From a virus: a stretch of DNA of 35,168 nt. The stretch spans positions 1-35,168 of the IMG/VR virus record IMGVR_UViG_3300025009_000277; one strand, given 5' to 3'. Position 1 is the stretch's first letter. Every line of letters starts with the position of its first letter. Both the position numbers and the translations under genes were made by a program. Shown here piece by piece: positions 1 to 35,168 of the stretch. The notes under the pieces were generated by a model. The model made no database searches, had not been told where the DNA came from, and was given only the letters and a program-made list of their open reading frames with translations.

Positions 1-411
1 AAATCCTATTTTTTGAAGATTGTTTATAGGAGTTGTTAGTGATCCAGTTTGAATACCTAAATTATTCTCAATCTTATTTTGTAAATTTTTAGCTGATGAT
101 AAATCCTCTTTTTGAAAACCAAAAGTTTTCTCTAAAGATTTTGGAGTAATAATTCTACCAGTTGTTTTAAGCATGTTTTCACCAACAGCTGAGGCTCCAC
201 TTAAAGTTGATAATAGACCTTTTCCCACACCCTTAACTACATCACCTGTTTTTTGAAAAAAAGTCTTTGGCTTTTCTTCTTCTTTTGGTTTTAGTGTGAT
301 TCCTTTTTGTTTAGCAAAATCTTGCAAGGAAATACCACCAGCTTTACTCATCTGTTTTAACGGCTTTAGTGTTACACCTTTTTGTTTTGCTAATTCTTCT
401 AAAGTTGGCAT
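1..411 (-). CDS. ejection-type virion protein, N-terminal part, cut by window edge
   Basis: The gene starts at an ATG at 411 (MPTLEELAKQKG) and is open to the window edge, giving 137 residues. Two short repeats of the form LAKQKGVTLKP and FAKQKGITLKP open the protein, followed by a basic, glycine-rich segment (KGVGKGLLSTLSGAS). It aligns without gaps to the first 137 residues of the protein at 33278-34924. The extreme N-termini differ, but residues from about 98 to 137 are encoded by identical DNA. It lies 8 bases downstream of the CHAP hydrolase gene. By analogy with other podoviruses the product would be packed in the head and ejected, but this is inferred from size, glycine-rich hydrophobic stretches and position. 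It may be the other allele of the right-hand gene and not a paralogue. Confidence 0.75.
   Translation of the reverse strand, partial: MPTLEELAKQKGVTLKPLKQMSKAGGISLQDFAKQKGITLKPKEEEKPKTFFQKTGDVVKGVGKGLLSTLSGASAVGENMLKTTGRIITPKSLEKTFGFQKEDLSSAKNLQNKIENNLGIQTGSLTTPINNLQKIGF
1..411. repeat. terminal direct repeat, left copy (matches 34514-34924)
   Basis: Bases 1-411 match 34514-34924 in the same orientation at a constant offset of 34,513. The first 120 bases are identical, the first mismatch is at 121 (A here, G at 34634), and mismatches become frequent beyond about 240. There are no gaps up to the start codons. This pattern fits a contig that closes on itself through a shared stretch, with two strain alleles on the far side. 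Confidence 0.85.
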
Positions 412-419
412 AAATTTTT

Positions 420-2516
420 TTATACTCTGGCATAACCAAGTATTTTACTGCTATTGATCGTATGGTATTTTACTTTTTCATCCAATCCATAATTTGAATC
501 GACAACATTCAAATCATAAGTTCCATTATTTTTTGGTATAGCATCCAAAATAATTCCAGTGTGTCCAGTGTCTTTATAATTCATAACAAATACATCACCT
601 GAATTTGGAACCTTTATAGATGAATCCACATAAGATAATTTACTAGAAAGAGAATCACCCATTTTTAGACCCGTTAATTGGTTCACAAAATGTCCACATT
701 GACCACCTTTTTCTCCGCCTTTGAAACTTTGTGTAATTACCTGAGGAAGTTCTGAACCTTTTAATGACGTGTTCAGGTCGTTGTTAAAACCTAGTATTTG
801 CTTCAACTGATCTTCTCCATAAGTTTTTACAGCGTCTTCAAAATTCATATCAGAAATTCCAGACTGTTCATAAAGAGTCTTCAAATCTTCTTCTGAAGTA
901 ATACCACTTTGAGAAACAGAACCTTGTATTCTTGTTATTAGTTCCTTTACACGCGTTAGTTCTTCTCTGAATTCCTCGGGCCCTTGAGCGTCTGGATCGA
1001 GAGTCGTCCCTCCTGCCATCATCATTCTTACATCAGCTTCGGACATTTGAGGCCCGAAGAATTTTTTGATATTTGGATCTGCTGCTAGAGTAAGCAAAGT
1101 TGTTTTAATCGTATTTGCGTATGCTCGTAAATTGGTCAATTTTGTAGCTCCAAACAATCCTTCTGCGATAGCTTCTCTCCATGTTGATCTTCCTGCTGCA
1201 TCCGCATATTTTTCAGCATTTGAGATAGCTGAATTAACTAATTCTAACTGCGCATTAGATTGAATACTTGTATCTTGATTTGTTACATCTAATCCACCGA
1301 CTTTATCCCACGATGAAGTTTCTGAATTAAATTGTCTCCAATCAGGAGATGTTGATGTGCCAAAATTTTGTACATCAGGTGTTTCAGTCTCAGTCTCTCC
1401 AATCTGTTGCACAATAATCTGGCTAGGATCAGTTACATTGTCTGGAATAAACACAAGGCTATTTCCAACAATTTTAGCATCATAGGTTCCCGATGCTGTT
1501 TCAAATCCTGGAATATCTGTTGTAGAAATGACGGGTTTACCTGTTTTTGGATCAATATAGTAGCCAATCAACTTTCCATTTGACATCTCATATTTTGCCC
1601 CAGCAGATGGCGAATTGAGGGCAAACCATGTCTGTGCTTCAAAATCACTCATCCCAGCATCTTCTAACAACTTTTGATAAGAATCTTGATCAATTTCTGA
1701 AATGCTGTAACCAGCTTTTGCGGCATTTGTTAAAACTGAAGTAGCTTTTGTTCTTTGTGCGTCTGTTTTAGCTTTTTGTTCTGCTGTGTAACGCTCTCGT
1801 TCTGTTTCATATTCAGATCGTTCCTGCTGATACCGTTGCATTTCCAGTTGATAATTTTGTTGTGATTCGTCTTCCGCAGAAGCTTGAATAGAAGCTATTT
1901 CAGCCGCACGCTCTCTTTCTCTTGCTTGAATAATGGCCTCATTTGATTCTTCGGTTCTACGCTCCATTGTTTCTTGAAAAGGTGATCCTGCAAGACCGTG
2001 AGACACAGCGATAGATGAAGTTCTTGCTGATGATGCCTCCGCTTGTTTTTGAAGCCTAGCTAAATCAGATTGATAGATTGCTTCAGTGGCATCTATCGTC
2101 GATTGTATGCGCGCTAGAGCCTCTGTACGTAAGTCTTCAAGGCTCTTTACTGCTGTGGGTGCTGTGGGTTCTGTTGGTTCGGTATAGGAGCTTGTTTCGT
2201 CTTCTGAATCATAAGTCAACTCCGGTCTTGGAGTTACAGGAGCTTCTTCTTCTAATTGCTCTTGTGATGGAACGGTCGTTGCTTTTTGTTCAGGTGATAT
2301 GGATGCAGTTGTCGAAGAAAAAGTAGGATTCGCCGTACCATAAACACGCATATTGATCTGTTCTTGCATCAACTTCTGTGTTGCTGAAGATACTTTGGTA
2401 ATGTCAGCTCCTACCGCTCCCTGATAGGCTCCTCCTTTTGCACCTGATTCAAGAAGTGCTCTTTGAGCATCCTGTTCAGCAGCGAGATTTCTTGTGTAAG
2501 TTGTTGATCTAGCCAT
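420..2516 (-). CDS. virion-associated peptidoglycan hydrolase, CHAP/NlpC-type C-terminus
   Basis: The protein has 698 residues. Residues from about 100 to 265 are charged and rich in Glu, Gln, Arg and Ala and should form long helices or coiled coils. The C-terminal ~95 residues look like a CHAP (Cys-His amidase/peptidase) domain: the likely nucleophile is Cys607 in GQCGHFVN, the likely His is His652 in DTGHTGIIL, and a polar third residue may lie in VVDSNYG. Such proteins cut peptidoglycan locally during genome entry. A helical N-terminus with an enzymatic C-terminus suits an internal or tail-tip protein of a podovirus. It sits between the lectin-type fibre gene and the ejection-type gene. 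The start at 2516 has no Shine-Dalgarno sequence, only an A/T-rich leader ending AATAT. The fold is inferred from motifs; the enzymatic role is fairly secure. Confidence 0.8.
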   Translation of the reverse strand: MARSTTYTRNLAAEQDAQRALLESGAKGGAYQGAVGADITKVSSATQKLMQEQINMRVYGTANPTFSSTTASISPEQKATTVPSQEQLEEEAPVTPRPELTYDSEDETSSYTEPTEPTAPTAVKSLEDLRTEALARIQSTIDATEAIYQSDLARLQKQAEASSARTSSIAVSHGLAGSPFQETMERRTEESNEAIIQARERERAAEIASIQASAEDESQQNYQLEMQRYQQERSEYETERERYTAEQKAKTDAQRTKATSVLTNAAKAGYSISEIDQDSYQKLLEDAGMSDFEAQTWFALNSPSAGAKYEMSNGKLIGYYIDPKTGKPVISTTDIPGFETASGTYDAKIVGNSLVFIPDNVTDPSQIIVQQIGETETETPDVQNFGTSTSPDWRQFNSETSSWDKVGGLDVTNQDTSIQSNAQLELVNSAISNAEKYADAAGRSTWREAIAEGLFGATKLTNLRAYANTIKTTLLTLAADPNIKKFFGPQMSEADVRMMMAGGTTLDPDAQGPEEFREELTRVKELITRIQGSVSQSGITSEEDLKTLYEQSGISDMNFEDAVKTYGEDQLKQILGFNNDLNTSLKGSELPQVITQSFKGGEKGGQCGHFVNQLTGLKMGDSLSSKLSYVDSSIKVPNSGDVFVMNYKDTGHTGIILDAIPKNNGTYDLNVVDSNYGLDEKVKYHTINSSKILGYARV

Positions 2517-2522
2517 ATATTT

Positions 2523-4163
2523 TTATATTTCAACAGCAAATGAAGGAACTGTTGAGGTATAATCTCCGTTATTGCCAGTGTTTCCACTTCCTCCATAACC
2601 GATCTTAATCGCAGTGGCTCCGGCAGGAAGATTGGTGTTATTAGTAGCTTTCAAAACTCCATTCACATAAAACTTTACGTCAGTTCCTCCGTTAAACTCA
2701 ATACGAAAAACATTCCAGTTAGTAAGTGTTACTCCTGTAATTGGAGTTTCCGTGTGTCCGACACCTGCGCTTGAGGTGTGGCCATACAATGCACCAGCCG
2801 CATCAACGGTGAAGCAAGCCGCATCAACCGTTTGATCATCATAGTCTGACAATACAGCCGCTCCACTTGTAAGACCAAAACCCATTTGTTCCGATCCCGT
2901 TCCACCTCTACGATGTGCGAACTCTGCAAAAACATCTTTTCCAGAATTGAACATCAAAGCCGCTCCACCGGAGGTAAATTGAAATATGTTAGCGGAAATC
3001 AAATAGTTTGGGTTGTCGCCAATGGGGATAGAGGTAACGGAAGCAGTCTTTGTCAACGTTGTTGTTGTACAGGCAGAGATAACCCAGATATTTAATCCTG
3101 TGCTGATGTCGTCGTAGGGAAGATTGAAATTCAGATATGTTTTTGGTAAGCGTGCTCCGACACCCATAAACATTGGATGGCTGTGCAATAAGTCTGCATT
3201 ACTCCCATTCGTCAGTGTTTCCGCTTCTGCCCCTGTTATATCGGTTGCACCAAAGAAAAGGGACATCTCGGAAAGAATTGCTGTGGTAGGCATGGTTGCT
3301 TGTTGTCCCACAAGTTCAAAATTCGTTCCGTCATAAATAACTGAAATATAGGACGCGGCTTCAACATCTCCATCTTCCAAGTCTTGATCATGATTTTTTT
3401 TAATTGCTTTCACACCAAGACCATTCACGTTCAAAGTGGCGGCTCCTGTATTTGCAGTGTTCACTTTCACTACAAATCCTTGCCCCGTAGCATAAGCTGT
3501 CGGAGCAGGTGTAAGAGTTATGGCATAGTCATCTACTGCTCCAGCGTCAACTCCATAATTCCATCCTGAATTTTGAATAAGTTTTGCAAGATAACTCGGC
3601 TTCACCACAAGACTTGCACCAGTTGATCCTGTATCGGTTCCGGCTAAAGCTTCCGCATAAGTGGCGAGTTCTACAATTCCTTTTACTGATTCAGTGGCAT
3701 CTGGAGCACCTGCGATAGCTAAAGCATTCGCATAGGCAATGTTACAAGCTTTGGTTGTTTCGCCCGATGTTGGTGTAGCAAGACCTGAAATGCTGTTTAC
3801 ACCCGTCAGATCAACCGAGTCAAAAGCCTCTGCTCCATTTAATCGACGGATGACACGCAATAAAGCCAAGTTGGTGATCTTTACAGACGCACCTCTTGAA
3901 TGAGCAAACTTATTTGCAGTCTTGCTTGTTACTCCGTCTACGCGCGAGACACCCCTTGTTGAAATCGTCCCAGCAGAACCAACAAGAGTCACAATCATGT
4001 GTTCCTCAGAAGCCGTACCCTCGTCTACTGTGAGATAAAATACTCCTGATAGCGTTGATCCGTCATCATCCGTGCTTCTTGAGAGCGTCAGTGATGAAGC
4101 TGTGCTACCGATTCCAGAAGCGAGAGTTGTGGAGAAATTAGCCAAAACAATAGGAATAGCCAT
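2523..4163 (-). CDS. tail fibre/spike protein with lectin-like C-terminus
   Basis: The protein has 546 residues and follows the nozzle gene by one base. The N-terminal ~100 residues (SGVFYLTVDEGTASEEHMIV) resemble virion-attachment segments of phage fibres. Residues about 160-200 contain VKGIVELATYAEALAGTDTG, a sequence type common in tail fibres. A beta-rich part follows (ATLNVNGLGVKAIKK). The last ~220 residues end with FRIEFNGGTDVKFYVNGVLKATN, typical of concanavalin/laminin-G-like jelly rolls that bind glycans. It is likely to bind a host surface polysaccharide. The receptor cannot be told from sequence. The start at 4163 lacks a Shine-Dalgarno site. Confidence 0.75.
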   Translation of the reverse strand: MAIPIVLANFSTTLASGIGSTASSLTLSRSTDDDGSTLSGVFYLTVDEGTASEEHMIVTLVGSAGTISTRGVSRVDGVTSKTANKFAHSRGASVKITNLALLRVIRRLNGAEAFDSVDLTGVNSISGLATPTSGETTKACNIAYANALAIAGAPDATESVKGIVELATYAEALAGTDTGSTGASLVVKPSYLAKLIQNSGWNYGVDAGAVDDYAITLTPAPTAYATGQGFVVKVNTANTGAATLNVNGLGVKAIKKNHDQDLEDGDVEAASYISVIYDGTNFELVGQQATMPTTAILSEMSLFFGATDITGAEAETLTNGSNADLLHSHPMFMGVGARLPKTYLNFNLPYDDISTGLNIWVISACTTTTLTKTASVTSIPIGDNPNYLISANIFQFTSGGAALMFNSGKDVFAEFAHRRGGTGSEQMGFGLTSGAAVLSDYDDQTVDAACFTVDAAGALYGHTSSAGVGHTETPITGVTLTNWNVFRIEFNGGTDVKFYVNGVLKATNNTNLPAGATAIKIGYGGSGNTGNNGDYTSTVPSFAVEI

Positions 4164-4164
4164 A

Positions 4165-6012
4165 CTAAGTTGTTGTTCTAAACTTTAAGATATTTTTCTG
4201 ACCGTATGTTTTAATATCGTTGAAATTAAATTCCGACACGGAGGCATAGCCAACATTTTTAGCTTCAAATCTTATCTTCACTTCATCAAAACGATCCGAT
4301 CTGACAAGAAACTCTCTTGTGTATTCAAAAGCCTCAATTCCTCCTCCACCTCCTCCTACCTCTAAAGAACCTACTTGTGGGCTTCCTACTAACACAGATG
4401 CTTCCGTTGAAACGTAATCACCCGTTCCCAAAATTGATCCTAAAGTTGTAAATGAGCCATCATCGTAGGCTAGTGAAACTTCAATGACTTGGTCTATCCC
4501 TATTTGACCCCTGACAGTTAATCTTTTGTACTTCTTTAATTCATCCACTTCCAGTTTTGATAATTTTCCTTCCCAATAATTTTGAGGAGCTGTTTCGTTG
4601 GAAGAAAAACCTGTAAAAGCCTGATAAACATTGTTTGTCATTGAATCGCCACACCAAAGAAAACCATTATAATTATCCATTGTATGAGCAAAATAATCCA
4701 ACTGATCAAAGGATTCATACTCTTTGTTATAAGCAAACATTCTATTGTTACTGGAACTATCTGATGTTCGACAAGCGAAAAGAAGATATTTCCCCCATTC
4801 AAAAGCAGCTGATGAATCGAAATTATAATTTTCTAAATCTACGTTGTAAGAAAAAACAGTTGGGATAACACGATTGTTTATTTTTTCCAACGTGAGGAGC
4901 TTGAACCTTGGTTCGGTTGGAGTGGTAGTGTCAATGAAATAAACCCCATCTCCTGTGGCAACAGATGCCCTCCAGTTAGATGTTCCTATATTCACTCGAT
5001 AGATTTCATTTGTTACTGTCAAATCATCTGTATCTAAAACAAAAATCCATACTGCATTTTCATGCAAACAGTAAAAATTCTGTTCGTATTGCAAAATGTT
5101 CAGCAAATCTCCTCCAATAGGTTGAGAAACAACATAACCCTGTGAAGCTGTGCGGGGAGATGAATAAGTAAAATCTGCTAAGCCTCTAATATCACTCTCT
5201 TCGTATTGATAATCCACGGTGACAGGATTAGCCGTTACCGTATTGAAAGTTACGCTATAAGCGCCTGTGACATAATTGATCGTTCCTGTTCCATCTCCAT
5301 AAAGATTCCCATTTTTGTCGTCTTGAATAGTCTGAACGGCACTATCTCGAAAAACCACATTAAATCCCGTTCTCACTCCAGTAACACTGGCCAAAGTTCC
5401 CGAGTAAACAGTTCCACCCGCGGCTCCTACTGCTTCACCTGTTACTGTTGTATAAACCGTACTGTTTTGTAAGTCTTTGTAAGAACCATACAAAGAGTTC
5501 TTATCCGTTTCCCTATTCCAAAGGTGCAGCCTGTTGTTCTGAGCCTCGATATAGCCAAGAAAATTCTTTGCGGGATTGTTCATGCTCCTATAACTGCCTG
5601 GATTTGCTATTAAAAACTTATACAATCCTGCATTTTGAGAGGATAACCACATTTGATAGCCGGCGAGCGATGTATAAATTGTCATTGAAATATCCTCTCC
5701 GTCTGCGTCTGTTCCAAGTAAATCTGTTCCTACCTCCGTCCATGTGACTGCATCGGTTGTGTAATCTAATTTTTTTCCATGGGTGCGAAATACAACCTTG
5801 TTCCCATCAACTTTTGTACAAACTTTGAGTCCTGTAATCTTTCCAGAACCGACGCTTTCGGTTCCAACTATTGAGTATCCTCCTGTAAGTTCTATCCGAT
5901 CCCCTAAAGTAAGCCAATTCAGCGACCCACTGGCAGCATTTTCTGGAATAGAAAAATCCTCTATCGAGTTTATCAAGCCTTTGTCAAAAGATTTTACCGT
6001 GAACTCGCGCAT
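4165..6012 (-). CDS. tail nozzle/stabilization protein
   Basis: The protein has 615 residues and is almost all beta-strand, with repeated blade-like segments (for example GDGVYFIDTT, LFACRTSD, FLWCGDSM) that suggest a beta-propeller as in podovirus tail nozzle proteins (T7 gp12 and P22 gp10 types). A Gly6 run lies near residue 555. It lies directly downstream of the 211-residue adaptor gene with a two-base gap, the usual adaptor-nozzle order in podoviruses. It would form the tube below the adaptor ring through which DNA leaves. The assignment rests on size, composition and position; I see no diagnostic short motif. Confidence 0.7.
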   Translation of the reverse strand: MREFTVKSFDKGLINSIEDFSIPENAASGSLNWLTLGDRIELTGGYSIVGTESVGSGKITGLKVCTKVDGNKVVFRTHGKKLDYTTDAVTWTEVGTDLLGTDADGEDISMTIYTSLAGYQMWLSSQNAGLYKFLIANPGSYRSMNNPAKNFLGYIEAQNNRLHLWNRETDKNSLYGSYKDLQNSTVYTTVTGEAVGAAGGTVYSGTLASVTGVRTGFNVVFRDSAVQTIQDDKNGNLYGDGTGTINYVTGAYSVTFNTVTANPVTVDYQYEESDIRGLADFTYSSPRTASQGYVVSQPIGGDLLNILQYEQNFYCLHENAVWIFVLDTDDLTVTNEIYRVNIGTSNWRASVATGDGVYFIDTTTPTEPRFKLLTLEKINNRVIPTVFSYNVDLENYNFDSSAAFEWGKYLLFACRTSDSSSNNRMFAYNKEYESFDQLDYFAHTMDNYNGFLWCGDSMTNNVYQAFTGFSSNETAPQNYWEGKLSKLEVDELKKYKRLTVRGQIGIDQVIEVSLAYDDGSFTTLGSILGTGDYVSTEASVLVGSPQVGSLEVGGGGGGIEAFEYTREFLVRSDRFDEVKIRFEAKNVGYASVSEFNFNDIKTYGQKNILKFRTTT

Positions 6013-6014
6013 AT

Positions 6015-6650
6015 TTAATAGACAGCTTTAGGATTTTGCCAATTTCCATAACGAGGAGAAAGGTGATTCCTTGATTTCAACTGTTCGTCCCACAAAATTG
6101 CTCTATTCAGCGTCTGACTAAACTCAAGAGACCAACGATCATCCCATGATCGTGATTTTTCCCCTGCATCGCTTGCATAATAAAGCTGTGCCATCTTGAG
6201 AGGTAAAAGATTGTGGAAAGTTGTTGGGAAACTCCATGAAGTGCTTGGAGTTATGTCATCTGAATACTTCGTGTAATAAAGGTAAACAGTCTTTGAGGAA
6301 TGATTTTGACCTGAAATATGGAAAGTATTTGCAGCAAGATTCAAAAAATAAGCGCTCGATCCATTTACTCTATTATTTCTATCGTCTAAAGCCACTTTTC
6401 TATATTCTGGGTATCCGTCGTTTTCAACTACGCGTAAGTCGAGTGAGAAATTGGTCGGTAACGATCCAAGAGAAGTTGAGTAGCTATAACCACTTGGAAC
6501 ACTATAAGATTGCTCATATTTTAGAATTTCCCACGGTCTCATTGCTTCAACCTCATTCTTTGCATCATTTAGAAGTTGCATTGAGTAGGTGGCATCTAAA
6601 ACATCATTGGTCATCGAGGCAAATTTTGAAAGTATCTCGGCACCTGTCAT
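6015..6650 (-). CDS. head-tail adaptor protein
   Basis: The protein has 211 residues. A helical N-terminus (TGAEILSKFASMTNDVLDATYSMQLLNDAKNEV) is followed by MRPWEIL, a central beta part, and a helical C-terminus (LLPLKMAQLYYASDAGEKSRSWDDRWSLEF). This helix-beta-helix plan, the 'RPWE' type segment and the position just before the nozzle gene match adaptor proteins such as T7 gp11 and related podoviral gp4-like connectors. It would dock as a ring under the portal. The start at 6650 has no Shine-Dalgarno site. Position in the tail operon supports the call more than sequence does. Confidence 0.7.
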   Translation of the reverse strand: MTGAEILSKFASMTNDVLDATYSMQLLNDAKNEVEAMRPWEILKYEQSYSVPSGYSYSTSLGSLPTNFSLDLRVVENDGYPEYRKVALDDRNNRVNGSSAYFLNLAANTFHISGQNHSSKTVYLYYTKYSDDITPSTSWSFPTTFHNLLPLKMAQLYYASDAGEKSRSWDDRWSLEFSQTLNRAILWDEQLKSRNHLSPRYGNWQNPKAVY

Positions 6651-6673
6651 ATAAATTGATAATTAGCTTATCC

Positions 6674-6693
6674 CAGAGGCCATAAAGCCTCTG
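6674..6693 (-). other. hairpin between fibre and adaptor genes
   Basis: CAGAGGC at 6674-6680 and GCCTCTG at 6687-6693 form a perfect 7-bp stem with a 6-base loop, in the 59-base gap between the repeat-rich fibre gene and the adaptor gene. No T-run follows on the minus strand, so it is more likely an RNA-processing or mRNA-stability element than a strong terminator. Confidence 0.5.
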
Positions 6694-6709
6694 AAGAAAC
6701 CAATTATGG

Positions 6710-9121
6710 TTAGCTGATACTGTGAGCGAGAGAAGGTGTGCTGTGTGTGTGACCTGCGTCTGTTGCTGTGAGACCGGTAGCACCGTGAGTGTGAGCTCCA
6801 CCTGTGTGAGTGTGTCCTGCGTCAGTAGCAGTTACACTCGTTACGTTGTGAGTGTGACCTGCATCTGTAGCTGTCACGCTTGTTACGTTGTGAGTGTGTC
6901 CTGCATCGGTCGCAGTGAGACCGGTAGCACCATGAGTATGTGCTCCACCTGTATGTGTGTGTCCTGCATCTGTTGCAGTAGCACTTGTCAAGTTGTGAGT
7001 GTGTCCTGCATCGGTAGCAGTGAGACCGGTAGCACCGTGAGTGTGAGCTCCACCTGTGTGAGTGTGACCTGCATCTGTAGCAGTTACACTCGTTACGTTG
7101 TGAGTGTGACCTGCATCTGTAGCAGTTACACTCGTTACGTTGTGAGTGTGTCCTGCATCGGTCGCAGTGAGACCGGTAGAACCGTGTTTATGTGTCTTCT
7201 CCACAGGAACCATCCAGAAATAGACTCTTGATGCATTAGGAACGTTGGTTGGTGTAAAAGCGTGAAGCGCACCATCAAAAACTACATTCTCGCTTGTACC
7301 TCCAATCGTTACAACCCCGACAGCATCTGCCATAACTTCTGTTACTCCTAGCTTATTTCCAACACCAACTTCGGCCGTATGACCTGCACCACCGCCACCA
7401 GGAGTTTGAATTGCCAACGAGGTTACAGTTTTGAAAATCTTTGTTCCAACAACCGTCGAGCCTGGATTGTCGGCAATGACTTCATTAGCAGCGGCATCAA
7501 ATTGATCAGTACCAGCTACTGTTATATCCCCTCCGGCCCATGAAGCTCCGAAAGCAATTTGAACATTGCGAGGAAAATCAGGGTTAGTTAAACCTGTGGT
7601 AATTGGGGAAGCGGCGTTGTCCTCAAAAGAAGCGTGAACAGAAACTGTTTCTGCTGCAATTGGTTGGAAAATAGAACCAACTGCAACAATTTTGAGAGTA
7701 GTCTCGGCTGTATCACCTCCCATTGAGATAGAAGCTACGCCACTGTCAGCATTACCTCCAACAGAGATAGAAGCTACGCCACTATCTGCATTACCTCCAA
7801 CAGAGATTGAAGCAGTACCAGAAGCAGAAGCAACTGCACCATCCGAGGCTGTATCACCTCCCATTGAGATTGAAGCAACGCCACTATCTGCATTACCTCC
7901 AACAGAGATTGAAGCAGTACCAGAAGCAGAAGCAACTGCACCATCCGAGGCTGTATCACCTCCCATTGAGATTGAAGCAACGCCACTGTCGGCGTTACCT
8001 CCAACTGAGATGGAAGCTACACCACTGTCAGCATTACCTCCAACAGAGATAGAAGCAGTACCAGAAGCAGAAGCAACAGCGCCATCAGAGGCAGTGTTAC
8101 CTCCAACAGAGATAGAAGCTGTGTTAGAACCTGTATTATCAGCTCCATGCGTTCCAATTGTAAATCCTACCGCACCTGATAAAACAGATGCCGGTTGAAA
8201 ATAAGATGATCCTACTTTCTTTACGTCCGCGATTGAAGGCCAAAAATCAATTTCACCAACTGTGGCTGAAACAACTTTGACTGTTCCAACCTGTTGGACA
8301 ACCTGATCGGCTCCTGTTGGGGCTGCATAAGTAAATCCACCTGCTGTCGCGGCATCAAGATACACCGCATCACCGATGGTACGACCATTAGTATTTAATG
8401 AGCTAACGAGCGCAAACTCATAAACATTTCCACTTGTGTTGATCTCAATCTGATTCATTACAACGTGAGTAGCGGGAATGTTTGCATCAGCATCTGCTTT
8501 GACAACAGTGATACCACTTGTACCAACAAAACTAGAGAGATAAACAAGAGTTCCTGGAGTTAGAGCACCTCCAGTATTGTTGAAAATGGTTACTCCGTGT
8601 GCAATCATCCCACCAGTTTCTTGAATCAGACCAGCACCGACCACATCTGCATTGAGCATTGCTTTGGTAACTTTATCTGTTCCAATGGCCGTGACACCAA
8701 GATTGGTCATCGTAATGTCTCCTGAAAGAGCTGCAATCGTGGCGGTCACTCCATTACCTATTGCCAGTCCACCGTCGGTATTTCCAATATCCAATTCGGT
8801 TGATTGACCGGCATTGTCACCAATAAGAATATTCCCTGTTGCCAGGTTAATTTCAGCGGCGGTGACATCACCTATCAAATTGAAAGAAGCTGAATCAGAT
8901 GTGCCTTGATTTTCGTACAAAGCTTTTGTTCCAGGTGCAGCATCGGTTTTGACAAAAATTGAACCTTTTGCAAAACCACTTTCTGCACCAGGAATAGTGG
9001 TTCCTTCTGAGCGAGTAATTTTTCCGTGAATATCAATATCGGTAAGGAAGATCGGATTCCCATTTGCCAATATATATGTATCGTATCCGTGTCTAAGTGC
9101 TCGATTGAATTTCTTTGCCAT
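6710..9121 (-). CDS. repeat-rich tail fibre or head-fibre protein with His-X-His repeats
   Basis: The protein has 803 residues in several parts. The N-terminal ~100 residues (MAKKFNRALRHGYDTYILANGNPIFLTDIDIHG, then GSIFVKTDAAPGTKALYENQG) resemble attachment domains of phage structural proteins. The middle has nine copies of SIS(V/M)GG in two alternating unit types, with ADSGVA or TASDGAVASASGTA in between. The C-terminus has about 13 His-X-His motifs in units such as TATDAGHTHN and TGGAHTHG. In T4 gp12, His-X-His motifs line a trimer and bind metal ions, so this part may be a metal-stabilised trimeric shaft. The gene lies between the capsid and adaptor genes, a place also used for head fibres. 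The start at 9121 is preceded by ACAAAAAAAT with no Shine-Dalgarno site. Confidence 0.7.
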   Translation of the reverse strand: MAKKFNRALRHGYDTYILANGNPIFLTDIDIHGKITRSEGTTIPGAESGFAKGSIFVKTDAAPGTKALYENQGTSDSASFNLIGDVTAAEINLATGNILIGDNAGQSTELDIGNTDGGLAIGNGVTATIAALSGDITMTNLGVTAIGTDKVTKAMLNADVVGAGLIQETGGMIAHGVTIFNNTGGALTPGTLVYLSSFVGTSGITVVKADADANIPATHVVMNQIEINTSGNVYEFALVSSLNTNGRTIGDAVYLDAATAGGFTYAAPTGADQVVQQVGTVKVVSATVGEIDFWPSIADVKKVGSSYFQPASVLSGAVGFTIGTHGADNTGSNTASISVGGNTASDGAVASASGTASISVGGNADSGVASISVGGNADSGVASISMGGDTASDGAVASASGTASISVGGNADSGVASISMGGDTASDGAVASASGTASISVGGNADSGVASISVGGNADSGVASISMGGDTAETTLKIVAVGSIFQPIAAETVSVHASFEDNAASPITTGLTNPDFPRNVQIAFGASWAGGDITVAGTDQFDAAANEVIADNPGSTVVGTKIFKTVTSLAIQTPGGGGAGHTAEVGVGNKLGVTEVMADAVGVVTIGGTSENVVFDGALHAFTPTNVPNASRVYFWMVPVEKTHKHGSTGLTATDAGHTHNVTSVTATDAGHTHNVTSVTATDAGHTHTGGAHTHGATGLTATDAGHTHNLTSATATDAGHTHTGGAHTHGATGLTATDAGHTHNVTSVTATDAGHTHNVTSVTATDAGHTHTGGAHTHGATGLTATDAGHTHSTPSLAHSIS
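6740..7190. repeat. tandem coding repeats for His-X-His units
   Basis: About 13 units of roughly 30-48 bp encode TATDAGHTHN, TGGAHTHG and GATGL-type segments. They are arranged in higher-order blocks: the order GHTHN, GHTHN, GHTHT, AHTHG recurs. Many units are identical at DNA level while others carry only synonymous changes, a sign of duplication and recombination within the tract. Confidence 0.85.
7715..8125. repeat. tandem coding repeats for SIS(V/M)GG units
   Basis: Nine units encode SISVGG or SISMGG. Short spacers (NADSGVA) alternate with long spacers (TASDGAVASASGTA). The repeated bases, such as CCTCCAACAGAGATAGAAGC, are nearly identical between units. Copy number could easily change by slippage or recombination. 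Confidence 0.85.
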
Positions 9122-9138
9122 ATTTTTTTGTCTCTTTG

Positions 9139-9186
9139 CCCGTTTTTAACGGAGAGAGTGAGTGAGGGGAGACTTGTAATCTCCCC
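9139..9186 (-). other. two hairpins between capsid and fibre genes
   Basis: In the 100-base gap downstream of the capsid gene, CCGTT at 9140-9144 pairs with AACGG at 9148-9152, flanked by CTCT/AGAG. GGGGAGA at 9166-9172 pairs with TCTCCCC at 9180-9186. Neither is followed by a T-run on the minus strand. They may set mRNA stability or partial termination after the highly expressed capsid gene. Confidence 0.45.
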
Positions 9187-9221
9187 CACCCCACTTACCT
9201 GAATTAAAACTTCATCTCTAA

Positions 9222-10466
9222 TTACACCCAGCTTGCAGAGTTAATACGAACGCTGACCAAAGCATCAGCTCCCTCTACAAATGTTTTCTTTCCATAAAGC
9301 ACATAAGGCTTTACGTAACTACCCAACTGGAGAGGAATTGGAGAAGTCTCAACAGATGGTTTTACCTGAAGCACCATATCCACAGCACCCTTTTCACCAA
9401 ACATCTGATAAGAACTCTCTGTATTCCAAACATCGGCTGCGGCTGTCAGTGTTTCCGAAGTAACAACATAACCATAACCCTTAGCTGCTACCGTACAGGT
9501 ATTAGCAGACAAATCAGCAGTTGCAGTAATGCGCTTCATGAGAAGTTGATTAGCAGCAGACAAAGCAACACCGTTTGCGGTTGTCGTTCCAGGAGCATTG
9601 ATAAGAGCTGCGAGGTTGGTATTAGCAACGTCTGCGGCTCCACCAATCAATACGTTTCCTGCTGTCGTTCCGATAACAGTAACAAAGGTAAAAGTAACAC
9701 CATTGATAATCACCGTATCACCGTTAGTGGGTGTCGTAGCAATTCCAAGCACACCAATCCAATAACCGTTTGTGGTGATATAGCTATCAAAACCGAAATA
9801 GGTTGACTTGTAACCATTGTTTCCAACCAAATCTCCATCAACGGTCTCACGACCGGAAAGAGATAAGGTTAATTTCTCGGCAAAGTAAGGATTCAAGTTT
9901 GCGAATCCTCCTTGTCCACCTGGTTTAAGGTTGCCAGCTTGTACGCGTGGGTCTTGCATCCCAGTGATGTCAATGTCTCTCAAAGAAAGTTTACGAAGTG
10001 CAGCACCATAAACATCGAGCACATTCGTTGTATCAAGAGTAATCGGTGATCCAGATGATCCACCAACATCTCCAGCATCAATAGAATTAGTTGCGCTCGC
10101 AACTTCTGAAAGATAGTCGGCATCAACGGCCTTGTTGATAGCTCGCATTGCCTTGTCTGAATACTGCTGCATGAGTGCGAAATTGCTCTGAACAGCATCA
10201 AGACTGTCAATTGCAAATGGAGAAGCCTTTGCCGATGTCACAGTCAAAGTTTCGTTGGTTTCTGTTAAAGTTTGCATGCTCATGTCTGTCCCGCGAATAT
10301 AATCCTGCTCATATAAACGAGTAGTGTACGGACGAGTAACAGGCTGACCCATTACAAGCTTTGCTCTTTCCTCAAAAGATGCCTGTGCGACATAAACAGG
10401 TGTGCTATAACGCGTCACCTGCATGCGATCAGACATTTTTGTTTCAAAAACGTGAGTATTTGCCAT
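9222..10466 (-). CDS. major capsid protein with inserted Ig-like domain
   Basis: The protein has 414 residues and follows the scaffold gene by three bases, the normal order in tailed phages. N-terminal sequence such as FEERAKLVMGQPVTRPYTTRLYEQDYIRGTDMSMQTL and the later KPYVLYGKKTFVEGADALVSVRIN fit an HK97-fold coat protein of the P22-like group. Residues about 236-340 (NGDTVIINGVTFTF, GTTAGNVLIGG, ANTNLAALIN) form a separate beta-rich domain of the kind found as surface Ig-like insertions in phage structural proteins. It appears to be inserted inside the coat fold. The assembled shell would contain hundreds of copies. The start at 10466 lacks a Shine-Dalgarno site (CTAAAATATG). Confidence 0.85.
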   Translation of the reverse strand: MANTHVFETKMSDRMQVTRYSTPVYVAQASFEERAKLVMGQPVTRPYTTRLYEQDYIRGTDMSMQTLTETNETLTVTSAKASPFAIDSLDAVQSNFALMQQYSDKAMRAINKAVDADYLSEVASATNSIDAGDVGGSSGSPITLDTTNVLDVYGAALRKLSLRDIDITGMQDPRVQAGNLKPGGQGGFANLNPYFAEKLTLSLSGRETVDGDLVGNNGYKSTYFGFDSYITTNGYWIGVLGIATTPTNGDTVIINGVTFTFVTVIGTTAGNVLIGGAADVANTNLAALINAPGTTTANGVALSAANQLLMKRITATADLSANTCTVAAKGYGYVVTSETLTAAADVWNTESSYQMFGEKGAVDMVLQVKPSVETSPIPLQLGSYVKPYVLYGKKTFVEGADALVSVRINSASWV

Positions 10467-10469
10467 ATT

Positions 10470-11264
10470 TTAGTCTAAATATCGACTATTCTTGCTAGAC
10501 ATGAATTTTAGATATTCTTTGTACTTCTTAGGATCATTCTCTGCCAATTCGTGTTCTTCATCGTCGGTCATTCTGTCAAAATCCACACTGTCAGACGTGC
10601 GTCCTCCAGATGGTTCAGCAGAACGACCATTTTTGAATACGAATTCATCCTTCTTTGATTTGTAAATATCCTCGATTCGGTATGTTGTATATCCTTTAGT
10701 AAAAGCCAATTCTGAAACTTTGCCTTTAACTTCTTGGATAAACTCATTTGTCGCGCTTGGATAGTCTTGTTTAATGAGTGATACGACTTTCTCATCAAAT
10801 TCATTTGAGACAGCGGTTTTGTGTTTTGCTATCTCTTGTTCTCTGATGAAAGCATCGACTTTTGAAGTATCCGGTAAACGGATAGACTTCTTGAAGACAT
10901 CGAGAAGTTTCTTGGCGGCATTTTTATCAAGACCGTGTTCTTCTGCTACGCTTTCAAGTTCTTTCTCGTAATCTTCTTTTGGCCTAGACTCTTGAAGTTT
11001 TTTCTCGTATTCGTCGCGAATCTTTTGCATTTCCGTTTCCGCTTCTTTTTGAGCTTCTTCTTTTGCTTTCTCCACAGCACGGTTTTTTTCTTCCAGTGCT
11101 TTAGATACAGGCATAGTCCAGGCTGGTCTTTCTTCCTCTTTTTTCACATCTTCAGATGACTCTTTTTCCTCCGCAGAATCATCTTCTTGTGTTTTTTCAG
11201 TGATTTCACTTTCCACTTGAGCATTTGCGTCCTGCTCTAGGACGTTCTTGTCTTCGTCAGACAT
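10470..11264 (-). CDS. capsid scaffold protein
   Basis: From the ATG at 11264 (MSDEDKNVLEQ) the protein has 264 residues. It is highly charged and mostly helical: an acidic N-terminus (QEDDSAEEKESSEDVKKEEE), a long coiled-coil region (about residues 55-110), and a C-terminal helical part ending SSKNSRYLD. Length, composition and position directly before the capsid gene are typical of scaffolds that guide shell assembly and leave. I chose the ATG at 11264 over the upstream TTG at 11294 because the TTG lies in the structured leader. The gene follows a long regulatory leader (11265-11482). Confidence 0.8.
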   Translation of the reverse strand: MSDEDKNVLEQDANAQVESEITEKTQEDDSAEEKESSEDVKKEEERPAWTMPVSKALEEKNRAVEKAKEEAQKEAETEMQKIRDEYEKKLQESRPKEDYEKELESVAEEHGLDKNAAKKLLDVFKKSIRLPDTSKVDAFIREQEIAKHKTAVSNEFDEKVVSLIKQDYPSATNEFIQEVKGKVSELAFTKGYTTYRIEDIYKSKKDEFVFKNGRSAEPSGGRTSDSVDFDRMTDDEEHELAENDPKKYKEYLKFMSSKNSRYLD

Positions 11265-11308
11265 AGATAAGATTTTATGTGGGTTTACTCCCAAGATAAT
11301 TAGTTTCC

Positions 11309-11326
11309 GTTCGCTATCAAACGAAC
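11309..11326 (-). other. small hairpin in scaffold leader
   Basis: GTTCG at 11309-11313 and CGAAC at 11322-11326 pair with an 8-base loop, between the leader terminator and the scaffold start. A second small stem, TGGG/CCCA, lies near 11280-11293. They add to the structured character of this leader. Confidence 0.4.
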
Positions 11327-11354
11327 AAAAGGTTTATGAATCGCATTCCACGAT

Positions 11355-11383
11355 AAAAAAACGCACCATGTTTCCATGGCGCG
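11355..11383 (-). terminator. intrinsic terminator with GAAA tetraloop, upstream of scaffold/capsid
   Basis: On the minus strand CGCGCCATG (11383-11375), loop GAAA, and CATGGTGCG (11370-11362) form a 9-bp stem with one G-U pair. Seven Ts follow at 11361-11355. This is a canonical Rho-independent terminator. It lies after the 150-residue gene and before the scaffold gene, so it would separate portal-side from capsid-side expression unless overridden by the competing fold at 11376-11467. Confidence 0.85.
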
Positions 11384-11467
11384 CTAACGACTACGAGAGC
11401 GGAAGTAACGGTCAAGAACCTCCTCTCTCGATAGCCGGTACCGCGCCATCGAAAGTCTTGACCGTTA
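11376..11467 (-). ncRNA. attenuator-like leader RNA with competing pseudoknotted fold
   Basis: In minus-strand order: segment 1 TAACGGTCAAGA (11467-11456), segment 2 ATGGCGCG (11449-11442), segment 3 CGAGAG (11430-11425), segment 4 TCTTGACCGTTA (11417-11406), segment 5 CTCTCG (11399-11394), segment 6 CGCGCCAT (11383-11376). Segments 1 and 4 are perfect 12-base complements. Segments 2 and 3 lie in the loop they close, and can pair with 6 and 5 outside it, making pseudoknots. Segment 6 is also the 5' side of the downstream terminator stem, so the 2-6 pairing would block termination. This is the logic of an attenuator, riboswitch or antiterminator RNA. I do not recognise a known class. Confidence 0.6.
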
Positions 11468-11482
11468 GTATCTTTTTAATTG

Positions 11483-11935
11483 TTAAGAAGCATTGAATTT
11501 CTTTACAAAACCTATTGCTAACTCTTTGAAATCATTTCCGTGAGCCTCACTACTATATTCTCTCACAAATTCCACTTTCCCAGAAGGCCATTCTTTATTC
11601 ACAATACACTTTGAAGAACTACATTCCATGAAAAATCTACAAATCACTTTTGTATGTCTGGCAACAACGCTGGAAGGAACAATGATTCCCGAAGGTGTTT
11701 TCATTTCCCCATCCTCTCTCACAGTAATCTTCTGTAAACACTCCAAACCATCATCCTTTGTTTTCTTATCATCTATGATGGATTGAGCGATATTCTTTAT
11801 GCTTACATCTGAATACTCCTGTTTGTACTCTGACTCCGATTGATCTAAGACTTCGAGCAATTTTGACAATTTCAATCTTCCGTCATACTTAATCCCTCTC
11901 TCGTCTAATTTTCCTTGCACGTCTTCTTTCGTCAT
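11483..11935 (-). CDS. small head-region protein with HeH/SAP-like N-terminus
   Basis: The protein has 150 residues. The first ~35 (TKEDVQGKLDERGIKYDGRLKLSKLLEVL) look like a HeH/LEM or SAP-type helix-extended-loop-helix module, often found in phage head genes. The C-terminal half (about 75-150) is beta-rich with a Cys-containing segment (CRFFMECSSSKCIV) and is not recognised. Its start overlaps the preceding gene's stop by four bases (ATGA), so the two should be translationally coupled. It is the last gene before the leader terminator. It may be a minor head or decoration protein, but this is inferred from position only. Confidence 0.6.
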   Translation of the reverse strand: MTKEDVQGKLDERGIKYDGRLKLSKLLEVLDQSESEYKQEYSDVSIKNIAQSIIDDKKTKDDGLECLQKITVREDGEMKTPSGIIVPSSVVARHTKVICRFFMECSSSKCIVNKEWPSGKVEFVREYSSEAHGNDFKELAIGFVKKFNAS

Positions 11936-12240
11936 AACTTTTCCAAATATGCGTTAATCTTTTTTATAGTCTGTTCGGCATTGGTAAAGACCGAAATCAG
12001 CCAGTACCAACAATCTCTTTCTCTGAATAAGCACTTTCTTTCGTCTTCTATTATCTCTGGATTAAAAGCCAATTTTCCATTTATCGCTATTACTTTTTGT
12101 TCTAAATCAGTCAATAGCATCCTCACGCCCTCATGCTCTTTGAGATCAAGAGCAATTTCAGCAATCTTTCCTTTCTTTTCCATTTTATCCAATTTCTCTA
12201 CCTTATTTGGGTATTTTTCTTTATAAGCATTTAAGTCCAT
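11932..12240 (-). CDS. small helical protein downstream of portal
   Basis: The protein has 102 residues, is lysine/glutamate-rich and almost entirely helical (EKYPNKVEKLDKMEKKGKIAEIALDLKEHEGV), with a Trp/Cys patch RERDCWYWLISVF. It lies four bases after the portal stop and overlaps the next gene by ATGA. I do not recognise a family. Position between portal and scaffold suggests a small head-assembly or regulatory protein. Confidence 0.6.
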   Translation of the reverse strand: MDLNAYKEKYPNKVEKLDKMEKKGKIAEIALDLKEHEGVRMLLTDLEQKVIAINGKLAFNPEIIEDERKCLFRERDCWYWLISVFTNAEQTIKKINAYLEKL

Positions 12241-12244
12241 ATTT

Positions 12245-14269
12245 TTATCTCATTCTTTTAGACATCACTTGAGAAGCTTCTGCGGTTCCTTCTGGAGTTC
12301 CCGTCGGGCTTTCAAAAGGTCTTGCTAATGATTGCTTCATTTGTTGTCCCGTTGCTTGCCCTCCAACATCCACAGCATTTTGAGCGATTTCCCCTTGTGG
12401 AACTTGTCCAGCAGCTAATTTTCTTGATTTTCGCATCATGTTTCCGACCACAATGTTCTCGTGCGCTCTTGCGTATTTAAGTAACATATCAAACTGTTTT
12501 TTCATGTCCTTGTCTATTCCTTTTTCGTTTCCTTCGTCATCCAAAAGGACATAATCCAGATTATCTTTGGCGTAATCTAGTATACGTTGCAAGAAAGTTA
12601 TATCAGCTCCCATATTCAATCTGGGCATCTTGTCGAGGAGGATATCTTGAATAGCATTATCAGCTTCTTCCATAAGTTCTTGATTTAGAGAACTCTCGGT
12701 ATCAAGAGCTTGAGAAACATCGTCATCGTTGAAACCGCTCTTTAGAAGAACGTTGCGAATGACCCATCTTGCATTTATTTTATCTGGATATGATCCTGTC
12801 AACTCTTTGATGCTTGATAGCTGTTTTTCATTCTCAATGGCCGACGTTTGCTGCTCCGACGATCCTCCTGACACAATAACATCATCAACATCGTCGACAT
12901 CCTTAAAATCCACGCTCTCAAGTTGTTGTAATTTTATTCCACCCTTACCAAGAAGTTCGACCATTTTCGGCTTAGTTAGATGCTCTTTCATACCCCAGAA
13001 GAATCTGTAACCCTTGTGAGCATAACTTTCCGAATACTCCTTGTTAATTATTCCAATTCTATCCGCTTCTTGCTGTAACTTGCCATAAAAAACACCAACT
13101 TTTGCATCAGCTTCTTGTGTCCCTGGTTCTGAAACACCAGACTTTGATTGATTGAGATTATCAAGATAAGAAACAAGATCGATGGTGAGTGATGCAGCAG
13201 GATTCTCGATAGTTACAATGTTCGGATTGCGTCCAGGATGAAACAATAAGACATTATCGGGGACAAAATCTTGAAGTTCGTTGATATCAACCAAAGACCC
13301 GCTCTCCACCGCCCGCATAGGGCGAGTTCTCCGCTTTTCATTCTCAAGCGCAGTGTTGAGAAGAAACTTCATTGCCTCCGTGATCGGATAAACATCATCC
13401 GATTCACCTTTTGTCCAAAAGCTAAATTCGTCATAATGACTAGCCCATGAGACAAAAGGTGTCTTTCCGCTCTTAAATACTTCTTTTAATTCTTCCACTC
13501 TAACCCAAATCTTACTTTTTGGATCAAATAAAAGATAAAACCAAGTTCCGTTGTCCTTCATCACCCATTCAGTCATATTCACACCTTTCTGCTCAACAAA
13601 ACTTGAACTGTCGACATCTATACCGAGAGCCTTCATCCTATTAAATTTGTTTGTAACAACGTATGAGTTCCCATCGGCTTGAGATTCCTTGAAGTTCTTT
13701 AGTCTTTCGACTTGAGACTTATCATAAAAACCATTTTTAGCTCCTAAAACCAAAGAATCGTGTGTTTTGTAAATATCAGTCTCTCCATGATAATTTCCTT
13801 CCTCAAGAGTTCCCCGTGTAGGATCAGCCACAAACGAAAAAACATCCACCAAGTCATAGTGACTTTTGTAGTTGTTTCCTTCACTTGAGGCATAAATCTT
13901 GCTTATAGCTCGTCCTGAAAGAAGCTCCTGTTTCTTTTCTGCTCTATCTTTCCTACTCCACCCAGAACGAGTTGAAGATTTTTCTTGTTCGAAAGCCGCT
14001 TGAACCTTCTCCGATAAAATCTTCTTATTCGGAATCTTGAATGTGCAAGACGGAGCATTGTCAATCTTAGAAAAGAGCAGATCGATATGTGAAGCAAAAA
14101 AAGGAAAAGGGATATTCATAATATCCCCGTCTGTTTCAATCGTTTTGTTGTTATAAACATCAATCATTTCACTAATCAAAGACATCCGTTTTTGTTTTGC
14201 TCTCAAACCCTGTTCAAGTTGTTGAATCGCTATGACCGTTAGCTTGTCTGCAAGCTGTTTTGCTAACAT
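12245..14269 (-). CDS. portal protein
   Basis: The protein has 674 residues and follows the large terminase gene by three bases. An N-terminal helical wing (IQQLEQGLRAKQKRMSLISEMIDVYNN), a beta-rich clip-like core (VDVFSFVADPTRGTLEEGNYHGETDIY, WVMKDNGTWFYLLFDPKSKIWVR), a helical stretch with NTALENEKRRTRPMRAVESGSLVDINEL, and a C-terminal helical and Gln-rich tail (about 560-674) fit a large P22-like or podoviral portal. It would form the dodecameric DNA gate that docks the terminase and later the adaptor. The start at 14269 (GAATATG) has no Shine-Dalgarno site. Confidence 0.8.
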   Translation of the reverse strand: MLAKQLADKLTVIAIQQLEQGLRAKQKRMSLISEMIDVYNNKTIETDGDIMNIPFPFFASHIDLLFSKIDNAPSCTFKIPNKKILSEKVQAAFEQEKSSTRSGWSRKDRAEKKQELLSGRAISKIYASSEGNNYKSHYDLVDVFSFVADPTRGTLEEGNYHGETDIYKTHDSLVLGAKNGFYDKSQVERLKNFKESQADGNSYVVTNKFNRMKALGIDVDSSSFVEQKGVNMTEWVMKDNGTWFYLLFDPKSKIWVRVEELKEVFKSGKTPFVSWASHYDEFSFWTKGESDDVYPITEAMKFLLNTALENEKRRTRPMRAVESGSLVDINELQDFVPDNVLLFHPGRNPNIVTIENPAASLTIDLVSYLDNLNQSKSGVSEPGTQEADAKVGVFYGKLQQEADRIGIINKEYSESYAHKGYRFFWGMKEHLTKPKMVELLGKGGIKLQQLESVDFKDVDDVDDVIVSGGSSEQQTSAIENEKQLSSIKELTGSYPDKINARWVIRNVLLKSGFNDDDVSQALDTESSLNQELMEEADNAIQDILLDKMPRLNMGADITFLQRILDYAKDNLDYVLLDDEGNEKGIDKDMKKQFDMLLKYARAHENIVVGNMMRKSRKLAAGQVPQGEIAQNAVDVGGQATGQQMKQSLARPFESPTGTPEGTAEASQVMSKRMR

Positions 14270-14272
14270 ATT

Positions 14273-15583
14273 CTAGCCCCACTTTGTGATTTTAATGTGT
14301 TCTTTTGTTCTCTTATGGATTGTGGGTAAATCCTTAAATTGTGAGTGACCGACTGCTAAATAACGGAAAGCATCTGCTCCATGAGATGACCAATCGTGTT
14401 CGGGGTGATCCCTGAACGACTTTCGCTTTTCGTCGTATTGCTTGTGATAATTTTTAAGAACCTCCAAACCTCTCTTACATTTTACCACATCGAACCAACA
14501 ACGTGATAATAGTAATCTTGCCGCTTGGATTCCATCATCTATTGCCAAATTCGGAATAATTAAAAGTGGTTTCAATCCAAGTTTTTCCGCTGTTTCTTTT
14601 CTTGAGATTCCAGTTGTCAATTCTCTTGCTTCTCCATCATGGGGCCAATAATATTCCCCATAAACGTAATCCTTCTTCTGCATCTCTGTCACATAATAAG
14701 GAACTCCCTCACCCTCTGCTTCCATGTAGTCTATGATATGAACTTCTCTACCTATCGTTTGCGTAAACCAGATAGCCATGGCATCTCCAACCCCCAAATC
14801 CCACCATGTATCGACTTTTACGCTTCGATCATATGAAACCGTTGTAAGACGCTTCTGTTGCTCCGCTTCATATAATTGCGTTCCGTAATAACTTCCTTGG
14901 ACACTAGCCTCAAATGAACAATAGTATTCCTGTTGCCAAATAGCATCATCTCCATTCTTTGCTATGATCTCTTTCCTTTCTTGGTTCAAAACGTCTTTGG
15001 AAATAACATTCGTATCATCTACTGTGAGTATGTTCACGAACCAATGTGGATCATCTTTAGCAAATTCTAGCAGATCATAGGCGTGATTCTTCCCTCTTGG
15101 TGTGAAATTGAACAGTGCCCATCCTCCATTTTCAGCCAAAATAGGTCTGATAAAATCCCACGCTCTCGGGTCTTGTAAAGAATACTCTGAAAAAACTACT
15201 CCCCGTGGATTCGTCCCAACGATTGAATCAATGTTATCCGAACCAATTATTTGAAGTATCGAGCCATTGATGGTCTCAATGAGCATGTTTGTAGCGTTTG
15301 TTCTCTTTCGGAGTTCTTTTGGAATATGATCCATGAATCTGAAACCTTCTTTGTCTGCGCCATCCCATAAAATCTTTTGACCCTGAGTGTAGGTTGGAAA
15401 AATGTAATAATAAGTCCCAACCACCTTAAACATCTCCTTGATTGTGAGATTTACGTCAGTTTTGTCTTTTCCTGCTCGACGATGCCAAACTTGAATTAAA
15501 CGCTTAAAGCCGCTATCAAACGCTTTGCAGAGGGGCATTTGATAGTCTCTAGGTTCAAATTTAAATGGAATCTGAATTGTCAT
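14273..15583 (-). CDS. terL: terminase large subunit
   Basis: The protein has 436 residues. The ATPase part has a Walker-A-like HRRAGKDKT (34-42), Walker B GVVFSEY (128-134) and coupling motif FNFTPRG (158-164). The nuclease part starts with WDLG (Asp262) and ends with DHPEHDWSSHGADAFRY near residues 398-414, which carries the final acidic metal ligand. This is the packaging motor and DNA-cutting enzyme. The start overlaps the small subunit stop by four bases (ATGA). Length and motif order are normal for the family. Confidence 0.95.
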   Translation of the reverse strand: MTIQIPFKFEPRDYQMPLCKAFDSGFKRLIQVWHRRAGKDKTDVNLTIKEMFKVVGTYYYIFPTYTQGQKILWDGADKEGFRFMDHIPKELRKRTNATNMLIETINGSILQIIGSDNIDSIVGTNPRGVVFSEYSLQDPRAWDFIRPILAENGGWALFNFTPRGKNHAYDLLEFAKDDPHWFVNILTVDDTNVISKDVLNQERKEIIAKNGDDAIWQQEYYCSFEASVQGSYYGTQLYEAEQQKRLTTVSYDRSVKVDTWWDLGVGDAMAIWFTQTIGREVHIIDYMEAEGEGVPYYVTEMQKKDYVYGEYYWPHDGEARELTTGISRKETAEKLGLKPLLIIPNLAIDDGIQAARLLLSRCWFDVVKCKRGLEVLKNYHKQYDEKRKSFRDHPEHDWSSHGADAFRYLAVGHSQFKDLPTIHKRTKEHIKITKWG

Positions 15584-15984
15584 GTTTTATCGTTATAGTG
15601 AACTACTTGCACAGTTAAATCTTTTCCGTCTGGCCCTGTCATTTCTTGTCTCTCCGAATACTTTTCTTTGGCCATTCCTTTTGCCACAAACATTGCTACC
15701 TTAGTTTTCTCTCTGACTATGTTTGAATCAACTCTTTCTCCTGCCTCTTTACTTATATCCAAACTCAATGCTTCATCAAGTGCTTTTTCCGCTTTATCTA
15801 GCCTTTTTAAATCTCCAACAATTCTCGATACCCACTCAGTTCTATCATCAGTAATACTTTGAGCATATTCTTCTGCGTAGCCAGCTTTCTTAGCTGATTT
15901 ATAAGCATTCCCAAAAGTATCACTCTTAGGTGATAGATACGCCTCCTTGAAGGCCATTTGTTGAGGATTGAGATCGATGGCCAT
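15580..15984 (-). CDS. terS: terminase small subunit
   Basis: The protein has 134 residues. The N-terminal part (LNPQQMAFKEAYLSPKSDTFGNAYKSAKKAGYAEEYAQSI) matches the terminase_2-type helix-turn-helix that binds the packaging site. A helical oligomerisation segment follows (RLDKAEKALDEALSL), then a C-terminal tail (TGPDGKDLTVQVVHYND) typical of small terminases that contact the large subunit. It overlaps terL by four bases. Its first 59 bases overlap the end of an upstream zinc-ribbon gene. Confidence 0.9.
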   Translation of the reverse strand: MAIDLNPQQMAFKEAYLSPKSDTFGNAYKSAKKAGYAEEYAQSITDDRTEWVSRIVGDLKRLDKAEKALDEALSLDISKEAGERVDSNIVREKTKVAMFVAKGMAKEKYSERQEMTGPDGKDLTVQVVHYNDKT

Positions 15985-16144
15985 ATTCTTTTTGTTTACT
16001 TACTCTTTTTATTTTCTCTTTATATTCATCAAAAGTCAACTTTACTCGATAGCCGCATCCTCGATCACAGTGAACATAAACACTATTTTTTGTCCTCTTA
16101 AAAACTTTTGCTTTTCCAAGCCAACACCATGGGCAAGAATTCAT
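15926..16144 (-). CDS. small zinc-ribbon protein
   Basis: The protein has 72 residues and starts MNSCPWCWLGKAKVF, then VHCDRGCGYRVKL, giving a CxxC...CxxxC zinc-ribbon pattern in the first ~35 residues. The C-terminal ~20 residues (QSSTNGLQGGVSIT) are encoded within the start of terS and look unstructured. It also overlaps the upstream membrane peptide gene by 47 bases. Function is unknown. Candidate zinc-binding or nucleic-acid-binding protein. Confidence 0.6.
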   Translation of the reverse strand: MNSCPWCWLGKAKVFKRTKNSVYVHCDRGCGYRVKLTFDEYKEKIKRVSKQKEYGHRSQSSTNGLQGGVSIT

Positions 16145-16286
16145 ACTTATCAGTGAATAAAAAATAAATCGGTATCAAAACAAAAAGACCTATGCTTGAA
16201 ATAATACCAAATAAACTCAAAAACATCCCAAAATCGATCTTTTCATTTGATTCTGGTTTCTTCTTTTCTACCCAAAGTTTTTCCAT
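16098..16286 (-). CDS. small single-span membrane protein
   Basis: The protein has 62 residues: a charged N-terminus (MEKLWVEKKKPESNEKIDFG), one strong membrane segment (about residues 21-45, FLSLFGIISSIGLFVLIPIYFLF), and a short polar end. It overlaps neighbours on both sides by about 45 bases. The membrane segment is convincing even though overlap reduces independent evidence. Function unknown; a lysis-timing or superinfection role is only a guess. Confidence 0.5.
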   Translation of the reverse strand: MEKLWVEKKKPESNEKIDFGMFLSLFGIISSIGLFVLIPIYFLFTDKYEFLPMVLAWKSKSF

Positions 16287-16386
16287 ACAACTGTAATTTT
16301 AACCGACACAAAGGACACAAACTGTTTTCCAAGATGTAATGAAAGCTCTTGCACCTTTTACACTGTCTCTTTTCCTCCTTTTTCAT
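16243..16386 (-). CDS. very small zinc-ribbon protein
   Basis: From the ATG at 16386 the product has 47 residues: MKKEEKRQCKRCKSFHYILENSLCPLCRLK, then a basic tail. CxxC and CxxC spaced by 12 residues make a compact zinc knuckle. It is the first of three overlapping micro-genes before terS and follows the helicase-side repeat region. I preferred this ATG over the upstream one at 16431 because the Cys motif and basic start fit a compact domain. Confidence 0.5.
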   Translation of the reverse strand: MKKEEKRQCKRCKSFHYILENSLCPLCRLKLQLYGKTLGRKEETRIK

Positions 16387-16567
16387 AAATCTCTTATAAC
16401 TCAATTTTACTCGGAAAAAAATCGCGGTCAATCTTTCTCACTTTTACAATCAGTCTCTAAAGTCATCCAAGGTATCTTCCTTTTCCCCCAAGTAAACCTC
16501 AACCAAGAAACTCCTTCCATCTTCTTAAAATCAGTAGCTTTTGAGATCAAAAAAATCTTATTGAAAG

Positions 16568-16641
16568 TTCATTGCAAGCACAGCCGAGGGTGGGGGTAGT
16601 TTTTTCTAAAAACTACCCACATTCTCGTGGTGTGCAATGAA
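16568..16641. other. nested inverted repeats (candidate origin structure)
   Basis: An outer 9-bp arm TTCATTGCA (16568-16576) matches TGCAATGAA (16633-16641). Inside it GGGTAGTTTTT (16594-16604) and AAAAACTACCC (16608-16618) form an 11-bp perfect stem with a 3-base loop. The whole lies in the 390-base gene-free stretch after the helicase gene. It could be a replication-origin cruciform, a terminator, or an RNA element. Confidence 0.6.
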
Positions 16642-16665
16642 GAGGAAAAAGGGGGGTAAAATGAG

Positions 16666-16772
16666 CGGGAGGGTGTGGCTTGTGAGTATATAGGGGCCAC
16701 ACCCTCGAATTTCGCTAACCTTAGCAATTAAAATTTTCGGGAGGGTGTGGCCTATTTTCGGGAGGGTGTGGC
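16666..16772. repeat. iteron-like repeats CGGGAGGGTGTGGC
   Basis: Three direct copies of CGGGAGGGTGTGGC lie at 16666-16679, 16738-16751 and 16759-16772. A reverse copy of the core (GCCACACCCTC) is at 16696-16706. The last two copies share a longer unit, ATTTTCGGGAGGGTGTGGC, and repeat at exactly 21 bp, two helical turns, so a protein could bind both on one face. Copy 1 and the inverted copy form an 11-bp stem. Such arrays usually bind a replication initiator or regulator. They are unusually GC-rich for this genome and lie just downstream of the helicase gene. Confidence 0.7.
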
Positions 16773-16778
16773 TATCTT

Positions 16779-17807
16779 TTATGGAGCTTTTTTGAAAGAA
16801 TATCGCCCTTCCTGAATGATCTTTTTTTTCTTCTCTAACTCATCCCAACAAGCTCGAAACTTGTTATCTTTTTCTCCACAATCAACTGCTTCGGCTACTT
16901 CCTTCTTTTTGTATTCAACATCCAACTGCATGGCATCCAAAATCTTCTCTTTTAATTCATCTCTTTCCTTCTTGAACTCATCAATCATCTTTCCGGTATA
17001 AATCCATTCGAGCTTACCTAGATCATTTCCATCTTCCACGAGTTCAGCTATAAAATCCTTTGGTTGCTTGTACCTGGTCTTCTTACACTTGAAAGATATT
17101 TTACTGGTCGGTTCTTCTCCTATTTTTGTTATAACAAAGTGCATATCACACTTTCCGAGAATATCCCCCGCTCCTCGTATGTTTTCCGAAGTACCCTCAC
17201 CTTTTGCAGGATGATGGATAAATATAACCGAGCATCCGAACGCACTGTCTACGAACTCATGCCTGATAATATCCATCACTTCTCTGGCTTCTGCGTTTGA
17301 GTTCTCATCCTTCATGCCAGCACAAGTTGTAAAAGGATCAAGGACAATAAGTTTTATATTGTTTTTTTCTATAAACTCTTTGAGCTCCTTTACCTTTTTT
17401 TCATCTCTAAGGCTGAATCCTGCCGAAATAAACCAATGGAAATTGGGATGATCCCAACTTTTTAGATCATTGGTTCTCATTTTGATCTGTCTGGCGTTCA
17501 TTTCTTCTTCAATAAAAGCCACTCCGATTTTCTCTTTGTATGGATTCACGAAATCACACTCTCCAATAATCGTGGCAAAGAAAGGCAAGCCAGCACTCAA
17601 GCGCATTGCCATCCAATGCACCAGAAACGTCTTAAAGGCTCCAGGCCGCCCTGTGATAGCGATGAGACCAGGATTTGGTATCAACGTGTCAATAAACCAT
17701 TCTGGATCAGGGAGAGGGGCGTTTTGAATCTCTTGGTAAGTATATTTTTGATCCATCCAATTATCAGAAACATCCTTCTGTAATTTTGAAAGCCAATCCT
17801 CGCTCAT
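16779..17807 (-). CDS. RecA-type replicative helicase/ATPase (RepA-like)
   Basis: The protein has 342 residues. A Walker A motif GRPGAFKT (53-60), an acidic FIEEE (98-102), Walker B LIVLDPF (153-159) and IFIHHPAKGEG with RGAGDI (195-216) place it with RepA/AAA_25-type hexameric helicases. The C-terminal ~70 residues are Lys/Glu-rich helices (MIDEFKKERDELKEKIL) and may form a winged helix. It overlaps the primase-polymerase gene by four bases (ATGA), so the two are probably made together and act at the same replication fork. Confidence 0.85.
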   Translation of the reverse strand: MSEDWLSKLQKDVSDNWMDQKYTYQEIQNAPLPDPEWFIDTLIPNPGLIAITGRPGAFKTFLVHWMAMRLSAGLPFFATIIGECDFVNPYKEKIGVAFIEEEMNARQIKMRTNDLKSWDHPNFHWFISAGFSLRDEKKVKELKEFIEKNNIKLIVLDPFTTCAGMKDENSNAEAREVMDIIRHEFVDSAFGCSVIFIHHPAKGEGTSENIRGAGDILGKCDMHFVITKIGEEPTSKISFKCKKTRYKQPKDFIAELVEDGNDLGKLEWIYTGKMIDEFKKERDELKEKILDAMQLDVEYKKKEVAEAVDCGEKDNKFRACWDELEKKKKIIQEGRYSFKKAP

Positions 17808-18649
17808 AAAATTCGGCTTACGATAGACTTAAACATTGCTTGCAGTTCCCTTTCATCCATCGGAGGACTATTTTTTTTGTTCCAATACTCCATAAACTCC
17901 CATAGAAACGGTAAAAACCTCGTATCCCCTTCAAACTCAAGAAAAAGAGTGTGGAGACATTTTCCCAAAAGTTGGGTTCCACATTCATTTCTTCCGTCAA
18001 CACTCTTTCTTACACCTTGAAATATCCGAAGCCAGTCATCGTGGCCCATTTTTCCTTCCTGTCTGCCAATAACCTTTTCTTTTAAGTTAATGGGAAAATC
18101 AGCCATGTTTCGCACGTTGTTATCATTAAACGGACAAAATCTATCAAATTGATACTCCGCTACTCCATCCTCATAAACGCTTGGTGGCAGGACGATATAT
18201 CCTCCATCATTCTTAATATCTATTTGCGGGTGAACTCTTTTACAGCTATTTTTTATGTCTGGGTCATAACGAGTGAACAGGTGAAGTCCACCTGATCCAG
18301 TGATTGAAGTAAGAGTTGGCTCACAAATGGTAAGTCTTATGGTTTCGGCATCCTTAAAATCAGGGAGGTCAGTCATCTCTTTGATGTCTATGTCTATGAC
18401 CGTTACATTGCTGATCTTTCCACACACCAGCCCAATGTTGGCTTCTGGATCGAGCCCCCACCATCTGTCTACGAGATCATGGCTCACTCTAAACGCTTGT
18501 AGAGGTGCCCAGGATGCCCCAGGATCGTTTTTTTTCACGAACCCGGTATCTGATAGCAACTTGTGGTGTGGAACCTTGCTACGGGCTTGTAATGGAAATA
18601 TGTTCCACCCGACATCAATGTAAGCATGTGCCCAGGTTTTCAAATCCAT
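17804..18649 (-). CDS. bifunctional primase-polymerase (AEP family)
   Basis: The protein has 281 residues. The N-terminal Prim-Pol domain shows VIDIDI (84-89, metal-binding acids), GSGGLHLF (118-125, with His123) and GGYIVLPPS (149-157), the three signature motifs of archaeo-eukaryotic-type primases of phages and plasmids. The C-terminal ~60 residues (PPMDERELQAMFKSIVSRI) match the PriCT-type helical domain that often links to a helicase. It would make primers for phage DNA replication. It overlaps the helicase gene by four bases and the upstream gene by ten. Confidence 0.9.
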   Translation of the reverse strand: MDLKTWAHAYIDVGWNIFPLQARSKVPHHKLLSDTGFVKKNDPGASWAPLQAFRVSHDLVDRWWGLDPEANIGLVCGKISNVTVIDIDIKEMTDLPDFKDAETIRLTICEPTLTSITGSGGLHLFTRYDPDIKNSCKRVHPQIDIKNDGGYIVLPPSVYEDGVAEYQFDRFCPFNDNNVRNMADFPINLKEKVIGRQEGKMGHDDWLRIFQGVRKSVDGRNECGTQLLGKCLHTLFLEFEGDTRFLPFLWEFMEYWNKKNSPPMDERELQAMFKSIVSRIL

Positions 18650-19086
18650 ACCTCCTCCTCTTTGATCCGAAACTCCTCTTTCCTTGGAATGAGGCTGATT
18701 TTTCCGTTACTTATGGTGCCATTGCGTCCTATTTGGAGAACATTGATCTTTCTAACGGTTTTGGATAAGAAATTAAATCTAAAATCCAGAAAATCGCAGA
18801 TAAGTTTTGCGGGTTCCTTGCGAATATCAATCCACGGTATTGATATTTTAGAAAGTAAAAATCCTCTATAAAAGTCATTCTCTGTGTCTACTTCACCCGT
18901 ATCCGAAATCGCAAGTATCTCATTTCTCGGAAGCATACAAATGCTCCAAATGCCTTTGTAAAAAGCAACCAGGACTTTCTCGGTGTCATTTTTCTTGAAA
19001 TAAATCTCAAACTGTATTTCTTGTGCAACACAAAACTCGACAAATTGTCGAGCTGTATATTTTCCAACTATCTTAAATTCGTTCAT
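18640..19086 (-). CDS. unknown protein in replication operon
   Basis: From ATG 19086 (MNEFKIVGKYTARQFVEFCVAQEIQFEIYF) the protein has 148 residues. It alternates strands and helices and ends in a charged tail (IPRKEEFRIKEEEVWI). I do not recognise it. I chose ATG 19086 because TAGGAAG sits about 10 bases upstream and the residues encoded before it do not look like protein. A longer form from TTG 19188 is possible. It lies between the SSB-like and primase-polymerase genes, so a replication accessory role is plausible. Confidence 0.6.
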   Translation of the reverse strand: MNEFKIVGKYTARQFVEFCVAQEIQFEIYFKKNDTEKVLVAFYKGIWSICMLPRNEILAISDTGEVDTENDFYRGFLLSKISIPWIDIRKEPAKLICDFLDFRFNFLSKTVRKINVLQIGRNGTISNGKISLIPRKEEFRIKEEEVWI

Positions 19087-19146
19087 AAATTGTCTTCCTA
19101 AGTGTGTCAGCGTCAACCGACACGGCGGATTAGTTTTTTGAGAGGA

Positions 19147-19168
19147 GGAGATAGAACATTTTATCTCC
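19147..19168. other. hairpin between SSB-like gene and next gene
   Basis: GGAGATA and TATCTCC form a 7-bp inverted repeat with an 8-base loop (about 19147-19168), in the gap after the SSB-like stop. No T-run follows on the minus strand. It may stabilise or separate the SSB-like message from the rest of the operon. Confidence 0.4.
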
Positions 19169-19193
19169 ATCTCCCCCTCATTGTACAATCTGG

Positions 19194-19625
19194 CTAAAAA
19201 GGGATAGCACTTGTATCTGTACTGATCTCAATTTTCTTTTCAATAGGTGGTTTCGGAGGAACAAAAGCATTCTCCAAACGCACGCTGTATTCAGTGTTCA
19301 AATCTTTTCCTTTTCTGGAAATAGTCACCCACTGTTCAGGTTGAATGTTGATGGAGCGCAAAGCTTTGAACATCAAGCCCTTCGTTGATCTTTGGCTCAT
19401 CACTCGTTCGTTTCCTTCCTCATCTTCAAAAAAGAGATTCCATTCCATTCCATCTTCCGTTGCATATTCTTCGGGCACGTCTTCTCGTTGATGCTGATGA
19501 AGAACACCAGTAAATTTTAATCTGATGCTGTCACCATCTTTTAAGGCCTTGTTGAGAAATCTTGACTTCTTATAATCAAATTCTTTCACGTCCATTGATG
19601 GATCATCCCAAATGTTGTCTGACAT
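19194..19625 (-). CDS. single-stranded DNA-binding protein-like
   Basis: The protein has 143 residues and is the first gene of the leftward replication operon. A beta-rich core (DSIRLKFTGVL, EWNLFFEDEEGNERV, WVTISRKGKD, YSVRLENA) suits an OB fold. It ends TDTSAIPF (136-143), much like the acidic D-D-D-I-P-F tip of bacterial SSB, which recruits replication partners. It would coat single-stranded DNA during replication. The start at 19625 follows an 18-base element shared with the amidase leader. No Shine-Dalgarno site is visible. Confidence 0.75.
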   Translation of the reverse strand: MSDNIWDDPSMDVKEFDYKKSRFLNKALKDGDSIRLKFTGVLHQHQREDVPEEYATEDGMEWNLFFEDEEGNERVMSQRSTKGLMFKALRSINIQPEQWVTISRKGKDLNTEYSVRLENAFVPPKPPIEKKIEISTDTSAIPF

Positions 19626-19628
19626 AAC

Positions 19629-19646
19629 TTTATTTTGCTTAGGTTA
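19629..19646 (-). promoter_or_regulatory. shared 18-bp upstream element, SSB copy
   Basis: TTTATTTTGCTTAGGTTA on the plus strand, read on the minus strand as TAACCTAAGCAAAATAAA, ends just 3 bases before the SSB start codon. An identical 18-mer lies 6 bases before the amidase start (28931-28948). It may be a phage-specific promoter or a translation leader. Confidence 0.6.
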
Positions 19647-19664
19647 ATTATTTTTGCGTGTGAC

Positions 19665-19681
19665 CATCTTTGTTCAAGATG
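19665..19681. promoter_or_regulatory. inverted repeat, candidate operator
   Basis: CATCTT and AAGATG form a 6-bp inverted repeat with a 5-base spacer in the 165-base gap between the divergent SSB and HTH genes. TTTGCGT repeats and a CATAA/TTATG pair lie nearby. A site for the neighbouring 61-residue HTH protein is plausible. Confidence 0.45.
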
Positions 19682-19740
19682 TGTCTTGATTTTGCATAAT
19701 TTTGCGTATGTTATGAATGAGCAATTAGCAGTGTATAAGA

Positions 19741-19769
19741 TTGACGAAAAAATGCAATGCTTGTATATT
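19741..19769 (+). promoter_or_regulatory. sigma70-like promoter for rightward early genes
   Basis: TTGACG (19741-19746), a 17-base spacer and TATATT (19764-19769) give a good -35/-10 pair. Transcription would start near 19776, leaving about a 15-base leader before the HTH gene. Confidence 0.7.
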
Positions 19770-19790
19770 ATTTTCAGTTAATAACTTTAT

Positions 19791-19976
19791 ATGCCAAAAT
19801 ATAGTATAAAAAGACAGGAAGAATTAGAACTATTAAAGAAACAAGCTATTTTTCTTTATTCTCAAGGATATTCCTATGAAAAGGTAGGAGAATTGGTTGG
19901 AAAAAATAGAACCTTTGTCTACAATGCGATCAAGGAAAATAAGGATGAAAGTCGCTTATCCACAGACACACCCTAA
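19791..19976 (+). CDS. small helix-turn-helix protein
   Basis: The protein has 61 residues: MPKYSIKRQEELELLKKQAIFLYSQGYSYEKVGELVGKNRTFVYNAIKE. The middle is a clear HTH (turn at SQGYSYEKVGELVG, recognition helix KNRTFVYNAIKE), similar to homeodomain-like or Trp-repressor-type units. It is the first rightward gene and faces the SSB operon across a shared control region, so it may control the switch between the two. No Shine-Dalgarno site. Confidence 0.75.
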   Translation: MPKYSIKRQEELELLKKQAIFLYSQGYSYEKVGELVGKNRTFVYNAIKENKDESRLSTDTP

Positions 19977-19982
19977 GATAGA

Positions 19983-20011
19983 TTGACGTTAGATTGATAC
20001 CATGTTATAGT
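19983..20011 (+). promoter_or_regulatory. sigma70-like promoter directly before a start codon
   Basis: TTGACG (19983-19988), 17-base spacer, TATAGT (20006-20011). The ATG at 20016 begins only four bases after the -10 box, so transcription from this promoter would start at or just inside the start codon and give a leaderless mRNA. Confidence 0.65.
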
Positions 20012-20015
20012 CTTT

Positions 20016-20216
20016 ATGCCAGACAAAAACAATCATAACGATCCCGTCTGCTCCTACTGCGGCTCACGAATGAAGAAAATGAAGGCGACAACAAAAAGCG
20101 GTTTGGAATACGAATACCTTGAATGTTCCATGGACAGACTTATCAACGAGGACGGAACACTCAACTGGTGCAATAAAAATAAACCAATAATAAATAACGA
20201 AGAAGAACCCTTTTAA
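20016..20216 (+). CDS. small Cys-rich protein with acidic C-terminal tip
   Basis: The protein has 66 residues. CSYCGSRMKKM in the first quarter and later LECS and WCNK supply four Cys for a probable zinc ribbon. It ends NNEEEPF, an acidic run followed by Pro-Phe that resembles an SSB-type tip. Function unknown. It could bind zinc and interact with SSB partners, but this is a guess from the tail. Confidence 0.6.
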   Translation: MPDKNNHNDPVCSYCGSRMKKMKATTKSGLEYEYLECSMDRLINEDGTLNWCNKNKPIINNEEEPF

Positions 20217-20220
20217 TACT

Positions 20221-20385
20221 ATGATTGACTACACTCAAAAAGATGTATACATGGCACGCATGGCAATATCCAAATCATTGATCGAACGAGGAAGCTTCTG
20301 GTCGCAAAATGTCGAGGATGAGGCAAAAGAATGGGTAAAGTTTATCATGACCGGAAACGAAATCTCGGACTATGACCAGCACTAG
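20221..20385 (+). CDS. small helical protein, unknown
   Basis: The protein has 54 residues (MIDYTQKDVYMARMAISKSLIERG, ending TGNEISDYDQH). It begins 4 bases after the preceding gene and overlaps the nuclease gene by 14 bases. Tight packing between two convincing genes supports translation. No family recognised. Confidence 0.55.
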   Translation: MIDYTQKDVYMARMAISKSLIERGSFWSQNVEDEAKEWVKFIMTGNEISDYDQH

Positions 20386-20677
20386 AAAGATTGGTCGGAT
20401 AAAGGAATTGAGAGCAAAAGAAATTCTTGAGAACGCGGGATACGATGTTCAAATGGCTCCCATGCCTTCAAGATACAGCAAACAGAATGATTTATGGGGT
20501 TTGTGGGATTTGGTGGCGGTGAATAAGAACGAAATCAGATTTATCCAAGTGAAGTCTCAAATGATTTACGGTGAACAACTGGAACCTTACCAAGAATGGA
20601 TATGTCCGAGTAATTGTACAAAAGAAATATGGGTTTTTGAGAAGTATACTCGACAGCCGATTCAAAAGATATTATAA
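20372..20677 (+). CDS. PD-(D/E)XK-type nuclease, resolvase/VRR-like
   Basis: The protein has 101 residues: GRIKELRAKEILENAGYDV, then NDLWGLWDLVAVNKNEIRFIQVKS. A conserved Glu in the first helix, Asp in GLWDLVAV, and QVK at the (D/E)XK strand match small phage Holliday-junction-resolvase-like nucleases. The usual acidic residue of (D/E)XK is Gln here, a substitution seen in some active relatives. It may process replication or recombination intermediates. It sits in the early rightward operon. Confidence 0.7.
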   Translation: MTSTRKIGRIKELRAKEILENAGYDVQMAPMPSRYSKQNDLWGLWDLVAVNKNEIRFIQVKSQMIYGEQLEPYQEWICPSNCTKEIWVFEKYTRQPIQKIL

Positions 20678-20679
20678 AA

Positions 20680-20698
20680 GATTGGATATTATCCAATC
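20680..20698. promoter_or_regulatory. perfect inverted repeat upstream of 107-residue gene
   Basis: GATTGGAT (20680-20687), ATT, ATCCAATC (20691-20698): an 8-bp perfect dyad in the 37-base gap after the nuclease gene. It could be an operator or a transcript-end hairpin; no T-run follows. Confidence 0.5.
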
Positions 20699-20714
20699 GT
20701 AAAAAATCCTTTTT

Positions 20715-21038
20715 ATGCGTCATACCTATGCAACACTCTCTGACTTCTCACGAGAGAAGAAAGATCGAGTGGCTACCATTAAGAAAGAAAACAGACAAGA
20801 TGAGATTCGTTTGATCGCGTCTCTTTTGGTGAACCCAAATAAAGACTTCTTTTTATCCATCACAGATACTTTGAAAGATAGCATTGAGCATATCAACAAA
20901 GCCTATGATGATCTTACGATTCCATCAGAACTCTTTGAAGAAAGAGATATGGTGGACGAAATGACGAAGGAGGAATACATGCAAATGTGCGAAGAACATG
21001 CTGTCGATTACGGTGAACCTTACGGGGCTTGGAAATAA
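20715..21038 (+). CDS. unknown charged helical protein
   Basis: The protein has 107 residues with a basic N-terminus (FSREKKDRVATIKKENRQDEIRLIASLL) and an acidic C-terminal part (ELFEERDMVDEMTKEEYMQMCEEHAVDYGEPYGAWK). Mostly helical. No family recognised. It lies 3 bases from the next gene, so they are co-transcribed. Confidence 0.6.
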   Translation: MRHTYATLSDFSREKKDRVATIKKENRQDEIRLIASLLVNPNKDFFLSITDTLKDSIEHINKAYDDLTIPSELFEERDMVDEMTKEEYMQMCEEHAVDYGEPYGAWK

Positions 21039-21041
21039 TCT

Positions 21042-21314
21042 ATGAACCCAATAACAGATAAACAACTGGGATGGATCAGTTCTCATATCCTTCGAGAGTT
21101 GTCGGATCAACTGGAGCAGCATAAGGAAATGAACATTGACCGTACACTCCAATATGCCGAAAAGTGGTGTCTGGAAAATCTGGATTTAGGCACCGCATCA
21201 GATACTATCGCAACATGGAAGAAAGGAAATCGTGAGATCGTTATAAATCAACTACGTCATCTGGGACTAAAGACTAAAGACATTGAAAACATCAACGAAC
21301 CATTAAAGAAATAA
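21042..21314 (+). CDS. unknown small helical protein
   Basis: The protein has 90 residues (MNPITDKQLGWISSHILRELSDQLEQHKEMNIDRT, then WKKGNREIVINQLRHLGLKTKDI). Helical and mildly basic. No recognised motif. It lies in the run of closely spaced rightward early genes and lacks a Shine-Dalgarno site. Confidence 0.6.
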   Translation: MNPITDKQLGWISSHILRELSDQLEQHKEMNIDRTLQYAEKWCLENLDLGTASDTIATWKKGNREIVINQLRHLGLKTKDIENINEPLKK

Positions 21315-21329
21315 AAAAGAAAAAATGAT

Positions 21330-21656
21330 ATGCCAAATTACCGTCATGGAGATGTCAGTCTTCATCAAATAACTGAATTGCCAAAAGAGCTTAAAAAACA
21401 AAAACACAATGGATCGTTTGCTATTGCTCTTGGAGAGACAACGGGTCATAAACACAGTGTTGTTATTGATCGTCCGCAAGATATGTCAATCTATTTAGAT
21501 GAGGCTACTGGACTATTTGTGCTTGATCTGAAATCAGAAGCTAAAATAACTCATGAGGAGCACAGAACAATAATTCTTGAGCCTGGTATCTATATCCAAA
21601 AACAGGAACAGGAATACGATCCGTTTGAAGAAGTTTTGAAACAAGTTAAAGATTAG
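21330..21656 (+). CDS. GHKH/HEEH beta-barrel-like protein
   Basis: The protein has 108 residues. RHGDVSLHQITELP opens it, GETTGHKHSVV lies near residue 35, and THEEHRTIILEPGIYIQKQEQEYDP near 74-97. I recognise this signature (GE-TGH-H, then H-E-E-H before a GIY strand) from a widespread family of small beta-rich proteins of unknown role in phages and bacteria. The ordered His and Glu residues could bind metal. It lies one base from the DUF6745-like gene, and I recall the pairing as common, which suggests joint function. Confidence 0.65.
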   Translation: MPNYRHGDVSLHQITELPKELKKQKHNGSFAIALGETTGHKHSVVIDRPQDMSIYLDEATGLFVLDLKSEAKITHEEHRTIILEPGIYIQKQEQEYDPFEEVLKQVKD

Positions 21657-21657
21657 T

Positions 21658-22695
21658 ATGGATTATTCTCAAGATACTCAAAATCTCATTGATAGGATGT
21701 GTAGAAATGTTGAGAGAGAAGATTTTGAACTGGATAAAGAAAAAGCGGAAGAATTGATATTAAAGACTTATGATATTTTCGATCTTCCGAGACCTAAAAA
21801 AATAAAGTGGTGTGTAGATATTTTTGATAAATATTTTTCTGATAACGTGTGGAGCACGTGGAGCGCGGAGAGCGCGGGGAGCACGGGGAGCGCGGAGAGC
21901 ATGTGGAGCGCGGGGAGCGCGTGGAACGCGTGGAATGAGGGGGGTGAGCGTAGTGCGCGGAGTGCGTGGAGTGCGTGGGGTGAGCGTAGTGCGCGAAGTG
22001 CGGGGAGTGCGGGGAGTGCGGGGAGTGCGGGAAGTGCGGGGAGTGCGGGGAGTGCGCTAGATTATGATTTTGATTGGTTTGTATTTGAATATGAATATTG
22101 TCAGAATCCAGATAAAAATAATTTACCGAACGAAAATGATTATAAATATCTTGAGTATTGTGAACTTTTAATGCAAGCAAAAGAAGCGGGATTGGGATAT
22201 AGGATTGAATTGTTGGATGTTCTTTATCTTGTATCAACACCTATTGTAAGAATTGATAAACAAAATCGTTTTCATAGTGAAAAAGAACCTGCGATCAGAT
22301 GGAAAGAAGGAAAAGAATTTTACTTTTTGAATGGAGTATCTTTTAAAAAAGAATTATGGTCAAAGATACTATCAAAATCTTTATCTGCAAAAGATATTCT
22401 GAAATTGACAAATATGGAACAAAGGATGATAGGATTAAAGTATAAAGGAGCAGAGAATCTTTTGAAAGAATTGGATGCAAATCTTATAGATGGAAAAACT
22501 GAAATTGGAAATGAATTGTATTCTCTTGATATTGGTACGGGAAAACAAGAAAAGATACTGAAATATAAATGTCCTTCCACTGACAGAGAATATGTAAAAT
22601 TTGTTCCTCCGAACTTTGAAAAAGCGGATGAGGCCCAAGCATGGAGCCATCATTTTACTCTAGAAGAATACTATCAAATAAAAAATCAGTCCTAA
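21658..22695 (+). CDS. DUF6745-like protein with Ser-Ala-rich repeat insert
   Basis: The protein has 345 residues. The N-terminal ~60 are helical. Residues about 63-134 are a low-complexity run of WSA, GSA, ESA and RSA tripeptides. The C-terminal ~210 residues contain TPIVRIDKQNRFHSEKEPAIRWKEG (a short strand followed by an H..EGPA-like turn), FLNGVSF, then MEQRMIGLKYKGAENLLKELDANLID, and AQAWSHHFTLEEYY at the end. This order matches what I know of DUF6745 proteins, whose function is unknown. The repeat tract has a base composition very unlike the rest of the gene. It follows the GHKH gene by one base. Confidence 0.6.
   Translation: MDYSQDTQNLIDRMCRNVEREDFELDKEKAEELILKTYDIFDLPRPKKIKWCVDIFDKYFSDNVWSTWSAESAGSTGSAESMWSAGSAWNAWNEGGERSARSAWSAWGERSARSAGSAGSAGSAGSAGSAGSALDYDFDWFVFEYEYCQNPDKNNLPNENDYKYLEYCELLMQAKEAGLGYRIELLDVLYLVSTPIVRIDKQNRFHSEKEPAIRWKEGKEFYFLNGVSFKKELWSKILSKSLSAKDILKLTNMEQRMIGLKYKGAENLLKELDANLIDGKTEIGNELYSLDIGTGKQEKILKYKCPSTDREYVKFVPPNFEKADEAQAWSHHFTLEEYYQIKNQS
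21847..22060 (+). repeat. GC-rich 9-bp coding repeat tract (Xxx-Ser-Ala)
   Basis: About 24 tripeptide units based on xGG-AGC-GCG and later xGG-AGT-GCG make a strikingly G-rich, GC-rich strip inside an AT-rich gene. The 5' half uses AGC for Ser and the 3' half AGT, so two expansions seem to have joined. Near the end GCGGGGAGT repeats almost perfectly. Copy number is likely to vary between strains. Confidence 0.85.
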
Positions 22696-22703
22696 TTGTT
22701 TCT

Positions 22704-22770
22704 GCTCTTTTCCAGCCTCTAGACGCGAAAATGTCAAAAACATTAGTAGTCTCTATGGGCTGGAAAGAGC
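22704..22770 (+). other. long hairpin before small membrane-protein gene
   Basis: GCTCTTTTCCAGCC (22704-22717) pairs with GGCTGGAAAGAGC (22758-22770) as a 13-bp stem with one bulged T. An inner AATGT/ACATT stem lies in the loop. It occupies the 86-base gap between the DUF6745-like gene and a 42-residue membrane-peptide gene, a place where it could control that message. Confidence 0.6.
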
Positions 22771-22781
22771 GGAGTGAATCT

Positions 22782-22910
22782 ATGAAACTTCCCATCTTTC
22801 TTATCATCCTTTTATTCATTATGGCCTGTCTCCTTCCCATTATGTATCATCAATCCATGGAGACAGTATGCCGAAATGGAATGATTGATGTGATAAATGA
22901 AATATATTAA
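22782..22910 (+). CDS. small single-span membrane peptide, Hok-like layout
   Basis: The product has 42 residues: MKLPIFLIILLFIMACLLPIMYH as an N-terminal membrane segment, then QSMETVCRNGMIDVINEIY. The layout (MKLP start, one membrane span with a Cys, then a Cys and an RNG turn before a short helix) resembles Hok/Gef-type type I toxins, which end C...RDG..EVAA. The likeness is weak and may be chance. GGAG lies 8 bases upstream, and a long hairpin precedes the gene. Confidence 0.5.
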   Translation: MKLPIFLIILLFIMACLLPIMYHQSMETVCRNGMIDVINEIY

Positions 22911-22920
22911 ACAAAATCTT

Positions 22921-23118
22921 ATGCCAAAATGTTTAGAAGAAAATGGTAATGAATTGTATCATTACAAAAATGAAGAAAAGACTTTAGGACAAAATAAGAA
23001 CATGAGTGGTGATTGTTCCGGTCTGAGTGGTGATTGTTCCGGTCTGAGTGGTGATTGTTCCGAAATTACCAATGAAGAACGAAAAGAACGTCCGGAAATA
23101 AGTTATTGGGTTAAATAA
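22921..23118 (+). CDS. small protein with three SGDCSGL repeats
   Basis: From ATG 22921 the product has 65 residues. The centre has SGDCSGL, SGDCSGL and SGDCS, followed by EITNEERKERPEISYWVK. I recognise this plan (tandem GDxSGL units, then a short E-x-T-x-E-x-R segment and a V-type end) from small phage and bacterial proteins of unknown role. The repeats could form a short beta-solenoid. An upstream ATG at 22897 is possible but overlaps the previous gene; the ATG used follows TAAACAAAATCTT, a leader also seen at 23138-23150. Confidence 0.6.
   Translation: MPKCLEENGNELYHYKNEEKTLGQNKNMSGDCSGLSGDCSGLSGDCSEITNEERKERPEISYWVK
23004..23062 (+). repeat. 21-bp tandem repeat (three copies)
   Basis: Units start at 23004, 23025 and 23046, each beginning GAGTGGTGATTGTTCCG. 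They code the SGDCSGL repeats of the gene at 22921 and are identical at DNA level over most of their length, suggesting recent duplication. Confidence 0.85.
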
Positions 23119-23177
23119 AAGGTGACGGTTAAATAATAAACAAAATCCTATGCCTTACGATTTTACGAAGATAGATT

Positions 23178-23312
23178 ATGACAAATGAAGAAAAAGAATA
23201 TCTAAAAAATCTTCTTAAAAAATTACCCGCTAAATTTTGGGAAGACGAAGATCACGAAGTAGGTGGATATATAAGTAAAAAAGATTTATACGAAATTTTA
23301 ATAGCCGACTAA
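23178..23312 (+). CDS. small acidic helical protein, unknown
   Basis: The product has 44 residues: MTNEEKEYLKNLLKKLPAKFWEDEDHEVGGYISKKDLYEILIAD. Two predicted helices around an acidic turn. No family recognised. It fits the gap between the SGDC-repeat gene and the SPFH gene. A 12-residue reading frame (23151-23189) overlaps its start. Confidence 0.5.
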   Translation: MTNEEKEYLKNLLKKLPAKFWEDEDHEVGGYISKKDLYEILIAD

Positions 23313-23346
23313 CTCTCTCCTCCTAATAATTAAGCCGAAAGGCGCA

Positions 23347-24129
23347 ATGAGGAATATGAAAAAATATATAATTGCAATAGGTGCGTTTATCTTAGTTACC
23401 ATAGTAATGGTGTTCTGGCCATTTGCGTTAATCGACGCTGGTCACCGAGGAGTAGTTACACAATTTGGAGAAGTAAAAACAGAAATTCTCCAAGAGGGTT
23501 TTCACTTCATTAACCCAATGTGGACAGTTCACGAATACGATGTCAGAACTCAAAAGAACGTAACCCAAGCCAACGCAGCTTCAAAAGATTTGCAGTCAGT
23601 TTCAACAACAATCGCTCTAAATTATCATATCAACCCGGATTTTGTTCGAGAGTTATTTCAAGAAACACAAGGTGAATATGACTCAACCTTAATTGCTCCA
23701 GCTGTTCAAGAATCTGTTAAGGCCGCAACTGCTAATTTTACTGCTGAAGAACTTATTACAAAACGAAGTGAGGTTAAACAAGCGATGATTGAGTCTTTGT
23801 CATCAAGAAAATCAATGAGATTCTTTTTAGTTGAAGATGTGAGTATCGTTGATTTCAGTTTCTCTGAATCTTTCAATACAGCTATTGAAAACAAAGTCCG
23901 TGCCGAACAAGATGCTTTAGCTTCTAAAAACAAATTAGAACAGATAAAATATGAAGCTGAACAGAAAGTGGTTACTGCTACTGCTGAAGCTGAATCGTTA
24001 AGAATCCAAGCGGAAGCACTTGCCAGTAACTCCTCTCTCGTATCTTTGGAAGCTGTAAGAAAATGGAATGGTGTTTTACCTATCTATGCTTTAGGAGATT
24101 CAATCTCATTTCTTAATATGATAAAATAA
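23347..24129 (+). CDS. SPFH/prohibitin-family membrane protein
   Basis: The protein has 260 residues. Residues about 6-28 form an N-terminal membrane anchor. The SPFH domain follows: ALIDAGHRGVVTQFGEV, EILQEGFHFINPMWTV, YDVRTQKN, STTIALNYHINPDFV, and ALNY-type turns through about residue 185. A long Glu/Ala-rich coiled coil (about 190-235) and a short end (LPIYALGDSISFLNMIK) complete it. Prohibitin-like proteins form large membrane rings and often restrain membrane proteases such as FtsH. A phage copy might protect or remodel the host membrane or block superinfection. GAAAGG lies 4 bases upstream of the ATG. Confidence 0.85.
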   Translation: MRNMKKYIIAIGAFILVTIVMVFWPFALIDAGHRGVVTQFGEVKTEILQEGFHFINPMWTVHEYDVRTQKNVTQANAASKDLQSVSTTIALNYHINPDFVRELFQETQGEYDSTLIAPAVQESVKAATANFTAEELITKRSEVKQAMIESLSSRKSMRFFLVEDVSIVDFSFSESFNTAIENKVRAEQDALASKNKLEQIKYEAEQKVVTATAEAESLRIQAEALASNSSLVSLEAVRKWNGVLPIYALGDSISFLNMIK

Positions 24130-24130
24130 T

Positions 24131-24214
24131 ATGGTATCTTCTTTCATCACTGGTTTCGTAGGCGGAACAATTGTACTCTTACTTATAAAACTTATTGTAT
24201 TAAATACTAAATAA
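24131..24214 (+). CDS. 27-residue membrane peptide after SPFH gene
   Basis: MVSSFITGFVGGTIVLLLIKLIVLNTK is almost wholly a membrane segment with a lysine at the end. The ATG is one base after the SPFH stop, so it is probably co-translated. It may partner the SPFH protein. Too short for sequence-based assignment. Confidence 0.5.
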   Translation: MVSSFITGFVGGTIVLLLIKLIVLNTK

Positions 24215-24250
24215 CAAAAGAAGAGAGTCGTTCTTTGTTAAACTTCATAG

Positions 24251-24352
24251 GCGCATAAGCTCCACTCACGGAACGCTTGTGCGCTTCCACTACTCACCAA
24301 GATTTACGAGCTGTTTATTAAAAGGATTCAGCTCTAGCATAGGGTCTTGGTG
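24251..24352 (+). other. hairpin cluster upstream of structured leader
   Basis: GCGCATAAGC (24251-24260) pairs with GCTTGTGCGC (24275-24284), ten pairs with one G-U. Then CACCAAGA (24295-24302) pairs with TCTTGGTG (24345-24352), enclosing GAGCTG/CAGCTC (24308-24313 and 24329-24334). The second structure overlaps the -35 box at 24347. This is in a 364-base stretch (24215-24578) with no gene. Confidence 0.55.
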
Positions 24353-24375
24353 GGTGATGGAAATTGGGATATAAT
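24347..24375 (+). promoter_or_regulatory. sigma70 promoter with consensus -10
   Basis: TTGGTG (24347-24352), 17-base spacer, TATAAT (24370-24375). Transcription would start near 24382, just before the structured leader. The -35 box is the 3' arm of an 8-bp inverted repeat. Confidence 0.8.
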
Positions 24376-24381
24376 ATAAAC

Positions 24382-24546
24382 AGACATATTGTTTCCTTTC
24401 GGCTGCCAGACTCCTTGGCAGTGTTCTGCATAAAAACGGTTATCCACCCCACGTGGGTAGCCGATAGGAAATAACCATATGCGGAGGATCAAAACAACCC
24501 GATGTAGCAATAAGCAGTTATGCTTTGAGTTAATCGGGTTGTTTTG
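24382..24546 (+). ncRNA. structured leader RNA with three-way junction and long hairpin
   Basis: An outer stem TTTCCTTTCGGCT (24392-24404) with AGCCGATAGGAAA (24459-24471), one U-U mismatch, encloses CTGCCA/TGGCAG (24403-24408, 24416-24421) and ACCC/GGGT (24446-24449, 24455-24458). GGTTAT (about 24438) can also pair with ATAACC (24470-24475). Next comes a 14-bp perfect stem at 24490-24503 and 24533-24546 with an inner AAGCA/TGCTT stem. It lies between a promoter and the phosphoesterase gene. It may be a riboswitch-like leader or a separate small RNA. I do not recognise a known class. Confidence 0.6.
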
Positions 24547-24578
24547 TTCTTTCCAATGACAAAAGAGAGGAGGATGAA

Positions 24579-25127
24579 ATGGCAAGGAAAAACGAAACTG
24601 ACAAAATCCTCGATTCTGCCAGGACGAAAAAAGATGTCAGGAGCAAGCAAAAGTCAATCAATCAATTGACTGAGCGCATTTTCACACTTGAACAAGAAAT
24701 TGAAGCGATGGAGGGACTTAAAGGAAGTCTCACCCACTATAAGATTGAACCTACCAAAGATGTGAAAAGCGAGGCAGTGGCTGTGATGGTAGCCTCTGAC
24801 TGGCACATTGAGGAGATGGTTTACGAGTGGCAGGTCTCGGGCCTCAATGAGTTCAATGCTGACATCTGTCGCAAGCGCGTTGCTCGTTTCTTCCGACACG
24901 GATTGAAACTTATTCAAAAAGAACGGAAAGCAACGAAGATCAATACGCTGATCTTGGCACTTCTTGGAGATTTTGTAAGCGGTTCTATTCATGATGAACT
25001 CATGGAAGGCAACAGATTGCTCCCAGCCTTCGCCATCATTGAAGCGCAAGAACACATTGCATCCGGCATCAAGATGCTTCTTGAAAGAACCAATCTCAAA
25101 ATCGTGATCCCTTGTGTAAGTGGAAAT
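24579..25127 (+). CDS. calcineurin-like metallophosphoesterase, exon 1
   Basis: Exon 1 codes for 183 residues. A helical N-terminus (about 1-50) is followed by the phosphoesterase core: SDWH (73-76, the D-x-H metal site), LLGDFV (128-133, the GD site) and the end of VSGN (180-183), the first two letters of the G-N-H motif. The reading frame then meets a TAA that belongs to the group I intron. Joined to exon 2, the enzyme would have about 337 residues. It likely cleaves phosphodiesters, perhaps in DNA, as phage members do, but the substrate is unknown. A strong Shine-Dalgarno site (GAGAGGAGGATGAAATG) precedes it, unlike the genes to the left. Confidence 0.85.
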
Positions 25128-25311
25128 TAACAACATGGTTTCCACTATAAAAAATCTGGCTAAATGCTGGAACACCCTTAAGCTCTACTGCCTAAACAGT
25201 AATCTGAAAAGATAAGCTGAATGGCTCTAAAAAGTGTAGAGATTGGGCAATCAGCAGGAAAGACTCCTTAAAGGGAGAATCCTCAGAGACTACATGCCAG
25301 ACACTTGAATA

Positions 25312-25357
25312 GTTGTTCGTGCGTGATTATACTAAAAGTATATGCCATACGAACAAC
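25312..25357 (+). promoter_or_regulatory. stem-loop around HNH start codon
   Basis: GTTGTTCGT (25312-25320) is perfectly complementary to ACGAACAAC (25349-25357). The HNH start codon (25342) is in the loop, and a TATAC/GTATA stem precedes it. This may limit translation of the endonuclease. Confidence 0.6.
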
Positions 25358-25857
25358 AAAAAAAATGTCTTATTTGCAATAATTACTTTATTGCTCGAAA
25401 CTGGAGAGCCGAAGTTTGCTCACACAGATGCCATCTTGAAAGGAGAAAAAAATGGCATAATAAGAATGTAAATGAAATTCGAGCAAAAGCTCGTGAGAGA
25501 TACCATAATGGAGGTAAGGCTCATTACGCCAAATACGAAAAAACTCCAAAAGGATTTCTCATGAGAAAGTATAGGAATATGCAAAGTAGAGTGTTAGGAA
25601 TCCAAAGATTAAAGGCTCATCTCTATAAGGGTAAGGAACTTTTGAAAAGAGAAGAGTATTACGAATGGTCACTAGCATCAAAAAAATTCTGGAAATTGTA
25701 TCGTGAGTGGATTATCTCAAATTATAATAGAAAACTCACTCCGACAGTTGACAGAATTGACCCATCTCAAGGATATTTTCTGAAAAATATGGAATGGGTA
25801 ACACATTCAGAAAATTCTAGGAGATCTAGTATCACAAGACATAAAGTGAAGATATAG
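25342..25857 (+). CDS. intron-encoded HNH homing endonuclease
   Basis: The protein has 171 residues. A zinc-finger-like N-terminus (CLICNNYF, then CSHRCHLERRKKW) is followed by a basic DNA-binding middle and a C-terminal HNH-type motif: LTPTVDRIDPSQGYFLKNMEWVTHSENSRR. Such enzymes cut intronless alleles near the insertion site and spread the intron. Its stop codon TAG lies within the AAGATATAG P7 strand. No Shine-Dalgarno site is seen before the start. Confidence 0.85.
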   Translation: MPYEQQKKCLICNNYFIARNWRAEVCSHRCHLERRKKWHNKNVNEIRAKARERYHNGGKAHYAKYEKTPKGFLMRKYRNMQSRVLGIQRLKAHLYKGKELLKREEYYEWSLASKKFWKLYREWIISNYNRKLTPTVDRIDPSQGYFLKNMEWVTHSENSRRSSITRHKVKI

Positions 25858-25933
25858 TCCGAACTATGATGAAAGTCATAGAGAAACATAGAAATATGTT
25901 TCCGTTCCTAAAAATAGGAAATGTAACATATAG

Positions 25934-26398
25934 CATGGCCGCATGACCGCAAAAACAAGGGTATCAACCGAAGCTGGAAACAGCCTTGAACGTCTGATGT
26001 ATCATTCGTTGGCTGTGATGTTTCGTGATGAACCGCGTGTGCAGTTCATCATTTCCGACGGATACCATGCGTATGTAAAGGTGTTTGAATTTCCGATTAG
26101 GTTTCACCATGGCCATTCTGTCAAATACTACGGTGGAGTAGGTGGAATCACCATTCCGCTCAACAAGGCCGTGGCCCAATGGAACAGAGGACGCAGTGCT
26201 TATCTGGATGTCCTTGGACACTATCACACACTTCTTGATGGAGGCATTTGGATCGCTAACGGATCACTGATTGGTTACAACGCCTACGCGCTTTCCATCA
26301 AAGCCTCCCCAGAACCTCCTCGTCAAGTGTTCTTTCTCATTGATCGAGATGTCGGAAAGACAGTCGTCTGTCCGATCATCCTTGATCGTGATCGCTAG
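25934..26398 (+). CDS. calcineurin-like metallophosphoesterase, exon 2
   Basis: Exon 2 begins HGRMTAKTRVSTEAGNSLERLMYHS and adds 154 residues. Fused to exon 1 it completes SGN-HGR. FHHGHSV and VLGHYHTLLDGGIWIANGS provide the later His metal ligands (the GHxH motif). The catalytic set is therefore complete. Read alone, this reading frame could start at ATG 25943, but this would lack the Asn-His pair and is not the functional form. Confidence 0.85.
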   Translation, partial: HGRMTAKTRVSTEAGNSLERLMYHSLAVMFRDEPRVQFIISDGYHAYVKVFEFPIRFHHGHSVKYYGGVGGITIPLNKAVAQWNRGRSAYLDVLGHYHTLLDGGIWIANGSLIGYNAYALSIKASPEPPRQVFFLIDRDVGKTVVCPIILDRDR

Positions 26399-26420
26399 GG
26401 CAGTGTTCATACAACTGCCC
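26398..26420 (+). terminator. hairpin after phosphoesterase gene
   Basis: GGGCAGT (26398-26404) and ACTGCCC (26414-26420) form a 7-bp stem that overlaps the last base of the stop codon, followed by CCTTTCC. A second stem AGACGA/TCGTCT with a T-rich loop lies at about 26430-26452. Termination is possible but the T-tract is poor. Confidence 0.45.
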
Positions 26421-26466
26421 CCTTTCCTTGAGACGATAAGTTTTTGTCGTCTGAACGGAGGAGACA

Positions 26467-26673
26467 ATGAACTGTAAGAAATGTCGCAAAAAGATGGAGA
26501 GATCGGAGAACTCGATTGCAATAACTTATTTCTGTCGCTCTTGCGGTATTACTCGCTACTTCTGTGCTTACTGTGACCATGAGATCGCTACGCTCTTTAC
26601 AACCTTTTCCTGCATGAATAATGACTGCGGTCGAGCTTTCATAAAACTCACAAGAAGAGATTTGGAGAAATGA
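26467..26673 (+). CDS. zinc-ribbon protein (four CxxC-type pairs)
   Basis: The protein has 68 residues with CKKCRKK, CRSCG, CAYCDH and CMNNDCG, giving two probable zinc ribbons. GGAGGA lies 5 bases before the ATG. The stop overlaps the next start (ATGA). It may bind nucleic acid or act as an adaptor. No close family named. Confidence 0.75.
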   Translation: MNCKKCRKKMERSENSIAITYFCRSCGITRYFCAYCDHEIATLFTTFSCMNNDCGRAFIKLTRRDLEK

Positions 26674-26852
26674 TGCCAACCTATATGTTTACTGATAGAG
26701 GATGGTGTTTCTGTACTCGTTGCAAAGCCTCACGCACTCATGCTTTCGGATTCGATATTAGAGAACAAAGGCGCGAGATTCATCCACTGATAAAGATGTG
26801 TACCGTCTGCGGATTAGTCACACCAAGAGCAACCCAGGAGCACAAGGAGTGA
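26670..26852 (+). CDS. small zinc-finger protein (two CxxC pairs)
   Basis: The protein has 60 residues: WCFCTRCKASRTHAFGFDIREQ, then KMCTVCGLVTP. CTRC and CTVC, spaced about 30 residues apart, form a zinc finger. Two adjacent ATGs (26670, 26673) are possible starts; GGAG lies just upstream. It is coupled to the previous gene by a 4-base overlap. Confidence 0.7.
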   Translation: MMPTYMFTDRGWCFCTRCKASRTHAFGFDIREQRREIHPLIKMCTVCGLVTPRATQEHKE

Positions 26853-26855
26853 GTT

Positions 26856-27191
26856 ATGGACACTCTATTCACTTCCACCTGTCCTGACTGTGGCGGGCCG
26901 ATCACTTTCCATTTCGCGCTCCTGACAAATATAGGAGTTGGTGTGCTCTGTTTTGCAAAGTGTGCCTACTGCTTCCATCACGGAGACATACGTTCGGCTA
27001 GGTTGTTTGTTCAAGTAGATGAGGCTGTCTATCTTTGGGCTGCTCACAACGGTCTTTGTATCATCAACTACAAAGTCCCCGATACAGAAGAAGATGAAGA
27101 AGAAAACATCCTCGACGAGCTAGACGATGAAGAGGAACCGTCCAACATCGGGTTTCGGCCCGAGAACGACCCAAAAAGGAGGAAGTCATGA
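26856..27191 (+). CDS. zinc-binding protein with acidic C-terminus
   Basis: The protein has 111 residues. CPDCGG (9-14) and CAKCAYC-like CFAKCAYCFHHG (about 32-43) make a zinc-ribbon N-terminus. Residues about 75-100 are very acidic (EEDEEENILDELDDEEE), followed by a basic end. Preceded by AAGGAG and close to the previous stop. The acidic tail could be DNA-mimicking or a protein-binding tail. Confidence 0.7.
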   Translation: MDTLFTSTCPDCGGPITFHFALLTNIGVGVLCFAKCAYCFHHGDIRSARLFVQVDEAVYLWAAHNGLCIINYKVPDTEEDEEENILDELDDEEEPSNIGFRPENDPKRRKS

Positions 27192-27253
27192 GGTTGGTTT
27201 CCTATCTCGCTTCCATGGACGACATGTCCACATGGGCACGGTTGCCCTCGTGA
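27188..27253 (+). CDS. possible 21-residue peptide
   Basis: MRLVSYLASMDDMSTWARLPS begins at 27188, overlapping the previous stop by four bases, with an excellent Shine-Dalgarno site (AGGAGGAAGTC before ATG). It is followed by a GTGA overlap. The product has no recognised motif and could be a leader peptide. Confidence 0.35.
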   Translation: MRLVSYLASMDDMSTWARLPS

Positions 27254-27297
27254 CCCTCATCGCTGTCCACTGGGCACTCGGAAAGGTGATCAAATGA
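27232..27297 (+). CDS. possible 21-residue hydrophobic peptide
   Basis: MGTVALVTLIAVHWALGKVIK, or a shorter form from GTG 27250, is mostly hydrophobic and could sit in a membrane. It overlaps the next gene by ATGA. Real translation is uncertain; the spacing of coupled starts and stops is the main support. Confidence 0.3.
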   Translation: MGTVALVTLIAVHWALGKVIK

Positions 27298-27464
27298 TCA
27301 AACTGTTCTGTGTGAAGTGTGTTCAAGAAACCGAGCATATAGTCTATTCCGTGAGACAAGGTTTCGAGAACTATGTGGTCGAAGAATGTGTGCGATGTGG
27401 AAAGAAAACTCTCTCACCTTTTCCTCCACCACCACCTATCATGAACAAGGGGTTCGAACGATGA
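27294..27464 (+). CDS. small zinc-finger protein with Pro-rich tail
   Basis: The protein has 56 residues: MIKLFCVKCVQETEHIV, then EECVRCGKKTLSPFPPPPPIMNKGFER. CVKC and CVRC spaced about 26 residues form a zinc finger. A five-proline run follows. It overlaps both neighbours by ATGA. Confidence 0.65.
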   Translation: MIKLFCVKCVQETEHIVYSVRQGFENYVVEECVRCGKKTLSPFPPPPPIMNKGFER

Positions 27465-27667
27465 TTCTTTACAAAGCTATCGTTGCTTGCTCTATCTGTG
27501 GAAAGACCATTCAAAGCCCTCTCATGTCTGATCCAAATGACGCTGAAATGATCTTGCGTCAAGAACATTACCGTGAAAGCGGCCATTGGGTACTCGATCC
27601 GATCTCTTGGGTTGAAACGGGATCGGACAAAGCCCCGCGTCATGTTCCGCACAAGCGGAAGTCTTAA
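27461..27667 (+). CDS. small Cys-pair protein
   Basis: From ATG 27461 the protein has 68 residues: MILYKAIVACSICGKTIQSP, then REHYRESGHW-like EHYRESGHWVLDPISW and a basic tail (RHVPHKRKS). CSIC plus two His residues (EHYRESGH) could complete a zinc site. A longer in-frame version from 27317 overlaps the previous gene on another frame and is unlikely. AAGGGG lies upstream of the ATG. Confidence 0.65.
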   Translation: MILYKAIVACSICGKTIQSPLMSDPNDAEMILRQEHYRESGHWVLDPISWVETGSDKAPRHVPHKRKS

Positions 27668-27700
27668 AAAGGCGTGATACGCAACCACGCCTTTTCTTTT
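27667..27700 (+). terminator. intrinsic terminator ending the SD-type module
   Basis: AAAAGGCGTG (27667-27676) pairs with CACGCCTTTT (27686-27695), followed by CTTTT. The stem begins at the stop codon of the gene before it. It marks the right end of the region with Shine-Dalgarno sites. Confidence 0.85.
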
Positions 27701-27713
27701 ATAAAAAATAACT

Positions 27714-27893
27714 ATGTTATCAAAAGAAGCAGAACGTCTAGCCCAAATCCTCTCTGACACCGTGGAAATCTCTATCAAATATCTGGAGAATCTTGAGAAA
27801 GGAATGTGTAAAGAAGTGGCGTGGAAGAAGGCGAATGAGAAAAGTATTGCGAGACAGCTGTTTGAGAAGATGAGGAACAAAAAACAACCGTGA
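27714..27893 (+). CDS. small helical protein, last rightward gene
   Basis: The product has 59 residues: MLSKEAERLAQILSDTVEISIKYLENLEKG, then CKEVAWKKANEKSIARQLFEKMRNKKQP. Two amphipathic helices and a basic end; possibly DNA-binding. No Shine-Dalgarno site (AAAAAATAACTATG), so it belongs with the phage's main gene set and not the inserted module. Its stop codon begins the loop of the convergent terminator hairpin. Confidence 0.6.
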   Translation: MLSKEAERLAQILSDTVEISIKYLENLEKGMCKEVAWKKANEKSIARQLFEKMRNKKQP

Positions 27894-27907
27894 TACGCGG
27901 TTGTTTT
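27881..27907. terminator. bidirectional terminator between convergent operons
   Basis: AAAACAACCG (27881-27890) and CGGTTGTTTT (27898-27907) form a 10-bp stem with a 7-base loop. T-runs lie on both sides, longer on the minus strand. It separates the rightward early genes from the leftward lysis genes. It shares the core GTGATACGC with the terminator at 27667-27700. Confidence 0.85.
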
Positions 27908-27917
27908 AAGTACACTT

Positions 27918-28121
27918 CTATGAATTGTTTTTGAGAAACTTATAACCGGCATTTATAAGAACCGAGGAAAGTGAAACCACAATGGCTGTATATGTCCCGA
28001 AATCAACTTGAGTAACTATTTCAGAAGCATACGTTAAGAGTGCTCCAAAAAGTGCGATTACCGCACCTTTCAAAATTTTCATTCCATCCTCTTTTGTAAG
28101 AGAAAATCTTGGTGATCCCAT
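27918..28121 (-). CDS. holin-like two-span membrane protein
   Basis: The protein has 67 residues with two membrane segments (about 16-36 and 41-60) linked by a short TQVDFG turn, and a lysine-rich end (KFLKNNS). This matches small phage holins that open the inner membrane for the amidase. It is the last gene of the lysis group; the 43-residue gene precedes it by one base. Confidence 0.7.
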   Translation of the reverse strand: MGSPRFSLTKEDGMKILKGAVIALFGALLTYASEIVTQVDFGTYTAIVVSLSSVLINAGYKFLKNNS

Positions 28122-28122
28122 A

Positions 28123-28254
28123 TTATTTACCTTTAGATGATTTAAGAAGACCTAGACGGCGCATAGTTCCGAAGACATAAGCTCCTGTACGCGCTTTTCC
28201 AAGACCAAGTTTTTTTGCTCCTCGGTCTAGTTTTTTTTCCATTGACTTTGGCAT
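28123..28254 (-). CDS. small basic phage protein
   Basis: The product has 43 residues: MPKSMEKKLDRGAKKLGLGKARTGAYVFGTMRRLG, then LLKSSKGK. Very basic, with the 'KLGLGKxRTGAYVFGTMRR' pattern that I recognise from short, conserved phage proteins of unknown function. Probably nucleic-acid-binding. It sits one base from each neighbour, between amidase and holin. Confidence 0.6.
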   Translation of the reverse strand: MPKSMEKKLDRGAKKLGLGKARTGAYVFGTMRRLGLLKSSKGK

Positions 28255-28255
28255 A

Positions 28256-28924
28256 TTATTTTTTGTTAATATCTTGAAGTTTTTTTAATATAGCAAATAC
28301 CCATTCCGTAGTTACTTGTTGTTGAGGGATGACGGAAAGATCAAGCCCCAGTTCTTTTTGCCAGTTCCATCCATCTAAAGCCCAAGAAGAAACAGTTTCC
28401 GTTCCTTCCATTTTAGCAAGCTCTCCATAGACCCATGCTTTCGTTATAGATGTTCCTGGGCAAGTCTTCGGCATCCAGTCTCGGTGAAAAGTTATCTTTT
28501 CATCATCTAAACCTAGATATTTCTTGAGTGTGTGAATGACAAAGAAAGCATTTTTCTTTGTTTCACCGCTCCAAATCTCTTTGTCATAATCACCCACAAC
28601 TTCTATCCCTATCGTGTAACCCTCCAAACGACCAAGTTTTGAATAGGTTGCGTTTCCCGATCCCGCATGAATCCCAACATCCTTCATTGGGGTAAACAGC
28701 CATATTCCATCTTCTCCGATAAAAAGATGAGGAGCGGCTTTCCAACCCTTTCCCTCATAGAATCTTTTGAGTGCGTCAATAGATTTTTTTCCGTTCCAAT
28801 CCTCTTTTTTTGGTCTCCACGTATGATGCAAAACGATCCCATTTGGTTTGATGGGGCCGAAGTCATACAACCTGACGTATTTTTCGAATTCCTCCCGTGT
28901 TTTTTTCTCCCCAATGATAGTCAT
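28256..28924 (-). CDS. N-acetylmuramoyl-L-alanine amidase endolysin
   Basis: The protein has 222 residues. The Amidase_2 zinc site is complete: VLHHTW (His33/34), FHRDW (His147) and KTCPGTSI (Cys155); HAGSGN (His86) is also typical. It cuts the bond between the glycan and the stem peptide. The C-terminal ~55 residues after KMEGTE are helical and may bind the cell wall. The start at 28924 follows the 18-base element shared with the SSB leader. It sits with holin-like genes. Confidence 0.9.
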   Translation of the reverse strand: MTIIGEKKTREEFEKYVRLYDFGPIKPNGIVLHHTWRPKKEDWNGKKSIDALKRFYEGKGWKAAPHLFIGEDGIWLFTPMKDVGIHAGSGNATYSKLGRLEGYTIGIEVVGDYDKEIWSGETKKNAFFVIHTLKKYLGLDDEKITFHRDWMPKTCPGTSITKAWVYGELAKMEGTETVSSWALDGWNWQKELGLDLSVIPQQQVTTEWVFAILKKLQDINKK

Positions 28925-28930
28925 AAGGCT

Positions 28931-28948
28931 TTTATTTTGCTTAGGTTA
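28931..28948 (-). promoter_or_regulatory. shared 18-bp upstream element, amidase copy
   Basis: TTTATTTTGCTTAGGTTA, identical to 19629-19646, lies 6 bases before the amidase start on the minus strand. A small ATACC/GGTAT hairpin follows at about 28969-28984. The gap 28925-29020 contains nothing else recognised. Confidence 0.6.
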
Positions 28949-29020
28949 TTTAGGAGGTAGAAAGATACCTTTTTGGTATTATATCGCTTCCTGGCGCATT
29001 ACAGTGGGTCACAGAGCATC

Positions 29021-29239
29021 TTAATAAAGAATAAGATCTGCCGCTTTTACTACTCCGGCCACTAAAGCTGTACCGACGGCCATCATGACTAGCCCAACCA
29101 TCGCGTAAACAAATTTTTCTACAAGAACAAAACGCAACTTTGGAGCAAAACGTCGGTCAAACTTCTCAATTTCTTGTTTGATCCATTTAATGTCAGTTTT
29201 GATTTCAGCCATATTGGCTGCTACTTCCTCCGGTTCCAT
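29021..29239 (-). CDS. XhlA-like membrane protein
   Basis: The protein has 72 residues. The first ~40 are helical and charged (EEVAANMAEIKTDIKWIKQEIEKFDRRF); residues about 43-65 form one membrane span (FVYAMVGLVMMAVGTALVAGVVK). This plan matches haemolysin XhlA-type lysis helpers, which act with holins. It lies five bases after the large fibre gene. Confidence 0.65.
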   Translation of the reverse strand: MEPEEVAANMAEIKTDIKWIKQEIEKFDRRFAPKLRFVLVEKFVYAMVGLVMMAVGTALVAGVVKAADLILY

Positions 29240-29243
29240 ATAT

Positions 29244-31628
29244 TTATTTTAATCCTAAGAACTTAGCCACTGATAATAATTTTGTCACAAATCTTCCTAT
29301 CGTTCCAGATGTTGTCAAAATACTTGTTTGCACAGCCCAGACAGCTTGAGGATTGCCGACTTCTGACAAAATAATTTCTGACGGTAAAGCATCTTCCCAG
29401 AGGTCTAAGGAATTGATTTCATCTGTTCCATCAAAAAGGTCGTCTACATAAATATAAGCTCCTACTGCAACGGAAAGACCGTATATCTTTATCGTCGCAT
29501 AAGCGGGAACAACACCGGAATAAGCCTGACCCAGACTAAACACATTCCAATTTGAATCTGATGGCATGTATTCCACCTGATCGGCAGAAGTTGATTGTGG
29601 CATCCAAAGTTCAACTCTCGTTTCATCGGAAGCCATTGTTGCGTTCTTTTGGATGAACCCATTTGCTTCCGCCGAATAACCGACAAAACAAGGCACTTTG
29701 TACTCCCAGTAGATCCCATTGGAAATATTATTTGGTGTGAGACGCAGAGCTAGAGACCCAGCAGTGTGGACATTCGTATCCGCGAGACTTGCTCCAGTTG
29801 ATTGGATGATTCCTCCTGGAGTATAGACATAATGTTTGTTATCAGTTGCATTCCATCGATGAAATCTAATCTTTGTTCCATCTACGTTGTCGCTATAAGT
29901 TCCTCCCACTGTCGGTGTTGAGTTATAAAAATAACACGAATCAAACACAATTTGGTTGAATGTTCCTGTCGCAACATAAATATCCGATGTTGGAGCGGCG
30001 ACATCCCCGAAATATGCTGATGTTATTCGACAGTCATAAGTGCTTGAAAGAGAGATCGTGTTGTATCTATTGCATTGTATATCGCCTCCAATCATCTGTA
30101 CGCGAGCATTGGATAGAAGCATCCCTCCCCAATAAATAAAACCACTCGTATTGCACCCGTAAGCCATCGGATCATTCAGCACAACTCCCGTGTTGATGAT
30201 GTTGAAACCGATTTGAGCTGTGGCCAGAGCTACGGGAGAATTATATGTTTCGTTATATGTGGCTATAATAATGTAATTCCCACCGTACTGAATAAGCCCA
30301 TCGTAAGACTGGGTTATCTTGGACGATGAGGAATTGAGACCCCATCCAGAAACAGGAGACCAGCAGACGTTATAATCAAACGACGTAAGATAATGATTCG
30401 CCGCAGATTTAATCTGAACTCCGCGACGTAATATCGTTGTGCCCCCAGGATTCAAAAATAATGCCCAATCAATTGTAATTGAAGCCGTTGATATGGTATT
30501 TGAATTTATGAAATAATATCCATAGCTGGCATTCTTCGCTGTGAATTGGATATTGCGATGACAATTAAAAACTTTCGCTCTTGTGGTGTGTGTCCAAGAT
30601 AAACCAGATTCAGCACCTCCTGGGGTATCACAAAGTGTAATGAGACCGGCTGCGATGGTCTTGATAAATTTTACTTCCAGATGGTTATAAACATCTGTTG
30701 GAGTAATAACCAATTTGTCTCCAACGAGCCAGTCGAGTGTAATTTCTGCAACTTGCAATTCACTCCCCGTCGTGCCATTTCCGGAGACATAGAGTGGTTT
30801 CCAATTTGTTCTTGGTGCGCCGGAGATGTTAATAAGCAAAGGAGCATCCCCAATAGTGATTCCGAAATCTCCATCCGCAGTGGAGTGTTCTGTTTCATGA
30901 GTATAAGTAATGGACGGAAGAGCGTCTAAGTCTGTTTCAAAATAAGCATTCCTTCCGATAAATGTGTGGCCTTTGATTGCAAGTTTTGAACTCGCTGCCG
31001 TATCACACTCAAACGATCCGTAATCAGCCACATAAAGAGCTGCACTGAATGTTCTATATGAAATTGATGTGCTCGGTACCAAAGCTCCACCGCACGCTTC
31101 TGTCCCAACAACCTTTATTCTTGTTCTGGTTGAAGTCGGAGCTGCGATGATAACGTCATCCCCTGCGACGGGATAACCCGTTCGGTTGTCCCATGTTCCT
31201 CGAGCCACTGTTCCCGCACCGTCAGAAGCAACGATGACATTTGTTCCTGTTTGAGCAAACTTCCAGCGATAGTATCCGGCAGTTATGGTAGTAAAAACGT
31301 AAGGAGTTACAACCTGAAGATGGTTGATAGCGTTGATGGTAAGATCAGTGAAGTTATAAGTGGCTATCGCAGTTGTATCATTCCAAGCCGCACCATTATA
31401 TTCTTGAAGCGTGGCTACAAAATTTCCAGCACCGGAATAATTAACGACAATAGGCGTAACCGCAGTAGCAGCATTGATAAGATTTGGAGCGGTAAAAACT
31501 GCGGAATACTGTGGTGTGGCTCCGCTTATAGTGATATTGGTTAAAGCGTGTAAAGCTGATTCTGCCGTTTGTCTATACCAATTATTCCCATCCCAATCTC
31601 CCAGTTGAAATGATAGCCATTTTGACAT
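29244..31628 (-). CDS. large fibre/spike protein with beta-helix
   Basis: From ATG 31628 (MSKWLSFQLGDWDGNNWYRQ) the protein has 794 residues. The middle (about 150-560) is a run of short strands and turns with Asn/Gly ladders (GDAPLLINISGAP, IQFTAKNASYGYYFINSNTIS, NYIIIATYNETYNSPVALATAQIGFNIINTGV), suggesting a right-handed beta-helix as in receptor-binding or depolymerising spikes. The C-terminus (ALPSEIILSEVGNPQAVWAVQ, KLLSVAKFLGLK) resembles conserved ends of phage structural proteins. The enzymatic site is not identifiable. An upstream TTG at 31643 is less likely because the previous gene's stop lies between. Confidence 0.7.
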   Translation of the reverse strand: MSKWLSFQLGDWDGNNWYRQTAESALHALTNITISGATPQYSAVFTAPNLINAATAVTPIVVNYSGAGNFVATLQEYNGAAWNDTTAIATYNFTDLTINAINHLQVVTPYVFTTITAGYYRWKFAQTGTNVIVASDGAGTVARGTWDNRTGYPVAGDDVIIAAPTSTRTRIKVVGTEACGGALVPSTSISYRTFSAALYVADYGSFECDTAASSKLAIKGHTFIGRNAYFETDLDALPSITYTHETEHSTADGDFGITIGDAPLLINISGAPRTNWKPLYVSGNGTTGSELQVAEITLDWLVGDKLVITPTDVYNHLEVKFIKTIAAGLITLCDTPGGAESGLSWTHTTRAKVFNCHRNIQFTAKNASYGYYFINSNTISTASITIDWALFLNPGGTTILRRGVQIKSAANHYLTSFDYNVCWSPVSGWGLNSSSSKITQSYDGLIQYGGNYIIIATYNETYNSPVALATAQIGFNIINTGVVLNDPMAYGCNTSGFIYWGGMLLSNARVQMIGGDIQCNRYNTISLSSTYDCRITSAYFGDVAAPTSDIYVATGTFNQIVFDSCYFYNSTPTVGGTYSDNVDGTKIRFHRWNATDNKHYVYTPGGIIQSTGASLADTNVHTAGSLALRLTPNNISNGIYWEYKVPCFVGYSAEANGFIQKNATMASDETRVELWMPQSTSADQVEYMPSDSNWNVFSLGQAYSGVVPAYATIKIYGLSVAVGAYIYVDDLFDGTDEINSLDLWEDALPSEIILSEVGNPQAVWAVQTSILTTSGTIGRFVTKLLSVAKFLGLK

Positions 31629-31632
31629 AATT

Positions 31633-31776
31633 TTATAGGCCAAGCATTGTATCTAGCATCTTTTGAGCTATCCACTGATCTATGCGTGCATTTCCATAAG
31701 TTTGTCTATGCCAAATGATGAAGTCTTTTACAACACTCAAGCTCACTCGAATAGAACCTTTTTTAGGAATTGCCAT
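31633..31776 (-). CDS. very small structural-region protein
   Basis: From ATG 31776 the product has 47 residues: MAIPKKGSIRVSLSVVKDFIIWHRQTYGNARIDQWIAQKMLDTMLGL. It overlaps the previous gene by 14 bases. Residues from about 25 form an amphipathic helix. No family. The shorter start is favoured because the upstream extension reads through the neighbour in another frame. Confidence 0.5.
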   Translation of the reverse strand: MAIPKKGSIRVSLSVVKDFIIWHRQTYGNARIDQWIAQKMLDTMLGL

Positions 31777-32014
31777 AAATTTTACAGTTAGCGCAGCGAT
31801 GGTCATTGAGCAACGCCATCTCGACTTGAGAAATAAAATCCTGACCTTCCATGTGCCATAAACAGGAAAACTCAAATACTTCTTTTAATTCTTCTTTGGA
31901 AAATACTGAAATCTTTGTGTAAATAATCGAACCATTGCAGGAAAAATCCGTTATTTTTATTTCCGCATCCTCTATACTGATTCCTTCTTCCGTGATGTAA
32001 GTTCCTTTGAGCAT
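31763..32014 (-). CDS. small structural-region protein, unknown
   Basis: The protein has 83 residues: MLKGTYITEEGISIEDAEIKITDFSCNGSIIYTKISVFSKEELKEVFEFSC, and a C-terminal CANCKIYGNS. Beta-rich first half; a late CxxC may bind metal. It follows the preceding gene by one base. No family recognised. Confidence 0.55.
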   Translation of the reverse strand: MLKGTYITEEGISIEDAEIKITDFSCNGSIIYTKISVFSKEELKEVFEFSCLWHMEGQDFISQVEMALLNDHRCANCKIYGNS

Positions 32015-32015
32015 A

Positions 32016-32279
32016 TTATGAGTAGCTTAAAAGCAATCTATCATCCCAAATATTATCAAAATTAGAATCACCATCGGCAAAGGTAATAATCAATTCCGGT
32101 GATCCGCTTTCATCGAGTCTTTGAATCTGCCATACGGGGAGTGAAGTTGAAGATCCTGGAGCAGCTTTTCCAACATAAGTGAGTGAGCTAACTTCATCGA
32201 GTTGAGTGGCATATCGAATTTGAAGTCCCGAGATGGCAGCGACTATCGCGCTATCATCGAAACTCTGCATCTGTGCCAT
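32016..32279 (-). CDS. small structural protein, unknown
   Basis: The protein has 87 residues and is beta-rich (LQIRYATQLDEVSSLTYVGKAAPGSS, LPVWQIQRLDESGSPELIITFADGDSNFDNIWDDR). The pattern 'YVGKAAPGSSTSxxVWQI' resembles small phage virion proteins. It lies one base after the coiled-coil gene. Confidence 0.55.
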   Translation of the reverse strand: MAQMQSFDDSAIVAAISGLQIRYATQLDEVSSLTYVGKAAPGSSTSLPVWQIQRLDESGSPELIITFADGDSNFDNIWDDRLLLSYS

Positions 32280-32280
32280 A

Positions 32281-32760
32281 TTAGATGGAAGAGATCATTT
32301 CAGAAACAGCTTTCTTTCTTTGCTCAAAGGTTTGTTTATTTCTTTCTAAAACTTCTTTTTCTTTTTCAAACTCATCAGTTTTTTCTCGAATAGTAACAAC
32401 CGTTTGAGAAAGACGATCTTCTGCGTCCTTTTTTTCTTTTCTGGTATCTTCGAGTTCTTTCTTTGCCATTGAGAGTCCATTTTGAATCGCTACTGTTTCT
32501 ATCTTTAGATCGTTTATGTAAGCCTTAGCTGAATCACTATTTTGTTTTGCTGTCGAAAAAGTTGCTTCGAGTTTAGGAAGTTCGGCTGAAAGAGTATCAC
32601 GAGTGATTTCCATTCGCGCGATTTCTTTTTCAAGCTCAACTTTTCTTCGAGACAAAGACACTTCTTCATCTTTAAGAACCTGAACTTTTTGCATGGCAAT
32701 GTTGATCGTTTCCTGCACTTCTTGAGGAAGTGTAGGATTATAAGGTGTTGTTTGAGCCAT
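32281..32760 (-). CDS. coiled-coil protein of virion region
   Basis: From ATG 32760 the protein has 159 residues. After a short Pro-rich start (MAQTTPYNPTLPQEV), residues about 20-150 are a continuous, heavily charged coiled coil (VQVLKDEEVSLSRRKVELEKEIARMEI, KKELEDTRKEKKDAEDRL). It may be a fibre stalk, an internal rod or a chaperone. An upstream ATG at 32781 would overlap the previous gene; the chosen start is one base after its stop. Confidence 0.6.
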   Translation of the reverse strand: MAQTTPYNPTLPQEVQETINIAMQKVQVLKDEEVSLSRRKVELEKEIARMEITRDTLSAELPKLEATFSTAKQNSDSAKAYINDLKIETVAIQNGLSMAKKELEDTRKEKKDAEDRLSQTVVTIREKTDEFEKEKEVLERNKQTFEQRKKAVSEMISSI

Positions 32761-32761
32761 A

Positions 32762-33070
32762 TTAGTTTTCTGTTCTTTCAATAGCCATTAAACGGGGAGT
32801 TGTTCCTGCAACGGTGATAATCCCAGTATACACTTGATCGCTTGGAGAATCGTAGCTGCCCCCAGTTCCGTTATCTAGAGCTGAACCAGCAGAAAGAACA
32901 TAGGTAAAATCCGTTGCGCTTGCCGACGCACCTTCTTTTACAAAAAGAGGATCAGTATCAAGATTTTGAATCTTGTAACTCATTCTAGCGGGATTTGCAG
33001 CTAAAGCTGTACCTGCCGAGGTGAGGATTCCACTGTGAATTGTTGTCTTAGTTCGCTGAATTTGACGCAT
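32762..33070 (-). CDS. small beta-rich structural protein
   Basis: The protein has 102 residues (ARMSYKIQNLDTDPLFVKEGASASATDFTYVLSAGSALDNGTGGSYDSPSDQVYTGIITVAG). The YKIQNL...LFVKEG...DF.YVL.AG pattern is common in small phage virion proteins, perhaps decoration or fibre-associated. Its ATG lies only a few bases after a T8 terminator-like structure (33076-33118), an unusual place for a start. Confidence 0.6.
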   Translation of the reverse strand: MRQIQRTKTTIHSGILTSAGTALAANPARMSYKIQNLDTDPLFVKEGASASATDFTYVLSAGSALDNGTGGSYDSPSDQVYTGIITVAGTTPRLMAIERTEN

Positions 33071-33075
33071 AAGAT

Positions 33076-33118
33076 AAAAAAAACAGTCTCTTTCCGGCTA
33101 TAATTAAGCCTTGGAGAC
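33076..33118 (-). terminator. intrinsic terminator directly before a start codon
   Basis: On the minus strand GTCTC...GGC and GCC...GAGAC pair around a TTAATTATA loop, with a small internal loop, followed by eight Ts (33083-33076). It ends 5 bases before the ATG of the 102-residue gene. It could terminate the ejection-protein transcript or attenuate the downstream operon. The rest of the 207-base gap (33071-33277) holds no supported gene. Confidence 0.65.
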
Positions 33119-33277
33119 CGTTGATTATTGACTTTTAGTTAATTTGGTGTCTAAAGTCTATTATAAGTTTAATGAGTATTTTTTTCAATTATGAGTTCAT
33201 TTTTTGATCTTCTTGAAGATACCGATTGGAAGGATTATGTAATAATTTTCATTTTCTTAGTTTACCTTTCGAAATTA

Positions 33278-34924
33278 CTATTCTGATTCTTTCCTCATTT
33301 CCAAAAGCAATTGACGTACTGCTCTCTGCAAATCAACTGAGAGTAATTTTGATTCGATCATTGGTTTAGTTATTCTACCGACAATGTTTGTAAATTCAGC
33401 AACTATTCTTGGAGACGTCATTAACATAACCGGAAGAAGACCAACAATAGTTGAGGGATTTGAAAGTGAAGCGATACCTGCGCCTCCTCCAATCAATAAT
33501 CCACTTAATCCTCTAGGTGACACCCTACCAAGAAGAGAACCAGCAATTTTTCCTACTAGATCATTTCCTTTTTGTTTACTCAATACTTCAAGAAACTGGC
33601 GTCTGGTATCGTCATCTCTTTGAACACTTTGCATAAACTTTCTAACTGCTGTTTCTGTTTGCTTTTTATTTCCAAGACTAAGACTGTGAGTTATATCATT
33701 TATCATGTCACTAGTTTCTTCATAGCTTTTTGTCATTTCACCATATCCTTTTACATTATCTTTTAATCCTTTTGTGACAGATATTCTTAATTCATCCACA
33801 ATTCTTTTTGCTTTAGTTTTTCCAGCTCCAATAAGTTGTTGAGAATAGCTACCTAATCTTTGTTTTAATTTATCCATCCCATAAGCCGTATCGTCTGCCC
33901 ATCCTTCCACATCTTTAATCGCTTTATTCATGACATTCTCTCCTTCTACAATGGTATCTAAATCATCAGATAAGTCTTTAAGTTTATTTTTGACTTCATA
34001 CAAAACGTTAGAAAGTTCTTTTTTTCCTAGATCAAGTTTTTCTAATTGTTGTCTATACATTTTTCCTCTCTCAATTTTCATACTTTGTAAGGAAGATTCT
34101 GCTTGTTCTGCTATTTGTCGCAACATTGAGTCAGTATCAGAACCGGCTTCTCTGGCAAATTTAATAACATTTGGATTATTAAAAACTTCAACAATAGATG
34201 TCTTTCCTGCTCCGGTTGTTTTACCTAAGATTTCTGATGTAGTATTGCCAATTCCTTTCAATAATTTTCCTCCTATCGATCCAACCGTAGGGGTTACTAA
34301 CCCATACAAGGCGGCCTTTTTTGTATCACTATCAATTTCACCTTTTTGAATAATTGTTTGACCGGCTGAAAGTCCTGCTTCGGTTAATCCAGTTGCCCCA
34401 AATTTTGTAATACCTTTTAACAATTTTCCACCTACCATAGCAGCTTCTGCCGTCTTACCAACCTTCAATGAGGCTCCACCGGGTACAAAAAATTCAGCAA
34501 TTTGCTCTAACGTAAATCCTATTTTTTGAAGATTGTTTATAGGAGTTGTTAGTGATCCAGTTTGAATACCTAAATTATTCTCAATCTTATTTTGTAAATT
34601 TTTAGCTGATGATAAATCCTCTTTTTGAAAACCGAAAGTTTTCTCTAAAGATTTTGGAGTAATGATTCTACCGGTTGTTTTAAGCATGTTTTCACCAATA
34701 GCCGAGGCTCCACTTAAAGTTGAGAGTAGACCCTTTCCAGCACCTTTTATCACCTCGCCTGTTTTTTGAAGAAAGGTCTTTGGTTTTTCTTCTACAACTG
34801 GTTTCAATTCAATACCTTTTCTCTTTGCCAGTTCTTGCAAAGTAATGCCACCAGCATTATTCATCTGGTTTAACGGCTTGAGTGTTACCCCTTTCTGTTT
34901 AGCTAAATCTTGGATTGAAGGCAT
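33278..34924 (-). CDS. ejection-type virion protein
   Basis: From ATG 34924 (MPSIQDLAKQKGVTLKP) the protein has 548 residues. Two LAKxKG-type repeats at the N-terminus, a glycine/alanine-rich hydrophobic stretch (about 115-245, for example FTLEQIAEFFVPGGASLKV, ALYGLVTPTVGSIGGKLLKGIG), then a long helical and coiled-coil part (about 270-420), and a second hydrophobic Gly/Ala stretch near the end (SGLLIGGGAGIASL, VGLLPVMLM). Mixed membrane-like and coiled-coil regions beside wall hydrolase genes suit an internal virion protein that helps form the DNA channel. I chose 34924 over an upstream ATG because it matches the start of the left-hand copy at 411. Confidence 0.7.
   Translation of the reverse strand: MPSIQDLAKQKGVTLKPLNQMNNAGGITLQELAKRKGIELKPVVEEKPKTFLQKTGEVIKGAGKGLLSTLSGASAIGENMLKTTGRIITPKSLEKTFGFQKEDLSSAKNLQNKIENNLGIQTGSLTTPINNLQKIGFTLEQIAEFFVPGGASLKVGKTAEAAMVGGKLLKGITKFGATGLTEAGLSAGQTIIQKGEIDSDTKKAALYGLVTPTVGSIGGKLLKGIGNTTSEILGKTTGAGKTSIVEVFNNPNVIKFAREAGSDTDSMLRQIAEQAESSLQSMKIERGKMYRQQLEKLDLGKKELSNVLYEVKNKLKDLSDDLDTIVEGENVMNKAIKDVEGWADDTAYGMDKLKQRLGSYSQQLIGAGKTKAKRIVDELRISVTKGLKDNVKGYGEMTKSYEETSDMINDITHSLSLGNKKQTETAVRKFMQSVQRDDDTRRQFLEVLSKQKGNDLVGKIAGSLLGRVSPRGLSGLLIGGGAGIASLSNPSTIVGLLPVMLMTSPRIVAEFTNIVGRITKPMIESKLLSVDLQRAVRQLLLEMRKESE
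34514..34924. repeat. terminal direct repeat, right copy (matches 1-411)
   Basis: Gap-free match to 1-411, identical over 34514-34633. It codes the first 137 residues of the ejection-type protein. Beyond the start codon (34925 onward) the right end codes a transglycosylase-like protein while the left end codes a CHAP protein. Confidence 0.85.
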
Positions 34925-34928
34925 ATTA

Positions 34929-35168
34929 TTATCCTGATTTATTGAGCGCATTTAGTACTTTTTCGGCATAAGCTCCTGTATCGTACTTCACACCATATTT
35001 ATTCGTTCCACTTTTTATTTGAGTTGAGCCCCCGTTCCATATCAAGGCTATCTCTTTCGCAGAATACCCCTGATTTAACAGATCATTGATCTTAGCCTCT
35101 GCAACCTTATCTTGATTCTCCTGTGTCATTGGAGCGACATAACCTAAGTATTGTTTAGACCAAGCGTC
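34929..35168 (-). CDS. lytic-transglycosylase-like protein, C-terminal part, cut by window edge
   Basis: The frame is open to the window edge and gives 79 residues ending KINDLLNQGYSAKEIALIWNGG, then GTNKYGVKYDTGAYAEKVLNALNKSG. The 'GYSAKEIALIWNGG...YGVKYDTGAYAEKV' pattern matches the end of lysozyme-like SLT (lytic transglycosylase) domains in phage virion proteins, where the WN-GG and YA-KV positions pack near the active site. The catalytic Glu would lie beyond the window. It holds the same position as the CHAP gene at 420-2516 relative to the ejection protein, so it may be the other allele. Confidence 0.65.
   Translation of the reverse strand, partial: DAWSKQYLGYVAPMTQENQDKVAEAKINDLLNQGYSAKEIALIWNGGSTQIKSGTNKYGVKYDTGAYAEKVLNALNKSG

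Follow-up and report, generated by a model that had tools for sequence, protein, structure and literature searches.

A conserved leader RNA, very probably a bistable transcription attenuator, precedes the scaffold and capsid genes of uncultured phages and may kiss copies of itself

How might an RNA leader set the transcription of the genes behind it? In attenuators of the pT181 type, a leader hairpin is recognised through a loop-loop contact and this contact leads to the terminator fold, the partner being a dedicated antisense RNA (PMC3753616). Classical terminator/antiterminator attenuators and riboswitch platforms engage an upstream hairpin, an antiterminator, and an intrinsic terminator in a three-part competition, and the lambda nut site (boxA plus boxB) places a boxA and then a hairpin ahead of a terminator in a phage operon. 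The HIV-1 DIS, which serves retroviral genome dimerisation and has conserved flanking purines, presents a 9-nt apical loop in which two nucleotides precede a 6-nt palindrome and one follows it (PMC4066764). The phi29 pRNA, a phage RNA encoded near head genes and part of the packaging motor, makes intermolecular contacts through kissing loops, two non-identical but complementary ones, and natural examples of functional RNA homodimers are rare (PMC7357161). Here, we describe a phage leader RNA that shares traits with each of these systems.

The window analysed is the whole 35,168-base uncultured virus record IMGVR_UViG_3300025009_000277. On its minus strand, the gene for the terminase large subunit (14273-15583) is followed by a probable portal gene (12245-14269), a 102-aa gene, a 150-aa gene (11483-11935), the element itself, a putative scaffold gene (10470-11264, ATG at 11264), which is the first gene past the switch, and the major capsid protein gene (9222-10466), placing the attenuator locus between the portal and scaffold genes. 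The capsid protein matched phrog_267 (major head protein, E 2.6e-10); portal and scaffold, both without a family match, are assigned by position, the latter from its place before the capsid gene. No DNA similarity of the window to cultured phages was found, and the protein search returned remote capsid matches only, hence no cultured host. Genome contigs searched with the portal gave no match, and searched with the capsid they gave five MAG contigs at ~30% identity in mixed bins, on which no host call is based. As a hint about the host, a Shine-Dalgarno-like 4-mer precedes just 4 of the 32 start codons in the window, the starts being A/T-rich. In one relative (L174, 7001-8203, on a contig shared with L280), the capsid gene contains TGA in frame 13 times, mostly at sites occupied by glycine in relatives, and neither TAA nor TAG, which suggests that TGA is read as Gly (code 25) and that this phage may have a Gracilibacteria- or Absconditabacteria-like host. 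The 150-aa product, of no known family, carries a conserved C-terminal motif, VREYS..HG..F..LA..F, and one member of its family has a weak SAP-like N-terminus. As a candidate regulator it was set aside: its AlphaFold model is weak (pTM 0.38), neither fold nor family could be matched with confidence, and the SAP-like hint is sub-threshold.

The element occupies positions 11467-11355 of the minus strand, where a 12-bp stem (P1) surrounds a second hairpin (P2) and is followed by a canonical intrinsic terminator, with the scaffold and capsid genes downstream. P1 joins TAACGGTCAAGA (11456-11467) to TCTTGACCGTTA (11406-11417) in 12 perfect pairs, just as an earlier, sequence-only reading of this DNA had it. 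That reading let the stem close a loop carrying two segments able to pair further downstream. The segments are there, ATGGCGCG within P1 being complementary to downstream CGCGCCAT and CGAGAG to CTCTCG, but the loop is not open: it holds P2, an 11-bp hairpin (CTTTCGATGGC/GCTATCGAGAG; 5′ arm 11445-11455, 3′ arm 11425-11435) with the 9-nt apical loop GCGGTACCG (11436-11444), in which two nucleotides precede and one follows the 6-nt palindrome GGTACC (11437-11442). A single-stranded joiner (11418-11424) completes the interior of P1. We refer to the P2 5′ arm plus the 5′ half of the loop as segment C; to the 3′ half of the loop, the P2 3′ arm, and the joiner as segment A; to the stretch after P1 (11386-11405), the 5′ part of the antiterminator downstream strand, as segment B; and to the terminator 5′ arm plus its loop as T5. 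The terminator, AGCGCGCCATG-GAAA-CATGGTGCGTT with seven Ts (hairpin 11360-11385, −17.9 kcal/mol; T-run 11355-11361), was found as first read and is the sole minus-strand site of such quality in a terminator scan. The folding energy is −33.9 kcal/mol for P1/P2 by itself (z −6.4, 0/200 shuffles) and −54.7 kcal/mol for the whole 126 nt (z −5.2, 0/200 shuffles). The inner hairpin, the palindromic loop, a boxA-like motif, and a second structured leader past the terminator are features that the earlier reading had not named.

Scans with capsid, portal, and terminase proteins gathered several hundred loci, and P1, P2, segment B, and an intrinsic terminator were found in 20 of them, the window included, with capsid identity down to ~33%. 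These 20 were collected without requiring a palindrome. A blind descriptor scan (3.07 Mb, both strands) returned 19 matches, 17 of them this leader, and added L222, L223, and L258, which fit in every respect and bring the set to 23 loci, all from uncultured phages; this descriptor did require the palindrome, and the three additions hence provide no unbiased test of it. One locus (L108) is a near-duplicate of another (L109). From element to scaffold start, the distance is 99-141 nt in most of the first 20 loci and roughly 100-200 nt overall (for L097, the ORF caller chose an upstream start). An intrinsic terminator follows P1/P2 in 20 of 20 loci scanned, and the two co-occur in all loci examined. 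In agreement with the earlier reading, which knew of no described element with such a layout at such a place, Rfam 15 yielded 0 matches at gathering threshold for the window and 11 relatives and chance-level matches only in a relaxed search, and literature searches, with thin coverage of subscription journals, turned up no self-kissing attenuator or scaffold leader RNA. Two close relatives, L095 (9733-9860) and L102 (5750-5868), offer a natural deletion comparison: since both are without the attenuator and have only the downstream part of the leader (part II, see below), the attenuator is dispensable in some phages.

Across these loci, P1 is almost free to change in sequence (19 distinct stems among 20 loci), and its cognate arms form duplexes of −13.5 kcal/mol compared to −3.4 kcal/mol for non-cognate ones (0/20000 permutations). 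Cognate pairing of P2 likewise gave 0/20000 permutations, and its covariation in alignment A7 was reached in 0/500 shuffles. Among 18 non-redundant loci, cognate and non-cognate energies were −18.6 and −7.2 kcal/mol for A:B, and −11.8 and −6.8 kcal/mol for C:T5 (0/20000 permutations in either case), with the wrong-partner controls C:B and A:T5 flat at about 29%. Repeating these pairings and controls on 21 loci, the three later ones included, left the result unchanged. Pairing is kept despite sequence change, as exemplified by L005 (UUUGAUGGCACG with CGUGUCAUUAAA) and L110 (CGGUGGCGUU with GGCGUCAUCG). The covariation check that had been set beforehand thus came out in favour of the element, both long-range pairings and the terminator being kept jointly in 21 non-redundant loci, and this supports the proposal of an attenuator with two exclusive folds before the scaffold and capsid genes.

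In every locus, what lies inside P1 complements both the segment that follows P1 and the terminator 5′ arm, and the resulting long antiterminator helix excludes P1/P2 as well as the terminator. In this second fold, a single long hairpin forms whose loop is the P1 3′ arm. The two long-range pairings that had been read as separate pseudoknot stems do exist, but they are pieces of this one continuous hairpin. Nor is a pseudoknot supported as a stable state. In H-type pseudoknot geometry, a connector of 0-2 nt cannot plausibly span a helix of 8-12 bp; P1 and A:B should exclude each other because B starts 0-2 nt after P1, short of that span. Coexistence of P1 with the complete A:B helix is therefore sterically implausible and the folds probably alternate, whereas P1 with C:T5 only may possibly arise as a transient pseudoknot or intermediate, and the joiner may offer segment B a toehold. 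As long as the terminator 3′ arm is not yet made, fold 2 has the stability advantage over fold 1 in 20/20 loci; once it is made, fold 1 together with the terminator matches or surpasses fold 2 in most loci. As the chain grows, fold 1 is favoured first, then fold 2, and in several loci fold 1 again. These are the energetics of a bistable attenuator. A terminator lies between leader and gene, and the antiterminator, which draws on the terminator 5′ arm, faces competition from an upstream hairpin. Comparative evidence demonstrates the two predicted folds, their base-pair exclusivity, the terminator, and a fixed-register self-complementarity, and we regard the scaffold-capsid leader as very probably a conserved cis-acting transcription attenuator, a switch at which termination would be expected to occur in vivo. 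Compared to classical attenuators and riboswitches, it comes without a known ligand aptamer, leader peptide, or Rfam match, and its hairpin is complementary to the downstream strand over its whole interior. Leader-peptide attenuation of the trp type was rejected, there being no suitable ORF: the ORFs upstream are mostly long genes that stop 7-24 nt short of P1.

What could set this switch? Of the first 20 loci, 15 have a 6-nt palindrome in the P2 loop, as do 18 of 23 overall, and a single nucleotide invariably separates it from the 3′ stem. The first 20 loci feature GGTACC, GAATTC, AGTACT, AGCGCT, TGTACA, TACGTA, and TATATA, and the three later ones AGTACT, TGTACA, and the new AACGTT, making eight hexamers in all. 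Five of the 23 loops are without a perfect hexamer, four of them having a 4-nt palindromic core and one (L216) none; loops of 10 nt (3+6+1) occur in L004, L165, and L116. A palindrome qualifies in 10 of 15 distinct loops; shuffling gave 1.64 on average and at most 8 in 20,000 shuffles. In the rest of the element, palindromes fall below chance frequency (28/3396 positions). In an ungapped alignment of the 14 hairpins with nine-nt loops, the three symmetric loop positions covary (score 1.14 vs 0.36 shuffled, 0/500) and two of the symmetric pairs are never broken. Because the two central bases are adjacent and cannot pair in cis, this constraint should act between molecules or in duplex DNA. The loop self-duplex amounts to −7.1 kcal/mol, as against −2.4 kcal/mol with the loops of other loci. 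In 13 of 15 loci checked, the hexamer was not repeated in the vicinity of the element; the kissing partner must hence be another molecule, and intramolecular kissing with a second palindrome copy was rejected. We also rejected, by reasoning, the palindrome as a by-product of fold 2, which pairs the loop halves with two unrelated segments. It is thus likely, judging from the covariation and the duplex energies, that the P2 loop kisses a second copy of the same RNA, producing a leader homodimer.

By loop geometry, the leader resembles the HIV-1 DIS, sharing the 9-nt apical loop and the 6-nt palindrome with two nucleotides before and one after. It differs in its varied flanks, its diverse hexamers, its role as an arm of a transcription switch, and its origin in a DNA phage. 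Flanking purines, important in the HIV-1 DIS, are not strictly kept (the 3′ flank is a purine in 21/23 loci; 5′ flanks are mixed), and we take the likeness as convergent geometry, not homology. By layout, the phage leader works like a pT181-type attenuator whose antisense partner is replaced by sense RNA, the palindromic loop, which can pair with the same sense RNA, making an antisense RNA unnecessary. No antisense gene was found for the leader, and the sole 9-of-12 plus-strand promoter-like site nearby (11598-11625, from a consensus scan only) points away from it. The leader is a member of neither class.

The best explanation overall, and one we hold to be reasonably probable, combines the bistable attenuator with a kissing-loop homodimer that favours the terminator fold. 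In fold 1, P1 would enclose P2 and tie up C and A, so that the terminator could form and RNA polymerase would stop before the scaffold gene. In fold 2, a single long hairpin would join C, the loop, and A to B and the terminator 5′ arm; the terminator could not form and the capsid genes would be transcribed. Another transcript or a terminated leader might serve as the homodimer partner of the P2 loop, and their kissing would stabilise P2, and with it fold 1 and termination. Copies of the leader, free or on upstream mRNA, would consequently cut read-through into the capsid genes, amounting to negative feedback on RNA dosage. That kissing favours termination, giving the feedback its negative sign, we propose tentatively. 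Similarly provisional is the full notion of an attenuator controlled by sense-sense RNA homodimerisation, wherein the leader might count its own copies and shut capsid transcription without protein, ligand, or antisense RNA.

Alternatively, the attenuator may be real and its switch set by a factor at the boxA-like motif or P1, such as NusB/S10, a phage antiterminator, or a ribosome completing translation of the upstream gene, with the palindrome being the site of a dimeric protein or secondary; this we consider rather unlikely. A boxA-like motif N-TTA(A)CA occurs just upstream of P1 in 13/20 loci (shuffles: mean 1.7, max 7; 2000 shuffles) and presumably resembles the E. coli rrn boxA. In the window, the motif reads TGCTTCTTAACA (11481-11492, minus strand) and overlaps the stop codon of the upstream gene, 15 nt before P1. 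A form TTC-N-TT(T/A)ACAA is seen between the upstream stop codon and P1 in L087, L096, L097, L107, L109, L110, L160, L165, and the window. Upstream stop codons lie 7-24 nt before P1 across loci, although the upstream gene differs, and motif and stop distance together point to Nus factors or the ribosome as other possible inputs. Nut sites, too, consist of a boxA and then a hairpin (PMC6614801). The phage hairpin, however, is ~60 nt long, itself contains the antiterminator strand, and has no conserved loop for an N-like protein. Moreover, the motif is absent in several loci (e.g. L003, L005, L106, L111), a protein-bound single-stranded RNA loop need not be palindromic, and what is conserved is the symmetry of the loop and not its sequence.

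It is improbable that the P1/P2-terminator transcript is instead a free-standing small RNA that homodimerises in trans, for instance in packaging or assembly like phi29 pRNA, with the terminator merely its 3′ end. Such an RNA would have a fitting size of ~113 nt, a defined 3′ end, head genes next to it, and a self-pairing loop, and phi29 pRNA does oligomerise via kissing loops, yet by two different complementary loops and no palindrome (PMC7357161). The phage element is a leader with alternative folds, whose C:T5 and A:B covariation this reading leaves unexplained, as those pairings would destroy P1/P2 and the terminator; the nearly free sequence of P1 speaks against it as well. More improbable still is the view that the palindrome acts in double-stranded DNA, as an operator, restriction, or packaging signal, and sits at a cruciform tip by chance. 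Palindromes are typical of DNA sites, and the locus lies between portal and scaffold genes; but the hexamer is free in sequence while keeping a fixed position relative to the RNA stem and a fixed coding-strand asymmetry (2-3 nt before, 1 nt after), making this reading less likely, and in the 3.07 Mb scan the mirrored layout (1 nt before, 2-3 after) appeared only as reverse complements of listed sites, never independently on the coding strand. Finally, long stems next to plain terminators are common between phage operons and P1/P2 is such a stem beside a canonical one, but an ordinary intergenic terminator with an RNase III-type processing or stability hairpin and incidental complementarity is close to refuted by cognate pairing of A:B and C:T5 across 21 diverse loci (0/20000 permutations, controls flat) and by the joint presence of P1/P2 and terminator in all loci examined.

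Downstream of the terminator, the leader continues into part II (11280-11354, minus strand), with H1, AYAAACC, and H4 common to all close relatives. Hairpin H1, ATCG-TGGAATG-CGAT (11340-11354), contains the invariant CGTGGA.GCG of alignment A6; the AYAAACC stretch (11331-11337) is invariant among the relatives in the same alignment; and hairpin H4, TGGG-AGTAAA-CCCA (11280-11293), has an invariant AGUMAA loop on a fully covarying stem, five pairs of which are changed on both sides (covariation score 0.60 vs 0.15, 0/500 shuffles). An optional hairpin H3, GTTCG...CGAAC (11309-11326), recognised by eye, is absent in L097 and L110. As part II is kept in L095 and L102, which are without the attenuator, it is a separate element, and one might guess at a translational operator of the scaffold gene; a multi-copy phage promoter was rejected, with no second site in the window within 3 mismatches. 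In the more distant L127 (8768-8850) and L120 (6970-7055), an A/T-rich stretch ahead of the scaffold gene lies between two H4-type hairpins with AGTCAA or AGTAAA loops.

Attenuators are a known kind of control, whereas control by self-kissing would be new: we are aware of no natural attenuator sensing its own transcript in this way. Even without feedback, the leader is a new, strongly covarying RNA element at a fixed genomic place that can be searched for in metatranscriptomes. If feedback holds true, it would also supply a ready-made, sequence-programmable part, given eight natural hexamers with, for the most part, no cross-talk expected. For the phages themselves, it would mean that head-gene output is coupled to template or transcript number, and that capsid production is under protein-free dosage control in a large group of uncultured phages.
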